Origin: Hamadaea tsunoensis DSM 44101
Lineage (GTDB): Bacteria; Actinomycetota; Actinomycetes; Mycobacteriales; Micromonosporaceae
Length of the DNA: 64,000 bases
Direction: 5' to 3'
NCBI RefSeq assembly: GCF_000428945.1
Contig: NZ_AUAX01000027.1
Coordinates: 1-64,000 of the forward strand
Part shown: positions 1 through 64,000 of the stretch, piece after piece
How the letters are laid out: every line of letters starts with the position of its first letter
Position numbering within the stretch: the first letter of the stretch is position 1
The notes under the pieces: model-generated
What the model saw: only the letters and a program-made list of their open reading frames with translations
The model's database searches: none
What the model was told of the DNA's origin: nothing
Translations under genes and position numbers: made by a program

Positions 1-1215
1 CAACCCCCACGACCGACAACCAGACTTCATCCCACCCAAACACCTCGACCCACTCCAACGACCACGCCGCAACAACCTCCACCGGCGAACATGAGACCCA
101 AGACCAACCGTTCCTCCCGTATCGACTGCTCGTCACCGGCAGCCGGGTCGCCAGGTCGTATCCGGCCGGTGCCGGTGCCGGTGCCGGTGCGGTGCGCTAC
201 GAATCGCGTGTCCTGTGCGAGATTGCAGACGCCGCTGCCATGGTTCCACGCTGACGCGTGGCCGGAAGGCGCTCGATCACCAACGTCCTCGTCCAGGAGT
301 AACCATTCGCCGCTCAACCCGTCCTGCAGAGTGGCAAGCATGCCAGCGGGGGGCGCCACAGCAGCCCGGGTGAGGCCCGGGAAGCAAGCACACCCGGGCC
401 GGCAGAGCCTTCTCACCGACGCGACCCCACCAGCGTGACCTCACCGGTGCAGCCTCATCGGCCAGACCGTTACCCCGCAACGCATGCACCAAGGAGGAGC
501 CCCTCCCCGAACTACGCGTCGCACCTGTGCGAACTCGCCCGGATCAGCGCCTGGATGCCACCACACCCCGGCCGCCGCCGCGCAGCCACCGCCGCCACGC
601 AGTCGCCGTCGCAACGCAGCCACCGTCGCCACGCGGCCGCCGACAGCCGCCTGCATGTCCTTGCCCCGCCAGTTCTCCATAGGTACGCGGCTGCCAGCGG
701 CGCTCGTCGACGCTGGCCTCATGCTGGCCGCACCGTGTCGTCGTGATCGCGGCGGCGGTCGGATTCGCCCGACGCCACACGCACGTCGGCTGCCTCAGGC
801 TCACCGAGACCGGCCGGGCGCTCGGCCGCCTGGTCCTCGCCGACCGTCATCGCTGCCGTGATCGCCCGCCTGTCATCGCTGCCGTGATCGCCCGCCTGTC
901 ATCGCTGACGTGACCGCTGCCGTCCTGGCCTCACTGCTGGTGAGGGTGCTGCGGCACGACCTCAGTGACGGCACGGCCTCACTGACCACGACCTCACCGA
1001 CGGCACGGCCCCTGGTGACGGCAGAGCCCTGGTGACGGCAGGCGGCGTCCGCCATCACCCCCTTGTCGCCGGCGGCCCGGTCCGCGTCGCTGGTTACGCT
1101 GCGGCCGCGTACCCGCTGCGGCTCCGCGAGGTCACCGACGTGCTCGGCGGGCGGGTCTGCTGGTCCGGGCGAATCCGCGGGCGCGTGCGCCGCCGAGCTC
1201 TCCCACCGGCCGGCC
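1..1215. other. Gene-poor stretch with short tandem repeats
   Basis: No frame here looks like a real protein. The open frames on both strands are arginine/proline-rich, overlap each other and carry no recognisable domain. The stretch holds a GCCGGT hexamer repeated four times (165-188) and a 26-base unit repeated about 2.4 times (846-908), followed by looser repeats of 'cctcac' and 'ggtgacggca' up to about 1040. It could be eroded coding sequence or a true intergenic spacer downstream of the leftward operon that ends at 1216. I see no promoter or RNA gene I can defend. Confidence 0.6.
846..908. repeat. 26-base tandem repeat, 2.4 copies
   Basis: The unit beginning GTCATCGCTGCCGTGATCGC occupies 846-871 and again 872-897. 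A third partial copy starts at 898 and decays after about 11 bases. The copies are identical, which suggests recent slippage or selection. There are no unique spacers, so this is not a CRISPR array. Confidence 0.85.
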
Positions 1216-2265
1216 TTACGCCGTCACCGCCAGCTCGTCCGGCTCGATGCCGTGCTGGAACGCCTCGCCGGACGCGTACCGGCGCAGTTCGTCGAGGGCC
1301 GCCCGCACCATTCGGCCGAGTTCGTTGCCCAGCGATCCGGCCACATGCGGGGTCAGCAGCACGTTCGGCAGGTCCCACAGCGGCGACTCCGGTGCCGGCG
1401 GCTCCGGGTCGGTCACGTCGAGGATCGCGTACAGGCGGCCGGTCAGGAGCTGTTCGGTCAACGCGTCGGTGTCCACAAGAGATCCCCGCGCCGTGTTGAT
1501 CAGCGTCGCGCCGTCGCGCATCAGCGCCAGCCGCCGCCGGTCGAACATGTGGTAGGTCGCCGGCAGTTGCGGCGCGTGGATGCTCACGATGTCGCTCGCC
1601 GCGATCAGATCGTCGAGCTCCACCAGCTCCGCGCCGAGCGCCCGCGCGTCGTCCGGCTCCACATAAGGATCATGCAGGAGTACGCGTACCTCGAAGTGCC
1701 GCAGGAGTTCCGCCACGCGCCGGCCGACCCGGGAGGCGCCGACGAGGCCGACCACCCGTTCGTAGTTGCCCATCGCCGGGAAGGCTGCGGACACGTCGAC
1801 CGACCCCCGTGCACGGCGGAACTCCTGCGCCGTCTCCAGTACGCGCTTGCCCGCGAACAGGATGGCGGCCAGGGCGTACTCGGCGACGGGGACCGCGTTG
1901 GCCTCGGCGACCGAGGTGACGACGATCCCGCGGGCGAAGACGGCGTCGGTGACGTGGCCCTTGACGGTTCCGGCGGCGTGCACGACCGCGCGCAGGGCCG
2001 GCATGCGCGCCAGCGCGGCCTCGTCGATCGGCGGGCAGCCCCAGCCGGTGAGCAGCACCTCGACGGAGGCGAGCGCGTCGGCGAGCGCGGGGTCGGCGAA
2101 GTCCGTCACGATCCGGGCCGGATCCACCTCACCGGCGTCCGCCAGCTCGGCCAGCAGCCGCTCGGTGAAGAGGATCTGCCGCGTCCGCTCCGACATGGCG
2201 AGCAGGGTGGCCGGCTTGTGCACGGCGGACGGCGAGGCAGGGGTAGACGAAACAGCAGTAGACAC
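1216..2265 (-). CDS. D-isomer-specific 2-hydroxyacid dehydrogenase
   Basis: NAD(P)-dependent 2-hydroxyacid dehydrogenase of the SerA/phosphoglycerate dehydrogenase superfamily, 349 aa from a GTG start 4 bases after the preceding stop. The cofactor loop reads GLVGASRVGR, so the second glycine of GxGxxG is replaced by serine. The three catalytic positions are visible: Arg in NTARGSLVDTDAL, Glu in DVTDPEPPAPES and His in LLTPHVAGS. An internal ATG at 2196 (MSERTRQ) is an alternative start and would remove a poorly conserved 23-residue N-terminus. It is the last gene of the sugar-uptake operon, which suggests it oxidises or reduces a uronate or aldonate derived from the imported sugar. The substrate is not determinable from sequence. 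Confidence 0.9.
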   Translation of the reverse strand: MSTAVSSTPASPSAVHKPATLLAMSERTRQILFTERLLAELADAGEVDPARIVTDFADPALADALASVEVLLTGWGCPPIDEAALARMPALRAVVHAAGTVKGHVTDAVFARGIVVTSVAEANAVPVAEYALAAILFAGKRVLETAQEFRRARGSVDVSAAFPAMGNYERVVGLVGASRVGRRVAELLRHFEVRVLLHDPYVEPDDARALGAELVELDDLIAASDIVSIHAPQLPATYHMFDRRRLALMRDGATLINTARGSLVDTDALTEQLLTGRLYAILDVTDPEPPAPESPLWDLPNVLLTPHVAGSLGNELGRMVRAALDELRRYASGEAFQHGIEPDELAVTA

Positions 2266-2269
2266 GGGG

Positions 2270-2959
2270 TCAGGCCTTCTTGTGGGTCAGGTGCGGGACC
2301 GGGCCGAGCGCGGCGCGCAGCGCGAACCGGCTGTTGGCCCAGACCACGTAGAGCAGAGGAGTGGCCGCGAGGCCCAGGGCGATCGCCGGCCGGCTGGTGA
2401 ACAGCAGTTCCAGCAGCACCAGCACGCCGAACGAGACGGCCGTGAGGTACCAGTGCCGCACCGCGAGGTAGACCGAGGCCCGGGCCGCGTCGCGTACGCG
2501 TACACCCGGCTTCTCGGCGAGCACGACCAGCGCGAGCAGGGCGGTGGCCGCGGTGAGGACCATGAGGACGGCCAGGACCGGGATCGCGGCCGCGCCGATC
2601 GGCTTGCCCCAGGCGAGCCTGATGTCGACGCCGAGCACGACGAGCGCGCCGGTGGTGAGGGCGCCCGCGGTGGCGGCCCGCTTCCAGGTGGCCGCCCAGG
2701 CCCGGACGAACGTACGCGCGACCGCGGTGGACCGGGTGCCGGAGTAGTCGGCCAGGACGGCGAAGGCGGCGCAGACCGCCGGCGCGCACAGCGGCGCGAC
2801 GAGCGCGAGCAGCGGCCAGGAGCGCACCGGGTCGGTCAGGACGAGCCCGGCGACCAGCGGCGAGCAGCCGACGAGCAGCAGGAGGTTCGTCATCAGGGTG
2901 AGGTAGACCAGGTCGAAGAGGGTGCCGATGGTCTGGTGCTTCAGCCCGGGAATCCGCAT
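2270..2959 (-). CDS. DUF624 (YesL-like) membrane protein
   Basis: A 229-aa integral membrane protein with about five hydrophobic segments, among them LVYLTLMTNLLLLVGCSP near residues 18-35 and pairs near 100-140 and 165-200. It fits the DUF624/YesL family, which is repeatedly found beside ABC sugar permeases in uronide and rhamnogalacturonan loci of Firmicutes and actinobacteria. Its biochemical role is not known. It starts 3 bases after the permease gene ends and is followed at once by the dehydrogenase, so it is surely co-transcribed with the transporter. Confidence 0.85.
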   Translation of the reverse strand: MRIPGLKHQTIGTLFDLVYLTLMTNLLLLVGCSPLVAGLVLTDPVRSWPLLALVAPLCAPAVCAAFAVLADYSGTRSTAVARTFVRAWAATWKRAATAGALTTGALVVLGVDIRLAWGKPIGAAAIPVLAVLMVLTAATALLALVVLAEKPGVRVRDAARASVYLAVRHWYLTAVSFGVLVLLELLFTSRPAIALGLAATPLLYVVWANSRFALRAALGPVPHLTHKKA

Positions 2960-2962
2960 GGC

Positions 2963-3856
2963 CTATCCCTTCAGTCCGGTCGTGGCGATGCCCTCGATGA
3001 AGTACCGCTGGCCGACCAGGAAGATGAGCGCGATCGGCAGCACCGACAGCACCGAACCCGTCATGATCAGCGCGTACTCGGCGTTGTACTCGTTGATGAA
3101 CGAGCGCAGGCCGATCTGGATCGTCCACAGGCTCGGATCGCGCAGGTACAGCAGCGGCCCGAGGTAGTCGTTCCAGGTGTTGACGAAGGTCAGCAGGGTG
3201 AGGCTGGCCAGCGCCGGCATCGACAGCGGCAGCATGATCCGCCGCCAGATGCCGTACTCGCTCATCCCGTCCATCCGGGCCGCCTCGGAGAGGTCGTTCG
3301 GGATGGTCTCGTAGTACTGCTTCATCAGGAACACGCCGAAGGCGCTGAACGCCTGCAGGGCGATGATCGACCACAGCGTGTTCGACAGGTGCAGCTTCGA
3401 CATGAGGATGAACTGCGGGATCATGTACGACTGCCACGGCACCGCGATCGTCCCGATGTACGCCAGGAACAGCAGATCGCGACCCGGGAAGCGCACCTTC
3501 GCGAACCCGTACGCGGCGAAGCTGCCGGTGAAGACCTGCAGGGCGCTGACCGCCACCGACAGGATCAGGGTGTTCTTCAGCCACGTCACCATGTGCGACT
3601 TGCGCCAGATGTCGAGGTAGTTCTCCCAGACGACGGTCTTGGGCACCCATTGGATGGGAGTCGTGTAGACCTCGTTGTTCGTCTTCAGCGACGAGACGAC
3701 CATCCAGTAGAACGGCAGCAGCAGCGCGAGCGCGGCGACGACCAGCAGGGCGTACCCGATGATCCGGCCGGTCCGGCTCAACCGCCGGCGGCGGGTCGCG
3801 CGGTGGTTCAGCAGCAGCGCGGTCTCGGCCTGCGCGGGGCGTACGGCGGTGTCCAT
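2963..3856 (-). CDS. Carbohydrate ABC transporter permease (MalG/UgpE type)
   Basis: Inner-membrane subunit of a sugar importer of the CUT1 class, 297 aa. The N-terminus is cytoplasmic, followed by IIGYALLVVAALALLLPF as the first membrane segment. The EAA loop that contacts the ATPase is present (DLSEAARMDGMSEYGIWRRI). The ATG at 3856 overlaps the upstream stop (TGATG), so translation is coupled to the MalF-type partner. No ATPase gene lies in the locus, as is usual for actinobacterial CUT1 systems that share an MsiK-type ATPase encoded elsewhere. Confidence 0.95.
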   Translation of the reverse strand: MDTAVRPAQAETALLLNHRATRRRRLSRTGRIIGYALLVVAALALLLPFYWMVVSSLKTNNEVYTTPIQWVPKTVVWENYLDIWRKSHMVTWLKNTLILSVAVSALQVFTGSFAAYGFAKVRFPGRDLLFLAYIGTIAVPWQSYMIPQFILMSKLHLSNTLWSIIALQAFSAFGVFLMKQYYETIPNDLSEAARMDGMSEYGIWRRIMLPLSMPALASLTLLTFVNTWNDYLGPLLYLRDPSLWTIQIGLRSFINEYNAEYALIMTGSVLSVLPIALIFLVGQRYFIEGIATTGLKG

Positions 3857-4761
3857 CACGCGTTCCTCCGCTTGTTGACCAGGAACTGCACGACCGTGAC
3901 GAGGAAGCAGATCGCGAACAGCACGATCGAGATCGCCGAGGCGTACCCGAACTGGTTCTCCTGGAAGCCCTTCTGGTAGATGTACTGCGACAGCACCAGC
4001 GTGGACTGGCCGGGGCCGCCGTTGGTCAGCAGCAGGATCAGGTCGAAGACCTTGAAGCTGCCGATCGTGAGCATCACGGTCACGAAGAAGGTCGTCGGCC
4101 GCAGCGACGGGACCGTCACCGTCCAGAAGCGGTGCCAGGCGTTCGCGCCGTCCATCCGGGCCGCCTCGTACAGTTCGCCGGGGATCGTCTGCAGGCCGGC
4201 CAGGAAGATCAGCATGTAGTAGCCCATCTCCCGCCAGGTGCCCACGATGATCACGGCCGGCATCGACCCGTCGGCGGAGACCGTCCAGCCGGGGTTCCCC
4301 GAGAAGCCGAAGAAGTGCAGGATGTGGTTGATCGGGCCGTACTCCGGGCTGAACAGCATGTTCCAAACCTGCGCGGTCGCCACGATCGCGGCGATGTACG
4401 GGAAGAACGCGACCGTGCGGAAGAAGGCGACGCCGCGCAGCTTCCGGTTGAGCAGCAGGGCCAGGCCGAGCGACGCGACCATCGTCAGCGGGATGTGGAA
4501 CACCGTGTAGTAGAGCGTGTTGCGCAGCGCCGTCCAGAAGCTCGCGTCGTGCATCAGGCGCTGGAAGTTCGCCGGCCCCGTCCACTCGGCCAGGCCGAAC
4601 ACGTTCCAGTTGGTGAAGGCCAGGTAGAACAAGGCGAGCACGGGGACCAGCGTCAGCACCGCGAAGCCGACGAAGTTCGGCAGGATGAACGACCAGCCGA
4701 CCGCGGTGTCGCGCCACACCGTCCGGCGGCGCCGGGCGGGGGCCGGCAGCAGGGTTGCCAT
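3856..4761 (-). CDS. Carbohydrate ABC transporter permease (MalF/UgpA type)
   Basis: The partner membrane subunit, 301 aa from the ATG at 4761. That start is chosen because AGGAGG sits 8 bases upstream, whereas the frame extension further upstream has no signal. The protein begins MATLLPAPARRRR, then a membrane segment near residue 20 (VGWSFILPNFVGFAVLTLVPV). The EAA loop is visible as ELYEAARMDGANAWHRFW. A strong hairpin lies just upstream between this gene and the binding-protein gene, probably lowering permease expression relative to the lipoprotein. Confidence 0.95.
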   Translation of the reverse strand: MATLLPAPARRRRTVWRDTAVGWSFILPNFVGFAVLTLVPVLALFYLAFTNWNVFGLAEWTGPANFQRLMHDASFWTALRNTLYYTVFHIPLTMVASLGLALLLNRKLRGVAFFRTVAFFPYIAAIVATAQVWNMLFSPEYGPINHILHFFGFSGNPGWTVSADGSMPAVIIVGTWREMGYYMLIFLAGLQTIPGELYEAARMDGANAWHRFWTVTVPSLRPTTFFVTVMLTIGSFKVFDLILLLTNGGPGQSTLVLSQYIYQKGFQENQFGYASAISIVLFAICFLVTVVQFLVNKRRNA

Positions 4762-4785
4762 GGGGGATGCCTCCTGAGGATCGGG

Positions 4786-4840
4786 CCCGGCCGGCGGTAC
4801 GCGGCACGCGGGGGACACGCGCCGCGTACCGCCGGCCGGG
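4786..4840 (-). terminator. 20-base perfect inverted repeat between binding protein and permeases
   Basis: Arms 4786-4805 and 4821-4840 are perfectly complementary over 20 bases with a 15-base loop (CCCGGCCGGCGGTACGCGGC on the plus strand). The hairpin falls in the 91-base gap after the solute-binding protein stop. No U-run follows. It most likely acts as an attenuator or 3' mRNA-stabilising stem that keeps binding-protein mRNA more abundant than permease mRNA. Confidence 0.75.
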
Positions 4841-4852
4841 CTGAAGCGGGCG

Positions 4853-6157
4853 CTACGAGTTGAGGACCTCGTTCTTGGCGCGCTTCTGGGCGTCGCCGAT
4901 GGCGCCGTCGACGTCCTTGCTGCCCGACAGCACCGCCGAGTGCAGGTCGTTGAGAACGTTCTGCAGGCCGGCCGTGTACTTCGAGACCGGGTTCTCCGGC
5001 TTCGTGTCGTGCTTGGCGAACGCGAACTTCGACAGGTCGTCGGTCGGCATGCCCTTCAGGCCGAAGAAGTCGTCGGCCACCGCCGCGCTGGCGGCCGGGG
5101 TGATGCCGATCGCGGCCAGCGACTTCGCGCCCTGCGTCCCCGCCGCGTACGCGAGGAACGCCTTGGCCGCCGCGACCTTCTCCTTCTTGATCTTGGGGTT
5201 GATGCCGAGGCCGGTCGGGTCGCCGAAGGTCACCGGGGTGGCCGACGTGCCCGTGGTGCTGGCGTCGAACTGCGGCGCCGGGGCCAGGCCCCAGTCGAAC
5301 GCGTCCGCGTCGCCCTTGGCCTGCTGGGACAGCAGCGTGGCGATGTACCAGGTGCCCATGGGCATCATGGCCGCCTGCTGCTTGCCGAACTCCGCCTGGT
5401 AGGTCAGCTTGTTCGTGGTCGCCGTGCCGTAGCTCGGCTGGGCGCCGGCCGTCTGCAGGTCGAGCGCGCGCTGGTAGTACGGCTTGAGGTAGGAGAAGTC
5501 ACCGCTCTGCAGGCTGGCGCCGGGCGTCTGGGCCAGCGCGAAGCCCTGCACCGTCGACTGCCACGTGTGCTGGTAGTCGCCGGTCGCCTTGGAGCCGGCC
5601 GTCTTCAGGGCCGCGGTGAGCGACTTCGAGACCTCGGCGTACTTGTCCCAGGTCCAGGAGCCGTCCGGGTACGCGACCTTCGCCTTGTCGAACAGCGCCT
5701 TGTTGTAGAACAGGACCCACGAGTCCTGCCGGTACGGGATCGCGTACGTCTTGCCGTCGACCTGGTAGCCGGACAGGCCGCCCGGCGAGCTGGTCAGCCC
5801 CTTGGCCACGTCGGAGACGTCGAGCAGCTGACCGCCGGCCTGGTACGTGTAGAACATCTTCAGGTTCTTCTGCACGTAGACGTCCGGCGCCGACCCGGCC
5901 GCCAGGTCGGCGGTCATCTGGGTGTCGTAGTTGCTGGCGTCGTACTCCTTGAGCTCCACCGTGATGTTCGGGTTCGCGGTGTGGAAGCCGTCCGCCAGCG
6001 TCTTGAACTCCGGCGTGGTCGACAGGCTCCAGCCCGCCAACGTGATGCTGACCGGGCCGGTCGGCATCGTCTCAGGGGTGTCGGAGCTGCTGCAACCGGT
6101 CAACGCGAGAGACGCGGCCAGGCCGAGTCCGAGCACGGCCGTTATTGCGCGCTTCAT
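4853..6157 (-). CDS. Sugar-binding lipoprotein of ABC transporter
   Basis: Extracellular solute-binding protein (family 1), 434 aa. A signal peptide ends in a lipobox (SLALTGCSSS, Cys at about residue 22), so the mature protein is lipid-anchored outside the membrane. Family features include ITVELKEYDASNYDTQMTAD in the N-terminal lobe and MPMGTWYIATLL in the hinge area. AAGGAGATAGAGAGG precedes the ATG at 6157. The gene lies 50 bases downstream of the DUF2264 gene and upstream of two permeases, so it defines substrate capture for the locus. The ligand is probably an unsaturated or acidic oligosaccharide, which is an inference from the neighbours. Confidence 0.95.
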   Translation of the reverse strand: MKRAITAVLGLGLAASLALTGCSSSDTPETMPTGPVSITLAGWSLSTTPEFKTLADGFHTANPNITVELKEYDASNYDTQMTADLAAGSAPDVYVQKNLKMFYTYQAGGQLLDVSDVAKGLTSSPGGLSGYQVDGKTYAIPYRQDSWVLFYNKALFDKAKVAYPDGSWTWDKYAEVSKSLTAALKTAGSKATGDYQHTWQSTVQGFALAQTPGASLQSGDFSYLKPYYQRALDLQTAGAQPSYGTATTNKLTYQAEFGKQQAAMMPMGTWYIATLLSQQAKGDADAFDWGLAPAPQFDASTTGTSATPVTFGDPTGLGINPKIKKEKVAAAKAFLAYAAGTQGAKSLAAIGITPAASAAVADDFFGLKGMPTDDLSKFAFAKHDTKPENPVSKYTAGLQNVLNDLHSAVLSGSKDVDGAIGDAQKRAKNEVLNS

Positions 6158-6207
6158 CCTCTCTATCTCCTTCGGGACGGGGCCAAAGTGGGGGTGGCCC
6201 TATGGAA

Positions 6208-8208
6208 CTACCTGGGGGATCTCCTGGGAGCACGGAGAAGTCGGTGGGTGCTGGAAAGTCCGTCCGGCCAGCGGACGGTGACGTCCGCGCCGTCGCCGTC
6301 GCCGCCGCCGTCGTCGCCGTCACCGCCGGGCCGGATCGCGATGTCGGCCGCACCGGGCGCCGTCTCGCGGGAAGGTTCGCGGGACAGCTCGATGAACACC
6401 GCCGTCCAGACGCGTACGCGCGCCGGGAAGTCGATCCACGGGACGTGCACGGGACCGCCGAGCGGGCCGCCGTCCTCGTGGACCTCGACACCGGGGGTAC
6501 CTTCGGCCGAAGCCATGTGCGACAACAGATCCGCGGCGCGGACCGTGACCGAGCCGGACGTCGTGGCGACCGTTGCCGGGCCGGCGACCGGCCAGCCGCC
6601 GAACCGCAGCCGCAGATCCTGTGCCGCGACGCTCTCGTCGAGGTCGTCGACGTACGCGACGCGGACCTCCCACGCGGCGCGTACCAGGGAATAGGTCGTG
6701 AGGGTTCCGGCCGGCCGGAACCGCCCAGCGCGACCGCTCCCATGGTCACGCTGGGCGGGGCCGGGATCGACCCAGTGCGCCGCGGCCGTGGAACCCGCCA
6801 CGGCGACTGGAGGCAGGCCGGGCTGGACCCCGACGGTCAGGGTGCGCATGCCGGCGCGGTGCGTCGATCGTCCGAAGTGGTCGATCAGCGTCACCGACTG
6901 GTCGGTCGGCGTGCTCCAGCCGCGCTCGTCGAGCACGGGGCACGTCGCGGTCGAGTAGCCGAGGCGCGCGTACAGCGGGGAGTCGCCGACCTCGGCACCC
7001 TCGACGGCGTGGTCGGTGCCGTGGTTGACGACCCGCACGATGCCGTCGCCGCGCGCGCTCGCGACGACCCAGCCGGGGGCCTCGACGGCGCGCAGGATGT
7101 CGGTCCGCTCGGCGGGCAGCGGCCGCACCGGGTCCGTCCACACGGGATGCTCCGGCGGCAGCGCGATGCCGAGGAATCCGAGGCTGCCCCAGTAGGGCGA
7201 GCCCGGCCCGGAGTACGCCTGGGCGAGCCGGGGCCACGCGTCGTGCCAGCCGAGGCTGAGCAGGCCGCGCTCGTCGGGGGCGCCGTGGGCGGCGAAGTGG
7301 CCGACGATCGCGCCCGCGGCGTGCCGCAGGAGACCCGGCGCCACCGACGGTACGCCGGCGAAGGCGCCGACCCAGAAGGGCGCGGCCGCGGCGAACCGGT
7401 AGATGAGGCTGCGGCCCTGCAGGAGCGGGGAGCCGTCGGCGCCGACGAGCTCGACGGCGTCCTGGAGGTAGCGGTCGAGGGCGGCGCGGTCGCGTTCCGC
7501 GCGCGGCACCGCGAGATCGGCGGCGCCGGCCATCCGCGCCCACATCGTCGGATAAAGGTGCAGCGCCCACCCGACATAGTGGTCGTACGCGCGCTCGGCC
7601 CCGTCCGACAGCCACCCGCCCCGGCGCTGGAACGTGTCGTGGGTGGCCAGGTCGGCGGCCATCTCGTCGAGCGAGAACGGGCCGCCGACCGAGCGCAGGA
7701 AGGTCTGCACCACCAGCCGGAACCACACCCAGTTGATCCGCGGATACGTGTCGTCGCCGACCGCCGGGGCCAGGTACGCGATCACCCGCTGCTGGACGGC
7801 GGCGTCCAGCCGGTCCCAGATCCACGGTCGCGTCAGGTCGAGCATCCAGGCCAGCGAGGCGGCCTCGACCTTCGCCTGCGGGTGCTCGTCGAGGCGTACC
7901 CAGCGGTCGGGCGCGGTGGGGTCGGTGCCGGTGGCGATGCCGCGGGCGTACCAGTCGATCAGATCGTCCACGCCGACACCCTGGGCGCCGGCGATGCGGA
8001 AGCCCGCGAGGAGGAAGGTGCGGGCGAAGCCCTCCAGCCCGTCCACGTCGCGGCCGTAGCCGCCCTCCGGTCCGGGCAGGACGATCCGGGCGTGGCCGGG
8101 CGACGCGTACCGCCGGGCGGCGGCGAGCAGGTCGTCGGCCGCAGCGAGCCAGGCATCCCGGTCAGCGTCGAATCGGACCGTGGAAAAGCGGCCGGTCGGC
8201 TCTGCCAC
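6208..8208 (-). CDS. DUF2264 family protein, probable glycan-active enzyme
   Basis: A 666-aa protein with the DUF2264 signature: helical N-terminal part rich in Trp, INWVWFRLVVQTFLRSVGGP near residue 150 and LLQGRSLIYRFAAAAPFWVG near residue 250, followed by a beta-rich C-terminal half. The family fold resembles alpha/alpha-toroid lyases and hydrolases and members occur beside polysaccharide lyases, but no activity is firmly assigned here. I chose GTG 8208, preceded by GAGGAG, because an upstream start at 8283 would place the N-terminus inside an operator-like site. No signal peptide is evident, suggesting cytoplasmic processing of imported fragments. It is the first gene of the leftward operon. 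Confidence 0.8.
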   Translation of the reverse strand: MAEPTGRFSTVRFDADRDAWLAAADDLLAAARRYASPGHARIVLPGPEGGYGRDVDGLEGFARTFLLAGFRIAGAQGVGVDDLIDWYARGIATGTDPTAPDRWVRLDEHPQAKVEAASLAWMLDLTRPWIWDRLDAAVQQRVIAYLAPAVGDDTYPRINWVWFRLVVQTFLRSVGGPFSLDEMAADLATHDTFQRRGGWLSDGAERAYDHYVGWALHLYPTMWARMAGAADLAVPRAERDRAALDRYLQDAVELVGADGSPLLQGRSLIYRFAAAAPFWVGAFAGVPSVAPGLLRHAAGAIVGHFAAHGAPDERGLLSLGWHDAWPRLAQAYSGPGSPYWGSLGFLGIALPPEHPVWTDPVRPLPAERTDILRAVEAPGWVVASARGDGIVRVVNHGTDHAVEGAEVGDSPLYARLGYSTATCPVLDERGWSTPTDQSVTLIDHFGRSTHRAGMRTLTVGVQPGLPPVAVAGSTAAAHWVDPGPAQRDHGSGRAGRFRPAGTLTTYSLVRAAWEVRVAYVDDLDESVAAQDLRLRFGGWPVAGPATVATTSGSVTVRAADLLSHMASAEGTPGVEVHEDGGPLGGPVHVPWIDFPARVRVWTAVFIELSREPSRETAPGAADIAIRPGGDGDDGGGDGDGADVTVRWPDGLSSTHRLLRAPRRSPR

Positions 8209-8271
8209 GTCGCTCCTCACCGTTCGCTGGATCGCCCTGTGTCCGGGCGGCGTCGTTCTGGTTTCGGAAGT

Positions 8272-8290
8272 AAAAACGATCACAATGGCT
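8272..8290 (+). promoter_or_regulatory. Degenerate copy of the DeoR-LacI operator motif
   Basis: AAAAACGATCACAATGGCT followed by C keeps the core CGATCACAA and a second half GGCTC ten bases later, matching the direct-repeat layout CGATC-ACAAA-CGATC of the better copies. It lies nearest the leftward start at 8208 and would suit repression of the leftward operon. Confidence 0.5.
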
Positions 8291-8313
8291 CATGTCAACG
8301 CCGTTATCCAACC

Positions 8314-8332
8314 GATACGATCACAAACGATC
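8314..8332 (+). promoter_or_regulatory. Operator-like site, copy 1
   Basis: GATACGATCACAAACGATC. Two CGATC half-sites repeat directly with a 10-base period, one helical turn, and the site matches copy 2 at 17 of 19 positions. Direct-repeat operators are common for DeoR-type proteins, and a DeoR-LacI hybrid is encoded at 10463. Binding is inferred. Confidence 0.7.
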
Positions 8333-8473
8333 GTCGTACGCCAAACCTGATCACAGAATTGGACTCCGCTGAGCGTTCCAGCTGCACACTGCGTGATCAC
8401 CTCACCACTGAGGCGATGTGAGCGGGGAAAACGGGGGCAGGGAATCGGCTCTTCCACGAGTCAGAAGTGATCT

Positions 8474-8492
8474 GATACGTTCACAAACGCTC
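8474..8492 (+). promoter_or_regulatory. Operator-like site, copy 2
   Basis: GATACGTTCACAAACGCTC, 17/19 identical to copy 1 and in the same orientation. It sits 31 bases before the ATG at 8523, where a bound repressor would block the heparinase-regulator transcript. Half-sites CGTTC and CGCTC keep the 10-base spacing. Confidence 0.7.
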
Positions 8493-8522
8493 ACGAGGGT
8501 TGCCGGCGAAACGAGGAGACGC

Positions 8523-10466
8523 ATGTCCGCCCATGACCGCTTTGCCGGACCGCTGGCTGCGCTGCGGGCGGCGGCGTTCGAAGCGGATCCCGAGGCCGCA
8601 CCCCGTTTCCGGACCGCGCCGCGGCTGCCCGTGCCGCCGGCGAGCGACCGCGCCGCATGGGCCGCGATCGATCAGGCGACCCTGCGCGCCATCGAGGTAC
8701 GCGCCCTCGCCGATCTCGGCGAACCGTGGCCGACCCCGGCTCCGCACGCGTACGCCCGGTATTTCCGCGACGGCGATCGCAACACGTACGAGCAGGCGCT
8801 GTTCGCCCGGCAGCGGCGGGTCAGCCGGGCCGCGATCATGGCCGCCGTCTCCCCCGGTCCGCAGTGGATGGACGAGGTGGTCGACGGCACCACCCTGCTC
8901 TGCGAGCTGAGCAGCTGGTGCTGGCCGGCCCACGACGACGCGCTGCGCGTACACGGGTCGGTCGTCCCGGTCGTCACCGATCCGTTCCTCGACCTCGGCG
9001 CCGGGGAGATCGCCGGCCAGCTGGCCTGGCTCGACCACCTGCTCGGCGCCGAACTCGACGCGTACGCGCCGGGGCTGCGGGCCCGGATCCGGCACGAGGT
9101 GGACCGGCGGGTACTGACCCCCTTCGAGGTACGCCGCGACTGGCACTGGCTCGGCCTCGACGGCGATGTCCACAACTGGAATCCGTGGATCCACGGCAAC
9201 GTCCTCGTGGCCGCCCTGCAACTCGTCGACGACCCGGCGCGGCTGGCGTCCCTTGTGGACCTCGTCCTCGAAGGTCTCGACCGTTACGTGGCCTCCCTTC
9301 CCGAGGACGGTGCGATCGACGAGGGGTACGCGTACTGGTGGAACGGGGCCGGCCGGGCGCTCGAAGCCCTGGACCTGGTGCACCACGCGACCGGTGGCGC
9401 CTTCGACCACAGTGGAGTGACGGCGCTGCGCAACACGGTCGCCTTCCCGCACCGGATGCAGCTTGGCGGGGACTGGTACGTCAACCACGCCGACGGCACC
9501 GCCCGCGTCAGCGATCCCCTGCCGTGGCACGCGTTGCACGCGGCTGCCCGGCGGTTCGGCGACGACGGGGCGCTGGCGCACGCGGCCGCGCATCGCGTAC
9601 CGGGCGGACCGGTCGCGACGGAGGATCAAGGGCTCGGCAGACTGCTGCGAGCCCTCACCGATCGTGCCTGGGTCGGCGCGCGGCCCTCGGCTTCGCCCCT
9701 TCCCCGCGACGTCTGGCTGCCGTCGACCCAGGTACTCGTCGCCCGGACCGAGGCCGGCACGAGCACCGGACTGACGCTGGCGGCCAAGGGCGGGCACAAC
9801 GCCGAGCACCACAACCACAATGACGTCGGCGGGTTCGTGGTCGCGCTGGGCGGCGTACCGGTGCTGGTGGACGCGGGCCGCCCGACCTACACCCGGCAGA
9901 CCTTCGGCCCCGACCGGTACGCGATCTGGACGATGCAGAGCTCGTGGCACAACGTGCCGGAGATCCGGTCGACCGCTCAGGAACCCGGCCACGCGTACGC
10001 CGCCCGCGCCGTCACGGCCACCATCGGCGACCTCGGTTCCGAGTTGACGCTCGACCTGGCCGGGGCGTATCCGCGTACGGACGTGCGGCGGTGGCTGCGG
10101 ACGGCCCGCCTCGACCGGGCGACCGGTGAAGTTTCGGTCACCGACGAGTGGGAGCTCACGCCCGACGACGATGCTCCCCCGACACAGATCCGCCTGCTGG
10201 CCGCCGGGGACGTCCGGGCGTACGAGGACCGGATCGAGATCACCGGACTGGACGGCAGCGGTGTCGTGGTCTCGACCTGGCTGCCCGCCGCGACCCCGTG
10301 TGCCGCGACCGTACGCGTACTCGACGACCCTATGCTCAGCGACGTGTGGGGTGAGCGGCTCACGCGGCTCGACTTCGACGTGACGGCGCTCGGACCGACG
10401 GCTGCCTTCACGCTCCGCGTAGCTGTCCTCAGTGGATCCTCAAGCAGTGGAAGGGAAGTGCGATGA
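8523..10466 (+). CDS. Heparinase II/III-like polysaccharide lyase family protein
   Basis: A 647-aa protein with an alpha/alpha-toroid N-terminal half and a beta-sandwich C-terminal half of the heparinase II/III type (PF07940). The diagnostic stretch GGHNAEHHNHNDVGGFVVAL, followed by GVPVLVDAGRPTYT, holds the metal/substrate His and Asn residues at about 420-450. RDWHWLGLDGDVHNWNPWIH near residue 205 carries further conserved aromatics. The ATG at 8523 has GAGGAG 5 bases upstream, and in-frame sequence before it crosses operator copy 2, so that was excluded. No signal peptide is evident, so it probably eliminates uronate-containing oligosaccharides inside the cell. It overlaps the regulator gene by 4 bases. 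Confidence 0.88.
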   Translation: MSAHDRFAGPLAALRAAAFEADPEAAPRFRTAPRLPVPPASDRAAWAAIDQATLRAIEVRALADLGEPWPTPAPHAYARYFRDGDRNTYEQALFARQRRVSRAAIMAAVSPGPQWMDEVVDGTTLLCELSSWCWPAHDDALRVHGSVVPVVTDPFLDLGAGEIAGQLAWLDHLLGAELDAYAPGLRARIRHEVDRRVLTPFEVRRDWHWLGLDGDVHNWNPWIHGNVLVAALQLVDDPARLASLVDLVLEGLDRYVASLPEDGAIDEGYAYWWNGAGRALEALDLVHHATGGAFDHSGVTALRNTVAFPHRMQLGGDWYVNHADGTARVSDPLPWHALHAAARRFGDDGALAHAAAHRVPGGPVATEDQGLGRLLRALTDRAWVGARPSASPLPRDVWLPSTQVLVARTEAGTSTGLTLAAKGGHNAEHHNHNDVGGFVVALGGVPVLVDAGRPTYTRQTFGPDRYAIWTMQSSWHNVPEIRSTAQEPGHAYAARAVTATIGDLGSELTLDLAGAYPRTDVRRWLRTARLDRATGEVSVTDEWELTPDDDAPPTQIRLLAAGDVRAYEDRIEITGLDGSGVVVSTWLPAATPCAATVRVLDDPMLSDVWGERLTRLDFDVTALGPTAAFTLRVAVLSGSSSSGREVR

Positions 10467-11578
10467 CCGCCGCGGACCAGCGTGGGCCCCTGCAGGTCGC
10501 CCGCCGGGCGCAGATCCTGGAGGCGCTGCAGCGCGACGGCGCGCTGCGGGTCTCCGACCTGACCGTCGCGCTCGGCGCCGCTGCCGTGACGATCCGCCGG
10601 GACATCGCCCAGCTCGCCGCCGAGGGCCTGGTGCAGCGGGTGCACGGCGGGGTCGCGCTGATCGCCGACGAGCCGCCGGCGCCCGAGGAGAGCACCACCC
10701 GCGCCGCCGACGGGCCGGCCGGCCGGACGCTCGGCATGCTCGTGCCGTCGCTCGACTACTACTGGCCCGACGTCGCCCGCGGCGCCGAGGAGGCCGCCCG
10801 CGAGCTGGACATGCGGGTGATCCTGCGCGGTTCCTCGTACGACACCGAGGACGACCGCCCCCAGCTCGAACGGCTCATCGGCCGGATGGGCGTGGACGGC
10901 CTTGTCATCGCGCCGCGGATGGACGCGCCCACCGCCGATCGCACGCTCGAATGGCTCGCGACGACCGGCGTACCGACGGTGCTGCTGGAGCGCACGGCGG
11001 TCGCCGGGCCGCACCACGCCGTCATGGAGTCGGTCGTCACCGACCACGCCCTCGGCGCCGCGATGGCCGTCCGGCACCTCACCTCGCTCGGCCACACCAA
11101 GGTCGGCCTCGTCCTCTCCCAGCTCAGCCCGACCCGGCCGCACATCCGGCGGGGCTGGCTGGAGGCGGCCGCCGAACTCGGCCTCGACGTCGAGAACACA
11201 GTGGACACCCTCGTGCCCGACCCGCGCTCGCCCGACTGGGACGCCTCGCTGGACGCCGTCCTCGCCCGCTGCCGCGCCACGGACACGACCGCGCTGCTGG
11301 TCCACGCCGACGCGCAGGCGATCGCACTCGTCCAGCTCTGCGAGGAGCGCCACATCTCCGTACCCGGGCAGCTGTCCGTGATCGCGTACGACGACGAGGT
11401 CGCGGGGCTGTTCACGCCGCCGCTCACGGCCGTGCGGCCACCCCGCCGGTCGATCGGGCGAGCGGCGGTGCGGCTGCTGGCCGACCGGTTCGCCGACGCC
11501 GACCGGCCGGCCCACCGGGTGGTCATCAGCCCAGCGCTGCGGGTTCGTGAATCAACAGCGCCACCGGCATCCTTCTAA
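10463..11578 (+). CDS. DeoR-type HTH fused to LacI-type sugar-binding domain regulator
   Basis: Residues 10-65 form a DeoR-family helix-turn-helix (RRAQILEALQRDGALRVSDL, then VTIRRDIAQL, ending VQRVHGGVAL). Residues about 88-365 form a LacI/GalR periplasmic-binding-like sensor (TLGMLVPSLDYYWPDVARGA, VIAYDDEVAGLFTPPLTAV). The protein is 371 aa with no break at the joint. Such hybrids exist in actinobacteria and replace the usual sugar-phosphate-isomerase-like DeoR effector domain with a free-sugar sensor. The ATG at 10463 overlaps the lyase stop (ATGA), so enzyme and regulator are made together. It is the obvious candidate to bind the three sites at 8272-8492. Confidence 0.92.
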   Translation: MTAADQRGPLQVARRAQILEALQRDGALRVSDLTVALGAAAVTIRRDIAQLAAEGLVQRVHGGVALIADEPPAPEESTTRAADGPAGRTLGMLVPSLDYYWPDVARGAEEAARELDMRVILRGSSYDTEDDRPQLERLIGRMGVDGLVIAPRMDAPTADRTLEWLATTGVPTVLLERTAVAGPHHAVMESVVTDHALGAAMAVRHLTSLGHTKVGLVLSQLSPTRPHIRRGWLEAAAELGLDVENTVDTLVPDPRSPDWDASLDAVLARCRATDTTALLVHADAQAIALVQLCEERHISVPGQLSVIAYDDEVAGLFTPPLTAVRPPRRSIGRAAVRLLADRFADADRPAHRVVISPALRVRESTAPPASF

Positions 11579-11745
11579 GACCCAAATCCAAGATCATTTT
11601 TTCCCGGGTTCGTCGATCTCACCTCCGCTCCTCGCGCGGGAGACCGTTCCGGCCCTGGGGGGCCTCCACTGCCAGGTGAGTGGGGCGACGCATCATTCGC
11701 CGTCGCCCCGTCACCGAGGGAAGGGCCCGTACGGGCGGTGTCCGG

Positions 11746-12198
11746 TCAGACGCGCTTCCAGCGCCATTGGCCGTTCGAGTACTGGGAGCACTGGTAGCGG
11801 TTGCCGGCGGCGCTGATCCCGTACCAGCCGTGTTCGGAGGCTGGACAGTAGGCCCCGGGAACGACCGTTCCGGAGTGGGTGTGCGTCGTCGGCGGCTTCG
11901 GCGTCGGGGACGCCTTGGGGGTGGGCTTCTTCGTCGACGGCTTGGGGGCGGGCTTCGACGGGGTGGTCACCTTGGCCAGACCCGTCGTCGGGCTGGGAAC
12001 CGCCGCCGGACTGGGCGATGCGGAGTCCGATGCCGACGGGGACGCCGACGCCGTCTCGCTGGTGGCCGCGCTCGCGCTGAGCGCCTTGGGCGCGGTCCCG
12101 TCGGCCGCCGGCCCGCAACCCGCCACCAGGCCGGAGAAGGTCAGCGCGGCGGCGACGGCGGCGATGAGCAGGTTGATTCGTTTCTTCGCAACGGGCAT
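11746..12198 (-). CDS. Small Ser/Thr/Pro-rich lipoprotein
   Basis: A 150-aa secreted protein. The signal peptide INLLIAAVAAALTFSGLVAG ends at a lipobox Cys near residue 26. A low-complexity Ser/Pro/Lys linker (about 30-105) follows, then a compact C-terminal module with paired cysteines and aromatics: GAYCPASEHGWYGISAAG, then YQCSQYSNGQWRW. That tail looks like a small disulfide-bonded domain displayed on the surface. I do not recognise a named family. The ATG at 12198 is preferred because the lipoprotein signal begins directly there. Confidence 0.75.
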   Translation of the reverse strand: MPVAKKRINLLIAAVAAALTFSGLVAGCGPAADGTAPKALSASAATSETASASPSASDSASPSPAAVPSPTTGLAKVTTPSKPAPKPSTKKPTPKASPTPKPPTTHTHSGTVVPGAYCPASEHGWYGISAAGNRYQCSQYSNGQWRWKRV

Positions 12199-12407
12199 CA
12201 CCGCACCGTACGGAGGGCGCCGATGATAATCATCGAGCTCCCGGCCACAGTGGTGGGAACGTATAGAGACGCCGTTCGCCATTCCAGCGCTCGCAGGTGG
12301 CTCCCCAGGGCGGCCGCACCTCCGGAAGCAGGACACCGTCCGGGTACGTGTGTCGCAGATCCGTCAGCCGGGGCCGGGAGGGCTGCTCATCCGAAGTCGA
12401 CGGCTTC

Positions 12408-13247
12408 TCACTGGAAGTCGGCGATGTGCTCCGTGATCCACCGGGTGAAGGAGAGGGGCGGGCGGCCGAGAACGCGTACCACGGTGTCGGTCGCGGGTGA
12501 GCCGCCGGTCGCCGCGTCGGCGAGGAACTCCACCACGGCCGCCGCCTGCGCCGCGGGCATGAACCGGGCGAACGAGGCCCGCCCTTCCTCCGGGCTCAGC
12601 TCCTCGATCCGTACCGGGCGGCCGAGGGCGGCCGCGATCATCGCCACCTGCTCGCGCTGGGTCAGCAGCTCACCGCCCGTCAGCAGGTCGCTCACCGCAG
12701 CACCGGCCCGGCCGAGCAACGCCTCGGTCGCGAAGGCGGCCACGTCACGCTCGTGGACGGGCGCGGTCCTCGCTTCCGGGTACGCCATCCGGACGGCCCC
12801 GTCGTCGCGGATTCCCCAGCTCCAGCCGAGCGCGTTGTTGGCCAGGGCGAGCGGGCGGATCGGCGTACAGCGGAGTGCGGAGGCGGCGAGGACGGCCTCG
12901 ACCTCGCGGTGTTCCCGCGCGATCGCGTTGTTCTGCGTCCACGGCAGCAGGACGCTCCCGGACGACATCAGCACTACGTGCTCCACACCGGCCTTCTCGG
13001 CTGCCCGCACGAAGTCTTCCGCACCGTCCGCTAGCGCGTAGACGAACACCGCCCGTACGCCGTCCAGTGCCTCCGGCAACGTCTCCGGCCTGGTCAGGTC
13101 GGCCGCCACCACCTCGGTGCCGGGCGGCAGCTCGGCGGCGGTGGCGAGGCTGCGCACCGATGCGCGTACCGGGACGGCGGCGGCGAGCAGCTGGTCGAGG
13201 ACGTGGCGGCCGATGCTGCCGCGGGCGCCGATCACAAGCGTTGTCAT
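12408..13247 (-). CDS. NmrA-like NAD(P)-binding oxidoreductase
   Basis: An atypical short-chain dehydrogenase of the NmrA/YtfG type, 279 aa. The Rossmann loop is at the N-terminus (TTLVIGARGSIGRHVLDQLL), and VEHVVLMSSGSVLL near residue 95 sits at the catalytic Ser position without the usual YxxxK. Such proteins either reduce small carbonyl compounds or sense NADP redox state. The ATG at 13247 leaves 82 bases to a divergent Lrp-type regulator start, so the pair may share one control region. Confidence 0.88.
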   Translation of the reverse strand: MTTLVIGARGSIGRHVLDQLLAAAVPVRASVRSLATAAELPPGTEVVAADLTRPETLPEALDGVRAVFVYALADGAEDFVRAAEKAGVEHVVLMSSGSVLLPWTQNNAIAREHREVEAVLAASALRCTPIRPLALANNALGWSWGIRDDGAVRMAYPEARTAPVHERDVAAFATEALLGRAGAAVSDLLTGGELLTQREQVAMIAAALGRPVRIEELSPEEGRASFARFMPAAQAAAVVEFLADAATGGSPATDTVVRVLGRPPLSFTRWITEHIADFQ

Positions 13248-13329
13248 GCCGTCCAGCCTGGACAATGCCCCGCCGAACACCACGTCGGATAGCCTGGGAC
13301 GGCGGTATTCGACACGAGTGGGGATGGCC

Positions 13330-14289
13330 ATGGCGGATTCCGACTTCGACGAGCTGGACCGGAAGCTCCTGCACGCCCTGCAGATCGACGGCCGCGCCCC
13401 GTTCAACAAGATCGCGGAAGTGCTCGGCGTCTCCGACCAGACGATCGCGCGCCGGTACGCCCGCCTGCGCTCCACGCTGCGCGTCCGGGTCGCCGGCCGC
13501 ACCGATCCCGCCCTGCTCGGCGAGGTCACCTGGTTCGTACGCATCCGGTGCGTACCGAGCGTGGCGGCGTCGATCGGGGCGGCACTGGCCCGCCGGCCCG
13601 ACACCTCCTGGGTGAAGCTGGCCTCCGGCGGAACCGAGATCGTCTGCGTCGTACGCGCCGCCACCGGGCAGGACGGCGACAGCCTGCTGCTGGCGAAGCT
13701 GCCGAAGACGCCCAGCGTGACCGCGGTCAGCGCCAACTGCATTCTGCACGTCTTCTACGGCGGGACTTTCTCCGGCGGCAACGAAGGCGTCGTGCACGTC
13801 CTGTCCCCCGGGCAGATCGCCCAGCTCGCCCCGCCGCCGGTCACGCCGGGCGGCCCGGTCGTCCTCGACGACGTGGACCGGCGCCTGCTGGAGTCGCTGC
13901 GGGCGGACGGGCGCGTCGCGTACACGGAAATGGCGGACGACACGGGCCTGCCGCTGACGACGGTGCGGCGCCGGATCGCGGAGCTGCGGGGGTCCGGAGT
14001 GCTGTACTTCGATCTGGACCTGGACTACCGCGCGCTGAACCTGCCGATGCAGACGATGCTGTGGCTGTCCGCGGCGCCGGACCGGCTGACGGCCGTGGGC
14101 GAGGCGCTGGCCGGGCACCCGGAAGTGGCGTTCGCCGCGGCGGTGACCGGTACGCACAACGTCTACGCCAGCGTGCTCAGCCCCGACCCCGCGACCCTCT
14201 ACACCTATCTCGCGACGCGGATCGGGGGACTGCCGGGCATCCAACGGGTGGAGACCGTGCCGGTCCTGCGGACGCTCAAGCACCTCTGA
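13330..14289 (+). CDS. Double-module Lrp/AsnC family regulator
   Basis: A 319-aa regulator made of two consecutive AsnC units. HTH 1 (DELDRKLLHALQIDGRAPFN, residues 8-60) is followed by a RAM-like region. HTH 2 (DDVDRRLLESLRADGRVAYT, about 178-230) precedes a second effector domain ending VQRVETVPVLRTLKHL-like sequence. Single-module Lrp proteins are about 150 aa, so this is a fused pair common in actinobacteria. ATGs at 13324 and 13330 are both possible. GGGGA six bases before 13330 favours the latter. It could control the divergent oxidoreductase, or the cassette that begins 93 bases downstream. Confidence 0.9.
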   Translation: MADSDFDELDRKLLHALQIDGRAPFNKIAEVLGVSDQTIARRYARLRSTLRVRVAGRTDPALLGEVTWFVRIRCVPSVAASIGAALARRPDTSWVKLASGGTEIVCVVRAATGQDGDSLLLAKLPKTPSVTAVSANCILHVFYGGTFSGGNEGVVHVLSPGQIAQLAPPPVTPGGPVVLDDVDRRLLESLRADGRVAYTEMADDTGLPLTTVRRRIAELRGSGVLYFDLDLDYRALNLPMQTMLWLSAAPDRLTAVGEALAGHPEVAFAAAVTGTHNVYASVLSPDPATLYTYLATRIGGLPGIQRVETVPVLRTLKHL

Positions 14290-14382
14290 CGCCGCCGAAC
14301 GGGGGCCGCAATGCCGCCGACTGGACAGGTTCCCCGCGTCCGCCGCGCCCTATCCTGAGTGATCATCGGAGAGGAGCGGGGC

Positions 14383-14928
14383 ATGAGCGACGCAGCCATG
14401 CGCGAGGCCATGGTACGCATGGCCACCGACGCCGAATTCGCCCGGCGCGTACGCGACGAGGGAGCCGACGTCGCCCGGGAACGGGGTCTCACCGAGACGG
14501 AGCTGGCGACCCTGCAATCGCTCGACCGGACCGAGGCCGCCGAGGGTCCGGAGCAGATGGTGCCGCGGCTGTCCAAGTCGGGGCTGTTCGGGGCGGGCGC
14601 GCTGACGTCGGCGCTGGGCCATCTGAGCGCGGCCCCGGCACATTCCTTCGTCTGCGACGGGCACTCGTTCGTCTGCAACGGGCATGCGCTGCTGTGTGAC
14701 GGGCACGCCCACGCCCACGCCCACGCGCACGGCGCCGACGGGCACCACACGACCGCGGGGATCCAGTGTGACGGCCACTCCGCCGCCGGGATCCAGTGCA
14801 ACGGGCATGACGTGGCCGGGGTCGTGAAGTGCAACGCGCACGCCGCGCCGCCCGTCCTCGGCCAGCCCGGCGTCCACAGCCTGCTCGAACCGCCCGCCGG
14901 TCCCACCCATGAGGTGACCGACGCCTGA
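14383..14928 (+). CDS. Putative RiPP precursor with six CxxH units (metal-binding peptide)
   Basis: A 181-aa protein of two unlike halves. Residues 1-50 form an acidic, helical leader-like region (MREAMVRMATDAEFARRVRD, then ARERGLTETELATLQSL) reminiscent of Nif11/NHLP-clan leaders such as the Franean1_4349 and Os1348 types. Residues 86-155 hold six Cys-x-x-His units (C91, C98, C105, C129, C139, C150): CDGH, CNGH, CDGH, CDGH, CNGH and CNAH, plus an HAHAHAHAH run at 108-116. There are no other cysteines. GAGGAG lies 6 bases before the ATG. The P450 gene begins one base after the stop, so the two are coupled. It may be a precursor peptide or simply a secreted-like metal chelator. The function is not known. 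Confidence 0.6.
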   Translation: MSDAAMREAMVRMATDAEFARRVRDEGADVARERGLTETELATLQSLDRTEAAEGPEQMVPRLSKSGLFGAGALTSALGHLSAAPAHSFVCDGHSFVCNGHALLCDGHAHAHAHAHGADGHHTTAGIQCDGHSAAGIQCNGHDVAGVVKCNAHAAPPVLGQPGVHSLLEPPAGPTHEVTDA

Positions 14929-14929
14929 G

Positions 14930-16054
14930 ATGAACGACGCCGATGTACGCGGCTACGCGGCCGCCCGCCAGGCCCTGGCCGGCCCGGATCTCGGTCGGGC
15001 CGCGCTGCGGACCGGCGGGGGCGCGGACGAACATGTGCTCAACATGGAAGGCGAGGACCACGCCCGGCATCGGCGCGCGGTCGACGCGGCCCTGGACACG
15101 GCGGTCTCCGCACGGCTGCCCGGGATCGTCCGCCTGATCGGTCACGTCGTCGACGACCTGCCCGCCGGGGAGCCGGTCGACGCGGCCGAGCGGCTGGCGT
15201 ACCCGGTGGCGATCGGGGTGGTCGACCTCGTCGTCGGGCTCGGCGGCGAGTACGCGTACTGGGCCGCCGTGGCGCGCGCGATCGACACCGACCAAGCCGG
15301 GCTGCACAGTGGGCTGCACAGTGTGCTCGACGACGCGCTGCACCGGCTGGCAGCGGGAACGCCACCGCCCGGCACCGTCGCCGCCGAACTGGCCCGGGCG
15401 CCGGCCGGCGAAAATCCGCTCAGCCGGTCGGAGGTCGCCGCCAATCTGCTGTTCGCCGCGTCGGCCGGGTTCACCAACCTCGCCAACGCGATCGGCGGTG
15501 CGGTGCGGGCGCTGGGGCGCGACCCGGACGCGTACGCGTGGCTCGCCGCCGATCCGGCCGCCCGGTTGGCCTGCGCCACCGACGAACTGCTCCGGTATGC
15601 GGAGCCGGCCGAGCGGTCGAGCACCCGGCGGGCCGCCCAGGACACGGTGGTCGGCGGAGACGTGATCGCGGCTGGGCGTACGGTCAGGATCTGGAAGGCG
15701 GCGGCCAACCGCGACCCCGCCCGGTACGCGTACCCGGAACGCCTCGACCTGGGCCGGACCCCGAACCCGCACCTGTCGTTCGGGTATGGGCGGCACTACT
15801 GCCCGGCGGCGCAGCTGAGCCGGCTGGTCCTCGACCGCGTGCTGCTGGGCCTGACCCGGCGTTTCGCCGCCATCGAACCAATCGGGCCAGAGGGAACAGC
15901 CGGGCCACAGGGAACAGCCGGGCCAGAGGAAACAGCCGGGCCAGAGGGAACAGCCGGGCCAGGGGAAACCTCCGAATCGGGCCGTGTTTGGGACAGCTAC
16001 CACGGCTCGCCGCTGATGCTGCGATTCATCGCTAAAGCGACACAACAACTTTAA
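14930..16054 (+). CDS. Cytochrome P450 with atypical I-helix, candidate tailoring enzyme
   Basis: A 374-aa soluble bacterial P450, somewhat short at the N-terminus. The heme loop FGYGRHYCPAAQLSRL supplies the Cys ligand, ELLR is the K-helix EXXR, and YPERLDLGRTPNPHLSFG is the meander. The I-helix reads AGFTNLANAIG where AGHETTANAIG is usual, so the acid-alcohol pair that delivers protons to bound oxygen is replaced by Thr-Asn. Between the heme helix and the last strand lies an 18-base minisatellite encoding GPEGTA-type repeats. It starts one base after the Cys/His-rich peptide gene, which suggests the peptide is its substrate. No ferredoxin gene is adjacent. Confidence 0.85.
   Translation: MNDADVRGYAAARQALAGPDLGRAALRTGGGADEHVLNMEGEDHARHRRAVDAALDTAVSARLPGIVRLIGHVVDDLPAGEPVDAAERLAYPVAIGVVDLVVGLGGEYAYWAAVARAIDTDQAGLHSGLHSVLDDALHRLAAGTPPPGTVAAELARAPAGENPLSRSEVAANLLFAASAGFTNLANAIGGAVRALGRDPDAYAWLAADPAARLACATDELLRYAEPAERSSTRRAAQDTVVGGDVIAAGRTVRIWKAAANRDPARYAYPERLDLGRTPNPHLSFGYGRHYCPAAQLSRLVLDRVLLGLTRRFAAIEPIGPEGTAGPQGTAGPEETAGPEGTAGPGETSESGRVWDSYHGSPLMLRFIAKATQQL
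15883..15972 (+). repeat. 18-base minisatellite inside the P450 gene
   Basis: Five consecutive 18-base units (CGGGCCAGAGGGAACAGC and variants; 15883, 15901, 15919, 15937, 15955) encode Gly-Pro-Glu-Gly-Thr-Ala. Because 18 is a multiple of three, copy-number change would alter a surface loop without breaking the frame. Confidence 0.9.
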
Positions 16055-16091
16055 ATGTTTCTGATGCGGACGGCTTGGGTAGAGACCGGGC

Positions 16092-16511
16092 ATGCCGACA
16101 CTCTCCAGTGCCCTCAGCACTCACCCTGCCCGGCGATCTGCGGATCATTCGGTCGTCACGGAGACCATCGCGCTGCTGGACGAATGTGCCCAGATCTGCA
16201 CGACCTGCGCGGACGCCTGCCTGTACGAGGAGGAGACGGACCGCCTGGCCACCTGCATCCGGCTCGACCTGGACTGCGCCGACATCTGTGCCACCGCGGT
16301 ACGCATGCTGTGCCGGGCGCCCGCGAAAGATCTGTCCTATGTGGCCGCCATGCTGGACCTCGTACGCCTCGCCTGCCGCCGCAGCGCGGAGGAGTGCGCA
16401 CAGCACGCCGACAAGTACGAGCACTGCAAGGTCTGCGCGGAAGCGGCCATCGCCTGCGAACGCGCCTGCGGAGCCTTCATCGAGTCGATGCGCATCCCCG
16501 CCGCCGCCTGA
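16092..16511 (+). CDS. Four-helix-bundle copper-binding protein (DUF326/Csp-like)
   Basis: A 139-aa helical protein with 14 cysteines in CxxxC and CxxC spacing: ECAQICTTCADAC near residues 31-43, then CIRLDLDCADIC, and HCKVCAEAAIACERAC near the end. This is the pattern of copper storage proteins Csp1/Csp3 and DUF326, in which Cys residues line the inside of a four-helix bundle and hold many Cu(I) ions. No signal peptide is seen, so it is cytosolic (Csp3-like). A start at a later GTG (about 16152) is possible. It follows the P450 gene by 37 bases in the same direction, linking the Cys/His-rich peptide to copper handling by context. Confidence 0.85.
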   Translation: MPTLSSALSTHPARRSADHSVVTETIALLDECAQICTTCADACLYEEETDRLATCIRLDLDCADICATAVRMLCRAPAKDLSYVAAMLDLVRLACRRSAEECAQHADKYEHCKVCAEAAIACERACGAFIESMRIPAAA

Positions 16512-16542
16512 CCCCAAGGGTTGCCGCCTGACCCCAAGGGTT
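16503..16542. repeat. 20-base tandem duplication over the stop codon
   Basis: GCCGCCTGACCCCAAGGGTT occurs at 16503-16522 and 16523-16542 exactly. The first copy contains the stop codon of the copper-binding protein. TGACCC in these copies can pair with GGGTCA at 16553-16558 and 16568-16573, so the 60-base convergent gap may also fold as a bidirectional terminator. Confidence 0.8.
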
Positions 16543-16570
16543 GTTGCCTGAAGGGTCAGAGCCTAGAGGG

Positions 16571-17176
16571 TCAGAGCCAGCCGTTGGTTTCGGCCAGGCG
16601 GGCCGCTTCCGCCGAGGTCCGCGCCCCGGTCTTGCCGATCGCGGCCGACAGGTGGTTGCGGACGGTCCCTTCGGAGAGATGCAGGCCGCGCGCGATGTCC
16701 CGGACCGTCGCACCCTGGGCGGCGGCCACCAGGACGTCCCGTTCCCGGGCGGTGAGCGGGCTGGCCCCGGCGGCGAGCGACTCGGCGGCCAGGCCCGGGT
16801 CGACCACGCGGAGTCCTGAGTGGACTCGCTGGATGGCGTCGATCAGGTACTCCGGGGTGGCGTCCTTGACCACGAATCCCACCGCCCCGGCCGCCATCGC
16901 CCGGGCCAGGTAACCGGGCCGGCCGAAGGTCGTCAGGATGACGATCCGGGTCTCGGGCCGGGCCCGGTGCAGCGCGGCCGCCGCGGCGAGGCCGTCGAGG
17001 CCCGGCATCTGGACGTCGATGAGCGCCACGTCGGGGCGTACCGAGAGGGCGGCGGGGACCACCGCGTCACCGGTGGCCACCGAGGCCACCACTTCCAGGT
17101 CCGGCTCCAGGTCGAGCAGGGCCGCCAGGGCTCCGCGTACGAGGGCCTGGTCGTCGGCGAGCAGGATGCGGATCAC
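16571..17176 (-). CDS. NarL/LuxR-type response regulator (DesR-like)
   Basis: A 201-aa regulator. The receiver domain at 1-120 has the acidic pocket (LADDQ), phospho-acceptor Asp in VALIDVQMPGLDG and Lys in FVVKDAT. The LuxR helix-turn-helix at about 138-195 reads LTARERDVLVAAAQGATVRD, then SEGTVRNHLSAAIGK. It overlaps the upstream sensor kinase gene by 4 bases (ATGA) and is the last gene of an operon with an ABC exporter, whose expression it likely controls. Confidence 0.95.
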   Translation of the reverse strand: MIRILLADDQALVRGALAALLDLEPDLEVVASVATGDAVVPAALSVRPDVALIDVQMPGLDGLAAAAALHRARPETRIVILTTFGRPGYLARAMAAGAVGFVVKDATPEYLIDAIQRVHSGLRVVDPGLAAESLAAGASPLTARERDVLVAAAQGATVRDIARGLHLSEGTVRNHLSAAIGKTGARTSAEAARLAETNGWL

Positions 17177-18210
17177 GGGACGCTGGCCGTCAGCACGAAT
17201 CCGGCGGGCCGGGCGGGTCCGCTGTGGACGTCGCCGCCGACCGCCGCCAGCCGCTGCCGCAGCCCGGCCAGGCCGTGCCCGTCCACCGGCTGATCGGTCG
17301 CCGTCCGGCCGTCGTCGTGGATCTCGATACCGTCCGGGCGTACGCGGATCACGCAGCGCCGGGCCGAGCTGTGCCGGATGACGTTGGTGACGCCCTCGCG
17401 TACCACGAAGGCGAAGGGTTCCCGCAGGTGGGCGGGGACGTCTTCGGGGTCACCGTCGATCTCGACCGTGATCTCGCCGGCCTCCAGCGCGGCCCGCGCC
17501 CCCGCCAGCTCGGCCGCGAGCGAGGCCGCCCGGAATCCGGCGACGGTCGCCCGCAGCTCGGTGAGCACGTCGCGGCTCTGGTGTTCCAGGACCGCGAGCT
17601 CCCGCGCGGCCCGCTCGGTCTCGCCCCGCTCCAGCAGCCTGCGGGCCAGCGAGCTGCGCAGTGCGAGCGAGGTGAGGGACTGGCCGAGCACGTCGTGCAG
17701 GTCGCGGGCGACCCGGCTGCGCTCGTCGGTCACCGCGTGCGCGGCCAGCTCGTGGCGCGCCCGTTGCAGGGCCATGTTCGAGCGGACGAGCATGCCCATC
17801 AGCATCAGGTCGAACACCACCATCAGCAGCCCGATCCACTCGCCCCACTGGTCGTCGTGCGACAGGAGCACGGCCAGCGCGTAGCCGCCGAGGAGGGCGG
17901 CACCGAGGATCACGGTCCAGCGCACGGGCCACAGCAGGGCGGCGATCGCGTACGCGTAGCCGAGGGTGGGCAGCCAGTCGAATCCGGCGACCCCGACGAA
18001 GGCGACGCCGATCAGCAGCAGCGCGACGATGAACGCGCTCTGGCGCAGCTTCGGCGCCCGCCAGACCAGCGTGGGCGTGACCATGTACAGCGCCCCGTAC
18101 ACGATCAGGAGGGCGACCGCGAGCGGCCGCGGCCACACGGCGACGCCGACGGGGATCAGCATGAGCGTGAAGAACGCGCCCACCCCGATCCCCCACCGAC
18201 GCCCGATCAC
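17173..18210 (-). CDS. DesK-like sensor histidine kinase
   Basis: A 345-aa membrane sensor. About five hydrophobic segments occupy residues 5-140. The HisKA_3 dimerisation helix carries the phospho-acceptor His in SRVARDLHDVLGQSLTSLAL (near residue 168), and the ATPase domain ends with HDDGRTATDQPVDGHGLAGL. There is no recognisable extracellular ligand domain, so it may sense the membrane, as DesK does. It lies 9 bases after the ABC permease stop, consistent with one transcript from 19877. Confidence 0.93.
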   Translation of the reverse strand: MIGRRWGIGVGAFFTLMLIPVGVAVWPRPLAVALLIVYGALYMVTPTLVWRAPKLRQSAFIVALLLIGVAFVGVAGFDWLPTLGYAYAIAALLWPVRWTVILGAALLGGYALAVLLSHDDQWGEWIGLLMVVFDLMLMGMLVRSNMALQRARHELAAHAVTDERSRVARDLHDVLGQSLTSLALRSSLARRLLERGETERAARELAVLEHQSRDVLTELRATVAGFRAASLAAELAGARAALEAGEITVEIDGDPEDVPAHLREPFAFVVREGVTNVIRHSSARRCVIRVRPDGIEIHDDGRTATDQPVDGHGLAGLRQRLAAVGGDVHSGPARPAGFVLTASVP

Positions 18211-18219
18211 GAAGCCACC

Positions 18220-18951
18220 CTAGGCCCGCGCGAGGTCGGCACGGTAGCGCCGGGTCGCGACCAGCGCGGCCGCGACCGCCCACGCGCCCAGCACCGCGAC
18301 GCCGGTCGCCGCGTCCCCACCGCCCACAGCGGACAGTCCGACCGCGCGCAGCCAGTAGCTCGGCGTCGCCTGCATCACGTGCAGCATCCAGGCCGGCACG
18401 ATCTCCGGCGGGAACCACATCCCGCCCGCGAGGCCCAGCACCATCATCAGCGCGGCCCCCATCGTCTGCGCGCTGTCCGGGGTCGCGTACTGGCCGATGG
18501 CCACGCCCAGCAGCGCGAACGGCAGCACCGCCAGCCACACGCCCACCGTCACGGTCAGCCACTGACGAGCATCCAGGTGTACGCCGCCGACGACGGCCCC
18601 CAGCCCGCTGACGAGCCCGATCGCGGGGATGCCGACCAGCATCGCGAGCACCGCCTTGGTGATCAGGTACGTCCAGCCCGACATCGGGGTCAGCCGGAGC
18701 TGGCGCAGCCAGCCGTAACCGCGCTCGAGGGCGATGCCCATCCCCGTGTTCAGGGCGGCGCCCATCGCCCCGTAGCCGGACATGCTGACCATCAGCGCGG
18801 CGGCGGCGGGCGTACCGTCGGCGAAGCTCTGGTCGCCGAACAGGCCCAGGTAGATGAGGAACAGGACGGCGGGAAGGCCGATCGTGAAGACGAGGAAGCG
18901 GCTGTTGCGCAGCACGACCTTCGTCTCCAGCAGCAGGTAGCGGACGTTCAC
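18220..18951 (-). CDS. ABC-2 type exporter permease
   Basis: A 243-aa membrane protein of the DrrB/ABC-2 family with six hydrophobic segments, for example FLVFTIGLPAVLFLIYLGLF near residue 20, and the family region LRLTPMSGWTYLITKAVLAM. The GTG at 18951 overlaps the ATPase stop (GTGA), which fixes the start. With the ATPase it should form a dimeric exporter for a lipid, drug or peptide. The linked DesK/DesR-like pair resembles membrane-stress modules of that type. Confidence 0.92.
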   Translation of the reverse strand: MNVRYLLLETKVVLRNSRFLVFTIGLPAVLFLIYLGLFGDQSFADGTPAAAALMVSMSGYGAMGAALNTGMGIALERGYGWLRQLRLTPMSGWTYLITKAVLAMLVGIPAIGLVSGLGAVVGGVHLDARQWLTVTVGVWLAVLPFALLGVAIGQYATPDSAQTMGAALMMVLGLAGGMWFPPEIVPAWMLHVMQATPSYWLRAVGLSAVGGGDAATGVAVLGAWAVAAALVATRRYRADLARA

Positions 18952-19877
18952 GGCCGGGGCTCCTCGTCTGCGGTCAGGGTCAGGAAGGCCTCTTCGAGGC
19001 CCGCCGCGGTCACCTCGACGTCGTGCGCCTGGCGGTAGCGGTCGAAGATTGCGCGCAGGGCCGCGTCGGAGTCGTGGCAGCGCAGGCTCGCCCGGTCCTC
19101 GCGTACGTCCACTGTGTCCACTCCGGGCAGCGCGGCCAGCTCGGCCGCGGTCACGCCGGGTACGGTCACGCCGACCGTACGGCCGCTCGCCGCCGCGCGG
19201 ATCTCGGCGATGCCGCCGTCCGCGACGACCTTGCCGTGCCGCAGGAACACCACCCGGTCCGCGAACTCCTGCGCCTCGTCCAGGTAGTGGGTCGCGAAGA
19301 TCACCGTACGCCCGCCGACCGTGTAGTCCCGCATGGACGCCCAGAACCGGCGGCGTACCTCGACGTCCATGCCGACGGTCGGCTCGTCCAGCAGCAGCAG
19401 GTCCGGCTCGCTGACCAGGGCGAGGGCGAAGCGTACGCGCTGCTTCTGGCCGCCCGACAGCTTCGAGCACTTCTGCCGGGCGAAGTCGGCCACGTCGGCC
19501 TTCGCCAGGATCTCGGCGAGCCGGCCGGACCGGTGGTGCAGGGCCGCGATCTCGCCGACCGTCTCCGCCACGGTCAGGTTGTCGCGCAGCGCACCGGACT
19601 GCAGCATCGCTCCGACCGCGCCGGCGACGACGGCCTCGCGCGGCGTACGCCCGAAGATCGTGACCTGGCCGGCGTCCGGCGTGATCAGGCCGAGCAGCAG
19701 GTCGACGGTGGTGGACTTGCCGGCGCCGTTCGGGCCGAGCAGGGCCACCACCTCACCGGGCGCGATGACCAGATCGACGCCGTCGACCGCGCGTACCGGG
19801 CCGTAGTGCTTGACCAGGCCGGCGATGTGCACGGCCGCGCCCCGCGCCACAGCCGGCGGGGCAAGGGTGTTCGTCAT
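18948..19877 (-). CDS. ABC exporter ATP-binding protein (DrrA type)
   Basis: A 309-aa ATPase. Walker A is GPNGAGKST near residue 49, the signature is LSGGQKQRV, Walker B LLLLDEPTVGMD, and the switch His lies in FATHYLDEA. The C-terminal roughly 90 residues are the DrrA-type extension. It is first in the leftward operon ATPase-permease-kinase-regulator. Confidence 0.95.
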   Translation of the reverse strand: MTNTLAPPAVARGAAVHIAGLVKHYGPVRAVDGVDLVIAPGEVVALLGPNGAGKSTTVDLLLGLITPDAGQVTIFGRTPREAVVAGAVGAMLQSGALRDNLTVAETVGEIAALHHRSGRLAEILAKADVADFARQKCSKLSGGQKQRVRFALALVSEPDLLLLDEPTVGMDVEVRRRFWASMRDYTVGGRTVIFATHYLDEAQEFADRVVFLRHGKVVADGGIAEIRAAASGRTVGVTVPGVTAAELAALPGVDTVDVREDRASLRCHDSDAALRAIFDRYRQAHDVEVTAAGLEEAFLTLTADEEPRP

Positions 19878-19952
19878 GCCCTGACGGTAGGAACCCCTGC
19901 GTCCCGCCGGATGCGCCGGTTGTCACGGCCTGACCGTGACAACCGTCATGGG

Positions 19953-20894
19953 TCAGACCATGGTGCCGGGCGGGGACTTCAGCAGCTCGGCGGCTTCGGC
20001 CGGGTAGCCGCCCCGGCCCGCGCGCCGGGCGGCGGCCGCGATCCGGACGAGGTCGATGTTCACCCCGGCGGCGCCGCTCGGGTCGTGCACCTTGAGTTTC
20101 AGGTCCAGGCTCACCGCCGTGCCGCCCCAGCCCTGGGCCTCGATGTTGAAGTACGCGACCTTGTTCGACTCCAGCTGGGGCAGGTAGCCCAGGGGTGCCA
20201 TGTCGACCTTGTCCGACCCGACGGCGTTGAGTTTGGACTGCTTCTTGGTGTTGTCGTTCACGACGAGGTTGCGGAAGTCCTCGGTGCCGCCGAGGTTGAC
20301 CTGATACGAGCTGACCAGCGTGAGCCCGCGCTCCTCCAGCAGCCGCAGCAGCGTGCGGTGCAGCACCGACGTGCCGAACTGGCTGGCCAGATCATCGCCC
20401 ACCAGCGGTACGCCGGCCGCCGTGAACCGGTCCAGCAGCTCGGAATCCCGGGCGATCGGGTCGGAGGTGGTGTTGATGAAGGCGACGCGGGCGGCGAGGG
20501 CCGCTTCGGCGTACGCGCGGGCGGTCACGGTCCGGCCGCTGGGCGCGGAGTAGAGCAGCACGTCGGCGCCCTCGATCGCGGCGGCGATCCGGCCGACCCC
20601 GTCCGCGTCGACAAGTCCACGTCGGATGGACACCCCGGAGGGCGCGAGCTCCGGCAGCAGCCGCGGGAAGTTGTTGGGCGGCAGGAAGACCGCCTCGTGC
20701 AGGTCCTTGCCGACCTTCGCGTCCGAGAGCGCGAACGCGGTCACCACGTCGACGTCGCCGACCCCGATCCCGGCGATCTCCGGCCGGTGGATGCCGACCA
20801 GGCTGCCGGTCTCCCGGTAGTACGCGAGTCCCTGGACCAGCGCCGAAGTGTTGTTCCCGACCCCGACGACCGCCACCCGCACATTTTCGATCAT
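19953..20894 (-). CDS. Inositol-3-phosphate synthase family protein (short paralogue)
   Basis: NAD-dependent cyclase family that converts glucose 6-phosphate to inositol 3-phosphate. The Rossmann start VAVVGVGNNTSALVQGLAYY, the core VGDDLASQFGTSVLHRTLL and SSYQVNLGGTEDFRNL followed by KKQSK are recognisable. At 313 aa it is shorter than the housekeeping actinobacterial enzyme (about 360), and the NAD loop has NNTS where NCAS is usual, so it is probably a second copy tied to a special product. Nothing next to it hints at one. Confidence 0.85.
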   Translation of the reverse strand: MIENVRVAVVGVGNNTSALVQGLAYYRETGSLVGIHRPEIAGIGVGDVDVVTAFALSDAKVGKDLHEAVFLPPNNFPRLLPELAPSGVSIRRGLVDADGVGRIAAAIEGADVLLYSAPSGRTVTARAYAEAALAARVAFINTTSDPIARDSELLDRFTAAGVPLVGDDLASQFGTSVLHRTLLRLLEERGLTLVSSYQVNLGGTEDFRNLVVNDNTKKQSKLNAVGSDKVDMAPLGYLPQLESNKVAYFNIEAQGWGGTAVSLDLKLKVHDPSGAAGVNIDLVRIAAAARRAGRGGYPAEAAELLKSPPGTMV

Positions 20895-20999
20895 GAAGGG
20901 GAGCGTACCCGGGCCGGCGGGCGGGCTGCTGCGCCAACGGCAGGGGCGCCAACGGTAGGGCCGCCGGGGTGCCGCCGGCGGCCCTGGTCCGATGGGCGT

Positions 21000-22541
21000 C
21001 TACTCCACTGCCTCCAGTGGGGCGCTGTCAGGTGTCACGTCGGCCGTGTGCCGGGGCCCCGTGAACCAGCGGTTCGCTCCCAGCACCCACCACAACCAGG
21101 CGCCACCGAGAACCACCGCCACCGCGACGATCGTGTAGTTGAAATTGACCGCCGTGATGGGGAAGGTCGTCGGCAGGACAAACAGTACGCAGATTCCGGC
21201 CACCCAGACCACAGCCGTCCAGCCGACGATCTTGCTCCAACGGCCGAGATTCCACGGCCCGGGGACGAAATCCGGATTGCGGAGCCGGAGGAACACCGGC
21301 GCCGCGTACGCCACGTACAGCCCGATGACCGAGATCGCGGTCGCCGCCAGGTACGCCGTGTTGTTCCACAGGGACGGCAGGACCAGCACGGTCGAGCAGG
21401 CGACGCACAGCCAGATCGAGTTGGTCGGCGTACCCGTGCGCGGGTTGACCTTCTTCCACAGCGACGAGCCCGGCAGCGCCCCGTCGCGGCTGAACGCGTA
21501 CGCCATCCGGGAATTGGCGGTGACCGAGGCCATGCCGCAGAAGAACTGGGCGACCACGCAGATGAACAGCAGGAAGATGCCGGTCTTGCGGCCGGTGGCG
21601 TCGATGAAGATCTGCGCCGGCGGGAACTTCGTCGCGGAGTTGTACGCCCCGGCGTAGTCCTGGATGGCCCAGGTGACCGCGAAGAGCAGGGCGAAGCCCG
21701 CGATGAGCGAGACCACGACGGAGCTGACGATGCCGCGGGGCGCGGCGATCTGCGGGTTGTGCGTCTCCTCCGAGACGTGCGCGCTCGCGTCGTAGCCGGT
21801 GAACGTGTACTGCGCCATCAGCAGGCCGAGCATGAACGCGAGGACCGCCGCGCCGGTGCCCGACAGGCCGGTGGAGTTCGCGGTCTGCAGGAACACGTCC
21901 CGGATCGGGTAGTGCTTGTCCGGCAGCACGGCGAGCAGCACCACGATGACCCCGACGCCGGCCAGGTGCCACCAGGCGCTCACGTCGGACAGGATCTTGA
22001 CCAGGTTCACGCCGAACGTGTTGAGCAGGCCGTGCAGGGCGATGATCACGAGGAACACCGCGAAGGTGCTGAACGTGGTCACCGGGAAGTCGAACGTGAG
22101 GTTCAGGAACGCGGTCGTGGTCAGCGCGGCCCCGAAGTCGATCGCGGCGGTCACCGCGACCTGCCCGAGGAAGTTGAACCAGCCGACGAACCAGGCCCAG
22201 GTGGCCTTGTTGCGCTTGGCCAGCGCGAACGCCCACCAGTACAGCGCCCCGGCGGTCGGGTAGACGGAGCAGACCTCCGCCATCGCCAGCGCCACCACTG
22301 TGACCAGGACCCCGACCAGCAGCCAGCCGATCGTGATCGCGGCCGGTCCCCCGTTGGCCATCGCGATCTGATACGAGGTGAGGCAGCCCGCCAGCACCGA
22401 GATGATGCTGAACGAGACCGCGAAGTTCGAGAAGCCGGAGAGCTTGCGGCGAAGCTCCTGGCGATAGCCCAGCCGTGCGAGGAGTTGCGCGTCCGCGTCG
22501 GCCCCGGCGGGGTTCGGCGGATCTACATCAGTGGCTGTCAT
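21000..22541 (-). CDS. APC family amino acid permease
   Basis: A 513-aa transporter with about 12 membrane segments. The first has the APC motif SNFAVSFSIISVLAGCLTSY, and MAEVCSVYPTAGALYWWAFA carries the conserved glutamate and glycine of the GABA/choline-permease branch. Later EETHNPQIAAPRGIV is the conserved cytoplasmic loop before helix 6 or 7. It is a single gene with no catabolic neighbour, so the substrate cannot be assigned. Confidence 0.93.
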   Translation of the reverse strand: MTATDVDPPNPAGADADAQLLARLGYRQELRRKLSGFSNFAVSFSIISVLAGCLTSYQIAMANGGPAAITIGWLLVGVLVTVVALAMAEVCSVYPTAGALYWWAFALAKRNKATWAWFVGWFNFLGQVAVTAAIDFGAALTTTAFLNLTFDFPVTTFSTFAVFLVIIALHGLLNTFGVNLVKILSDVSAWWHLAGVGVIVVLLAVLPDKHYPIRDVFLQTANSTGLSGTGAAVLAFMLGLLMAQYTFTGYDASAHVSEETHNPQIAAPRGIVSSVVVSLIAGFALLFAVTWAIQDYAGAYNSATKFPPAQIFIDATGRKTGIFLLFICVVAQFFCGMASVTANSRMAYAFSRDGALPGSSLWKKVNPRTGTPTNSIWLCVACSTVLVLPSLWNNTAYLAATAISVIGLYVAYAAPVFLRLRNPDFVPGPWNLGRWSKIVGWTAVVWVAGICVLFVLPTTFPITAVNFNYTIVAVAVVLGGAWLWWVLGANRWFTGPRHTADVTPDSAPLEAVE

Positions 22542-22584
22542 GCCACTGCATGATTCGCCGATCTTTCCATACCTGTCAATAATC

Positions 22585-22664
22585 CGATCCGTCGCCGTTC
22601 CCGGCGATCCGTCGCCGCTCCCGGCGATCCGTCGCCGTTCCCGACGATCCGTCGCCGCTCCCGG
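22585..22664. repeat. 20-base tandem repeat, four copies
   Basis: CGATCCGTCGCCGTTCCCGG and close variants (C/T at position 14, one A) repeat at 22585, 22605, 22625 and 22645. The array fills most of the gap between the permease start and the preceding lipoprotein's end, so it would lie in the permease leader region. No spacers are present. Confidence 0.92.
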
Positions 22665-22674
22665 GGACAGGGGC

Positions 22675-23511
22675 TCAGATGCGGCGCAGCGCGTACTTCG
22701 CGATCATCGGCCCGTAGGGCACCGACAGGTGGATCTCGAACGTCCCCGCGGCGCGGTGCGGCAGCTTGAAGATCGTCGTCCGCGGCCCCACCGCCCCATT
22801 CTGCGGCTGAGCGCACTCCACCTTCGGCGCCGTCACACCACCCGCGGGCACCATCGTCACCGTGATCGGCGGCGACGGGGCGATACAGCTCACCACCAGC
22901 TCATAGTCGCCGGCCGCGGGCAGCCGGCCGATGTCCTCGCGCTGGTTCACGTCAGCCACCACCTCCCCGCCCATGACCGCCGACCCGCCGTCCGCCGCCC
23001 ACGCCGGGAAGGCGTTGCGCACGGCCATCATCCGCGGATCGGTCACCACCACGGCCGCGCCGGCGTGCCCCCGCGCCGCGTCGTCCCCCTTGATCTCCAA
23101 TCGGAGTACGCCCGGCGTACCCAGCGGGACCTCGGAGGCCACCACGCCGGCACCGCAGCCGACCAGGAGATCGCCGCCGTCCCAGCTGACCTGGACGTTG
23201 CCCGGTCCCAGACAGACGGCCCGCAGCTCGTAGCGGCCCGCCGGATAGGGCTCCTGCTCGGTGCCGAGCGTGTAGGAGAACGCCTCGGTGCCCCCGTCGA
23301 CCGGCCCGAACACCATGCCCTCGGTCTTGTCGCCGACGGTGTGGCCGAGCTGTTCGAGCGCGCGTACGCCGAGCGCCTGCAGATCCCCGGACGGCGCGGC
23401 GCTCGTGACCGGAGCGGGTGCGGGATCCGGTTGCGCCTCCGCCGAACACCCGGACAGCACCGAACACCCGGACAGCAACACCAGCAGCAAGGCAACCCCG
23501 TGACGACGCAT
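22675..23511 (-). CDS. Lipoprotein of unknown function
   Basis: A 278-aa secreted lipoprotein. The signal GVALLLVLLSGC gives a lipobox Cys near residue 16, with a second SGC a few residues later. The mature part begins with an Ala/Pro linker and then looks beta-rich, with repeated segments of the style GRYELRAVCLGPGNVQVSWD and GDYELVVSCIAPSPPITVTM, which are two copies of one Greek-key-like unit. I recognise no family. ATG 23511 has AAGG five bases upstream and is preferred over the GTG at 23517. Confidence 0.8.
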   Translation of the reverse strand: MRRHGVALLLVLLSGCSVLSGCSAEAQPDPAPAPVTSAAPSGDLQALGVRALEQLGHTVGDKTEGMVFGPVDGGTEAFSYTLGTEQEPYPAGRYELRAVCLGPGNVQVSWDGGDLLVGCGAGVVASEVPLGTPGVLRLEIKGDDAARGHAGAAVVVTDPRMMAVRNAFPAWAADGGSAVMGGEVVADVNQREDIGRLPAAGDYELVVSCIAPSPPITVTMVPAGGVTAPKVECAQPQNGAVGPRTTIFKLPHRAAGTFEIHLSVPYGPMIAKYALRRI

Positions 23512-23570
23512 GGGCACCTTGATACCAGCTCACCACAACCTGTACGGCCCCTCCCCCACCCCGACCACCC

Positions 23571-23649
23571 TGCGACGATCTTGCGCGAAATGTCCGGGCG
23601 TTTCCGGCATTCGTCGCGAAATTCGGGACATTCGCGCAAGATCGTCGCA
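23571..23649. repeat. Long inverted repeat with inner small palindromes
   Basis: Arms 23571-23595 and 23626-23649 pair over about 24 bases with one bulged T (TGCGACGATCTTGCGCGAAA... on the left). The 30-base interior holds further short stems such as TTCGTCGCGAA. The structure lies between two leftward genes, after 23677 and before 23511, so it would form in the RNA leader of the lipoprotein gene or end the upstream transcript. Confidence 0.85.
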
Positions 23650-23676
23650 ACCTGGTGGGCGCGGGAGGGGGAAAGG

Positions 23677-24249
23677 CTAGCCGGCGGCGGCGTACTTCGA
23701 GGCGAAGGCATCGTCGCGCGGACCGGCCGACGGGGCGTAGTCCGGGTTGGCGGCGATGAGGGCGTTGACGAAGGCCGCGTGTACGCCTTCGATCTGCACC
23801 ATGCCCTCCGGCGCGGCGACGGGATACTGGGGTAGCCGAGCGGGCCGGGTCACGCCGACGAGGCGACACATCAGCACATACGCACCGAGCAGCGCCACGA
23901 TGGCGAACCCGAGCCAGTTGCGCTGGAGTCCCGTGATGAGTCCGGCGATGGCGAAGGGAAGAAGCGTCAGCCGGAAGAGGAACCGGCCCTGCAGACCGAA
24001 CTGGAACCAGCTGAGGAAACGGAACTGCCCGGCGAACCGGAACGGAACCGGCAGCTTCACCGGCCGCGGGTAGAGGCCGAAGACGTAGGGGGCGCAGCAC
24101 ACCGTCAGCATGCGGGCGTCCGGCTGCCCGTCGATGATGTCGACGTCGGGCTTGACCAGCAATTTGTCGATCTTGCGGGGCCACCGTACGGTCAGCCAGC
24201 CGGCCCGGTTGTAGCCGTAGCCGATGCGCGGGTCGTCGTCGCCGTCCAT
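23677..24249 (-). CDS. Membrane protein of unknown function
   Basis: A 190-aa protein with a soluble N-terminus (GDDDPRIGYGYNRAGWLTVRW), two adjacent hydrophobic segments near residues 90-135 (LLPFAIAGLITGLQRN, GFAIVALLGAYVLMCRLV) and a C-terminal tail. I recognise no family. The start is set at the ATG 24249 because AGGA lies five bases upstream. Other in-frame starts at 24255 and 24261 are close by. Confidence 0.7.
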   Translation of the reverse strand: MDGDDDPRIGYGYNRAGWLTVRWPRKIDKLLVKPDVDIIDGQPDARMLTVCCAPYVFGLYPRPVKLPVPFRFAGQFRFLSWFQFGLQGRFLFRLTLLPFAIAGLITGLQRNWLGFAIVALLGAYVLMCRLVGVTRPARLPQYPVAAPEGMVQIEGVHAAFVNALIAANPDYAPSAGPRDDAFASKYAAAG

Positions 24250-24340
24250 GGCCATCCTCACTCGCAGCGGTCAGCGCGCAGACGGTACCAACTTCAAGAT
24301 CGACGAGAAACCGGCCGTTCGCCGGACCCGCGTACGCGAA

Positions 24341-24367
24341 AGGGCCGGTGGGGTGTCCACCGGCCCT
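24341..24367 (-). terminator. Hairpin terminator after the oligopeptide-binding protein
   Basis: Perfect 11-base stem AGGGCCGGTGG / CCACCGGCCCT with a five-base loop, 16 bases beyond the stop of the gene ending at 24384. No U-run follows, as is usual in high-GC actinobacteria. Confidence 0.8.
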
Positions 24368-24383
24368 CGTCTCGAGATGATCG

Positions 24384-25988
24384 TCAGTTGAACTCGATCT
24401 TCTCCAGGTTCACGCGGTTGAACAGGTCGATGTCGACGTTCTTGACCTTGGTCGAGATGCCGTACACGTTCTGGCCGAACCGCAGCGGCAGCACCGGCAT
24501 GTCCTTGGCCAGGAGATCCTCGGCCTGCTGCCAGATCTTGATCGCGTCGTCCGAGGTCTTCGCCTCGCGGCCCTGCTGGACCAGCTTGTCGAAGTCGGCG
24601 TTGCTGTAGCCGTAGTAGTTCGAGGAGCCGTTGGTCGTGTACAGCGGGCCGAGGTAGTCCTCCATCGACGGGTAGTCCATGATCCAGCCCATCCGGAACA
24701 TGCCGACCGCTTCCTTCTTCTGCACCTTGGTCAGCAGGTCGGCGAACTTCGCCTCCGGCGCCCCGATGCACTCCACGCCCAGGTTGGTCTTGAGCTGGTT
24801 GCAGGTCGCGTCGACCCAGTCCTTGTGGCCGCCGTCGGCGTTGTAGCTGATCGTCAGCTTCGACGGGCCGCCGGCCTGCTGGTACAGGGTCTTGGCCGCG
24901 GCGGGGTCGAACTTGCAGTTGTCGCCGCAGGTGTTGTCCCGGTAGCCGGAGACCACCGGCGAGACGAACGAGTACGCGGCCTTCTGCGAGCCCTTGAAGA
25001 CCTGCTGGACGATCTGCTCCCGGTCGATGGCCATCGAGATCGCGCGGCGTACGTCGACGTTGGCGAAGTTCTTGTCGTAGGTCGGGAACGCCAGGAACTG
25101 GAAGCTCGACGCGGGGCTCTTGAGCAGCCGGTCGCCGAGGTCGTTCGGCGCGGTCGTCAGGTTCTCCGTCGGGATCTGCTTCATGACGTCGTTGTTGTTG
25201 GCGAGCAGGTCGGCGTACTCGGCCGAGGGCTGCTGGTAGACCTTGAAGACCGCGCCGCCGACGTGCGGGGCCTGGCCCTTGTAGTCGGCGTACTTCTTGA
25301 CCGCGATCTGCTGGTCGTGCTGCCAGACGCCGTCCATCTGGAACGGGCCGTCGCCGATCGGCGCTTCCTGGAAGTCCTTCTTCACGGCGCCGTCGGAGTC
25401 GAACGCCGCGGCCGGCAGCGGATAGAAGGCCGTGTAGCCGAGCATCGTCTTGAAGTCGGAGAACGGCGACGCCAGCGTGACCGTGAAGGTGGTGTCGTCG
25501 ACCTTCTTGAGGCCCGACATCGTCTTCGCCGTAGGTTGCTGCTTGGTGTCGGTCGGCGCGACCGCGCTGTACCCCTCGATCTGCGAGAAGAAGTACGCGT
25601 TCTGCGAGCTGCCCTTGTACGCGGCGGCGTTCCACGCGTTGATGTAGCTGTCGGACGTGACCTTCTCACCGTTGTGGAAGGTCCAGCCGTCCTTGATCTT
25701 GATCGTCCACGTCTTGTTGTCGCTGGACGTGATCGACTCCGCCTGCACCTCGAACGGCTTGTTGTTCTCGTCGTAGTCGACGAGCGGAGCGAACAGGGCG
25801 GCCAGCACCTGCGAACCGCTCGTCTCGTTCGTATCCGCCGGGGTCAGGTACTGCGGTTCGGCGATACCGATCCGGACCGAATCATTCGACGAGCTGCTAC
25901 CGCTCCCGCCACCGCCGCCGCACGCCGACAACACCAGCGCCGCGATGACGGGGAGCGCAGTCCACGCAGCGAGCCTGCGAACCTGCAT
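24384..25988 (-). CDS. Oligopeptide/dipeptide-binding lipoprotein (SBP family 5)
   Basis: A 534-aa extracellular binding protein. The signal peptide ends at VLSACGGGGG (lipobox Cys near residue 22). Family-5 landmarks follow: NDSVRIGIAEPQYLTPADTN at the mature start, WTIKIKDGWTFHNGEKVTSD, and RRAISMAIDREQI, the classic 'VRxAlsyAIDR' region. Start 25988 has AGGAGG four bases upstream. An ATG directly before it is too close. No permease or ATPase genes are nearby, so it is an orphan subunit that must use a transporter encoded elsewhere. Confidence 0.93.
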   Translation of the reverse strand: MQVRRLAAWTALPVIAALVLSACGGGGGSGSSSSNDSVRIGIAEPQYLTPADTNETSGSQVLAALFAPLVDYDENNKPFEVQAESITSSDNKTWTIKIKDGWTFHNGEKVTSDSYINAWNAAAYKGSSQNAYFFSQIEGYSAVAPTDTKQQPTAKTMSGLKKVDDTTFTVTLASPFSDFKTMLGYTAFYPLPAAAFDSDGAVKKDFQEAPIGDGPFQMDGVWQHDQQIAVKKYADYKGQAPHVGGAVFKVYQQPSAEYADLLANNNDVMKQIPTENLTTAPNDLGDRLLKSPASSFQFLAFPTYDKNFANVDVRRAISMAIDREQIVQQVFKGSQKAAYSFVSPVVSGYRDNTCGDNCKFDPAAAKTLYQQAGGPSKLTISYNADGGHKDWVDATCNQLKTNLGVECIGAPEAKFADLLTKVQKKEAVGMFRMGWIMDYPSMEDYLGPLYTTNGSSNYYGYSNADFDKLVQQGREAKTSDDAIKIWQQAEDLLAKDMPVLPLRFGQNVYGISTKVKNVDIDLFNRVNLEKIEFN

Positions 25989-26079
25989 CATGCCTCCTCT
26001 GTTCCGTAACACGGTAGAAGGAGAGGCGGCACTTCGGGCGAATATGGGCAAAATCGGCACGCCCGGCGCGTCAAAAAGC

Positions 26080-26142
26080 GCAGCGCGTTCGGAGAGCAGC
26101 GTGTTTGCGGAGCAGCGCGTTCAGGGAGCAGCGCGTTCAGGG
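26080..26142. repeat. 16-base tandem repeat, four copies
   Basis: AGCAGCGCGTTCAGGG is exact at 26111-26126 and 26127-26142, with diverged units at 26095-26110 and about 26080-26094. The array ends 5 bases before the stop codon of the leftward gene at 26148. Confidence 0.85.
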
Positions 26143-26147
26143 AACTG

Positions 26148-26651
26148 TCAGCGGGCGTCCTTGCGGGCCTGCCGACGGACACCCTGGGCCGCGGACGACG
26201 CGCGTTCCTTGCGGGCAGCGGGCGTCGAGCCGGGCGCCTTGCGCGGCGCCTGCGACTTCATCCGGCCCGGGCCCGAGCTGCGCGTGGGGCGGGGCGGCGC
26301 CGTGTTGCGGGCCGCGGCCGCCAGCGCGATCCGTTCGCGCCGCAGTTCGGTGGCCGCCGCCCGGGCCGCCGCGGCGAGGCTGCGGCTCACCCGGGCCAGC
26401 GCGTCCTCGAACACCTCGGCCTTCATCAGGTTGCGGGTGTTCTTCGGCAGCGCCTTGCCCCGGCCGCCGTACTCGGACACCTTCGAGGCCGCCTCGCGGC
26501 GGTAGAGCTTGACGTACTTGTCCCGCGCCCGCCGGACCCGCAGGTGCAGGTCCGCGAGGCCGTCCTCGTCCAGCTCGGTGAGCTGGTCGGTCTCGGTCTC
26601 GCGGACCAGCAGCTGCTCGGTCTCGGTCAGGGAGTTCACCATGGCCCTCAT
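26148..26651 (-). CDS. Helical, basic protein of unknown function
   Basis: A 167-aa protein, mostly helical, with no membrane segment. The N-terminal part (SLTETEQLLVRETETDQLTE) is acidic. It then turns basic (RVRRARDKYVKLYRREAASK) and ends in a Lys/Arg/Ala/Pro tail (SQAPRKAPGSTPAARKERA) that could bind nucleic acid. It resembles a hypothetical protein widespread in Streptomyces and Micromonosporaceae. I know no function. Possible starts are 26672, 26651 and 26642. Confidence 0.75.
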   Translation of the reverse strand: MRAMVNSLTETEQLLVRETETDQLTELDEDGLADLHLRVRRARDKYVKLYRREAASKVSEYGGRGKALPKNTRNLMKAEVFEDALARVSRSLAAAARAAATELRRERIALAAAARNTAPPRPTRSSGPGRMKSQAPRKAPGSTPAARKERASSAAQGVRRQARKDAR

Positions 26652-26694
26652 GGCTCCACCGTAAGACGCCATGACCTGCCGATATGGAGGAACG

Positions 26695-27762
26695 TCAGAT
26701 GTCATCCCATTTGAACAGGAAGGTCGCCGCGGTGGTGACGACAATGCAGAAGCCCAGCAGGATGCCGACTTCCGGCAGGACGGCCGCGGGTCCCTGACCG
26801 CGTACCATCACGTCCTGCATGCCGGAGACGAGGTGCTTGAGCGGCAGCACGTTCGACACGGCGCGGATCCAGCCGGGCGCGCTGTCCAGCGGGAAGAACG
26901 CCCCGGACAGGAACGCCATCGGCAGCACGATCAGGTTCGCGATCGCGCTCGCCGACTCCGGGGTCTTGGCGGCCGCCCCGGCGAGCAGGCCGATCGCGAG
27001 GAAGGCGAGCGTACCGGCGATCATGACGGGGATCCCGGCCCACCAGGAGCCCGACAGCTTCAGCCCGAAGTACGGCAGCAGCGCCACCCCGACGAAGATC
27101 ACCGCCTGGACCAGGGCTATCACGATGCTCACCCCGACCCGGGCGCCGATCACCGACTGCAGCGGCACCGGCGACAGGCGCAGCCGCCGCAGGATCTTCT
27201 TCTGCCGCCAGGAGACCAGGGTCAGGGCCGCGCCGAAGGTCGCGCCGCTGGCGATGGCCCAGCCCAGGATGCCCGGCGTCATGTACTGGATCGGCTGCAG
27301 CGACTGGTCCTCGACCGGCTGCGCCGACATCGCCAGCGCCGGCGTGCTCACCCCGGCCGCGCGCAGGTTCGCCTGCTGCACCAGCGACTCGACGACGCTG
27401 GTCACCGTGCCCGAGCGGACCTGGTCGGCGGCCGAGAAGTGCACCACGACCTGGCCGTTCACCTGCTCGATCACCGCGGCCACGTCGCCCTTGCGGACCT
27501 TCGCCAGCGCCGCGTCGCGGTCGCCGGCCGGTTTGATGGTCAGTACCTGGTCGACGCCCGCGCGGGCGTCGGCCGGCAGTTGGTCGATCACGGGTACCGC
27601 GCCGACCTCCAGGACGTCGGTCTTCGACACCCCGGCCGACTTGAACAGGCCGCCGAAGAGCACCAGGAACATCAACGGGAACAGGATCGTGAAGAACAGT
27701 GCGGTCCGGTCGCGGAAGAAGCCCAGCGCCATCGCCCGCGAGAGGCTGACGAACCCCTTCAT
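26695..27762 (-). CDS. ABC-2 type exporter permease
   Basis: A 355-aa membrane protein. One N-terminal membrane segment (ALFFTILFPLMFLVLFGGLF, about 22-42) is followed by a roughly 130-residue extracytoplasmic domain and then five more segments, the YhfE/CcmA-partner layout of larger ABC-2 permeases. The ATG at 27762 overlaps the ATPase stop (ATGA). It likely exports a hydrophobic compound or lipid. Confidence 0.93.
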   Translation of the reverse strand: MKGFVSLSRAMALGFFRDRTALFFTILFPLMFLVLFGGLFKSAGVSKTDVLEVGAVPVIDQLPADARAGVDQVLTIKPAGDRDAALAKVRKGDVAAVIEQVNGQVVVHFSAADQVRSGTVTSVVESLVQQANLRAAGVSTPALAMSAQPVEDQSLQPIQYMTPGILGWAIASGATFGAALTLVSWRQKKILRRLRLSPVPLQSVIGARVGVSIVIALVQAVIFVGVALLPYFGLKLSGSWWAGIPVMIAGTLAFLAIGLLAGAAAKTPESASAIANLIVLPMAFLSGAFFPLDSAPGWIRAVSNVLPLKHLVSGMQDVMVRGQGPAAVLPEVGILLGFCIVVTTAATFLFKWDDI

Positions 27763-28661
27763 GCGCGGTACTCCCGTCCGGTCAGGCTGAGGAAGACGTC
27801 TTCGAGCGTGGCTCCGCGTACCGACAGGCCGCGCAGCGCGTCCCGCTCCGCGAGGGCCGCGAGCACCGGCGCCGGCGTACGCGTCGCGAACGTCAGCGAG
27901 ACGCCGTCGTCGTCGACCTCGACGTCCCCGGCCAGCGTGGCGGCCTCGGCCAGCGGCAGCAGTCCGCTCTCGACGGAGATGCGGGTCGGCGAGTCGAGGC
28001 CGCGTACCAGGGCGGCGGGCGGGCCCTCCTGCAGGATCCGGCCGTGGTCCATGATGGCCACGCGGTCGCACAGCGACTCGGCCTCGTCGAGGTAGTGCGT
28101 CGTCAGCACGACCGTCCGCCCCTGCTCGTTGATGCCCCGCAACAGTTCCCAGAGGTTGCGCCGGGCCTGCGGGTCGAGGCCGGACGTCGGCTCGTCGAGG
28201 AAGACGAGATCGGGATTGTGGGCGAGCGCGCAGGCGATGGACAGCCGCTGCTGCTGGCCGCCGGACAGCTTCTCGTTGCGTACGCCGGCCATGTCCTCCA
28301 GCCCGACCAGCGCGAGCCACTCGTCGGCCTGCTTCGTCGGCACCCCGTAGAGGGAGGCGAACAGGCGCAGCTGCTCCCGGGCGGTCAGCCGCTCGAAGAA
28401 GGCGCTCGCCTGCAACTGCACGCCGATTCTCGGCAGCAGCTTCGGATTGCGGGGCCACGGCGATTCGCCGAACAGGCGTACCGTGCCGCTGTCGGGTTCG
28501 CGCAGGCCCTCCACCATCTCCAGAGTGGTCGTCTTGCCGGCACCGTTGGGGCCGAGGATGCCGAAGAATTCGCCGGGCTGGACGGAGAACGAGACGCCGT
28601 CCACGGCATGGATGTCGCCGTACCACTTGCGCAGTTCGCCGACCTCGATCGCGGGTTGCAT
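27759..28661 (-). CDS. ABC exporter ATP-binding protein
   Basis: A 300-aa ATPase beginning MQPAIEVGELRKWYGDIHAV. Walker A is GPNGAGKTT, the signature LSGGQQQRL, Walker B LVFLDEPTSGLD and the switch His lies in TTHYLDEA. The C-terminal roughly 80 residues are the DrrA-like tail. A GTG at 28670 is an alternative start. There is no clear Shine-Dalgarno for the ATG, so translation may start close to the transcript end. Confidence 0.93.
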   Translation of the reverse strand: MQPAIEVGELRKWYGDIHAVDGVSFSVQPGEFFGILGPNGAGKTTTLEMVEGLREPDSGTVRLFGESPWPRNPKLLPRIGVQLQASAFFERLTAREQLRLFASLYGVPTKQADEWLALVGLEDMAGVRNEKLSGGQQQRLSIACALAHNPDLVFLDEPTSGLDPQARRNLWELLRGINEQGRTVVLTTHYLDEAESLCDRVAIMDHGRILQEGPPAALVRGLDSPTRISVESGLLPLAEAATLAGDVEVDDDGVSLTFATRTPAPVLAALAERDALRGLSVRGATLEDVFLSLTGREYRA

Positions 28662-28705
28662 GCGATGCACTGTAAACAGGAGATGCCAGTCCGCTCCGCG
28701 TACGC

Positions 28706-29548
28706 TCAAGCGATCTTGATCATGGCAATGCCCACGACGGCGAGCGCGGTGGCCGCCAGCGCGCGGACGGTGACCTTCTCGGCGAACAGCAGGCCGCCGA
28801 GGAACAGCGCGAAGAGCACGCTGGTCTCGCGCAGCGCGGAGACCAGCGCGAGCGGGCTGCGGGCCTGCGCCCACAACACGATCGCGTACGCGGCCACGGT
28901 GAGCAACCCGCCCACCACGCCGTGCCGCCACCAGCGCACGAGCCCGGCGCCGAAGCCGGGCCCGGCGGTGACGGCGCAGGCCACGACGATCAGCGGCCCC
29001 TGCAACAGGAACAGCCACAGCCCGTAGCTCAGCGGATTGCCGGACGCCCGCACCCCCAGACCATCCACAATGGAGTACGCGGCGATGGTGGCCCCGGCCC
29101 CCATGGCCAGCCCGAGACTGCGGCCTGACCCGCTCGGCGGCCGCCCGTGGGCGAACACGAGCCACACCAGCCCGGCCGAGACGACCAGGACCCCGGCAAG
29201 CTGGCCGACGCCGAGCCGGTCACCGAGCAGGACGGCCGCGAGGATCGTGATCAGCACCGGCGACGTGCCCCGCGCGACGGGGTAGACCCGCCCGAACGAC
29301 CCGACCCGGTAGGCCCCCATCAGCAGCAGCATGTACGCGGTCTGCAGCACCGACGAGATCGCCAGATAGCCCCACGAGGCACGGTCCGGCGCCGCCACCA
29401 TCAGTACGCCGACCCCGCCGGCCACGGTGAACGTCGCGCCGAGCAGGGTCGAGGCGACCCGGCGGTCGGGGATCGCCTTCGCCAGGGCGTTCCAGGAGGC
29501 GTGCAGGACGGCGGAGCCGAGCACGGCGAGGACGACGAACAGGGGCAT
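28706..29548 (-). CDS. DMT superfamily (EamA) transporter
   Basis: A 280-aa protein with ten hydrophobic segments arranged as two EamA repeats, for example FVVLAVLGSAVLHASWNALA at the start and VYPVARGTSPVLITILAAVL at the end of repeat 1. The family exports amino acids, nucleosides or similar small molecules. It is divergent from a LysR regulator, with 66 bases between the two starts, so it is probably that regulator's target. Confidence 0.9.
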   Translation of the reverse strand: MPLFVVLAVLGSAVLHASWNALAKAIPDRRVASTLLGATFTVAGGVGVLMVAAPDRASWGYLAISSVLQTAYMLLLMGAYRVGSFGRVYPVARGTSPVLITILAAVLLGDRLGVGQLAGVLVVSAGLVWLVFAHGRPPSGSGRSLGLAMGAGATIAAYSIVDGLGVRASGNPLSYGLWLFLLQGPLIVVACAVTAGPGFGAGLVRWWRHGVVGGLLTVAAYAIVLWAQARSPLALVSALRETSVLFALFLGGLLFAEKVTVRALAATALAVVGIAMIKIA

Positions 29549-29595
29549 GAGCAGGATGTTCCCAGGTCCGCCGGGTATTGGTCCAGCCGTCGCGG

Positions 29596-29622
29596 CCTAT
29601 ACGATGCATAGGTCATGCCTAT
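29596..29622. promoter_or_regulatory. LysR-type operator over the regulator start
   Basis: CCTAT-N7-ATAGG (29596-29612) followed by TCATG and another CCTAT (29618-29622). The first pair fits the T-N11-A rule of LysR sites, and the third half-site overlaps the ATG at 29615, implying autoregulation. Binding is inferred from position and symmetry. Confidence 0.6.
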
Positions 29623-30484
29623 CAACCCGATCCACCTGCGCGCCTTCCACGCCGTGGCTGCCGAAGGCAGCTTCGTCCGCGCCGCCGCCCGCCTCGGCGT
29701 CAGTCAGCCGACCCTCTCCGAACAGGTCCGCACCCTCGAACAGACGCATCAGGTGCTGCTGTTCGACCGGCGGGGACGGCGTACCGAGCTGACGGCCGTC
29801 GGCGAACGGCTGCACGAGATCACCCGGCGGATGTCCGACCTCGCCGCCGAAGCCGAACGCTGCCTGCAGGACGCCGCCGGACTCCACGTCGGCCAGCTGC
29901 ACATCGCCGCCGACTCCCCCGGGTACGCGATGCCGCTGCTGGCCGCCCTCGCCGAGGCGTACCCGGGCATCCGCACCTCCCTGTCGACCGGCAACGCCGC
30001 GAAGGTGCTCGCCGACCTGTACGCGTACCGGGCCGATGTCGCGTACGTCTGCGACGTCGAACCCGATCCGCGGCTGGTGTCGTGGCCGCTGTTCCACACG
30101 AGCGTCGTCGCGGTGGTCGGCGCCGGGCACGCCTGGTCCGGGCGTACCACGATCGACGCGGCCGACCTGGTGCGGTGCCGCCTGGTGACGCGCGAACCGG
30201 GATCCATCACCCGCAAGGTCTTCCGCCGGGAACTCCAGCGCGCCGGCCTCACGGCCACCGACGTCCTCGAAGTCGACAGCCGGGAGGCGGTCATGGCGGC
30301 GGCCCGGGTGGGCGTCGGGGTGGGCCTGGTCGCGGAGGACGAACTGCCGGAGGACAGCAGCCTGACGCGGCTGCGGATCGAACCGTTCGACCTCACGATC
30401 ACGGAGTACCTGGCGTGCCTGGTGGAGCGGCGGGAGTTCACGGTGATCCGAACAGCCTGCGACCTCGCCCTGCGGATCGCTTAG
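29615..30484 (+). CDS. LysR family transcriptional regulator
   Basis: A 289-aa regulator. The winged HTH at 5-62 reads LRAFHAVAAEGSFVRAAARL, then VSQPTLSEQVRTLEQ. The rest is the two-lobed LysR effector domain (LHIAADSPGYAMPLLAALAE). It is related by overall layout to the PhnF-associated/aminoethylphosphonate LysR group, but the inducer cannot be read from sequence. It ends 28 bases before a convergent gene. Confidence 0.92.
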   Translation: MPINPIHLRAFHAVAAEGSFVRAAARLGVSQPTLSEQVRTLEQTHQVLLFDRRGRRTELTAVGERLHEITRRMSDLAAEAERCLQDAAGLHVGQLHIAADSPGYAMPLLAALAEAYPGIRTSLSTGNAAKVLADLYAYRADVAYVCDVEPDPRLVSWPLFHTSVVAVVGAGHAWSGRTTIDAADLVRCRLVTREPGSITRKVFRRELQRAGLTATDVLEVDSREAVMAAARVGVGVGLVAEDELPEDSSLTRLRIEPFDLTITEYLACLVERREFTVIRTACDLALRIA

Positions 30485-30512
30485 GGCACTCGAAAGCGTC
30501 GAAGGAAGCGGT

Positions 30513-31667
30513 CTATGACGAGACCGTGCTCGACACCACCGTCGGGTCCTTGGCGCCGAGGAAGAAGATCCCCGGGAAGTTCTGGAACCCGAGGCTCTTG
30601 TTCTTCCTCAGCACCGAATGGTCGATCCGCATCGTCCCGGTCCGGTCGTTGCTGACGAAGAACACCGCGCCGCCGCCCTCGTTCGCCTTGTTGTTCTCGA
30701 TGCGCGTACCGGCGAGGGTCAGGGTGAACAGGTTGCCGTCGAGGTAGATCGCCCCGCCGCTGCCGCCGCCGGGCGTGTTGGCCTTGGCCGGGTTGGCGCC
30801 CCGGCCGATCGCCGAGTTGTTGGTGAACAGGCTGTTGATCACCGACCAGGAGACGCCGATGCTGCTCAGCGCCCCGCCGTTGGAGCAGATGCCGCCGTCG
30901 AAGGTGCTGCCGACGACGTAGACGGGCAGGTTGTGGTACTGGCTGAGGGCGCGTACGGCCGCGCCGCCGAGGTCGGGGCCGGTCGAGTCGCACTTGTTGC
31001 GGACGAACCGGGAGTTCACGATCTTCAGGCGGCCGCCGCGGTCGAAGATCGCGCCACCGCCGCCGCCCTCGGTCGTGTCGCCGGTCGAGTTGCCGTCGGC
31101 GAACGTCATGTTCTGCACCACGAGCTGCGGCGTCTCCTGGTCCTGGCAGTGCGACGTGGTCCAGCCCTGCTTCTCGTCGCAGGTGTTCATGTACAGGATG
31201 CGCCGCTTGCCGCCGCCGCTCAGGGTCACCAGGCCGCCACCGTCGAGGACGATCTTGGGGCCGTGCGCGTTGCGTACCTTGGCGGTGGTCTTCATGGTGA
31301 TCGTGACCGGCGCGGAGCCGCACTTGAACGTGGTGATCCCGCCCGCGGCCACCGCGGCGACGACAGCTTCCGACGTGCAGCTCGCCGGGGTGCCGTCGCC
31401 GATCACATGGTTGGGGTGCGCGGTGTCGACGGCCTTGGCGTCGGCGGGGACCGCCGCGCCGCCGCCCGGGTTGCCGTTGCGGGGCGGCGGGCTCACCTTC
31501 GGCGAGGGCGACACCGGCGGCGAGGCCGAGGGCGCCGTCGTCGCCTCACCCAGCTGGGGTGCGGCGCTCGCGCTCGACGTGGGCCCCACCAGGGTGGGTT
31601 GCTCGTTCGACCCGCAGGCGGCCAGCAGGAGCAGGCACGCCGCGAGCAGGCTCAAGGTCCGCGACAC
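30513..31667 (-). CDS. Right-handed beta-helix lipoprotein
   Basis: A 384-aa surface protein. The signal peptide ends at LLLLAACGSN (lipobox Cys near residue 18), followed by a Ser/Pro linker to about 70. Residues 110-384 show parallel beta-helix rungs, each of the form 'GGAIFDRGGRLKIVNSRFVR' or 'GGAIYLDGNLFTLTLAGTRI', with asparagine ladders and six paired cysteines. This is the polymorphic outer-membrane/pectate-lyase-like fold. No catalytic motif of a known lyase is visible, so binding or a structural role is as likely as enzymatic action. Confidence 0.85.
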   Translation of the reverse strand: MSRTLSLLAACLLLLAACGSNEQPTLVGPTSSASAAPQLGEATTAPSASPPVSPSPKVSPPPRNGNPGGGAAVPADAKAVDTAHPNHVIGDGTPASCTSEAVVAAVAAGGITTFKCGSAPVTITMKTTAKVRNAHGPKIVLDGGGLVTLSGGGKRRILYMNTCDEKQGWTTSHCQDQETPQLVVQNMTFADGNSTGDTTEGGGGGAIFDRGGRLKIVNSRFVRNKCDSTGPDLGGAAVRALSQYHNLPVYVVGSTFDGGICSNGGALSSIGVSWSVINSLFTNNSAIGRGANPAKANTPGGGSGGAIYLDGNLFTLTLAGTRIENNKANEGGGAVFFVSNDRTGTMRIDHSVLRKNKSLGFQNFPGIFFLGAKDPTVVSSTVSS

Positions 31668-31762
31668 CCGGCCGATTATTCACGTGTACGCCGAATGTGG
31701 CGATCCCGATCATGTCCCAGTCCCTGAACGCGGTGGGCCGGCCGGGCCGGACATGATCGACG

Positions 31763-32347
31763 ATGGCGGTCATGTGGAGCCGTACTTTCCTGATCCTGCA
31801 CGGCGTCGAGAACCGGCGACCGGCCGATCACTGGGAGCATCATCTCGCCCGGAGCCTGCGCGAGCGGGGCGAGCAGGTGTTCTACCCGCAGCTGCCCGAC
31901 CCGGACCGGCCCGTCCCCGAGGACTGGTTCGAGGTGATCGCCGCCGAGCTCGCGATGATGCGGGGCGAGCGGATCGTGGTCGCGCACAGCCTCGGCGCGG
32001 TCGCCTGGCTGCACGTCGCCGCCCGGTCCGCGACGCCGCCCGCCGACCGGGTCCTGCTCGTGAGCCCGCCCGGCCCGTCGGCGTTCGGCTGGGACGCGAT
32101 CGCGCCCTTCACCCCGGCGGATCTCGACCTGGGGAGTCTGCGGCTGTCGGTGGCACAGCCGCGGCTGACCTGCTCGGATAACGACCATTACTGCCCGGAG
32201 GGGGCGGACCAGGCCTACGGGGTGCCGCTCGGCGCGGACGTCGACCTGCTGCCCGGCGCCGGCCACATCACGATCGGCGACGGCTACGGGGACTGGCCCA
32301 GCGTGCTCGGCTGGTGCCTGGATCCGGCGAACCGGCTGACCCGCTAA
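31763..32347 (+). CDS. RBBP9/YdeN-type serine hydrolase
   Basis: A 194-aa alpha/beta hydrolase. FLILHGVENRRPADHWEHHL is the family N-terminus, the nucleophile elbow is VVAHSLGAVAW (Ser about residue 78), and a catalytic His lies in PGAGHITIGDG near 172. Family members hydrolyse small esters, and physiological substrates are mostly unknown. The stop overlaps the convergent methyltransferase stop (CTAA shared). Confidence 0.9.
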   Translation: MAVMWSRTFLILHGVENRRPADHWEHHLARSLRERGEQVFYPQLPDPDRPVPEDWFEVIAAELAMMRGERIVVAHSLGAVAWLHVAARSATPPADRVLLVSPPGPSAFGWDAIAPFTPADLDLGSLRLSVAQPRLTCSDNDHYCPEGADQAYGVPLGADVDLLPGAGHITIGDGYGDWPSVLGWCLDPANRLTR

Positions 32348-33147
32348 CGCGTACGCCGTTGGCGGGCGGCTTCGTACAGCGTGATCGAACCGGCCGCGGC
32401 GGCGTTGAGCGAGCTGGCGGCGCCGCCGATCGGAATGCGTACCGTCGTGTCGGCGGCCTCCCGCCAGGCGGCCGACAGCCCGGCCGTCTCGTTGCCGACG
32501 AGCAGGATCGTCGGGCCGGTCAGGTCGCAGCCGTCGACGTCCACGTCGCCGTGCTCGTCGGTGCCGACGATGCGTACCTTCGCCGGCTGGGACCGGGCCC
32601 ACTCGACGATCTCCCGATGCGTCGGTACGCGTACCACCGGGACGGCGAACAGCGAACCGGTACTGGCGCGCACGGACTTCGGGTCGTAGGGGTCGGCGGC
32701 GTGGCCGGTCACGAAGACGGCGTCGGCCCCGAACGCGTCGGCGGAGCGGACGAGCGTACCGATGTTGCCGGGTGTGGTCGGGCGGTCGAACACCACGGCC
32801 AGCAGCTGATCCTTCGGCGTCACGCGGTCGAGGCCGTCGGGCGGGATGCCGACGACGGCCACCAGCTCCGGGTCCTCCTTCTCCCCCAGCTCGGCGAGCA
32901 GGTCCTCGGCCAGCTCCGCCCGCAGCGCCGGTACGCGGTCCAGCACGTCCTGCGCCCAGCGCGACCGGTGACCGCGCTGCGCGTACAGCAGGGCGTGGAT
33001 GTCCCAGCCGTGCTCGACGGCGAGCGTGATCGGGCGGACGCCCTGCACGAGGAACTCGCCGGCGCGCTGGCGCTTGGCCCGGTTGGTCAGCAGGGCCTGC
33101 CACTGCTGGAAGGCGGCGTTGCGACTGGTGATCTTGATCGTCTTGAT
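32344..33147 (-). CDS. SpoU/TrmH family RNA 2'-O-methyltransferase
   Basis: A SPOUT-class methyltransferase acting on rRNA or tRNA ribose. NIGTLVRSADAFGADAVFVT is motif 1, LLVGNETAGLSAAW motif 2 and VRIPIGGAASSLNAAAAGSI motif 3, all in the C-terminal knot. The conserved N-terminal substrate domain (SRNAAFQQWQALLTNRAKRQ, RAGEFLVQG) is encoded upstream of the first standard start (GTG 33048). The only in-frame room before a TAG at 33157-33159 offers ATC codons, the first at 33147. I therefore annotate from that ATC (267 aa), preceded by GTAGG eight bases upstream. The start is uncertain, but the family call is firm. Confidence 0.85.
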   Translation of the reverse strand: MKTIKITSRNAAFQQWQALLTNRAKRQRAGEFLVQGVRPITLAVEHGWDIHALLYAQRGHRSRWAQDVLDRVPALRAELAEDLLAELGEKEDPELVAVVGIPPDGLDRVTPKDQLLAVVFDRPTTPGNIGTLVRSADAFGADAVFVTGHAADPYDPKSVRASTGSLFAVPVVRVPTHREIVEWARSQPAKVRIVGTDEHGDVDVDGCDLTGPTILLVGNETAGLSAAWREAADTTVRIPIGGAASSLNAAAAGSITLYEAARQRRTR

Positions 33148-33172
33148 GGAGTCAGCCTACCGGTCCCTCACC

Positions 33173-34684
33173 TCAGCTCTCCGGGCAACGGAACCCGATC
33201 GGGTCCAAGATCACGTACCAGTCGCCCTCGGTGGCCTCGGACGAGACCGAGATGGTGACCGGATCGCCCTCGTGCAGGTCGAGGTGGGCGTCCGACAGGC
33301 ACGCGCTCTGCTCGCTGAGTGAGTACCCCCAGCTCTTCAGGACGGCGGCGTCGGCGTCACCGACCCGGATAGTCAGCCGGCCGGGGCTCTGCTGATAGCC
33401 GGTGACCGCCATGGACTTCTTCCACGGGAGGGTGATGGAACGCAGGTGAGCGGGGTCGATGCGCGGCCCGTCGAACGGCAACGACTCCGGCAGCGGCTCC
33501 AGCGCGGCCGGGCGCGTCGGGAACGGATACTCGTCCCACGGCACCTCCTGCAGGACGGCGACCGCCCACTGGCCGTGCACGCTGCTGCCGGCCGGCAGTG
33601 GTTCCCTGTCTCCGAGGTAGGCGATCCTGACGTGGAACGACATGGGCACGCCGGCCTTCGGCCGCAGTCTCGGATCGCGTTCGAATCCGCCCGCCAGGCC
33701 GCCGCTGCGGTACCACTGCGGATCGGTGATCGTCAGGCCGCTCTCGCACGACTCGCCGAAGCCGCCGGCGTGGCCGGTCTGCGGGAACGACAGGTAATGC
33801 ATGATCGACTTTGGCCCGAGCGGGTCTACGGACGGTCCGTTCTGGACGCACTTGATCGCGATCCAGACCGGCTGGTCGCTGTCCGGCGTCCAGGTGAAGT
33901 CGCCTTCGGGATGCGAGAGGTCCTGAACGGGGAAGGCCCGCACGAGCCGCTTGCCACCGAAGTAGGCGGCCCCGGCCCGGGAGAGGGCGGTCGCCGAGGG
34001 CGTCGGGGTCGGCTGCACGGGGTGCGGTTGCGCCCGCCGGCCCAGGCCGACGCCGAACAGCACGCCGAGCAGGAGCGACAGCACCACCGCGACCGCCGCC
34101 ACCGCCGTCGCCGTACGCGTACGCCGGGCCTGCTCGATGCGCGTACGCACACCGGCGACGCGTTCCGTGCCGGGGGTCGTCGTGACCAGGTCGGGCAGCG
34201 CGAACGCGGACAGGGTCGGGTCGACGCGCAGTTTCGCGAGGGCCTTGGACGCGTAACCCTTCACCGCGCCGGGCGAGATCTCCAGCACCTGCGCGATCTG
34301 CGCCTCGGACAGGTCCTCGAAGTAGCGCAGCACCAGTACCGCCTGCTGCTGGCGGGGCAGTCTGCGGACGGCCCGCCACACCTCGTCGCGGTCGTCGTAG
34401 CGGCGCTGCGGCGGGACGTCGCCGGGCCGGTCGGGCAGCGCGTCGCTCGGCTCCTCCGTGGACGAGCGCCGCCCCCACCACGAGTTGTACGCGTTGACCA
34501 GGGACTTGCGCACGTACGGTTCGGGATCGCCCTCGATGCGGTGCCAGACCCGCCAGCACCGGGCGTACGCGGTCTGCAGCAGGTCCTCGGCGAGCGCGTG
34601 GTCGCGGGTGTACATGTACGCGAGCCGCAGCAGTCGCCCGGACCGGTCTCGGACGAACGCCTCGAAGTCGTCGCGGCCGGCCAT
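33173..34684 (-). CDS. SigE-family ECF sigma factor fused to a membrane anchor and outer domain
   Basis: A 503-aa protein. Residues 1-165 are a SigE-type ECF sigma factor (FEAFVRDRSGRLLRLAYMYT, DHALAEDLLQTAYARCWRVW as region 2, LPRQQQAVLVLRYFEDLSEA then VLEISPGAVKGYASKALAKL as region 4). After a linker comes a single membrane segment (AVAAVAVVLSLLLGVLFGVG, about 195-215) and then some 285 residues of extracytoplasmic sequence with three cysteines. The frame is intact. The sigma domain would thus be tethered to the membrane until released or act there, sensing with its own outer domain. It lies downstream of, but is separate from, the sigma/anti-sigma pair at 34782-35985. Confidence 0.88.
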   Translation of the reverse strand: MAGRDDFEAFVRDRSGRLLRLAYMYTRDHALAEDLLQTAYARCWRVWHRIEGDPEPYVRKSLVNAYNSWWGRRSSTEEPSDALPDRPGDVPPQRRYDDRDEVWRAVRRLPRQQQAVLVLRYFEDLSEAQIAQVLEISPGAVKGYASKALAKLRVDPTLSAFALPDLVTTTPGTERVAGVRTRIEQARRTRTATAVAAVAVVLSLLLGVLFGVGLGRRAQPHPVQPTPTPSATALSRAGAAYFGGKRLVRAFPVQDLSHPEGDFTWTPDSDQPVWIAIKCVQNGPSVDPLGPKSIMHYLSFPQTGHAGGFGESCESGLTITDPQWYRSGGLAGGFERDPRLRPKAGVPMSFHVRIAYLGDREPLPAGSSVHGQWAVAVLQEVPWDEYPFPTRPAALEPLPESLPFDGPRIDPAHLRSITLPWKKSMAVTGYQQSPGRLTIRVGDADAAVLKSWGYSLSEQSACLSDAHLDLHEGDPVTISVSSEATEGDWYVILDPIGFRCPES

Positions 34685-34781
34685 CCCGTCTCCCCCTCGG
34701 TTCCCTCTGGTAGCCGCATCAGCCGTGCGGTCACGAGAAGGTACCGGCCGACCGCCGCGAAAGGTTGTACGCGGTTTTCCG

Positions 34782-35459
34782 TCAGCGGGTGGCGGTGTAG
34801 ACGGTTCCGTCGGGGGCCGTCATCCATACGGAGGCGACCTGCGGGATCTCCATCGACAGCGGGAAGCCGTAGCCGGGGAAGCTCGTACCCACCCTCATCG
34901 AGGGGATGCTGTGCTTCGTCCCGGCGGTGTCGATCACGTCGAACTGGTAGACGCCGTCGGCCATCGGCTCCTGCAGCGCCGCGTATGCCCAGTTGGGGTT
35001 GCCCTGCCAGAAGAAGACGGTGCCCACCTTGTCGCCGGCCGGGGACAGCAGGGGCGCGGTGGTCAGTTTCCGTGCCTGGGTGGCGGCGGGGATCGGGAGG
35101 TGGGTCTGGGCGAGGGTCGTCACCCCGACGCCGGCGCCCGCCGCGGCGATCGCGATGAGGCAGGCGGCGAGGGCGTAGCGCCAGCGGCGGCGCGGCACGG
35201 GGCGCGCCGGCACGGGCACGGCCACGGGTGCCGGGGCGAGGCGCGCGAGGACCGCCTCGGCGAAGCCCGGCGGCGGCGCGATCGCGGGCGCGAGTCCGAG
35301 CAGCCCGTCCGCGGTACGCGCGAGCGCGTCGGCCTCGGCGGTGCAGTCGTCGCAGCCGGCGAGGTGGTCGAGGACGGCCCGGCGCTCGGCGGCCGCCAGC
35401 GTGCCGGTGGCGAACTCGGCCAGCAGCTCGCGGATCTCGGCGCAGCTCAGCTCACTCAT
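34782..35459 (-). CDS. Anti-sigma factor with zinc-finger (RskA-like)
   Basis: A 225-aa membrane protein. The cytoplasmic anti-sigma domain has the zinc motif HxxxCxxC (H32, C36, C39 in HLAGCDDC). The membrane segment is ALAACLIAIAAAGAGVGVTT near residues 95-115, and the outer part, an RskA-C-type beta domain, ends in APDGTVYTATR. Its start overlaps the sigma gene end by 8 bases. It should hold the neighbouring sigma factor inactive until proteolysis. Confidence 0.92.
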   Translation of the reverse strand: MSELSCAEIRELLAEFATGTLAAAERRAVLDHLAGCDDCTAEADALARTADGLLGLAPAIAPPPGFAEAVLARLAPAPVAVPVPARPVPRRRWRYALAACLIAIAAAGAGVGVTTLAQTHLPIPAATQARKLTTAPLLSPAGDKVGTVFFWQGNPNWAYAALQEPMADGVYQFDVIDTAGTKHSIPSMRVGTSFPGYGFPLSMEIPQVASVWMTAPDGTVYTATR

Positions 35460-35985
35460 CGCCGACCTCCAACCGGTCGCGCAGGCGGGCGAGGCCGAGC
35501 CGGATGCGGGTCTTCACGGTGCCGAGGGGCAGGTGGTCGCGCTCGGCGATCTCCCGGGCGGTCAGCCCGTAGAAGTTGTTCAGCGTGACCGCGCGGGCCT
35601 GTTCGGGGGGTAGGTGGCGCAACGCGTCGCGCAACCGGTCGGCCTCGGCGACGTCGGGTTCGGCGCTGGGCGATTCGAGCAGCCCGGCCAGGCGTTCGGG
35701 ATCGATCGGCTGGTCCGTACGCGCCCGCAACGCGTCGATGGCGGCGTTGCGCGTGATGGCGAGCAGCCAGGAGATCACCGAACCGCGCCGGCCGTCGTAG
35801 GCGCCGCCGTAGCGCCAGCAGCGCACGAACGCGTCCTGCGCGACCTCCTCGGCCAGCCCGCCCGAGCCGACGATGGTCACCGCCAGGCCGAAGACCCGGC
35901 CCTGGTGGCGTCGGACGAAGACGGCGGCCGCGGCGGCATCACCCGCCGCCATGGCGGCCAATAGGTCTTCGTCACTCGCCGGCAC
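35452..35985 (-). CDS. ECF sigma factor (SigK-like)
   Basis: A 177-aa sigma-70 family factor. Region 2 reads RRHQGRVFGLAVTIVGSGGL then AEEVAQDAFVRCWRYGGAYD. Region 4 reads LRHLPPEQARAVTLNNFYGL then TAREIAERDHLPLGTVKTRI. The start is set at GTG 35985, as an extension upstream would add non-conserved proline-rich sequence. It is co-transcribed with its zinc-finger anti-sigma partner and is probably autoregulated from the 467-base region upstream. Confidence 0.92.
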   Translation of the reverse strand: MPASDEDLLAAMAAGDAAAAAVFVRRHQGRVFGLAVTIVGSGGLAEEVAQDAFVRCWRYGGAYDGRRGSVISWLLAITRNAAIDALRARTDQPIDPERLAGLLESPSAEPDVAEADRLRDALRHLPPEQARAVTLNNFYGLTAREIAERDHLPLGTVKTRIRLGLARLRDRLEVGDE

Positions 35986-36452
35986 CCCAGAATTGTGCGG
36001 GTCCGGCCCCGCCCGCGCCACCCCGGGGTGGACGATGCCCACGACCTGCCCGTCGACCGGCCCGTCCCCCGCGGCCGGGCGCGGCGCCCCCGCCATGCCG
36101 GGCGCCGCGCGGCCGCCGGACAGCAACCCCGCCGGTCGGCGGAGCCGGTTCGGCACCGCCCCCGGTGCCCACTGCCGGTACAGCTTCCTCACCCCCGGTA
36201 CGTGTCCCCGACGCCCCGGATCCGGACATGCCGCGCCACCTGGCCACAGAGGCGGACACGCCCGAGCATTCCGATGATCATGTAACCTGCCGGATGCGTC
36301 ATAGGTATATACCGCCGCCGGGGCCCGCCGGGATCTGCTGGCGCGCACCCGCGTGAAAGACGATGATCGCAAGTGACTGCTACGCACGGTCGACGCGACG
36401 ATTCCCGGCGACCGACAACCGGAAAGCTTCCATCAGACAGGGAGATCCGCAC
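35986..36452. promoter_or_regulatory. Divergent intergenic region between sigma operon and MFS exporter
   Basis: 467 bases without a convincing gene. It should hold promoters for the leftward sigma/anti-sigma operon and the rightward exporter. The segment near the exporter is less GC-rich (36275-36320) and includes the perfect 10-base palindrome GGTATATACC at 36304-36313, a possible repressor site. I could not identify -35/-10 elements with confidence. Confidence 0.5.
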
Positions 36453-38123
36453 ATGACGACGGAGCCGGCCGCGCAGGCGCCGAAGGCTTCTCCGGGCGGG
36501 GCACCGGTGTTGAAGCACAGCCCGTGGCTGGTGCTCTTCACGCTGTGCCTGGGCTTTTTCATGATCTTGCTGGACACCACGATCGTGAACATCGCGATCC
36601 CGGACATGATCGACAAGCTCGACGCCTCGCTCGACCAGATCCTCTGGATCATCAATGCGTACATCCTGGTGTACGCCGTACTGCTGATCACCGCGGGCCG
36701 CCTCGGCGACCTCTACGGCCCGAGACGGCTGTTCATCATCGGCCTCGCGGTCTTCACGCTCGCCTCGGCCGCCTGCGGTCTGGCCCAGAACCCGAGCCAG
36801 CTCATCGTCTTCCGGATCATCCAGGGTGTCGGTGGCGCGCTGCTCACACCGCAGACCCTCTCGGTGATCACGGTGATCTTCCCGCCGGAGAAGCGGGGGG
36901 CCGCCTTCGGCCTCTGGGGCGCGGTCGCGGGCGTCGCGACCGTGGCCGGCCCGACCCTCGGCGGCTGGCTCGTCACCAACTGGGACTGGCGCTGGATCTT
37001 CTACGTCAACGTCCCGATCGGCATCCTCGCCCTGGTGCTGGCCGTGATCGTGATGCCGGAGCTGAAGCTCAACCGGCAGCACAAGCTGGACATCGTCGGT
37101 ACGCTGCTCGCCACCGTCGGCCTGTTCCTGCTCTGCTACGGCCTGATCGAGGGCCAGTCGCACGACTGGGGCAAGGCCTGGGGCCCGATCACGATTCCGA
37201 TGATCATCGGCGCCGGCGTGGTCGTCCTCGGCCTCTTCTTCTGGCAGCAGTACGCCAACCGCAACGGCGAGCCGCTCATCCCGTTCAGCATCTTCAGCGA
37301 CCGCAACTTCTCGCTGATGAACTGGGTCGTCTCGGCGATCTCGTTCGGCATGCTGGGCCTGTTCCTGCCGCTGGTGATCTACCTGCAGTCGGTGCTGGGC
37401 CTGACCGCGCTGCAGGCCGGCCTCACCACCGCGCCGATGTCGCTGGTCTCCATGGTCGTCGCGCCCATCGCCGGCCGGATGGCCGACAAGCTGGGCGGCA
37501 AGTACATCCTGTTCTTCGGCCTCTGCCTGTGGGTGGTCGGCCTGAGCCTCGTGGTGTACTCCGCGCAGGTCGACTCCAACCGGGGCGACCTGATCCCGGG
37601 CCTGCTCGTCGCGGGTCTCGGCCTCGGCTGCACGTTCGCGCCGCTGCAGACGATCGCGATGCGCAACATCCAGCCGCAGGTCGCCGGGGCCGCCTCGGGT
37701 CTGATCAACACGACCCGGCAGCTGGGCGCGGTCATCGGCTCGGCCGCGGTCGGCGCGCTGCTGCAGTCGCAGCTCGCCACGCAGCTGACCGACAAGGCCA
37801 CGGCCAACGCCGCCGGCCTGCCGCCCGAGGCGCAGAGCCGGTTCGTCGAGGGCTTCGCCAACGCCGCGTCCTCCGGCCTCGAGGTCGGCGCCGGCCAGAG
37901 CGGCGCCCAGCTACCGCCCGGTACGCCGCAGAACATCATCGACCTCGCACTCAAGACGTTTCACGAGGCGTTCACCGCGGCCATGCGCAACACGATGATC
38001 CTGCCGCTGACGGTCCTGGCGATCGCCGCGCTCAGCGTCCTGTTCGTCAAGCGGCGCAAGAAGAACGGTACGCAACCGGCCGGTGAGGCGGCCGCCTCGG
38101 ACACCGCCACCGCCCACGCCTGA
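36453..38123 (+). CDS. MFS multidrug exporter, DHA2 (EmrB/QacA) type
   Basis: A 556-aa transporter with 14 membrane segments driven by proton antiport. Motif D1 is LDTTIVNIAIPDM in helix 1, motif A LGDLYGPRR follows helix 2, and motif C GVATVAGPTLGGWLV lies in helix 5. GGGAG eight bases before the ATG fixes the start. A Lys/Arg-rich tail ends the protein. No TetR or MarR regulator is adjacent, and the divergent neighbour is a sigma factor. A nested palindromic repeat begins 10 bases after the stop. Confidence 0.94.
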   Translation: MTTEPAAQAPKASPGGAPVLKHSPWLVLFTLCLGFFMILLDTTIVNIAIPDMIDKLDASLDQILWIINAYILVYAVLLITAGRLGDLYGPRRLFIIGLAVFTLASAACGLAQNPSQLIVFRIIQGVGGALLTPQTLSVITVIFPPEKRGAAFGLWGAVAGVATVAGPTLGGWLVTNWDWRWIFYVNVPIGILALVLAVIVMPELKLNRQHKLDIVGTLLATVGLFLLCYGLIEGQSHDWGKAWGPITIPMIIGAGVVVLGLFFWQQYANRNGEPLIPFSIFSDRNFSLMNWVVSAISFGMLGLFLPLVIYLQSVLGLTALQAGLTTAPMSLVSMVVAPIAGRMADKLGGKYILFFGLCLWVVGLSLVVYSAQVDSNRGDLIPGLLVAGLGLGCTFAPLQTIAMRNIQPQVAGAASGLINTTRQLGAVIGSAAVGALLQSQLATQLTDKATANAAGLPPEAQSRFVEGFANAASSGLEVGAGQSGAQLPPGTPQNIIDLALKTFHEAFTAAMRNTMILPLTVLAIAALSVLFVKRRKKNGTQPAGEAAASDTATAHA

Positions 38124-38132
38124 TCCGTCGGG

Positions 38133-38215
38133 CTTGATCCCGTTTGGATCAGGGATTCGCACGTAATCTTGGACCAAGATTCGGGTGATTTCCCTGATCC
38201 AGGCGGGATCTTGGC
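38133..38215. repeat. Nested palindromic repeat, copy A
   Basis: An approximately 80-base element. The outer arms TTGGATCAGGGA and TCCCTGATCCA pair, and the inner palindrome AATCTTGGACCAAGATT is at 38165-38181. The middle (cacgtaatcttgg...ccaagattcgggtg) is nearly identical to copy B at 43591-43677. The outermost arms are partly decayed. It lies between convergent genes and runs into the 3' end of the flavin reductase gene. Confidence 0.9.
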
Positions 38216-38796
38216 GTCTCGGAGCGGTAGCTGTGGCCCAGTTCCCGGCCCAGCCCGAAGTAGTGCCGGAAGTTGTAGATCAGCGGATGCCAGCGGGCCG
38301 GGTCGACGTGCTGCGTACCGGGGATGACGAGGGACGGGTCGGCGTGCACGGTCAACACCCGGGCCTGCACGATGAAGAAGCCGTCGGCGGCCGCCCGGTC
38401 GATCCGCTCCGTACGCGCCTCCAGCTGCAACGGGCATTCGGCCACCCGCGGCGGGCGTACGCTCACCGACGCGATCGGCGCGAGTCCCGCCGCGCCGAAC
38501 TTGTCGCGTACGTGGCGGTGGCTGGACTGCTTGCCGGCCGGAACCGGATCCGCGCCGGTCAGCGGGGCGAGGCGTTCCACCGCCGCCCACTGGCCGGCCC
38601 CGGGCAGGTTGACCACGAGGTCCGGCCTCTCCGCCAGGTTACGGGCCGTGTGGCCGTCCTCGCCGAGGCCGAGGACCAGCGTCCAGCCGAGCGCCCAGGC
38701 CGACGAGATCGGCGCCAGGTTCGCCGAACCGTCGGAGTTCTCGGTCGACAGCAGCACGACGGGCGTACCGAAGTAGAGGATGCGCGGGGTGATCAT
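38149..38796 (-). CDS. Flavin reductase-like domain protein
   Basis: A 215-aa FMN-binding split-barrel protein. ITPRILYFGTPVVLLSTENS, then SANLAPISSAWALGWTLVLG is the flavin-binding core of the family used by many two-component monooxygenases, though this subgroup is often linked to ArsR regulators. The last 20 or so residues (SRLDQGNHPNLGPRLRANP) are encoded by the palindromic repeat, so the original stop was probably replaced. The ATG at 38796 is preferred over GTG 38799. It is divergent from an ArsR-like regulator. Confidence 0.88.
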   Translation of the reverse strand: MITPRILYFGTPVVLLSTENSDGSANLAPISSAWALGWTLVLGLGEDGHTARNLAERPDLVVNLPGAGQWAAVERLAPLTGADPVPAGKQSSHRHVRDKFGAAGLAPIASVSVRPPRVAECPLQLEARTERIDRAAADGFFIVQARVLTVHADPSLVIPGTQHVDPARWHPLIYNFRHYFGLGRELGHSYRSETPRSRLDQGNHPNLGPRLRANP

Positions 38797-38820
38797 CACG
38801 ACCGCGACAATAGGTTCGCG

Positions 38821-38844
38821 ACGGTTCGGTGGCCGCCGAACCGT
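38821..38844. promoter_or_regulatory. Perfect 9-9 palindrome, probable ArsR-type operator
   Basis: ACGGTTCGG-TGGCCG-CCGAACCGT, 24 bases, midway in the 68-base gap between the divergent flavin reductase and winged-helix regulator starts. The symmetry and position are what is expected of an autoregulated divergent pair. Confidence 0.75.
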
Positions 38845-38864
38845 GGCCGCGAGAGGATCGGCGG

Positions 38865-39542
38865 ATGAGCTCGCCCGACCTCGCCGCCTTCGCGTCCCTG
38901 CTCGCCGACCGGACCCGCGCCAGTTTCTGCCTGGCGCTGCTCGACGGCCGGGCCTGGACGGTGTCGGAGCTGGCCCGGATGGCGGCGGTCACCCCGTCGA
39001 CGGCAACGGAGCACGTGCACAAACTCGTCGGCGGCGGGCTGCTGGCCGAGGAGCGCCAAGGCAGACACCGCTACGTACGCCTGCGCGACGCCGACACCGC
39101 TCAGCTCATCGAGACGCTGGCGCAGGCGGCACCGGTGTCGGCCCGCCGGGTGACCGGGCTGGCCGACGACCGGCGCCGGCACGCGCTCGCGTACGCCCGG
39201 ACCTGCTACGACCACCTCGCGGGGGCGCTCGGGGTGAGCATCACGCGGGCGATGACCCGGCACGGCTTCGTGACCTGGACCGACGGGCCGGCGTTGACGC
39301 CCACGGGCAGCGCCTGGCTGGCCGAGCTGGGGGTGAAGGTGCCCGCGCCGACCCGGCGGCCGCCGCTGCGGCCGTGCCTGGACTGGACCGAGCGGCAGCC
39401 GCACCTGGCGGGGGCGGTCGGCGCGGCGCTGTGCGACCACCTGCGGGCGGCAGGCTGGGTGGTGCCGATCGGCACGGGCCGTGCCCTCGCCGTCACGGAC
39501 GCGGGACGGGCCGCCCTCACCACCTGGGACGCCCTCCCCTGA
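38865..39542 (+). CDS. ArsR-like winged-helix regulator
   Basis: A 225-aa regulator. The HTH at 5-80 reads LAAFASLLADRTRASFCLAL, then WTVSELARMAAVTPSTATEH, with a wing HRYVRLRDADTAQLI. The C-terminal 120 residues are a longer ligand domain with conserved cysteines in YARTCYDHLAGALG and PCLDWTERQPHLAGAVG, a pattern typical of the actinobacterial ArsR subgroup with a C-terminal zinc-ribbon-like domain. GAGAGG lies 8 bases upstream of the ATG. It is probably the repressor of itself and the flavin reductase. Confidence 0.9.
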   Translation: MSSPDLAAFASLLADRTRASFCLALLDGRAWTVSELARMAAVTPSTATEHVHKLVGGGLLAEERQGRHRYVRLRDADTAQLIETLAQAAPVSARRVTGLADDRRRHALAYARTCYDHLAGALGVSITRAMTRHGFVTWTDGPALTPTGSAWLAELGVKVPAPTRRPPLRPCLDWTERQPHLAGAVGAALCDHLRAAGWVVPIGTGRALAVTDAGRAALTTWDALP

Positions 39543-39590
39543 CGCCCGGCCCCGCGATCGATCAGACCGCATTCGAACGCAGTGGGCGGG

Positions 39591-40568
39591 TCAGCGTACG
39601 AGCGGGGGCAGTCCCGCCAGCCCGAACAGGTCCGGGTCCAGGTACGCCGACACCCGCGTGACCCCGCGCCGGCCGACGGTCAGCACCTGCAGCGCATGCG
39701 CCCGGAACACGTCGCCGTCGCGCAGGTACGTGGCGAACGCGGGCTGGCCGTTGGCGTACGTGGGCTGGAGACGGTGCACGCCGCGGGCGAGGATGCGGCT
39801 GCCGAGGAAGCCGACGACCGCCCGGCGGCCCGCGTACCAGGTCGGCAGCGGCGGCATCTCCCAGACCGCGTCCCGGCTGAGCAGCCGCGTCAGCTCGGCG
39901 ACGTCGGCGTTCTGGAACGCGGTCGCGTACCGGTCGAGCAGCGTGCGCTGGGCCGGGTCGGTCGGCTCGGCGAGTTCGTCCGGATCGGGGGCGACCTCGT
40001 CGAGCTGGGCCCGGGCGCGCTGCAACGCGCTGTTCACGGCGGCCGTCGTCGTTCCGAGCAGGTCGGCGACCTCGTTGGCCCGCCACGCGAGCACCTCGCG
40101 CAGGATCAGCACCGCCCGCTGGCGCGCCGGCAGGTGCTGCAGCGCCGCGACGAACGCCAGCCGCATCGACGCCCGCCCCTCGGCGACCACCGCCGCGTCC
40201 GCGAACGCGCCGTCGGGCGCCGGCCCCAGCCACGACACCTCCGCGGCGGCACCCGCGGGTGGTGCCGCCGGGTCGGCCGGTGCGGCCAACCCGGACGGCG
40301 TCACCCGGCGGCCGTTGCCCGCCAGTTCCTTGAGGCACAACCGGCTCGCGATCCGGTACAGCCACGTGCGAATCGATGACCGGCCCTCGAAGCCCGCGTA
40401 CGCGCGCCAGGCCTGCAGGTACGTCTCCTGCACCACGTCCTCGGCATCGTGGATCGACCCGAGCATCCGGTAGCAGTACGCCAGCAGCTCCCCCCGGTAC
40501 GCCTGTGCGCGTACCGTGAACTGCTCCGCGTCGGAGGGGCGGCCGCCGGGCAGGACGGCGCTGCTCAT
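39591..40568 (-). CDS. ECF sigma factor with SnoaL-like domain (SigX5/SigG type)
   Basis: A 325-aa sigma factor. Region 2 reads YRMLGSIHDAEDVVQETYLQ and region 4 reads LQHLPARQRAVLILREVLAW then RANEVADLLGTTTAAVNSAL. From about residue 205 a SnoaL-type fold follows (LLDRYATAFQNADVAELTRL, WYAGRRAVVGFLGSRIL), which in this class replaces a separate anti-sigma protein. The ATG overlaps the stop of a 57-aa gene (ATGA), tying it into an operon with the DUF899 protein. Confidence 0.93.
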   Translation of the reverse strand: MSSAVLPGGRPSDAEQFTVRAQAYRGELLAYCYRMLGSIHDAEDVVQETYLQAWRAYAGFEGRSSIRTWLYRIASRLCLKELAGNGRRVTPSGLAAPADPAAPPAGAAAEVSWLGPAPDGAFADAAVVAEGRASMRLAFVAALQHLPARQRAVLILREVLAWRANEVADLLGTTTAAVNSALQRARAQLDEVAPDPDELAEPTDPAQRTLLDRYATAFQNADVAELTRLLSRDAVWEMPPLPTWYAGRRAVVGFLGSRILARGVHRLQPTYANGQPAFATYLRDGDVFRAHALQVLTVGRRGVTRVSAYLDPDLFGLAGLPPLVR

Positions 40569-40738
40569 GACGCGGGCCAGATCATGACGAGCATGGCGGC
40601 GGCCATCACCGAGTGGGCGGCGTGGGTCAACCGGTCGACCGGCCGCAGCCCGGACCGCAGGCCGAGACCGACGAAGGTCAGGCCGGCGGCGGACAGCGCG
40701 ACCAGCAGCAGCCAGCGCAACGGCTCCGAGTAGATCAC
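40565..40738 (-). CDS. 57-aa membrane peptide, DUF5134-like N-terminal part
   Basis: Starts GTG at 40738 with GGAG six bases upstream and stops at 40565, overlapping the sigma ATG by 4 bases. Sequence: VIYSEPLRWLLLVALSAAGL, then a short loop GLRSGLRPVDRLTHAAHSVM and AAAMLVMIWPAS. Two short membrane segments flank a His-rich loop (HAAHSVMAAAM), which resembles the first two helices of DUF5134 proteins (normally about 180-200 aa). It lies 12 bases after the DUF899 stop. It may be a truncated DUF5134 protein kept for coupling or a genuine micro-membrane protein. Confidence 0.7.
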   Translation of the reverse strand: MIYSEPLRWLLLVALSAAGLTFVGLGLRSGLRPVDRLTHAAHSVMAAAMLVMIWPAS

Positions 40739-40750
40739 GGCGATCTCCGC

Positions 40751-41488
40751 TCAGTGGTGATGGTGGCCGTGCGCCGCCGCGGCCGTCCCGTACGTGTCGT
40801 GGTACGGGAACTGGTTGACGTAGTTCCGCCGGCCGAGCGGGGTCAGGTCGAGATAGTGGTACGTGCTCAGCAGCACCTCGGCCCCCCGTCCATAGGTCGA
40901 GTACGCGTGGAACACCTCCCCCGCATCGTCCCGGACGAAGACGCTGAGCGCCTGGGCGTCCCCGGCGACGGCGTACCCGAGGTTCTCGGCCTCCATCGTG
41001 GCCTTGTCCTTGTAGTTGTATTCCACCGGCGCGACCGATTCATCGTTGGTGACGTGGAAGTCGTAGTTGAAGCTGCTGCCCGCCGACGAGTACCACGGCA
41101 CCGTCCAGCCCATCCGCGTACGCCACGCGTCCAGCTTCGCCAGCGGGGCCCGGGAGATCAGCGCGAACGTGGTGTCGCTGTAGTGCAGGTGATCGAGGCG
41201 GCCCACGTTGTCGACCGCGTACGAGCAGCTGGGGCAGCCTTCCTCCCAGTCCGGGTGGAACATGAAGTGGTAGACCAGCAGCTGGCGGCGGCCCTCGAAC
41301 AGGTCCGCCAGGGTGGCCTCGCCCGCGGGTCCGGTGAAGCGGTAGTCCCGGTCGACCGGGACCATGCCCAGCGCCTGCCGGCGGGCGGTCACCGCGTCCG
41401 CGGCCCGCATGACGGCCTTCTCCTCGGCGAGCAGGTCCAGCCGGGCGGCCAGCCACTCGTCGGGGGACACGATCTGCGGAAGTGTCAT
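40751..41488 (-). CDS. DUF899 thioredoxin-like protein
   Basis: A 245-aa protein of the DUF899 family (thioredoxin fold). It has IVSPDEWLAARLDLLAEEKA at the start, YHFMFHPDWEEGCPSCSYAV with the CxxC-like pair GCPSC near residue 90, and WTVPWYSSAGSSFNYDFHVT. It ends in a natural HGHHHH tail after AAAA, so it may bind metal. GGAAGG precedes the ATG by 7 bases. It is the first gene of an operon with the small membrane peptide and the SigX5-type sigma factor. Its reaction is unknown. Confidence 0.9.
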   Translation of the reverse strand: MTLPQIVSPDEWLAARLDLLAEEKAVMRAADAVTARRQALGMVPVDRDYRFTGPAGEATLADLFEGRRQLLVYHFMFHPDWEEGCPSCSYAVDNVGRLDHLHYSDTTFALISRAPLAKLDAWRTRMGWTVPWYSSAGSSFNYDFHVTNDESVAPVEYNYKDKATMEAENLGYAVAGDAQALSVFVRDDAGEVFHAYSTYGRGAEVLLSTYHYLDLTPLGRRNYVNQFPYHDTYGTAAAAHGHHHH

Positions 41489-41583
41489 CGTCTTGCCTTC
41501 CTCTCGTGGACGGCTGCGTACCGTCCACGGATATAGAGGAGGAAAGGACCGGAAACTCATCGGCGGCCCGGCCGCCGGGGGCT

Positions 41584-41988
41584 TCAAAAGAACTCGTCGA
41601 GCAGCCGGTAGAACTCGATCTTGACCGGATCGGCCGCCACCCCGTACGCGGCCAGCAGTTCCGCGAGCGGCACGGTGACGTCCAGTCCCCGGTCGAACGG
41701 GCAGTCCGCGACCGGCACCGCGTGCAGCCGCCGGGCGAAGCCGCCCAGCGCCCGCGCGGCCCGCACGTCGGTGCGCAGGGCCGAGGCGGGCAGGCCGGGC
41801 AGGGCCGCGGTCACCAGCCGGCCCGGCCGGCACTCGAGCACCTCGGCGGCCGGGATACCGTTGCGGCGCAACCATTCCAGGCGTACGCCCTCGATCGTGA
41901 GATCCTCGTCGGCCGACTCCTTGGTGAAGGTGGTGGCGTCGCGGGTGACGGTGGCACCGGACTTGCCGCCGAGGACGATCTCACTCAT
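41584..41988 (-). pseudogene. Kanamycin-kinase (APH(3')) family remnant with internal deletion
   Basis: A 134-aa open frame with both ends of an APH(3')-type phosphotransferase. The N-lobe starts MSEIVLGGKSGATVTRD and includes LTIEGVRLEWLRRNGIPAAE. CPFDRGLDVTV marks the lobe junction, then the text jumps in frame to YGVAADPVKIEFYRLLDEFF, the extreme C-terminus of the family. The roughly 130-residue C-lobe with the catalytic Asp (HGDLC-type motif) and the metal-binding Asp is absent. Intact proteins are about 265 aa. It cannot phosphorylate an aminoglycoside by this mechanism. It could be dying or have a new non-catalytic role. Confidence 0.8.
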
Positions 41989-42020
41989 CGGCCCAGCATC
42001 CCACCCGCCCTGTACACACC

Positions 42021-42096
42021 TGCCCAGGTACGCCACTGCCCAGGTACGCCACTGCCCAGGTACGCCGCCCTCAGGTACGCCGCCCTCAGGTACGCC
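42021..42096. repeat. 16/15-base tandem repeat array at a gene end
   Basis: TGCCCAGGTACGCCAC at 42021 and 42037, a shortened copy at 42053, then GCCCTCAGGTACGCC at 42067 and 42082. The array spans the gap after the phosphotransferase remnant start and crosses the stop codon (42086-42088) of the leftward glycosyltransferase gene. Confidence 0.88.
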
Positions 42097-43522
42097 GCAG
42101 CAGCAGGACGGTGACGCCCTGGAAGTGTTCCTGCCGTTCGAGCGTGTAGTGGTTGCGCAGCTGTTCGGCGAGCTGACCGCCGCCGAGCATCGTGTGCCAC
42201 TGCTTCGCGGGCGCCTCGATCCCGCTGACCACCCACAGGCGGGTCACGTTCCGCAGCGCCGCGGCGGCCGTCGCGTCGTCGTAGTCGAGGGCGTAGTAGG
42301 AGCCGTGCTGCCGCGCCGACTGGCGCATCAGCACGTCCACGGGCCGGCGCTGCGGCAGGTAGAGGCCGGTCGCCAGCCGCGAGACGTTCTGCTGGGGACC
42401 GCGGTGCAGGATCCCGTCGCCCGGCGCCTGCCCGGCCGAGATGGCCGCGAACGCGCGGCGCAGGTCGGGATTGCCGGCCAGCGTGTCCACCCGGAACGCG
42501 GCGTGCGCGGACAGTCCGAGGACGAGGGCTCCGGCGACCAGGGCCGCGCCGCTCCAGCGGCCGCCGCAGGCCCGGGCGGCGAGCAGGCACCACGCGGGCG
42601 CCGTGAACAGCAGGTAGCGCGGATGCAGCATCGGGGAGGCGTACGACACCGCGAAAAGGACAGCCGGCGGGACGAGTGCCCACGCCGCCAGCAGCGCCGT
42701 CACGCGGTCCAGCGCCGGGCGGCGGATCACCGCGACCCCGGCCAGCAGCCCGCCGAGCGCGGCCGCTCCCAGGATCTCGCCGGGCAGCAGCGGCAGCCGG
42801 GTCCAGGTGGGCGTACCGAGCCAGGCGACCTGGCCGGTCTGCCCTGAGGCGACCAGTACCAGCGGGGCCAGCGGCAGCAGGCCGACGAGTACCGCACCGC
42901 CCCACCACCACCGCCGCCGATGCCCCACCATGTACGCGAAATGCCCGGCGAGCAGCATGATCGCCATCAGGTGCGCGCCGATGAGCAGCGGGATGGTGCA
43001 CGCGTACACCAGCCAGCGCTGCCGGATCCCGTCGGCCGCCCAGAGCAGGGCGAGCGTCGACACGACGGCCGCCAGGACGGCCAGACCGTAGGGCCGGGCG
43101 TCCTGGGCGTACCGGCTCACGGCCGGCAGGACGGCGAACAGCAGACCCGCGATCAGGCCGGTACGCGTGTCCACCAGCCGCCGCCCGAGCACCACGATCA
43201 GGGCCGCGGTGAGCACGGTCGCCACCAGCGTCGGTACGCGCAGCGCCAGCGGCGACGCGCCGGCCAGCCGGGTCCAGGCGTGCATGAGGAAGTAGTAGGG
43301 CGCGAAGACCGCGTCCACGTCGCGCAGCACCGGCAGCAGGTCACGGACCGGCAGCGTGGCGGCGTACCAGGTGACGACCTCGTCCTGGTCGAGCTGGCGG
43401 CCCAGCCCGGGCAGGCCGGCCGCGACGGTCGCGAGGGCGGCGGTCGCGGGCGCCGCGGCCGGGTGCGACCAGAAGCGCAGGCGCAGGGTAACCGCAGGCC
43501 GAGCCGCGATTGTGGCGATCAT
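42086..43522 (-). CDS. GT39-like membrane glycosyltransferase
   Basis: A 478-aa protein with about ten hydrophobic segments and the Arg/Glu/Asp first loop of polyprenyl-phosphate-dependent mannosyltransferases: LDQDEVVTWYAATLPVRDLL with the catalytic DE near residue 38. Then YYFLMHAWTRLAGASPLALR and YAQDARPYGLAVLAAVVSTL are typical of the PMT_2/GT39 family. It would transfer a sugar from a lipid carrier at the outer membrane face, acceptor unknown. The ATG at 43522 (MIATIAARP) is preferred over an upstream extension. Confidence 0.88.
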   Translation of the reverse strand: MIATIAARPAVTLRLRFWSHPAAAPATAALATVAAGLPGLGRQLDQDEVVTWYAATLPVRDLLPVLRDVDAVFAPYYFLMHAWTRLAGASPLALRVPTLVATVLTAALIVVLGRRLVDTRTGLIAGLLFAVLPAVSRYAQDARPYGLAVLAAVVSTLALLWAADGIRQRWLVYACTIPLLIGAHLMAIMLLAGHFAYMVGHRRRWWWGGAVLVGLLPLAPLVLVASGQTGQVAWLGTPTWTRLPLLPGEILGAAALGGLLAGVAVIRRPALDRVTALLAAWALVPPAVLFAVSYASPMLHPRYLLFTAPAWCLLAARACGGRWSGAALVAGALVLGLSAHAAFRVDTLAGNPDLRRAFAAISAGQAPGDGILHRGPQQNVSRLATGLYLPQRRPVDVLMRQSARQHGSYYALDYDDATAAAALRNVTRLWVVSGIEAPAKQWHTMLGGGQLAEQLRNHYTLERQEHFQGVTVLLLRRT

Positions 43523-43590
43523 GGCTCGGCAGGCTACGGCATACAAGATCACCTATAGCGACCAGGTAAACAAAGTCCATTTCCCCCGCT

Positions 43591-43677
43591 CGCCAAGATC
43601 CGGTTTGGATCAGGGATCGCCACGTAATCTTGGCCCAAGATTCGGGTGTTTTCCCTGATCCAAACCGGATCTTGGCG
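43591..43677. repeat. Nested palindromic repeat, copy B
   Basis: Perfect 26-base outer arms at 43591-43616 and 43652-43677 (cgccaagatccggtttggat on the left), enclosing AATCTTGGCCCAAGATT at 43626-43642, itself an 8-1-8 palindrome. It shares the middle 50 or so bases with copy A at 38133-38215. It lies in the 216-base gap between two leftward genes. Confidence 0.95.
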
Positions 43678-43712
43678 CGGCAGCGCCGAGGCGCGGCAGC
43701 GCCGAGGCGCGG
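43675..43712. repeat. 16-base tandem repeat, 2.4 copies
   Basis: GCGCGGCAGCGCCGAG at 43675-43690 and 43691-43706, then a partial copy GCGCGG. It abuts the end of the nested palindrome and precedes the HelR-like stop at 43739. Confidence 0.85.
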
Positions 43713-43738
43713 AGCGCGGTGGTGAGGGGAAGCGGGGG

Positions 43739-46051
43739 TCAGCGGAAGAGGGCGGGGACGCTGCCGGGGCAGATGATGCCGAGACGCTGGGTCGAGCGGG
43801 TCAGCGCCACGTACAGATCGCTCAGCCCGCGCGGCGACTCCTCGACGATGCCCTCCGGATCGACCACGACCACTCCGTCGAACTCCAGTCCCTTCGCCTG
43901 GTGCACGGTCAGCAGCACGATCGGGTGCTCCAGCTCGACGTCGGCGCCGACCGCCGCGTTCGGCAGCGCGTGCACCGCCTCGGCCAGCCGGCCGGCCGGC
44001 AGGATCACCCCGACCCGGCCGCCGTCGGCCTCCGCCACTTCCGCCTCGACCGCCTTCACCAGGTACGCCGACAGCGACGCCTCGTCCACATCGGACAGCC
44101 AGGGGGCGGTGCCGGCGTCGCGTACCGAGCGGGGCGGGACCATCGCGGGGTCGATCGCGGTCAGTACGCGGGCCGCCACCTCCATGACCTCGGCCGGCGT
44201 GCGGTAGTTGACGGTCAGCTCGGCGAGCCTCCAGCGGTCGGCGACGTAGGGTTCCATCATCTCGGCCCAGGAGCCGGCCCCGGCCAGCTCCGACGTCTGG
44301 GCGAGGTCGCCGACGACCGTCATCGACCGGCTGGGGCAGCGGCGCATGAGCAGCCGCCACGCCATCGGCGACAGTTCCTGGGCCTCGTCGACGATGACGT
44401 GGCCGAACGCCCAGCGCCGGTCGGCCGCCGCCCGTTCGGCCGCGGTCAGCCGCTCGGTCTCCTCGTGCCGCTCGCCGAGCCGCAGCGCCCCGATGACGTC
44501 GGCCGCGACGAGGATCTCCGGATCGATCTCGTCCTCCAGGTCGATCGACCGGGAGCCGTGCAGGATCTCCAGGGCGCCCTCCGCGTACGCGTTGCGCTGC
44601 CGCCGGCGCACCTCGGCCAGCAGCACGGCGTCGCGGTCGTCCTCGCCGAGCAGTTCCGCCGCCTCGTCGAGCAGCGGTACGTCGGCCGGGGTGAAGCCCT
44701 CGCCGCGTTCGCGCAGCAGCAGCTCGACGTCCCCGCCGGCGGCGGCGAGACGGTCGGCCGACGCGTACAGGTCGGTGAGGAGCTTCTCGGGGGTGAGCGT
44801 CGGCCAGAGCCAGTCGAGCGCGGTCTGGAACCCGGGCTCGCCGCGCAGCTCGCGGCGGAACTCGGCGAGGTCGGCCTCGTCGAGCAGGTGCGGGTCGCCG
44901 GGCGCGTCGCCGCCGCCGAGCGGGTCGTCGGCGTAGGGGTCCAGGCCCACGTCCTCGCTGTAGGCCAGCGAGAGCGCGAAGACGAGCTCGTTCTCGAAGG
45001 TCGCGCGGGCGAGGTTGTGCGGCTTGCCGGTGGCCCGCGCGCGGGCGCGCGCGTCCTCGCAGGCCGCGCGCTCCAGGCGGATCGTGTCGTGGTGCAGCGA
45101 GTCCTGGTCGATGGGGATGTCCAGGTAGGTCTCGGGCGCGCGCTGCCGGTCGCGGATCGCCGCGGTCAGCACGTCCACCATCTCCAGGCGGCCCTTCAGC
45201 GCGGCCGCCGCGGGACTCTCGGTCCGCGTCGCCGTCACTCCCGGGAACAGTCCCCCGAGCGTCCTCAGCAGTACGCCGGTCTCCGCCAGCGAGGGCAGCA
45301 CGTGTCCGATGTAGCGCAGGAAGGTCTCGTTGGGACCGAGCACGAGGACGCCCCTGGTGGCCAGCTCCCGCCGGTGCGTGTAGAGCAGGTACGCCGCCCG
45401 GTGCAGCGCGACGGCCGTCTTGCCGGTGCCCGGGCCGCCCTGCACGACGAGGACGCCGTTGACGTCGGCCCGGATGATGCGGTCCTGCTCGGCCTGGATG
45501 GTCTCGACGATGTCGCGCATCCGCCCGGTACGCTTCGCGCCCAGCGCCGCCAGCAGCACGGCTTCGCCGGTCAGCCCGTCGTGCTTCGAGGCGGCGGCCT
45601 TCTGCGCGAGGGCGTCGTCGAGGTCGAGCACCTCGTCGTCGAGGTCCACCACCCGCCGGTCGCGCGTACGCAGGTGCCGCCGGCGGCGTACGCCCTCCGG
45701 AGCGGCGGCGGTCGCCAGGTAGAACGGCCGGGCCGCCGGGGCCCGCCAGTCGATGAGCAGCGGTTCGAGATCGCGCTCCTCGTCGAAGATCCCGATGCGG
45801 CCGATGTAGCGGGTCTCGTCGCCGGTGAAGTCCAGGCGCCCGAAGCACAGCCCGTCCTCGACCGCGCCGTACTGCGCGACCTGGTCGGCGTACAGGGCCA
45901 CCGCCCCGTCGCGCTCGGTACGCTCGCCCGGCGTCCCGCCCGTACGGCGCAGCGCCTCGGCGAGCCCGGTCGCCGAGCGTTCCCGGAGCCGGTCGAGCTG
46001 GCCGTAGAGGGTGGTGAGGTGGGCCTGCTCGTGCTCGATCTCGTTCGTCAT
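43739..46051 (-). CDS. helR: RNA polymerase-recycling motor ATPase HelR (HelD family)
   Basis: A 770-aa UvrD/Rep-like ATPase of the HelD/HelR type. The long N-terminal coiled arm (HEQAHLTTLYGQLDRLRERS) inserts into RNA polymerase in the family. Walker A is VVQGGPGTGKTAVALHRAAY near residue 210, motif II VIVDEAQELSPMAWRLLMRR, and motif VI VALTRSTQRLGII. HelR proteins strip stalled or rifamycin-bound RNA polymerase off DNA and contribute to rifamycin resistance in Streptomyces. The ATG at 46051 follows GAGG. A perfect inverted repeat lies in the divergent region upstream. Confidence 0.88.
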   Translation of the reverse strand: MTNEIEHEQAHLTTLYGQLDRLRERSATGLAEALRRTGGTPGERTERDGAVALYADQVAQYGAVEDGLCFGRLDFTGDETRYIGRIGIFDEERDLEPLLIDWRAPAARPFYLATAAAPEGVRRRRHLRTRDRRVVDLDDEVLDLDDALAQKAAASKHDGLTGEAVLLAALGAKRTGRMRDIVETIQAEQDRIIRADVNGVLVVQGGPGTGKTAVALHRAAYLLYTHRRELATRGVLVLGPNETFLRYIGHVLPSLAETGVLLRTLGGLFPGVTATRTESPAAAALKGRLEMVDVLTAAIRDRQRAPETYLDIPIDQDSLHHDTIRLERAACEDARARARATGKPHNLARATFENELVFALSLAYSEDVGLDPYADDPLGGGDAPGDPHLLDEADLAEFRRELRGEPGFQTALDWLWPTLTPEKLLTDLYASADRLAAAGGDVELLLRERGEGFTPADVPLLDEAAELLGEDDRDAVLLAEVRRRQRNAYAEGALEILHGSRSIDLEDEIDPEILVAADVIGALRLGERHEETERLTAAERAAADRRWAFGHVIVDEAQELSPMAWRLLMRRCPSRSMTVVGDLAQTSELAGAGSWAEMMEPYVADRWRLAELTVNYRTPAEVMEVAARVLTAIDPAMVPPRSVRDAGTAPWLSDVDEASLSAYLVKAVEAEVAEADGGRVGVILPAGRLAEAVHALPNAAVGADVELEHPIVLLTVHQAKGLEFDGVVVVDPEGIVEESPRGLSDLYVALTRSTQRLGIICPGSVPALFR

Positions 46052-46125
46052 CTCGCCTCGGTGTGTCGCTGGGCTGGAAGTCACTGGGCCGGACCTTGAC
46101 AAACCCGCCTCCGATGTGTCACTGT

Positions 46126-46148
46126 GGCAAGCGCGGTTGACGCTTGCC
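46126..46148. promoter_or_regulatory. Perfect 8-7-8 inverted repeat upstream of helR
   Basis: GGCAAGCG-CGGTTGA-CGCTTGCC lies 75 bases before the helR start in the 250-base region shared with the divergent LigD-type gene. CAAG/CTTG half-sites recall the rifamycin-associated element that controls helR genes, but I cannot verify the match from memory. Confidence 0.6.
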
Positions 46149-46301
46149 GTCTACCAGCGTGCCCTCATTCGGTTGTACCGGAATACGATACCGGCGCCCG
46201 GCACTCCTCGGCAAACCCGTCTTCGCACCTTCGCCCTCGGCGCACCGGTACGCGTACCGCACGGCCCGGTGCGCGCGGCCCGCTTCCTCTATCGTGAACC
46301 C

Positions 46302-47507
46302 ATGGCGAGTTCCCGCGTGCTGGAAGTGGCCGGACGCGAAGTGACGATCACCCACCCGGACAAACCGATCTTCCGCTCCGCCGGCTACACGAAGCTCGAT
46401 CTCGTGAACTACTACCTCGCGGTCGCCGACGGCGCCCTGCGCGGCGTGTCCGGCCGGCCGATGATCCTCAAACGCTTCGTCAAGGGCATCGAGCAGGAGG
46501 CCTTCTTCCAGAAGCGCGCCCCCGGCAACCGCCCCGACTGGCTGGAGGTCGCCGAGCTGAAGTACGCGTCCGGCACCTCCGCCGAGGAGGTCGTCGTCCG
46601 CGACCCGGCCGGCCTCGCCTGGGTGATCAACCTCGGCTGCGTCGACCTGAACCCGCACCCGGTCCACGCCGAGGACCTCGACCGCCCCGACGAGCTGCGC
46701 ATCGACCTCGATCCGGTGCCCGGCGTCAGCTGGTCGCAGATCGTCGAGGTCGCCGAGGTGGCCCGCGGCGTCCTGACGGACCACGGCCTGACGGCGTGGC
46801 CGAAGACGTCCGGCTCGCGGGGCTTCCACATCTACGCCCGCGTCCGTCCCGAATGGACGTACGCGCAGCTGCGCCTGGCCGCCGAGACGGTCGCCCGCGA
46901 ATGCGAGAACCGGGCGCCGGAACTGGCCACCAGCAAATGGTGGAAGGAGGACCGCGAAGGCGTCTTCGTCGACTTCAACCAGAACGCGAAGGACCGCACG
47001 GTCGCGTCCGCGTACTCGGTCCGCGCCGTCCCGGACGCCCGCGTGTCGACCCCGCTGACCTGGGACGAGGTGCCCGGCTGCGATCCGGCCGAGTTCACCG
47101 TCGGCACCGTCCTGGACCGGTACGCCGACATCGGCGACCCCTGGGCCGGCATCGGCGATAGCGCCGGCTCGCTCGACGGGCTGCTCGCCCTGGCCAAGGA
47201 GCTCGGCCCGGCGGAGAAGCCGCCCAAGGGCACCGGCCGCCGCCAGCCGACCATGCCGCTGGTCGAGATCGCCCGGTCGAAGACGCGCGACGAGGCCATG
47301 GACGCCCTCGACACCTGGTACGCCCGCCACCCGGCCGTCAAGGCCCACCTCCAGCCGGCGGACGTGCTCGTGGACGGCATGCGCGGCCGCAGCTCGATCT
47401 GGTACCGCATCCGGGTCAACCTGCAGCACGTCCCCGAAGGGGAACGGCCGGAGCAGGAGGATCTCATCATCGACTACAACCCGTGGGCCGGCATGCAGCT
47501 CCCCTGA
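46302..47507 (+). CDS. LigD-type polymerase/primase domain protein
   Basis: A 401-aa stand-alone PolDom of the archaeo-eukaryotic primase family used in non-homologous end joining. The start VLEVAGREVTITHPDKPIFR, then LKRFVKGIEQEAFFQKRAPG, the catalytic ELRIDLDPVPGVSW with the metal-binding Asp pair, and SGSRGFHIYARV with the His-containing motif are visible. The C-terminal 90 residues add KSKTRDEAMDAL-like sequence and the WYRIRVNLQHVP motif. No ligase domain is fused and no Ku gene is near. The ATG is set at 46302 because the family N-terminus begins there. It is divergent from helR. Confidence 0.92.
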   Translation: MASSRVLEVAGREVTITHPDKPIFRSAGYTKLDLVNYYLAVADGALRGVSGRPMILKRFVKGIEQEAFFQKRAPGNRPDWLEVAELKYASGTSAEEVVVRDPAGLAWVINLGCVDLNPHPVHAEDLDRPDELRIDLDPVPGVSWSQIVEVAEVARGVLTDHGLTAWPKTSGSRGFHIYARVRPEWTYAQLRLAAETVARECENRAPELATSKWWKEDREGVFVDFNQNAKDRTVASAYSVRAVPDARVSTPLTWDEVPGCDPAEFTVGTVLDRYADIGDPWAGIGDSAGSLDGLLALAKELGPAEKPPKGTGRRQPTMPLVEIARSKTRDEAMDALDTWYARHPAVKAHLQPADVLVDGMRGRSSIWYRIRVNLQHVPEGERPEQEDLIIDYNPWAGMQLP

Positions 47508-47553
47508 CGGGCGGCAGCATCCGAGCCGTCCGCCGCCCCACTACAGTGCACGG

Positions 47554-48189
47554 GTGACCTCCTTGGCCGACCTGTTCGCGGACGATGCGTACCTGGCCGC
47601 GCGGCGGGTGCTGGAACTCGCGGGAGAGCCGCTGAAGGCCGGCGCGATCAAGGACCGGCTGGTCGAGGCGGGGATCGAGCGCATCGAGGTCGCCCGCCGC
47701 TGGGAGAACATCCAGAAACGACTCAAGACCGACCCCCGCGTCGTCGCCGAGGACGGCACCTACCGCCATCAGCCCGCCCCGCCCGAGGTCTCCCCCGCCG
47801 ACGCGCTCGACCGCATCCTCAACGGCCGGCTGCCCGCCGAGAAGAAGGCCGCCCTGGCCGAGATCGTGCTCGCCGCGCTGCGCCAGGCTCGCCAGACCCA
47901 GGTCGACGGCGTACGCGCACTCGGCGAACTGGCGGCCGAAGTGGAGGAACTGCTGGCCAACGAGGTCGAGCCGGCGGCCCTGCTGCGACGCGTACGCGCC
48001 CGGGTCCGGCGCAGTGGCCTCGAAGCGGTCGAGAAGGCGGGCGAACAGACCCGGTTCGACCGGAAAATTCACAGTTCCATCGGCGGTTCCATCCGCGACG
48101 GCGCACGCGTCATCGTGGTACGCCCGGGGTATGTCTGGACGGACGACGGCGCCGAACTGATAATCGGCAAAGCCGTCGTCGAGGAGTAG
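47554..48189 (+). CDS. Winged-helix protein with GrpE-like C-terminus
   Basis: A 211-aa protein beginning SLADLFADDAYLAARRVLEL. Residues 1-70 look like a winged helix (LKAGAIKDRLVEAGIERIEV, TDPRVVAEDGTYRH). The middle is a long helix of the coiled-coil type (RQARQTQVDGVRALGELAAE). The end, FDRKIHSSIGGSI...VVRPGYVWTDD...LIIGKAVVEE, matches the beta-domain layout of GrpE (FDP..HEAV, V..GY, ..pAKV.V). It starts 26 bases before an Hsp70-like gene, so it is a good candidate for that chaperone's nucleotide-exchange factor. Confidence 0.7.
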   Translation: MTSLADLFADDAYLAARRVLELAGEPLKAGAIKDRLVEAGIERIEVARRWENIQKRLKTDPRVVAEDGTYRHQPAPPEVSPADALDRILNGRLPAEKKAALAEIVLAALRQARQTQVDGVRALGELAAEVEELLANEVEPAALLRRVRARVRRSGLEAVEKAGEQTRFDRKIHSSIGGSIRDGARVIVVRPGYVWTDDGAELIIGKAVVEE

Positions 48190-48215
48190 CGTCGTCGGAG
48201 AGCAGAGGAGTCTCG

Positions 48216-49691
48216 GTGACGATCGATCACCAGACCGCGGTCGGCATCGACTTCGGCACGTCCAGCACCCTCGTCGCCGCGCCCGGCGGCATCGTCCCCA
48301 TTGGACAGGTCTTCGCCTGGATGCCGTCGGTCGCCGGCTACGACGACGAGGGCGGCGCGGTCGCCGGTGAGCCCGCCCTCGACCTGCCGGTCGACCAGTC
48401 CGTCCGCTCGATCAAGCGGTGGATCACCGAGGACCGTTCCCACCTGCGCGTCGACCTGCCGGCCGGCGTCCAGGAGGTGCGCGCCGACGACCTCATCGAG
48501 GCCATCCTGCGCGAAGCCGTCTGCCGGGCCGGCGAGCACGGCCAGGGTCCCGCCACGCGGCAGACGCTGCGGCTCGGCGTACCGGCGATGTGGGACGGGC
48601 GGCAGCGGCGCCGGCTGGTGGCGGCGGCCGGACGGGCCGGACTGCCCGCCACCCTGGCCAGCCTGATCGACGAGCCGGTCGCGGCCGGCATGGCGTGGCT
48701 GGCCCGCAACTCCGGCGCGTACGGCCGGATCGTGGTCTTCGACATGGGCGGCGGCACGCTCGACGTGGCGGTCCTCGAAGCCGGCCCCGCCGGGGTCTCC
48801 GTGCTCGCGGCGCTGGGCGTGCCGGAGGCGGGCGACACCCTCGACGACGCGCTCGCGATCGAGCTGGAGTACGCGCTGGCCGCCCGCGGCGTCGACGTGG
48901 ACGCCCTGCCCGCCCCGAAGCGGGCCCGCGCCCGGCTGCTGTACGCGGCGCGCGAGGCGAAGATCGGCCTGACCACCGAGGACGAGTACGACATCATCCT
49001 GCCCAAGCGGCTGTTCGGCGTCGGCTCGGTGACCTACCGCCGCGATCAGCTCAACGACGCGTTCGCGCCGCAGATGGACCGCGCGGAACTGTGCGTCGCC
49101 GCCGCGCTGCGGGCCGCCCGGCTGACCGAGGGCGTCGCCGCGACCGCCGCCGACGTCCTGCGTACGCCGGTCGCCGAACTGGTCGCCGGGGTCGACGTCG
49201 TGCTGCTGTCGGGCGGCATGACCCACATCCCCTACGTCGCCGAACGCCTGCGCACCCTGTTCGCCCCCGGTACGCGTATCGAACCGGCCGCGCCGCGCTC
49301 CGAGGAGGCCGTCGCGCTCGGACTCGCCCAGGCCGGCCGGTTCGGCCAGATCAACCGCTACCGGCCCGGCTTCGACATCCTCCTCGAATGGGACTACGAC
49401 TTCCGCGTGGTCTACGAGGCGTACACGCCGCTGCTCGGGGCGTGGCGGGACGGGGATCTGCGGGTCGTGCGCACCGGCCGGGAACTGGAACTGCCCGAGG
49501 AAGGCAAGGCGCGGCTGCGGATCGTGTCGCACTCGGGGGAACCGGTCCGGGCGACGCTCGGCGGCGGCGAACTGCACGCGTACGAGGTGGGGCTGAACGG
49601 GGAGAGTTTCGAGTTCTCCATCTTCCCCGACGGCCGGTTGCGCCTCACCGACGCCACCGGCACCCGCGACGGACGCATCGACCCGCGCTGA
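48216..49691 (+). CDS. Hsp70-like protein (DnaK-type ATPase with divergent C-terminus)
   Basis: A 491-aa ATPase of the Hsp70/actin class. Phosphate 1 is AVGIDFGTSSTLVAA, phosphate 2 VVFDMGGGTLDVAVLEAG, and the adenosine loop VVLLSGGMTHIPYVAERL. NRYRPGFDILLEWDYDFRVV begins a short non-DnaK C-terminal part of about 110 residues with beta strands and no lid, so substrate handling differs from DnaK. The adjacent upstream GrpE-like gene suggests a two-gene chaperone module. No J-domain gene is seen. Confidence 0.88.
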   Translation: MTIDHQTAVGIDFGTSSTLVAAPGGIVPIGQVFAWMPSVAGYDDEGGAVAGEPALDLPVDQSVRSIKRWITEDRSHLRVDLPAGVQEVRADDLIEAILREAVCRAGEHGQGPATRQTLRLGVPAMWDGRQRRRLVAAAGRAGLPATLASLIDEPVAAGMAWLARNSGAYGRIVVFDMGGGTLDVAVLEAGPAGVSVLAALGVPEAGDTLDDALAIELEYALAARGVDVDALPAPKRARARLLYAAREAKIGLTTEDEYDIILPKRLFGVGSVTYRRDQLNDAFAPQMDRAELCVAAALRAARLTEGVAATAADVLRTPVAELVAGVDVVLLSGGMTHIPYVAERLRTLFAPGTRIEPAAPRSEEAVALGLAQAGRFGQINRYRPGFDILLEWDYDFRVVYEAYTPLLGAWRDGDLRVVRTGRELELPEEGKARLRIVSHSGEPVRATLGGGELHAYEVGLNGESFEFSIFPDGRLRLTDATGTRDGRIDPR

Positions 49692-49721
49692 ACCCTCGCG
49701 ACCGCCCCGACGATCTTGCCG

Positions 49722-49970
49722 TCAGCGGTCTCGGAGGGTGCTCAGCGACTCGCGGAGGCGGTGCAGGTAGGTGAGGGCGACCGCGGTCGCGGCCGCGTAC
49801 TCGTCGGCGCGCCAGCCCGCGTCCCCTTCACGGACGTCGGTGGGAAGATCCCGGAGCACGGCCTCGATCGCGGCCGCCTGGTTCCGGGTCGACGCGTGGA
49901 TCTCGTCCACTGTCCGCAGTGCCGTATCGAACCCGTGATCCGCCGAAGACCCGTCCACCGAAGATCCCAT
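49722..49970 (-). CDS. Small protein of unknown function
   Basis: An 82-aa acidic, helical protein: GFDTALRTVDEIHASTRNQA, then VLRDLPTDVREGDAGWRADE and LTYLHRLRESLSTLRDR. There is no membrane segment, signal or known domain. It runs against the Hsp70-like gene, whose stop is 31 bases away, and is divergent from a sensor kinase. Codon use is ordinary and the frame is clean, but the short length limits confidence. Confidence 0.6.
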   Translation of the reverse strand: MGSSVDGSSADHGFDTALRTVDEIHASTRNQAAAIEAVLRDLPTDVREGDAGWRADEYAAATAVALTYLHRLRESLSTLRDR

Positions 49971-50109
49971 CCCGTCAGTAGAACCACAGACGTTGATCGA
50001 CTCAATCGCGTACTTGTGTCGATCGCGGGCGCCGGGCAGTCAGCAGTGGCGTCGATGTGGGGGAAGCGACCGAGAACGTAGCTCCGGGGTATGACGTGAA
50101 CGCGCCGGT

Positions 50110-51318
50110 ATGACAGGTACCGTGCAGCCAATGTCCAGTGTCGCCCGTTTCCTCGCCGCCTTCCCGGCCGCCGTCTGGGGACCCGACCCCGGCGCACGGA
50201 AACCGGTCAAACCTCGCCCGCCGCTGGTGGTCGCCGCGCTCATCCTGCTGTTCATCGGGTTCGCCGCGGTCACCGGCCAGTATCTGATGGACTCGCGCGG
50301 GATGAACGCGGGCTCGGCGTGGCTGCTGAGCCTGTTCACGATCGGCCCGATCACGCTGGCGTGGCGCAGCCCGCTGTGGGCGTGGCGGTGGACGTTCGTG
50401 GGCCTGTTCGCCGGCACCGTGTACGTTCGCGCGGCCGAAGCGTGGCAGTGGAGCCCGAGCCAGATCCTGGTCATCCTGGTCGTGCTGTTCATGGTCGCCC
50501 TGCGTGAGCCCGGCCCGGTCATCGTGTGGGCCGGCGTGCTGACCGCCGGCGCCAGCTCGTTCTACACGGTCAACGGCGGCGCCGTGATCGTCCTGGTCGC
50601 CGCGCTGATGGTGCTGGGCGAGCAGATCCAGCGCCGCCGCCGGGCCCAGTCCGACCTGGCCGCCTCGCAGGAGCGCGGCGAGCAGGCCGAGGCCGACCGG
50701 GCGCTGCTGGAGGAGCGGGCGCGCATCGCCCGCGAGCTGCACGACGTGGTCGCGCATTCGATGTCGCTGCTGGCCGTGCGCGCCGAGACCGCGCCCTACC
50801 GGCTGCCCGAACTGCCCGCCTCGGCGCACGAGGAGTTCACCGCCATCGCGGCCACCGCCCGCGACACCCTCGTCGAACTGCGGCGGGTCCTCGGCGTCCT
50901 GCGTACGGAGACCGAACCGGAGCGGGCGCCGCAACCGTCGCTCGCCGACCTTCCCGAGCTGCTGGCATCCGCGCGCGCCGCCGGGATGTCCATCGACGCC
51001 GAGGTCGCGGACGGTCCCGTGCCGCCGGCCACCGCGCTCGCCGCGTACCGCATCGTGCAGGAGGCCGTCTCCAACGCCGCGCGGCACGCTCCCGGCGCCG
51101 CGGTGCGCGTACAGGTGAAGATCGAAGATCAACTTCAGATTAGAGTACGCAATACGGCGTCCTCGAGTCCCGCGAAGCCGGGTGGCGGGGGCCACGGCCA
51201 CGGCCTGCTGGGCATGCGGGAACGGGCGAACGTGCTGGGTGGGACGCTGTCGGCGGCGCCGGCGGCGGACGGGGGGTTCGAGGTGGCGGCGAGCCTGCCG
51301 CTGGAGGGCGGACGATGA
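50110..51318 (+). CDS. Sensor histidine kinase (HisKA_3 type)
   Basis: A 402-aa membrane kinase. Four to five hydrophobic segments occupy residues 35-165. The dimerisation helix has the phospho-acceptor His in ARIARELHDVVAHSMSLLAV near residue 214, and the ATPase domain has AAYRIVQEAVSNAARHAPGA (N-box) and GHGLLGMRERANVLGG. A second in-frame ATG at 50131 is a possible start. The response regulator gene overlaps its end by 4 bases. Confidence 0.94.
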   Translation: MTGTVQPMSSVARFLAAFPAAVWGPDPGARKPVKPRPPLVVAALILLFIGFAAVTGQYLMDSRGMNAGSAWLLSLFTIGPITLAWRSPLWAWRWTFVGLFAGTVYVRAAEAWQWSPSQILVILVVLFMVALREPGPVIVWAGVLTAGASSFYTVNGGAVIVLVAALMVLGEQIQRRRRAQSDLAASQERGEQAEADRALLEERARIARELHDVVAHSMSLLAVRAETAPYRLPELPASAHEEFTAIAATARDTLVELRRVLGVLRTETEPERAPQPSLADLPELLASARAAGMSIDAEVADGPVPPATALAAYRIVQEAVSNAARHAPGAAVRVQVKIEDQLQIRVRNTASSSPAKPGGGGHGHGLLGMRERANVLGGTLSAAPAADGGFEVAASLPLEGGR

Positions 51319-51965
51319 TCCGGGTACTGATCGTGGACGACCAGGACATGGTCCGCGAGGGCTTCGCGGCGCTGCTGGGCGCGCAGCCCGACATCGAGGT
51401 CGTGGGCCAGGCCGCGGACGGCGTGGCCGGTGTGGCCGCGGCCCGCGAGCACCGGCCGGACCTGGTCCTCATGGACGTACGCATGCCTCGCATGGACGGC
51501 CTCGCCGCGACTCCCCTGGTCGTGGCGGCCGGTTGCCGGGTCCTCGTGCTGACCACCTTCGACCTGGACGAGTACGTGTACGAGGCGCTGCGCGCCGGGG
51601 CGAGCGGATTCCTGCTCAAGGACGCCCCGGCCGCCCAGCTCGTGCACGCCGTACGCGTCGTCGCGGCCGGCGAGGCGCTGCTGGCTCCGACGATCACCCG
51701 GCGGCTGATCGAGGACTTCGCCCGGCGCCGGCGGCCCGGGCAGGCGGCACCGCCGTCGCTGAACGGGCTGACCTCCCGCGAGACGGAGGTGCTGGCCCTC
51801 ATCGCCCAGGGACTGTCCAATCAGGAGATCGCGGCCGACCTGGTCGTCGCCGAGCAGACGGTGAAGACGCACGTCGGGCGGATCCTGGCCAAGCTGGGGC
51901 TGCGCGACCGGGCCCAGGCCGTGGTGGCGGCGTACGAGAGCGGCCTGATCACGCCGGGCGGCTGA
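51315..51965 (+). CDS. NarL/LuxR-type response regulator
   Basis: A 216-aa regulator. The receiver has IVDDQDMVREGFAALLGAQP, phospho-acceptor Asp in LVLMDVRMPRMDG and Lys in FLLKDAP. LuxR HTH reads LTSRETEVLALIAQGLSNQE then TVKTHVGRILAKLGLRDRAQ. It overlaps the kinase gene (ATGA). Targets are not evident. The hydrolase 170 bases downstream is a possible one. Confidence 0.95.
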   Translation: MIRVLIVDDQDMVREGFAALLGAQPDIEVVGQAADGVAGVAAAREHRPDLVLMDVRMPRMDGLAATPLVVAAGCRVLVLTTFDLDEYVYEALRAGASGFLLKDAPAAQLVHAVRVVAAGEALLAPTITRRLIEDFARRRRPGQAAPPSLNGLTSRETEVLALIAQGLSNQEIAADLVVAEQTVKTHVGRILAKLGLRDRAQAVVAAYESGLITPGG

Positions 51966-52135
51966 CCGCGCTGCGGCCCTGTGGATGCGGTAGCGGGGCC
52001 GGCCGCCGGGCCTCTTCGGGGTGATCCGCCGGCGCCCCCTCGTACCACGGAGCTACGCCGAAGACGGGTCTGCGGTCGGACGCCGGACCGCCCCGGTGAC
52101 CGACAGCCTTCCTCCCGAGTGGAGGGAGGACCACC

Positions 52136-53164
52136 ATGGCGATCACGCGCCTGGCCGCAGTACTCATCGCCGGCGGTCTCGCCGGAACCGGGGCCGCTTT
52201 CGGCGTACCGCTGCTGGCTCCGGAAAGCGCCGACCTGCCGGCCCCCGACGTACGCGGCTGGACGGCGGATCCGGTGACGGCGACGCTGGACCCGCTGACG
52301 GCCACGCCCGACCGGGTGGCGGCGTTCCTGGCCGGACTGTCCCCTGTGGAGCGGGCCGCCCTGGCCGCCCGCCACCCCGAGGTGCTGGGCGGTCTCGACG
52401 GCGCCCCGATCGCCCTGCGGTACGCGGCCAACCGGCGGCTCGGCGCGCCCGCCGGCCGGACGTTCCTGGAGTACGACCCGCGCGGGGACGGCCGGGCGGT
52501 GGAGGTGGTCGGGGACCTGGCGACGGCCGACCGGATCGCCGTGATCGTGCCGGGCGTGAACACGACGCTCGCCGACTTCGACCGGGGCCTGGGCGGGGTG
52601 GCCCGGCGCGCCCCGGCGTACCAGGCCCGCGGACTGCTCGCGGCGCTGCGGGCGGCCGACCCGGGGGCCCGTGTGGCGGCCGTCGCGTGGCTGGGCTACG
52701 ACCCGCCCGAGGGCCTCGACAAGGCCGCCGTACGCGAGGACCGCGCCGTCGCCGGGGCGAAGGCCCTGTCCCGCTTCGTCGCCGGACTCACCGCGGTACG
52801 CCCGCACGCCGCCGTCACGGTCGTCGGCCACAGCTACGGGACCGTCGTCATCGGACGGTCGTCGTTCGGTCCCGCCGTCACCGACGTGGTGGCGCTGGGC
52901 AGCCCGGGGATGGGCGTACCGGCGGCGGCGACGCTGCGCACCAGCGGCCGGGTGTGGGCCGCCCGGGCGGCCGGCGACTGGATCGGCCGGGTGCCGCACG
53001 TGCAGTTCCTCGGCCTCGGGCACGGCGAGGATCCGACGTCACCGGGGTTCGGCGCCCGGATCCTGCCGACCGACGGGGTGGACGGGCACGACGGCTACTT
53101 CTCGCCGGGGTCGGCGACCCTGGCCGCGCTGGCCCGCGTCATCCTGACCGGCTCGCCGTCCTGA
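52136..53164 (+). CDS. Secreted alpha/beta hydrolase (DUF1023)
   Basis: A 342-aa hydrolase with a short N-terminal hydrophobic segment (LAAVLIAGGLAGTGAAFGVP) that may be a signal or anchor. The middle AVIVPGVNTTLADFDRGLGG, the nucleophile elbow VVGHSYGTVVIGRSS (Ser near residue 239) and the late VDGHDGYFSPGS with the catalytic His match DUF1023 (PF06259). GGAGG seven bases upstream fixes the start. The family probably cleaves ester or amide bonds in cell-envelope compounds. The substrate is unknown. Confidence 0.9.
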   Translation: MAITRLAAVLIAGGLAGTGAAFGVPLLAPESADLPAPDVRGWTADPVTATLDPLTATPDRVAAFLAGLSPVERAALAARHPEVLGGLDGAPIALRYAANRRLGAPAGRTFLEYDPRGDGRAVEVVGDLATADRIAVIVPGVNTTLADFDRGLGGVARRAPAYQARGLLAALRAADPGARVAAVAWLGYDPPEGLDKAAVREDRAVAGAKALSRFVAGLTAVRPHAAVTVVGHSYGTVVIGRSSFGPAVTDVVALGSPGMGVPAAATLRTSGRVWAARAAGDWIGRVPHVQFLGLGHGEDPTSPGFGARILPTDGVDGHDGYFSPGSATLAALARVILTGSPS

Positions 53165-53191
53165 CCGGCTCATGGGGCGTGGGTCCCTGGG

Positions 53192-53326
53192 TCATCCGCG
53201 GGTCCAGCTGAGGGCGGCGAGGAACACGATCGCGGCGACGACGACGCACAGCACCGCGACGCGTACGCCCCGGCGCCGGCGGGGTCCGCGGATCCCGGGG
53301 TCCGCCGGGTTGTCCGGTGCCGACAT
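53192..53326 (-). CDS. 44-aa single-span membrane protein
   Basis: Begins ATG 53326, five bases after the upstream stop: MSAPDNPADPGIRGPRRRRG, then VRVAVLCVVVAAIVFLAALS and WTRG. A polar, Arg-rich inside segment is followed by one membrane helix. It is the last gene of the PadR-regulated operon. Family unknown. Confidence 0.65.
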   Translation of the reverse strand: MSAPDNPADPGIRGPRRRRGVRVAVLCVVVAAIVFLAALSWTRG

Positions 53327-53331
53327 CGGGA

Positions 53332-54255
53332 TCACGCCCCCTGCGGCGGTACGGGATCCGCGGCGGGCGGAACGGCGGGCGGGGTGCGGCGCAGGAGCCG
53401 GCCGGCCGCGGCGGCGCCGCCCCAGCCGACGACGGCGAACAGCAGCAGCGTGTAGCCGAGCTGGACCATGTTGTTGCCGACCCGGTCGCTGATCGTGCCC
53501 TGCAGCGTGAAGCCGCCGTCCTCCTCCAGCGGCCCGCTGCTGCCGATCACGGTGACCGCGAGGGTCGCGTAGACGAACAGGCCGAGGCTGGCGGTGATCG
53601 CGGCGAGCCGGGCCACGCGCTTGCCGGCGATCAGGTCCCGGGTCCACACCGTGGCGGCGGCGCCGACGAGGAACGGCACCACGATCGTCTGCACCAGGTG
53701 ATGCCAGCCCGACGTGTCCGGCAGGATCTGGTCGAAGAACGTGAACCCGGTCAGGGTCAGGAAGACCAGCGCGATGACCAGCCCGCCGACGAGGCCCGGC
53801 AGGGCGGTGCCGGGGCGGCGGACGAGCGCGCCGGCACCGAGCAGGCTGCCGGCCACGAAGACGGCCAGGATCGACACCCCGATCCAGGCACCGGCGCCGA
53901 GTCCGTACTGGACGATCAGGGCCGCGTACAGGCCGACGCCACCGGCGCCGAGCGCGACGAGGGTCCACAGGCCGGCTGCGGCCCGTCCCCACGGGGGCAG
54001 CACGAGGGCCGCGCCGACACAGCCGAGTGCGAAGCGCATCCGCCGCACCCGGCCCTCGATGTAGCCGAGTTCACCGAGCATCGCCTGGCCCCACTCGGCC
54101 CGCTCCGCCGACAGCAGACCGGTCGCCCAGCGCATCAGGCGCAGCGGCGCGTCGTGCGCGGGGCCGTCCAGGAAACGTCGCGGATCGCGGCGGTACCACG
54201 CGATCAGGACGCCGATCAGAGCCAGCATCGGTGCGAAGAACAAGCCACCCATCAC
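53332..54255 (-). CDS. PadR-linked integral membrane protein
   Basis: A 307-aa protein with about seven hydrophobic segments. The beginning LFFAPMLALIGVLIAWYRRD, then LMRWATGLLSAERAEWGQAM and LGELGYIEGRVRRMRFALGC, resembles actinobacterial PadR-associated membrane proteins in which the 'RAEWGQAMLAEL' stretch is typical. Function unknown. Its start overlaps the PadR gene end by 4 bases, so it is likely the operon's regulated product. Confidence 0.8.
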   Translation of the reverse strand: MMGGLFFAPMLALIGVLIAWYRRDPRRFLDGPAHDAPLRLMRWATGLLSAERAEWGQAMLGELGYIEGRVRRMRFALGCVGAALVLPPWGRAAAGLWTLVALGAGGVGLYAALIVQYGLGAGAWIGVSILAVFVAGSLLGAGALVRRPGTALPGLVGGLVIALVFLTLTGFTFFDQILPDTSGWHHLVQTIVVPFLVGAAATVWTRDLIAGKRVARLAAITASLGLFVYATLAVTVIGSSGPLEEDGGFTLQGTISDRVGNNMVQLGYTLLLFAVVGWGGAAAAGRLLRRTPPAVPPAADPVPPQGA

Positions 54256-54566
54256 GCCTCATTCCAACGGCTGTTCAACTTCAGGTGCGTACGCTCGACG
54301 CGGGCGGCGGTGAGCGCGGCGACGAATTCGCGGCCGGCTTCGCTCAGCCGGTAGAGGTGGCGGCGCGGCCGGCTGCCGACGCCCGGTTCCCAGGAGGTGT
54401 CCAGCAGGCCGCGGTCGGCCAGCCGGACCAGGATCGGGTAGAGCGACCCCGACTTCAGGCCGACCTCGGTGACCAGGTCGTACCCGTAGCGCCAGCGGGC
54501 CGGGTCGGCGGCCAGCGCCCGCAGGACGTTGACGGTCTGCGGCGAGGGAGGGCGGTTGCGCTGCAC
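54252..54566 (-). CDS. PadR family transcriptional regulator
   Basis: A 104-aa winged-helix protein: TVNVLRALAADPARWRYGYD, then LVTEVGLKSGSLYPILVRLA and RRHLYRLSEAGREFVAALTA, which is the PadR N-terminal domain plus a short C-terminal helix (subfamily 2). It probably represses its own operon from the AT-rich segment at 54567-54595. It is coupled to the membrane protein gene by an ATGA overlap. Confidence 0.93.
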   Translation of the reverse strand: MQRNRPPSPQTVNVLRALAADPARWRYGYDLVTEVGLKSGSLYPILVRLADRGLLDTSWEPGVGSRPRRHLYRLSEAGREFVAALTAARVERTHLKLNSRWNEA

Positions 54567-54696
54567 GAGGCTTAACTCTACTCATATAGCGGTAACGGTC
54601 AAGGTGCCGGTCCCGATCGGCGTTCCCGGCGGCCGGCCGGGAAACGCGGGCCGCACCTCGCGGGCATCCCGCCCGGCGGCGGCTATGCTCCCGCGG

Positions 54697-55494
54697 ATGA
54701 GCTCGGCACACTCGCGACGACGCCTGCTCCTCGGCGCCGCCGGCCTCGCCGCCACCACGGCGTTCCTGGCCGGCGACCCGCAGCCGGCCGCCACCACCGC
54801 CCACGACGCCCGCCCCGGACCGAAGGCGCCGACCCCCGGCCCGTCCCGGCCGCCGACGCTGCCGCCGGCCGCCACGCTCAGCAAGCCGGTCTTCACCCTG
54901 GCCGGCTACCGCGAGATCGTGCCGGGCCCGGCGTACGCCGCCGACGCCGTCGCGCTGACGATCGACGACGGGCCGCACCCGGTCTGGACACCGAAGATCC
55001 TCAACCTGCTGGAGCGCTACCACGTCCAGGCGACCTTCTGCCTCATCGGCAACCAGGTCCTCGGCCACGAAGGCACCGCCCGGTCCGTCGCCCGCGCCGG
55101 CCACCACCTGGCCAACCACACCTACAGCCACCCGACCAGCCTGCCGAAACTCGCCGTCCCCGCGATCCGCAAGGAGATCGAGCGGGCCCAGGACAAGATC
55201 TACTCCGCGACCGCGTACGCGCCGCGGCTGTTCCGGTCGCCCGGCGGATCGTGGTCGGCGGCGATGATGAAGCAGGTCGCGCAGTCCGGCCTCATCCCCG
55301 TCGACTGGACCGACGACCCGAACGACTGGAAGCGCCCCGGCACCGCCTCGATCACCAAGAAGCTGCTGGCCGCCCGGCCCGGCGACATCCTCCTGTGCCA
55401 CGACGGCGGCGGCGACCGGTCCCAGACGTACGCCGCCCTGCAGACCGTCATCCCCGCCCTGATCGCCCGCGGCTATACGTTCGTCAGCCTCTGA
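54697..55494 (+). CDS. Secreted polysaccharide deacetylase (CE4)
   Basis: A 265-aa hydrolase. A twin-arginine signal (SRRRLLLGAAGLAATTAFLA) precedes a Pro/Thr linker. The NodB domain starts AVALTIDDGPHPVWTPKILN with the catalytic Asp pair, then HLANHTYSHPTSLP (metal His-His), RLFRSPGGSW and LLCHDGGGDRSQT with the late His. It would remove acetyl groups from peptidoglycan or chitin-like polymers outside the cell. The ATG at 54697 is chosen so that the Tat motif is at the N-terminus. An ATG at 54685 is also possible. Confidence 0.93.
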   Translation: MSSAHSRRRLLLGAAGLAATTAFLAGDPQPAATTAHDARPGPKAPTPGPSRPPTLPPAATLSKPVFTLAGYREIVPGPAYAADAVALTIDDGPHPVWTPKILNLLERYHVQATFCLIGNQVLGHEGTARSVARAGHHLANHTYSHPTSLPKLAVPAIRKEIERAQDKIYSATAYAPRLFRSPGGSWSAAMMKQVAQSGLIPVDWTDDPNDWKRPGTASITKKLLAARPGDILLCHDGGGDRSQTYAALQTVIPALIARGYTFVSL

Positions 55495-55533
55495 CCGTCG
55501 GCACCCGTCGCCGGCGGCCGCTATTCTGCGGCG

Positions 55534-56142
55534 GTGGACCACCTACTCGTTCTCCTGCACGGCTACGGCGACGATCCCGACGGCCTGGCCTGGCTCGCCG
55601 ACGAGCTGTCGGAGCCGGGGCGGCGCGTCCTGATCCCCCCGGCTCCGTTGCCGTCGCCGGTCGGCGGGCGCGCCTGGTGGTTCTTCGACCCCGCCGACCG
55701 CCCCGCCTGGGCGTGGCCGGGACCCGTGCCGCCGGACTACACAGGACACCGCCTCGTCGGCGCGGCCCGGGCCGAGGTACTCGCCCTCATTGCCGAGCAC
55801 ACGGCCGAGCACGCCGGCGGCCCGGTGACGGTCGCCGGCTTCTCCCAGGGCGCGATGCTCGCGCTCGACGTGGCCGTGACGCCCGGATCGGGTGTGACGA
55901 AGGTGGCGGCGCTGTCGGGCGTCATGATCGCCGACACCCTGCCCAACCTCGGCACCGGCACCCGGCCCGCGGCGCTCGTCGCGCACGGCGTCCACGACGA
56001 CCAGCTCCCGTTCGCCGCCGGCGAGGGAACGCGGGACCTGTTGGCGGAGCACGGTTTCGACGTCGAGTGGCTGCCCTTCGCAGGCGGCCACGAGATCCCC
56101 GACGAGGTGATCGCCGCCTTGCGCCGGTTCCTCGCCGGCTGA
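55534..56142 (+). CDS. Phospholipase/carboxylesterase family hydrolase
   Basis: A 202-aa alpha/beta hydrolase of the small carboxylesterase type. VLLHGYGDDPDGLAWLADEL forms the oxyanion region, the nucleophile is GFSQGAML (Ser about residue 109), then the Asp in GVHDDQLPFAAG and His in FAGGHEIPDEV complete the triad. No signal is present, so it is cytosolic. It follows the deacetylase gene by 39 bases on the same strand, perhaps in one transcript. Confidence 0.9.
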   Translation: MDHLLVLLHGYGDDPDGLAWLADELSEPGRRVLIPPAPLPSPVGGRAWWFFDPADRPAWAWPGPVPPDYTGHRLVGAARAEVLALIAEHTAEHAGGPVTVAGFSQGAMLALDVAVTPGSGVTKVAALSGVMIADTLPNLGTGTRPAALVAHGVHDDQLPFAAGEGTRDLLAEHGFDVEWLPFAGGHEIPDEVIAALRRFLAG

Positions 56143-56220
56143 CGCGCGGCCTGACGCGCGGCGAAGACCGCGGCGCCGTGGCAGGCTGGTGGCGTCGTGT
56201 CTCGTGCTGAAGGGATGACC

Positions 56221-57090
56221 GTGAAACTCGGTTTGCACTATTGGAACTTCTCCACCCCGGACCAGCCCGACCTCATCGCCCCGACGATCGCGCGTACCGC
56301 CCGGCTCGCCGACGAGGCCGGCTTCGCCGCGTTCACCTTCATGGACCACTACTTCCAGATGCAGACCCCGACCTCGGCCGCCGAGGAACCGATGCTGGAG
56401 GGGTACACCGGGCTCGGTTTCGTGGCCGCGCTCACCGAGCGGATGACGCTGGGCCTCATGGTCACCGGCGTCATGTACCGCCACCCGGGCGTCCTGGCCA
56501 AGACCGTCACCACGCTCGACGTGCTCTCCGGCGGCCGGGCGCGGCTCGGGATCGGCGCCTCCTGGTACGAGAAGGAGCAGGTCGGACTGGGCGTACCGGT
56601 GGTGCCGGTGGCCGAGCGGTTCGAACGGCTGGAGGAGACGCTGCGGATCTGCCTGCAGATGTGGAGCGACGACAACGGCCCCTTCGACGGGCGCCACTAC
56701 CGGCTCGCGGAGACGCTGTGCGTACCGGCGCCGCTGAGCCGGCCGCACCCGCCGATCCTCATCGGCGGCGGCGGCGAGCAGAAGACCCTGCGCCTCGTCG
56801 CGCAGTACGCCGACGCGTGCAACGTCTTCGGCGCCGGACCGGACGCGGTCGCGCACAAGTTCGACGTGCTGCGCCGGCACTGCGACGCCGTCGGCCGGGA
56901 CTACGACACCATCGAGAAGACCGTCCTGGTGCTCCGCCCGGTGCTGGCCGAGACCGACGCGTGGATCGCAGACGTCGAGCAGTACGCCCGCCTCGGCGCC
57001 ACCGAGGTGCAGGTCATGCCCGACGGCGACCCGTACGCGTTCACCGGGCAGGTCGCCGAGAAGGTGCTCCCGAGGATCGCCGACCTCTGA
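56221..57090 (+). CDS. LLM-class F420-dependent oxidoreductase
   Basis: A 289-aa TIM-barrel protein: VKLGLHYWNFSTPDQPDLIA at the start, then GFAAFTFMDHYFQMQTPTSA, GLMVTGVMYRHPGVLAKTVT, and LDVLSGGRARLGIGASWYEK, all typical of bacterial luciferase-like F420 enzymes. The cofactor F420 (not FMN) is the family's usual partner in actinobacteria. The GTG at 56221 has AAGGG six bases upstream. The ATG two codons earlier would leave no spacing. The substrate is unknown. Confidence 0.9.
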   Translation: MKLGLHYWNFSTPDQPDLIAPTIARTARLADEAGFAAFTFMDHYFQMQTPTSAAEEPMLEGYTGLGFVAALTERMTLGLMVTGVMYRHPGVLAKTVTTLDVLSGGRARLGIGASWYEKEQVGLGVPVVPVAERFERLEETLRICLQMWSDDNGPFDGRHYRLAETLCVPAPLSRPHPPILIGGGGEQKTLRLVAQYADACNVFGAGPDAVAHKFDVLRRHCDAVGRDYDTIEKTVLVLRPVLAETDAWIADVEQYARLGATEVQVMPDGDPYAFTGQVAEKVLPRIADL

Positions 57091-57162
57091 CGCACCGGCC
57101 GAAGACGTCACCGGGCCGAGGACGTCGTGCGGACGGCCTCGGCCCGGGACTCAGGCCGCGGG

Positions 57163-57510
57163 TCAGTCGAAGAGCTCCTCGAAGAACGAGGATTTCTTCT
57201 TCTTGTGCGAATATTGATGCTGATCGTATTTCGGCTGCTCGTACTTCGATTGCTCGTATCTCGGCTGCTCGTAGCGCTGCTCGTGCTGGTCACGGCGCTG
57301 GTCGTACTTCGGCTGCTCGTGGCGCGGCTGCTCGTACTGCGGCGGGCCCGCCTGGCGGTAGTGGCTGTTCTCGGCGTCCACCAGGCGTTCCAGTTCGCCG
57401 CGGTCGAGGAAGATGCCGCGGCACTCGCCGCACTGGTCGACGACGACGCCGCTGCGCTCGTAGCTGCGCATCTGGCCCAGGCACTTGGGGCAGGTCATCT
57501 GCTGCTGCAT
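57163..57510 (-). CDS. Zinc-ribbon (TFIIB-type) protein with Tyr-Glu-Gln repeats
   Basis: A 115-aa protein. The zinc ribbon occupies residues 6-44: CPKCLGQMRSYERSGVVVDQ, CGECRGIFLDRGELERLVDA, two CxxC knuckles of the zf-TFIIB family. A low-complexity tail then repeats YEQPR/HEQPK/YDQ/YEQSK units to about residue 98 and ends with a basic-aromatic stretch KKKKSSFFEELFD. Function unknown. The tail looks disordered and may drive self-association. Confidence 0.88.
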   Translation of the reverse strand: MQQQMTCPKCLGQMRSYERSGVVVDQCGECRGIFLDRGELERLVDAENSHYRQAGPPQYEQPRHEQPKYDQRRDQHEQRYEQPRYEQSKYEQPKYDQHQYSHKKKKSSFFEELFD

Positions 57511-57553
57511 CGGTCCTACGGTACGTAGGAGTTCTGTGAAGATCCTGAGCGCG

Positions 57554-58429
57554 TCAGATCGGCAGCGGCTCGCAGGCGTCCAGCCACTGCGCGGGGACGC
57601 CGGCGAGACCGGTCCGCGCGGCGATGATCCCGCCGACGATCGCGCACGTCGTGTCGAGGTCGCCGCCGGGGCCGACGGTCGTCCACAGCGCCTCGGTGAG
57701 GTCGTCGAGGTGGCGGGCCGCGCACCAGACGGCGTACGGGACGGTGTCGGGGGCGGAGATCATCGCGCCGCAGCCCACCTCGTCGGCGACCCGCCCCGGT
57801 TCGGCGGCCAGGCCCAGCTCGGCGACCCTGCGCAGCCGGTCGGCGACCTCGCCGTCCGGCGTGTGCGCCACCACCTCGGCCAGCAGCCGGTCCGCGGGCG
57901 TCGCCCGCGCCGAGCAGGCGGCGGCCACCGCGACGGCGACCGCACCGGCGACCGCCTCGGGGTGCGCGTGGGTGACCTTCGCGGACAGGGCGGCCTGCTC
58001 GACGACCAGGTCGAGGTCGTCGGCGAGCCCGGCGCCGAGCGGCGCGACCCGCATCGCCGCGCCGTTGCCCCAGGAGCCCTGGCCGTCGAACTGCCGGCGG
58101 GTCACCTCCGGCCACGGTTCGCCCGCGCCGATCGCCCGCAGGACGTCGTGCATGCCGGCGCCGTAGTTCCTGTGTGGATCCTCGGCGTAGGTCTCGGCGA
58201 ACCGGCGGGCCAGGTCGTCGGGGCGTACGGCGCCGTGCCGGGTCACCATGTCGAACAGGGGCAGGGCCATCGCCGTGTCGTCGGTCCAGCGCCACGGGCC
58301 TTGCGGGACAAGGCGTTCCGCCGTCATCCAGGCCACCTGTCCCGCCGGGCGGAAGAACCACGTCTCGCCGAAGCAGTCGCCCAGCGCCAGCCCGTCGAGC
58401 GACCGCCGGGCCGCCACGCGATCGATCAT
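57554..58429 (-). CDS. ADP-ribosylglycohydrolase
   Basis: A 291-aa all-helical protein of the ADP-ribosylglycohydrolase/DraG family. LDGLALGDCFGETWFFRPAG, then WRWTDDTAMALPLFDMVTRH (the TDDT metal motif), WGNGAAMRVAPLGAGL and the late GPGGDLDTTCAIVGGIIAAR (second Asp pair) are all present. It removes ADP-ribose from proteins or small molecules. No ADP-ribosyltransferase gene is seen nearby. Confidence 0.93.
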   Translation of the reverse strand: MIDRVAARRSLDGLALGDCFGETWFFRPAGQVAWMTAERLVPQGPWRWTDDTAMALPLFDMVTRHGAVRPDDLARRFAETYAEDPHRNYGAGMHDVLRAIGAGEPWPEVTRRQFDGQGSWGNGAAMRVAPLGAGLADDLDLVVEQAALSAKVTHAHPEAVAGAVAVAVAAACSARATPADRLLAEVVAHTPDGEVADRLRRVAELGLAAEPGRVADEVGCGAMISAPDTVPYAVWCAARHLDDLTEALWTTVGPGGDLDTTCAIVGGIIAARTGLAGVPAQWLDACEPLPI

Positions 58430-58472
58430 GCTTCCATGATCCGGCAGCCCGGCCCGGCGGTCGACCGGAAAA

Positions 58473-59420
58473 CTACGGACGCCAGTCGCTCTGCGCGCCG
58501 GGCATCAGCCAGGTCCGCGTCCCGCTCTTGTCCAGGGCGATCCACGGTACGCCGCCGTGCCGGGCCGTGAAGAGGAACGCTCCCCCGCCCAGGTGCACCG
58601 GGATCGTGTCCCCGGCCGTCCCGACGGCCCACATCGTGTCGTTCGTGAGGTTGTACGCGACGCTGTGCACGGGCGTGGTGTTCGAGCTGCCCTCGATGTC
58701 GTTCTGCTGCGTCCAGAACAGTTTGCGCGAATCGGCGCTCCACGACGGCGTGGTCGCGAAGCCGTCGACGTCGATGCCGCCGCCGCCGAACGCGACGATC
58801 GTCTGCTCGGTGTTCGCGGCGACGTCGAGCACGGTGAGGCAGTCGTCGTAGATGCCCCAGCAGTCGCCGCCCGGGAAGGCGATCTTCTTGCCGTCCGGGG
58901 ACCAGGCGACCGTGTTCGCCGCCGACAGCGGATCGAAGCTCTCCGGACGACGAGCCGTCCAGCCCGCAGCCGCCTTCAACCGCACGGTCCGGGTGCTCTC
59001 GACGGCCAGCGACGAGGAGAGGCGTACGAACGTGAGGTTGCCCGTGTGCGTGTCGCCCGTCTTGTACGCCAGGTACGTCCCGTCCGGCGACCAGGAGGCC
59101 CCGCCCGCGTCGCCGCCGTGCGTGAGCTCGTCGGAGAACGGTTCGTCGGCGATGGTGGCGATGCGGATGTTCCCCTTGTGCGTGTACGCGATCACGTAGC
59201 CGTCGGGCGACAGCCGGGGCCAGGAGTTGCCCTTGTCCTGGGTGATCCGGGTGGTCTTCCCGGCCCGGGTGAGCCAGATGTCGCCGTCGCGGACGAAGGC
59301 GATGGAGCCGCCGGGCCCGGCCGCGTGGGCCGCCGCCGGAAACGCGAGCGCGGCGGCCGGTGTGGGCGCGACCGTGGCCGCGACCGTGGCCGCCGCGAGC
59401 AGGATGGAGCGTACGCGCAT
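58473..59420 (-). CDS. Secreted TolB-like beta-propeller protein
   Basis: A 315-aa protein with a signal peptide (SILLAAATVAATVAPTPAAA) and repeating propeller blades with WSPDG motifs: PRLSPDGYVIAYTHKGNIRI, SWSPDGTYLAYKTGDT, AWSPDGKKIAFPGGD, SWSADSRKLFWTQQ. These are TolB/WD40-like (PD40) repeats. It carries no catalytic domain and so probably binds a polymer or protein outside the cell. The ATG at 59420 has GGGGGG seven bases upstream. Confidence 0.88.
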   Translation of the reverse strand: MRVRSILLAAATVAATVAPTPAAALAFPAAAHAAGPGGSIAFVRDGDIWLTRAGKTTRITQDKGNSWPRLSPDGYVIAYTHKGNIRIATIADEPFSDELTHGGDAGGASWSPDGTYLAYKTGDTHTGNLTFVRLSSSLAVESTRTVRLKAAAGWTARRPESFDPLSAANTVAWSPDGKKIAFPGGDCWGIYDDCLTVLDVAANTEQTIVAFGGGGIDVDGFATTPSWSADSRKLFWTQQNDIEGSSNTTPVHSVAYNLTNDTMWAVGTAGDTIPVHLGGGAFLFTARHGGVPWIALDKSGTRTWLMPGAQSDWRP

Positions 59421-59480
59421 GGAATGTCCCCCCGAGAAAGATGCGCCTGACCTGCACATCTTGCCCGGGGGGACGGTCTG

Positions 59481-60929
59481 TCAGGCGCAGGCCGCGCCGT
59501 TGACGGTGTACGCGGTGGGCGTGCCGTTCGTGCCGGAGAAGGTGGCCTGGAAGCCGAAGCTCGCCGTGCCGTTCACCGCGATCGTGCCGTTCCAGCCGGC
59601 GTCCTTCGCGGTGACCTGCGTACCGGACTGGGTGACGGTGGCGTTCCAGCCGTTGGAGATCGCCTGGTTGCCGGTGAAGGCGAACTTGAGCGTCCACCCG
59701 GCGATCGGGGCGCTGCCCCGGTTGGTGATGGTGACGGTCGCCGTGAAGCCGTTGTTCCACTGGTTGTCCACGTGGTACGCGACCGAGCAGCCGGTCCCGG
59801 CCGTCGGGCTGCTCGACGGCGACGCGCTCGGGCTCCTGCTCGGGCTGGCCGACGGGCTGCTGGACGGGCTGGCCGACGGCGAGGCGCTACGGCTGGGGGA
59901 AGCGCTCGCCGACGCGCTGGCCGACGGCGGCGGGCTCGACACCACGCCGTTGAGCGCCAGCTGGTACGCCTGGTCGGGCACGAACGTGCCGGCCGCGGCC
60001 GCGCAGCCATCGGCCTCGCCGGGCGGCTTGGCCCACACGAAGGCGTCCACGGTCGACTCGCCGGTGTTCGTGGTCGGCGCCACGCCGACGCCGCGGCCGG
60101 CCGGGTCGCACCACTCGCTGCCGTTCGGGCCCTTGCCGTTGCGGCTGACGTCGACGACCTGGTGCAGGTTCGACCCGCCGATCGACGAGAGGACGTTGCG
60201 GCCGTACGCGACCTCGTCGGCCGTGTACCGGAAGTTGGACACGTTGGTGTAGAAGCCGTCACTACCGCGTACGCCGGCCGCGACCAGGCGGTTGGCCTGG
60301 TCTCCGGCGCTGTTCCAGGCGGAGTGGCCGCCGTCCAGGTAGACCTTCGCCGACGGGTTGTGGCTCTTGATGCTGCTGACCGCGTACGACAGCGACGCGT
60401 TGCGGGCGCTGAGATCGGTGCTGGACAGGCAGGTCGTCAGCGACACCGAGTCCGGCTCGAGCAGCACCACCGCGGTACGCGTACCGAGGCCGGTGGCGAA
60501 GCTGTCGATCCAGGACTTGTACTGGTTCTGGTCGGGGGCGCCGCCGGCGCTGGCCCCGCCGCAGTCGCGGTTGGGGATCTCGTAGACGATCGCGAGCGGG
60601 ATCTGCCCGGCGTTGTTGGCGCCGGAGACGTAGCCGGACACCTCGGACTGGATCGTGGACGGGTTCCAGCTGGCGAACCAGCGGCCCTGGGGCTGGCTGG
60701 CGATCCGGTCGCGGATCAGCTGCGCCCGCGAGTCGTTGGGGTTGGCGGCCAGCCACTGCAGGACCTTCGAACTCGGGTCCTTGTAGAAGGTTCCGGTGAG
60801 ACTGCCGGCGTACGCGGAGTCGCCGGAGGCGAGAAGGGTGGTCGCCGAGGCGGCGAGAATGGCGGTCCCGGCGGCGGCGAACGCGGCGATGCGCGTACGC
60901 CGGGAGGGCCGGAAGCGGTGGGCGGGCAT
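59481..60929 (-). CDS. Secreted GH6 cellulase with C-terminal CBM2
   Basis: A 482-aa enzyme. Signal peptide with RRTRIAAFAAAGTAILAASA. GH6 catalytic domain about 45-335: LAIVYEIPNRDCGGASAGG with the general Asp, VVLLEPDSVSLTTCL, LDGGHSAWNSAGDQANRL and FVWAKPPGEADGCA. A Ser/Pro/Ala linker follows to about 380, then a family-2 cellulose-binding module (CSVAYHVDNQWNNGFTATVT, with surface Trp residues, ending TPTAYTVNGAACA). It cleaves beta-1,4-glucan outside the cell. A CebR-type box lies 76 bases upstream, implying cellobiose-responsive control. Confidence 0.95.
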   Translation of the reverse strand: MPAHRFRPSRRTRIAAFAAAGTAILAASATTLLASGDSAYAGSLTGTFYKDPSSKVLQWLAANPNDSRAQLIRDRIASQPQGRWFASWNPSTIQSEVSGYVSGANNAGQIPLAIVYEIPNRDCGGASAGGAPDQNQYKSWIDSFATGLGTRTAVVLLEPDSVSLTTCLSSTDLSARNASLSYAVSSIKSHNPSAKVYLDGGHSAWNSAGDQANRLVAAGVRGSDGFYTNVSNFRYTADEVAYGRNVLSSIGGSNLHQVVDVSRNGKGPNGSEWCDPAGRGVGVAPTTNTGESTVDAFVWAKPPGEADGCAAAAGTFVPDQAYQLALNGVVSSPPPSASASASASPSRSASPSASPSSSPSASPSRSPSASPSSSPTAGTGCSVAYHVDNQWNNGFTATVTITNRGSAPIAGWTLKFAFTGNQAISNGWNATVTQSGTQVTAKDAGWNGTIAVNGTASFGFQATFSGTNGTPTAYTVNGAACA

Positions 60930-61004
60930 GTGTTTCTCCTTGTGCGGACCTAGTCCTCGCGGACCGTGCGGTACGCGGCCGCCGTGGAGCCGGACTCGGC
61001 CGCG

Positions 61005-61018
61005 TGGGAGCGCTCCCG
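61005..61018. promoter_or_regulatory. CebR-like operator
   Basis: TGGGAGCGCTCCCG differs at one position from the CebR consensus TGGGAGCGCTCCCA, the LacI-family cellulose-utilisation repressor site known from Streptomyces. It stands upstream of the GH6 gene start at 60929. Confidence 0.85.
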
Positions 61019-61090
61019 CAACTGTAGGAGAAACATCACCGGGGCGAAAGAGCGAACACCGTCAACGTCCCGAAATCCGCGGGACATCTT

Positions 61091-61115
61091 CCCGCCCGGT
61101 ACGCCGCCGGGCGGG
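61091..61115 (-). terminator. Hairpin terminator downstream of small lipoprotein
   Basis: Perfect 9-base stem CCCGCCCGG / CCGGGCGGG with a seven-base loop, 11 bases after the stop at 61127 and before the cellulase promoter region. No U-run. Confidence 0.75.
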
Positions 61116-61126
61116 AGCGCCCCGCT

Positions 61127-61540
61127 TCACGACGACGGCGTCGGGTCCACGTTCGTCTTCGGCACGATCGTCAGCTCGATCTGGATCTCGGCCCCGGCCG
61201 ACGAGTGATCGGCCTTGCGCAGCAGCAGGTGCAGCGTGTGCTTGCCGGCCGGCGCCTTGTTGATCACGGAGTTGTCCGAGTCCACCAGAAGGTAGTTCTT
61301 CGTCTGGTCGTCGAAGTACGCGTGCACGTGATGGCGGCCGGTGGCCGGATCGCCGAGCAGGACGCTGCTCGACAGGTGCAGCGTGAAGGGCACCGAGACG
61401 ATCGAACCGGCGATGGGTTCGAGGACCGTCAGGGTCTCGTGGGAGTCGGACCCCTGCCCGCACGCCGCCTGAGTCGTCGCGGCCAGCAGGGCGATCACGG
61501 CCGCGGCGGAGTACCGCCGAAGGGGCTTGCCGAAATTCAT
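61127..61540 (-). CDS. Small lipoprotein (DUF4399/antifreeze-like outer domain)
   Basis: A 137-aa secreted lipoprotein. The signal AAAVIALLAATTQAACGQGS gives the lipobox Cys near residue 26. The rest is a single beta domain: LEPIAGSIVSVPFTLHLSSS, GRHHVHAYFDDQTKNYLLVD and GKHTLHLLLRKADHSS. The HHVHAYFD and KHTLHLLL patterns resemble the DUF4399 domain, whose His residues may bind metal. The family call is tentative. Confidence 0.7.
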   Translation of the reverse strand: MNFGKPLRRYSAAAVIALLAATTQAACGQGSDSHETLTVLEPIAGSIVSVPFTLHLSSSVLLGDPATGRHHVHAYFDDQTKNYLLVDSDNSVINKAPAGKHTLHLLLRKADHSSAGAEIQIELTIVPKTNVDPTPSS

Positions 61541-61628
61541 ACCGAAAGGTACGACGAACGGGGCCCGCGGAGATCTCCCCGTCCGGACAGTTTTCGACCC
61601 CGACCCGCGCCGCCCGTCGGCCTGCCAG

Positions 61629-62102
61629 TCACTGCGCGGCAGGTGCGCAGGTACCGGCGAACCCCGGACCGGGGATCGCGCGTACCTCGGTCGGATCCTC
61701 GACAACGCCGCACGTCTCGCAGACCGTCTGCGAGGTGAGCGAACCGCCGCAGGAGTGCCGGTACAGGATCGGCGGCTCGGCCCCGGCCCCCCACCGGTCG
61801 CCCCACTCGGTGAGCGCGACCAGCGCGTGCACCAGGTCCCGGCCCTTCTCGGTCAGCCGGTACTCGAACAGCTCCGGCTGCTCCGAGTACCGGTGCCGGA
61901 ACATGATCCCGGCCTCGACGAAGCCGTCCAGCCGGGCCTTGAGGATGTTGGTCGCGATGCCCAGGCCGCGCTGGAAGTCGGTGAACCGGGTCGCACCCGT
62001 GAACAACGCGTCGCGCACGATCAGCAGACTCCAGCGCTCGCCGACCACCTCGAGGGTACGGGCGATCGAGCACACCTGGGCGTCATAGGTCTTGCCGAGC
62101 AT
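61629..62102 (-). CDS. HxlR family transcriptional regulator
   Basis: A 157-aa winged-helix regulator: CSIARTLEVVGERWSLLIVR, FTGATRFTDFQRGLGIATNI, RYSEQPELFEYRLTEKGRDL are the HxlR domain with its conserved N-terminal Cys (near residue 10), used as a thiol sensor in relatives. The C-terminus adds a zinc-ribbon-like tail (HSCGGSLTSQTVCETCG). The ATG at 62102 is chosen to match the family start. Targets are unknown. Confidence 0.92.
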   Translation of the reverse strand: MLGKTYDAQVCSIARTLEVVGERWSLLIVRDALFTGATRFTDFQRGLGIATNILKARLDGFVEAGIMFRHRYSEQPELFEYRLTEKGRDLVHALVALTEWGDRWGAGAEPPILYRHSCGGSLTSQTVCETCGVVEDPTEVRAIPGPGFAGTCAPAAQ

Positions 62103-62204
62103 GCGTACCAGTGTAGCGACGCGCTTGCATGACGCACCCGGCTCCGCGGACGATGCCTTCAAGATCACGTGCCGGGCGGCGGCACCCCGGCCGCCGGGGA
62201 CCCA

Positions 62205-63284
62205 TCAGCGCAACAGCCGGCGGAACAGCATCCCACCCAGGCCCACGACCACCAGCAGCAGCCCGACCGCGCCCGCGCCGAACAGCACCCGGTCGACCGG
62301 CCGGCTCACCGCCGTCCCCGGACCCGCCGCGGCCCCCTCGGCCGAGACCGACGGCGACGGCGACGGGCGGGCCGCCGGGACATAGGCGCGCAGCGCGCTG
62401 GCCTGACCGAACGGCTCGTCGCACGCCGTCACGAAACCCGCACCATCCAACGTGTACGCGATGCCCTCCCCCTGCGGCTCGTCCGGCAACGGCGTCACCC
62501 GCGGATCCGTACCCGACGTCAGCGCCCCGAGCACACCCCCGTCACCGACATCCCACTCCAGGGCATCGGCATAGGTACGCAGCACCACATGCCGGCCGTC
62601 GGGCGACACCGCACCCCCGGTCACCAGACGCCGGCCGATCCCGCCCAGGAAGTTCGACGTCTGCGACTCCGGCAGCCGCAGCGACCCGACCTTCGTCAGC
62701 GGCACACCCTCGGCCGTGTTCGCCCGCAACGGCTGCGCCGGCACATAGATCTCCGACACCGCCGACAGATCCTTCGTCACGATGATCGGCGTACCGTCGG
62801 AGTCCAGCAGCAGCGCCTCCGCGTCGTGCGGGCCGTCCGGGTAGGTCAGCCGATGGATCACCGGCGTCTTCCCGCCCGGGGCCAGCGTCCACAACGCGAT
62901 CGTCGAACGGCGTACCTTCGCGTCGAAGTTGTCGCCGATGTCGGCCACCCACAACGTCCCGTCCCGGGCCAGCGCCACGTCCTCCGGATCCCGCGCCGCG
63001 GTGGGATACCTGACCGTACGCGTCAGCTTGCACTTCCTGTCGAAGTAGAAGATCCGGATCGCCGACGGGTCGAAGTTGGAATCGTCGATCGAGATGTAGC
63101 CCGTCGCGGTGACCACCAGCCCGGACAACTCGCCCGCCCGCTCGTCGTGCACCTCGCACAACACCTTCCCCGGCTCGGCCGCGGGCCTCGCCGCCGCCGG
63201 AGCGCCCGGCAGGAGGAGAGCGAACGCCGCCACGGGCCCCAGCACACGCAGGACGGGACGAAGACGATGGGAGGTCAGCCGCAC
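62205..63284 (-). CDS. Membrane-anchored beta-propeller-like protein
   Basis: A 359-aa protein: signal peptide (FALLLPGAPAAARPA region), a propeller-like body with repeats such as SGLVVTATGYISIDDSNFDP, DPEDVALARDGTLWVADIGD, TYPDGPHDAEALLLDSDGTP and GGAVSPDGRHVVLRTYADAL, a Pro/Ser stalk, then a C-terminal membrane helix (VLFGAGAVGLLLVVVGLGGM) and RRLLR. It would be held outside the membrane. No catalytic residues are evident. I do not assign a ligand. Confidence 0.85.
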   Translation of the reverse strand: MRLTSHRLRPVLRVLGPVAAFALLLPGAPAAARPAAEPGKVLCEVHDERAGELSGLVVTATGYISIDDSNFDPSAIRIFYFDRKCKLTRTVRYPTAARDPEDVALARDGTLWVADIGDNFDAKVRRSTIALWTLAPGGKTPVIHRLTYPDGPHDAEALLLDSDGTPIIVTKDLSAVSEIYVPAQPLRANTAEGVPLTKVGSLRLPESQTSNFLGGIGRRLVTGGAVSPDGRHVVLRTYADALEWDVGDGGVLGALTSGTDPRVTPLPDEPQGEGIAYTLDGAGFVTACDEPFGQASALRAYVPAARPSPSPSVSAEGAAAGPGTAVSRPVDRVLFGAGAVGLLLVVVGLGGMLFRRLLR

Positions 63285-63339
63285 CCGACCAGTGTCGCAG
63301 CCGGGCCGGGTGCGGCGGCACCGAAGGGTGACCGGCGCG

Positions 63340-64000
63340 TCAGCCCGGGACCGGATCGTCGGCCCGGCGTACCTGCGCGCGGGCCAGCGCCGAGATCGCC
63401 AGCGCCAGCACCAGCAGGCCGGTGCCGAGCAGGAACGGCAGCGACAGCGCCGGCTGGCCCAGCCACTCCCACAGCGGATGCCAGCTGTAATGCCACTCGC
63501 TCAGATGGTGCTCGACCATCTGCGGGAACGCCAGGACGATCGGCGCCCACCAGAAGAACAGCCCGAACCCCAGCAGCAGCTTCACGAACACCGACCGCGT
63601 ACGCCGGCTCGCCCAGCCGAACAGCAGGAAGCCGCCGACCGCCCCGGCGAGAAAGCCCAGCACCCCGCCGACCGTCGCGAGCGCCGGAGCCGGGCGGTCC
63701 ATCCCCAGCGAGATGTAGCTGGCACCGTAGTTGTACTCGTAGAACGTGATGTCCAGCTGCTGATCCCCGCGGCCCGCGTACACCTCGTGGCCGTAGTCCG
63801 GGCGCACGTACTCGCGGAACTCCCAACCGCCCCGGCGCAGGTTCTCCCGCAACGTGGCCAGGTCGCGCTCGGGATGGTCGGCCGGGCCGTTCGACCCCGC
63901 GCCCACCCCGCTCTGGCCGTACTCGCCGCCGTCGCCGAGCAGCAGATCACGCACCGAATACCAGCCGAGCGGCTGGCCGTAGATGACGAACTTCGCCGGC
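63340..64000 (-). CDS. Membrane protein, 5' end beyond the window
   Basis: An open reading frame of at least 220 codons that enters from the window edge in frame (AKFVIYGQPLGWYSVRDLLL is the first visible part). A soluble stretch (WEFREYVRPDYGHEVYAGRG) is followed by a hydrophobic segment (VGGVLGFLAGAVGGFLLFGW), then FVKLLLGFGLFFWWAPIVLA and LPFLLGTGLLVLALAISALA. At least three membrane helices. The true start lies upstream. I recognise no family. Confidence 0.8.
   Translation of the reverse strand, partial: PAKFVIYGQPLGWYSVRDLLLGDGGEYGQSGVGAGSNGPADHPERDLATLRENLRRGGWEFREYVRPDYGHEVYAGRGDQQLDITFYEYNYGASYISLGMDRPAPALATVGGVLGFLAGAVGGFLLFGWASRRTRSVFVKLLLGFGLFFWWAPIVLAFPQMVEHHLSEWHYSWHPLWEWLGQPALSLPFLLGTGLLVLALAISALARAQVRRADDPVPG

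Follow-up and report, generated by a model that had tools for sequence, protein, structure and literature searches.

A Cys-His repeat protein and its neighbouring cytochrome P450 in Hamadaea: a conserved gene pair that could produce crosslinked C-[D/N]-G-H units

In the window, that is, the whole stretch of 64,000 nucleotides from a soil actinobacterium that we analysed, a protein built around repeated Cys-x-x-His units is encoded directly before a cytochrome P450. Sequence comparison across three loci shows the two genes to be a conserved, closely coupled pair. Our main reading is that the P450 oxidises, and probably crosslinks, the Cys and His of these units. In its most far-reaching form, to which we give a probability of roughly 0.25, the enzyme would act repeatedly on a leader-bearing repeat protein and leave a Cys-His thioether bond, or a similar one, in each of 6 to 17 identical oxidised C-[D/N]-G-H units; we did not find such a modification or such a product class described. 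The features of the locus are the following.

14383-14928, plus strand: Cys-His repeat protein, putative P450 substrate, 181 aa (translation with ATG at 14383 and stop ending at 14928; homologues in G039 and G080; dN/dS)
14383-14583, plus strand: N-terminal, putatively helical domain (Os1348/NHLP-clan-like), residues 1-67, with conserved RLSKSG at its end (NF038399, alignment)
14653-14664, plus strand: unit 1, CDGH (C91; translation)
14674-14685, plus strand: unit 2, CNGH (C98; translation)
14695-14706, plus strand: unit 3, CDGH (C105; translation)
14704-14730, plus strand: His-Ala run, residues 108-116, absent as a conserved feature in both relatives (translation, alignment)
14767-14778, plus strand: unit 4, CDGH (C129; translation)
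14797-14808, plus strand: unit 5, CNGH (C139; translation)
14830-14841, plus strand: unit 6, CNAH (C150; translation)
14848-14895, plus strand: Cys-free conserved C-terminal tail, PPVxGxPxxHSLLxPP (alignment)
14930-16054, plus strand: cytochrome P450 of 374 aa whose start lies about 43 residues after that of a solved P450 (PF00067, solved-structure match)
15461-15481, plus strand: P450 I-helix motif SAGFTNL (alignment)
15584-15595, plus strand: P450 K-helix ExxR, here ELLR (alignment)
15800-15802, plus strand: codon of the P450 heme-ligand Cys (C291) in FGYGRHYCPAA (alignment)
16092-16511, plus strand: Csp3-type copper-storage protein with 14 Cys, probably outside the unit (DUF326, CSP3 5arm)

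A single base separates the repeat-protein stop from the P450 ATG (14930), and 37 bases lie between the P450 stop and the ATG (16092) of the 14-Cys Csp-like gene, as the first-pass annotation had it. Translation likewise confirms its description of a 181-aa protein with C91, C98, C105, C129, C139 and C150 each in a C-x-x-H unit, and of a His-Ala run. Between 14250 and 16600 neither a sigma-70-like promoter nor an intrinsic terminator was found, which says little with 0.1 and 0.5 expected by chance. By eye, no protease gene was recognised adjoining the pair. The genome that contains the window is 9.48 Mb in size.

The repeat protein of the window is a real gene, and its six C-x-x-H units are beyond chance: six units never came up in 100,000 shuffles of the whole protein, and when only residues 86-160 were shuffled they came up in 2 of 100,000. 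The window contains 328 start-to-stop ORFs of 60 aa or more, and the runner-up counts among them are three and two units. The three Hamadaea homologues are 181, 303 and 258 residues long and have 6, 17 and 15 units, respectively; the number of repeats, which the first-pass annotation had proposed to compare by aligning the cores, thus varies. Every Cys in the three proteins (38 of 38) lies inside a C-[D/N]-[G/A]-H unit. Within the units the first position after Cys is Asn in 23 and Asp in 15, the second is Gly in 36 and Ala in 2, and the third is always His, while the codons differ synonymously. The spacing is of two main kinds: seven residues in the first part of the array, as in SFVCNGH, but ten or eleven further on, in the second part, as in TAGIQCNGHP. 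Most of residues 1-67, up to R-L-S-K-S-G, and the Cys-free tail are also conserved across the three homologues. Tyr and Trp are both absent (0 and 0), the only aromatics being His and a few Phe. Cys and His are therefore the obvious side-chain targets, and the earlier proposal that they are the residues acted upon is plausible.

Purifying selection appears to act on both genes. Across the three possible pairs of homologues, the repeat protein has a dN/dS of 0.16-0.25 overall and 0.17-0.22 in its first 85 codons, and the P450, with G039 contributing a fragment, has 0.22-0.35; partial saturation of synonymous sites (pS 0.31-0.65) makes these values rough. A structure model of the repeat protein based on the three-sequence alignment has a mean pLDDT of 43. 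At this low confidence, and with little weight given to it, the model has strands at 87-91 and 94-98 with a turn at D92-G93. Asn-Gly and Asp-Gly are good formers of tight turns, and the Cys and His of one unit would therefore sit side by side.

By its heme Cys, its ExxR motif and the family profile, the second gene product is a cytochrome P450. PF00067 matches with E 1.2e-8 and 34.6 bits, against a cut-off of 22.8, and the heme Cys and ExxR are kept in all three P450s of the pair. The best solved match is a P450 hydroxylase (E 7.8e-29, among the best 60 of 393 distinct chains at E <=0.001). Compared with such enzymes the protein starts late: profile position 6 aligns with residue 49 of vitamin D hydroxylase, a difference of about 43 residues. 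A trimmed N-terminus of this kind could suit a large polypeptide substrate. Further, 11 residues after the K-helix are present in the window P450 and missing in both relatives. The NCBIfam models rank in the order CYP119, SolI and then a P450-derived glycosyltransferase activator, all far under their cut-offs; the model of ApyO, from aminopyruvatide (NF050147), gives a sub-cut-off E of 2.2e-4, and six other P450 models score better. A structure model of the P450, also from a three-sequence alignment, has a mean pLDDT of 55.

The I-helix reads S-A-G-[FMI]-T-N-L in all three P450s of the pair. At the site of the Thr, 25 of the 27 other P450s of the family (L106-L132) have Asp or Glu, the exceptions being L113 and L130. 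The Asn that follows is also found in five of the 27, among them the nearest relative, L106, which leaves the loss of the acid and the Leu after the Asn as the sole differences between the pair and those five. In the window's own genome, five P450s are aligned at the acid site (L001 and L003 have no row, and L006 stops short of the region): four have Glu and one, L008, has Thr. The I-helix of the pair is thus not altogether exceptional. Some coupling P450s have lost the acid-alcohol pair.

The repeat protein and the P450 are found together at three of three loci: in the window and in G039 and G080, two metagenome-assembled genomes (MAGs) of the genus Hamadaea, of which G080 has a completeness of 87% and a contamination of 6%. 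In both MAGs an apparent GTG start of the P450 overlaps the repeat-protein stop by one base. The surroundings differ between the loci. In G039 and G080 the pair has a lipoprotein-like gene beside it; in the window genome the match to that gene (62% identity) lies on contig C8 and the pair itself on C25. For the AsnC-type regulator upstream in the window, the other three Hamadaea genomes yield no match at E 1e-40. That the pair stays together while its neighbours change is the best evidence that the two proteins act together, and the recurrent pairing in three genomes suggests that the P450 modifies the C-x-x-H units. The substrate reading is drawn from three related genomes, two of them MAGs. 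The fourth Hamadaea genome (G061, one contig, 100% complete) lacks the pair: the N-terminal domain gives the only match to the repeat protein there, and at E 1e-30 nothing matches the P450.

The third gene is, judged by its matches to DUF326 (E 1.5e-6) and to the solved CSP3 5arm (E 1.6e-21), a clear relative of the Csp3 copper-storage proteins; the NCBIfam Csp1 model gives it 19.6 bits with a cut-off of 100. In the first-pass annotation it was part of a candidate copper-linked cassette of three parts, with a precursor-like peptide and the P450, and conservation of that order was the proposed check. The order of peptide and P450 holds at all three loci, but the Csp does not follow at the one further readable locus, that of G080 (L039), where the gene after the P450 reads, by eye, as a polysaccharide deacetylase; at the G039 locus (L040) the contig ends inside the P450. 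A Csp thus adjoins the pair in one genome only, and at 0 of 1 other readable loci. Because of this the third gene probably lies outside the unit, and the copper link, which rests on one neighbour in one genome, is weak. Elsewhere, the top Csp match of G080 (42% identity) lies on contig C201 and a weak one with internal stops on C531, G039 has one weak match with an internal stop, and no Csp match was found in G061.

The N-terminus had been described as leader-like and helical, with an NHLP-type leader profile as the proposed check. NF038399 (Os1348 family, NHLP clan) matches residues 10-60 with E 1.9e-4 and 21.5 bits, and the two relatives score 29.2 and 27.9 bits; the cut-off is 40, and it is exceeded in none of the four Hamadaea genomes. 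By this profile the proteins fall short of the family, and the N-terminus is at most a candidate leader. The sub-cut-off match and the low-confidence model are consistent with a helical domain. As in the precursors of the Os1348/NHLP clan, the N-terminal domain of the Hamadaea proteins, which matches the profile weakly, is followed by a variable core. In contrast to those precursors, none of the three has a Gly-Gly site, described as closing NHLP leaders (PMC2887384), and an NHLM peptidase-ABC exporter (TIGR03796) is above cut-off in none of the four Hamadaea genomes, the best score being 522.9 bits (G080) against 853.3. The sub-cut-off exporter matches are general ABC proteins, found in the same way in 14 of 14 control genomes.

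Further, a similar domain with an RLSKSG-like motif heads long, low-complexity proteins rich in Asp, Pro and Gly in other genera, where FHA-like and kinase-like genes adjoin (by eye). An FHA-like gene is also seen at the class-level matches in G766, G958 and G1017, for which the gene caller gave another frame at the match. No P450 was recognised by eye beside the Asp/Pro/Gly-rich proteins in the stretches listed. As far as these neighbourhoods tell, the domain is not specific to P450-linked proteins. On account of the weak NF038399 score, the missing Gly-Gly and NHLM exporter and the presence of similar domains on long proteins unlike RiPPs, the repeat protein is not filed as an NHLP precursor. 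It may still act as an NHLP does, by analogy with NHLPs described as contacting a modifying enzyme through protein-protein binding (PMC12455567).

We propose a two-gene unit in which a co-translated P450 would be devoted to modifying the repeat protein as its substrate. The substrate would present C-[D/N]-G-H units in varying number, flanked by the putatively helical N-terminal domain and the conserved tail. The shortened P450 would bind it, take each unit and oxidise the C-x-x-H by coupling rather than by ordinary oxygen insertion. A bond between Cys and His within one unit would be the first choice, because both residues are invariant and the protein offers neither a phenol nor an indole for coupling. 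The result would be a polypeptide carrying 6 to 17 identical modified units, which might serve to bind metals or as a redox binder. That the repeat protein is the substrate of the P450 we consider probable. If it is, we lean towards Cys and His as the modified sites, and the two statements taken jointly fall somewhat short of even odds. A bond inside one unit is about half as probable as the assignment of Cys and His.

Several other readings have to be weighed against coupling. The repeat protein could function without modification, binding Cu(I) or Zn(II) through its Cys-His pairs much as a metallothionein does, with the P450 acting on an unrelated small molecule. The His three residues after Cys in 38 of 38 units, the His-rich linkers and the Csp3-type gene next in the window fit this. 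However, the P450 is coupled to the repeat protein at three of three loci in different settings, no Csp follows the pair at the one other readable locus, and the invariant Asp/Asn and near-invariant Gly would seem superfluous for metal binding alone, so that we regard this reading as unlikely. It is also conceivable, with a still lower probability, that no Cys-His coupling takes place and that the enzyme instead hydroxylates an aliphatic position, such as the beta carbon of each unit's Asp/Asn. Hydroxylation is the commonest P450 reaction, and Asp or Asn is found in 38 of 38 units. Against it, the I-helix acid is replaced by Thr in all three P450s, though this is compatible with hydroxylation, and Cys and His are kept more strictly than that reaction would presumably need.

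A further reading, less probable again than hydroxylation, gives the N-terminal domain another role: it would be a localisation or self-association module of a structural repeat protein, which the P450 would mature as a whole with no free natural product released. Os1348, an 85-aa protein from a Pseudomonas bacteriocin-like cluster, is described as a dimer in the crystal (PMC7726476), which agrees with self-association, as does a similar domain with its motif standing before long Asp/Pro/Gly-rich proteins (named by eye). However, those proteins have no recognised P450 beside them in the stretches viewed, and their low-complexity parts are unlike a C-x-x-H core. Least probable of all, and in our view very unlikely, is that repeat protein, P450 and Csp act jointly on copper. 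The 37-base spacing, the stretch free of promoter- or terminator-like sites and the strong Csp3 match would be in its favour; the missing Csp after the P450 in L039, with L040 unreadable there, and the 42%-identical Csp of G080 on another contig argue against it, and the three-gene cassette was rejected as a conserved unit.

Next, we consider how widely the repeat protein and P450 are distributed. In a family search 23 of 300 genomes match the repeat protein: three with domain and core (the window's, G039 and G080), 18 with the N-terminal domain only and two with the core only. The core-only matches, in G059 and G223, are weak, and the one in G223 overlies a permease-like gene. The 20 stretches examined from this search were two pair loci and 18 others among the matches listed. 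A profile search gave matches in 4 of 397 genomes of the order and 5 of 394 of the class, the window's own being counted each time. Here G497, G766, G958 and G1017 have the N-terminal domain only, and G485, G391 and G960 match by way of simple repeats. The G485 repeat could pass for C-R-[A/S/L]-H units; it lies in a Pro/Arg-rich frame antisense to another called ORF, with no P450 seen by eye, and was left out.

At the DNA level, genome contigs of 84,980 species were scanned for a pair of C-[D/N]-G-H units separated by three residues, which yielded 39 stretches. Two of these, the Hamadaea MAG contigs L064 and L071, encode the repeat protein found in G039 and G080. The other 37 include 18 with the pattern in a start-codon ORF: two stretches of Geomonas diazotrophica (L073 and L081, with 5 and 10 units) look like simple DNA repeats, and the remainder have two units. 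In the last 19 the frame stays open for no more than 130 codons and lacks the LSKSG motif, and some of them lie in short simple repeats. A protein-based scan of the same collection gave no match, but it is insensitive, since L064 and L071 are in that collection and went unmatched. Viral contigs contain three pattern stretches; in one of them, L172, the pair of units sits in an ORF of 170 residues that does not resemble the repeat protein. P450 relatives at E 1e-30 were found in 36 of 354 genomes (five candidates scored per genome), the next after the pair being at most 40% identical. Around such relatives, nine stretches out of 13 were viewed, and in none of the nine did a simple gene caller give a C-x-x-H repeat peptide beside the P450. 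As far as sampled, the repeat protein-P450 unit appears to be rare and confined to the genus Hamadaea.

Crosslinking of C-x-x-H units by the P450, the reading that we prefer, has partial parallels among known systems. No copper-binding RiPP known to us has a His matched to each Cys or a P450 acting on units of that kind. Copper-binding RiPPs as described (the histidine-to-butyrine peptides of PMC10206099; bufferin and methanobactin-type MNIO products) do share a ribosomal origin, Cys/His units and a metal role. In P450-modified RiPPs (biarylitides, atropopeptides, aminopyruvatide) a ribosomal peptide gene likewise adjoins a P450. However, these have aromatic partners (Tyr, Trp, His) and short cores, whereas the Hamadaea proteins combine a lack of Tyr and Trp with a long C-[D/N]-G-H array and a shortened P450. 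The RiPP P450 crosslinks described in PMC12951456 and PMC11117315 involve aromatic residues, and ApyO is described as joining two tyrosines (PMC11117315; PMC13192836). The accessible text of a review of C-N and C-S bond formation by P450s (PMC11843346) gives no RiPP thioether, and among the open-licence papers listed no description was found of the repeat protein-P450 pair or of P450 chemistry on C-x-x-H units.

While the described P450s that act on ribosomal peptides couple aromatics, the plausible side-chain targets here, in an invariant motif, would be Cys, His or the Asp/Asn between them, so that the pair lends itself to testing directly for P450 peptide chemistry of a new kind. The pair also sets an Os1348/NHLP-like domain before what would be a long repeat substrate, and similar domains occur on proteins well outside classical RiPP clusters.

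One locus type was seen repeatedly among the fetched stretches (L044, L042, L046, L053, L054, L058 and L179-L181). Its protein is long and Asp/Pro/Gly-rich, with an N-terminal domain resembling that of the Cys-His repeat protein, an RLSKSG-like motif and a C-terminal stretch rich in Gly and Ala. Two genes adjoin it, one for an FHA-like protein with a zinc ribbon and the other for a kinase-like protein, both named by eye; in L179-L181 it is the FHA-like gene that was observed, and the domain protein there was not read in its own frame.

A further NHLP-clan-like domain is found in L151 (contig C15 of genome G000, around 18019-18141, minus strand), scoring 33.9 bits with the leader model NF038399, below the cut-off of 40. 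It forms the N-terminal head of a protein with proline runs, flanked by genes that by eye are tetrapyrrole-methylase-type methyltransferase-like and sulfite-reductase-type flavoprotein-like.

Tandem repeats resembling C-x-x-H units also occur in other genomes. In Geomonas diazotrophica Red69, two stretches (L073 and L081) read CDGHQHC in one frame, with 5 and 10 units; these look like simple DNA repeats and not like a protein related to the Cys-His repeat protein. In genome G485, a tandem repeat of ten residues (L167, 6709-7608), readable as C-R-[A/S/L]-H units, is probably also a simple repeat; its frame is Pro/Arg-rich and antisense to another called ORF.

In the window itself, a collagen-like GPEGTAG repeat lies near the C-terminus of the P450 (15884-15958). 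It gives a weak match to the Collagen family profile, and in the P450 alignment the copy from the Hamadaea MAG G080 is without it. Facing the cassette on the minus strand (16571-19877) are a LuxR-type response regulator and a histidine kinase, identified by family profiles, and by eye an ABC-exporter-like gene pair; these genes look ordinary.
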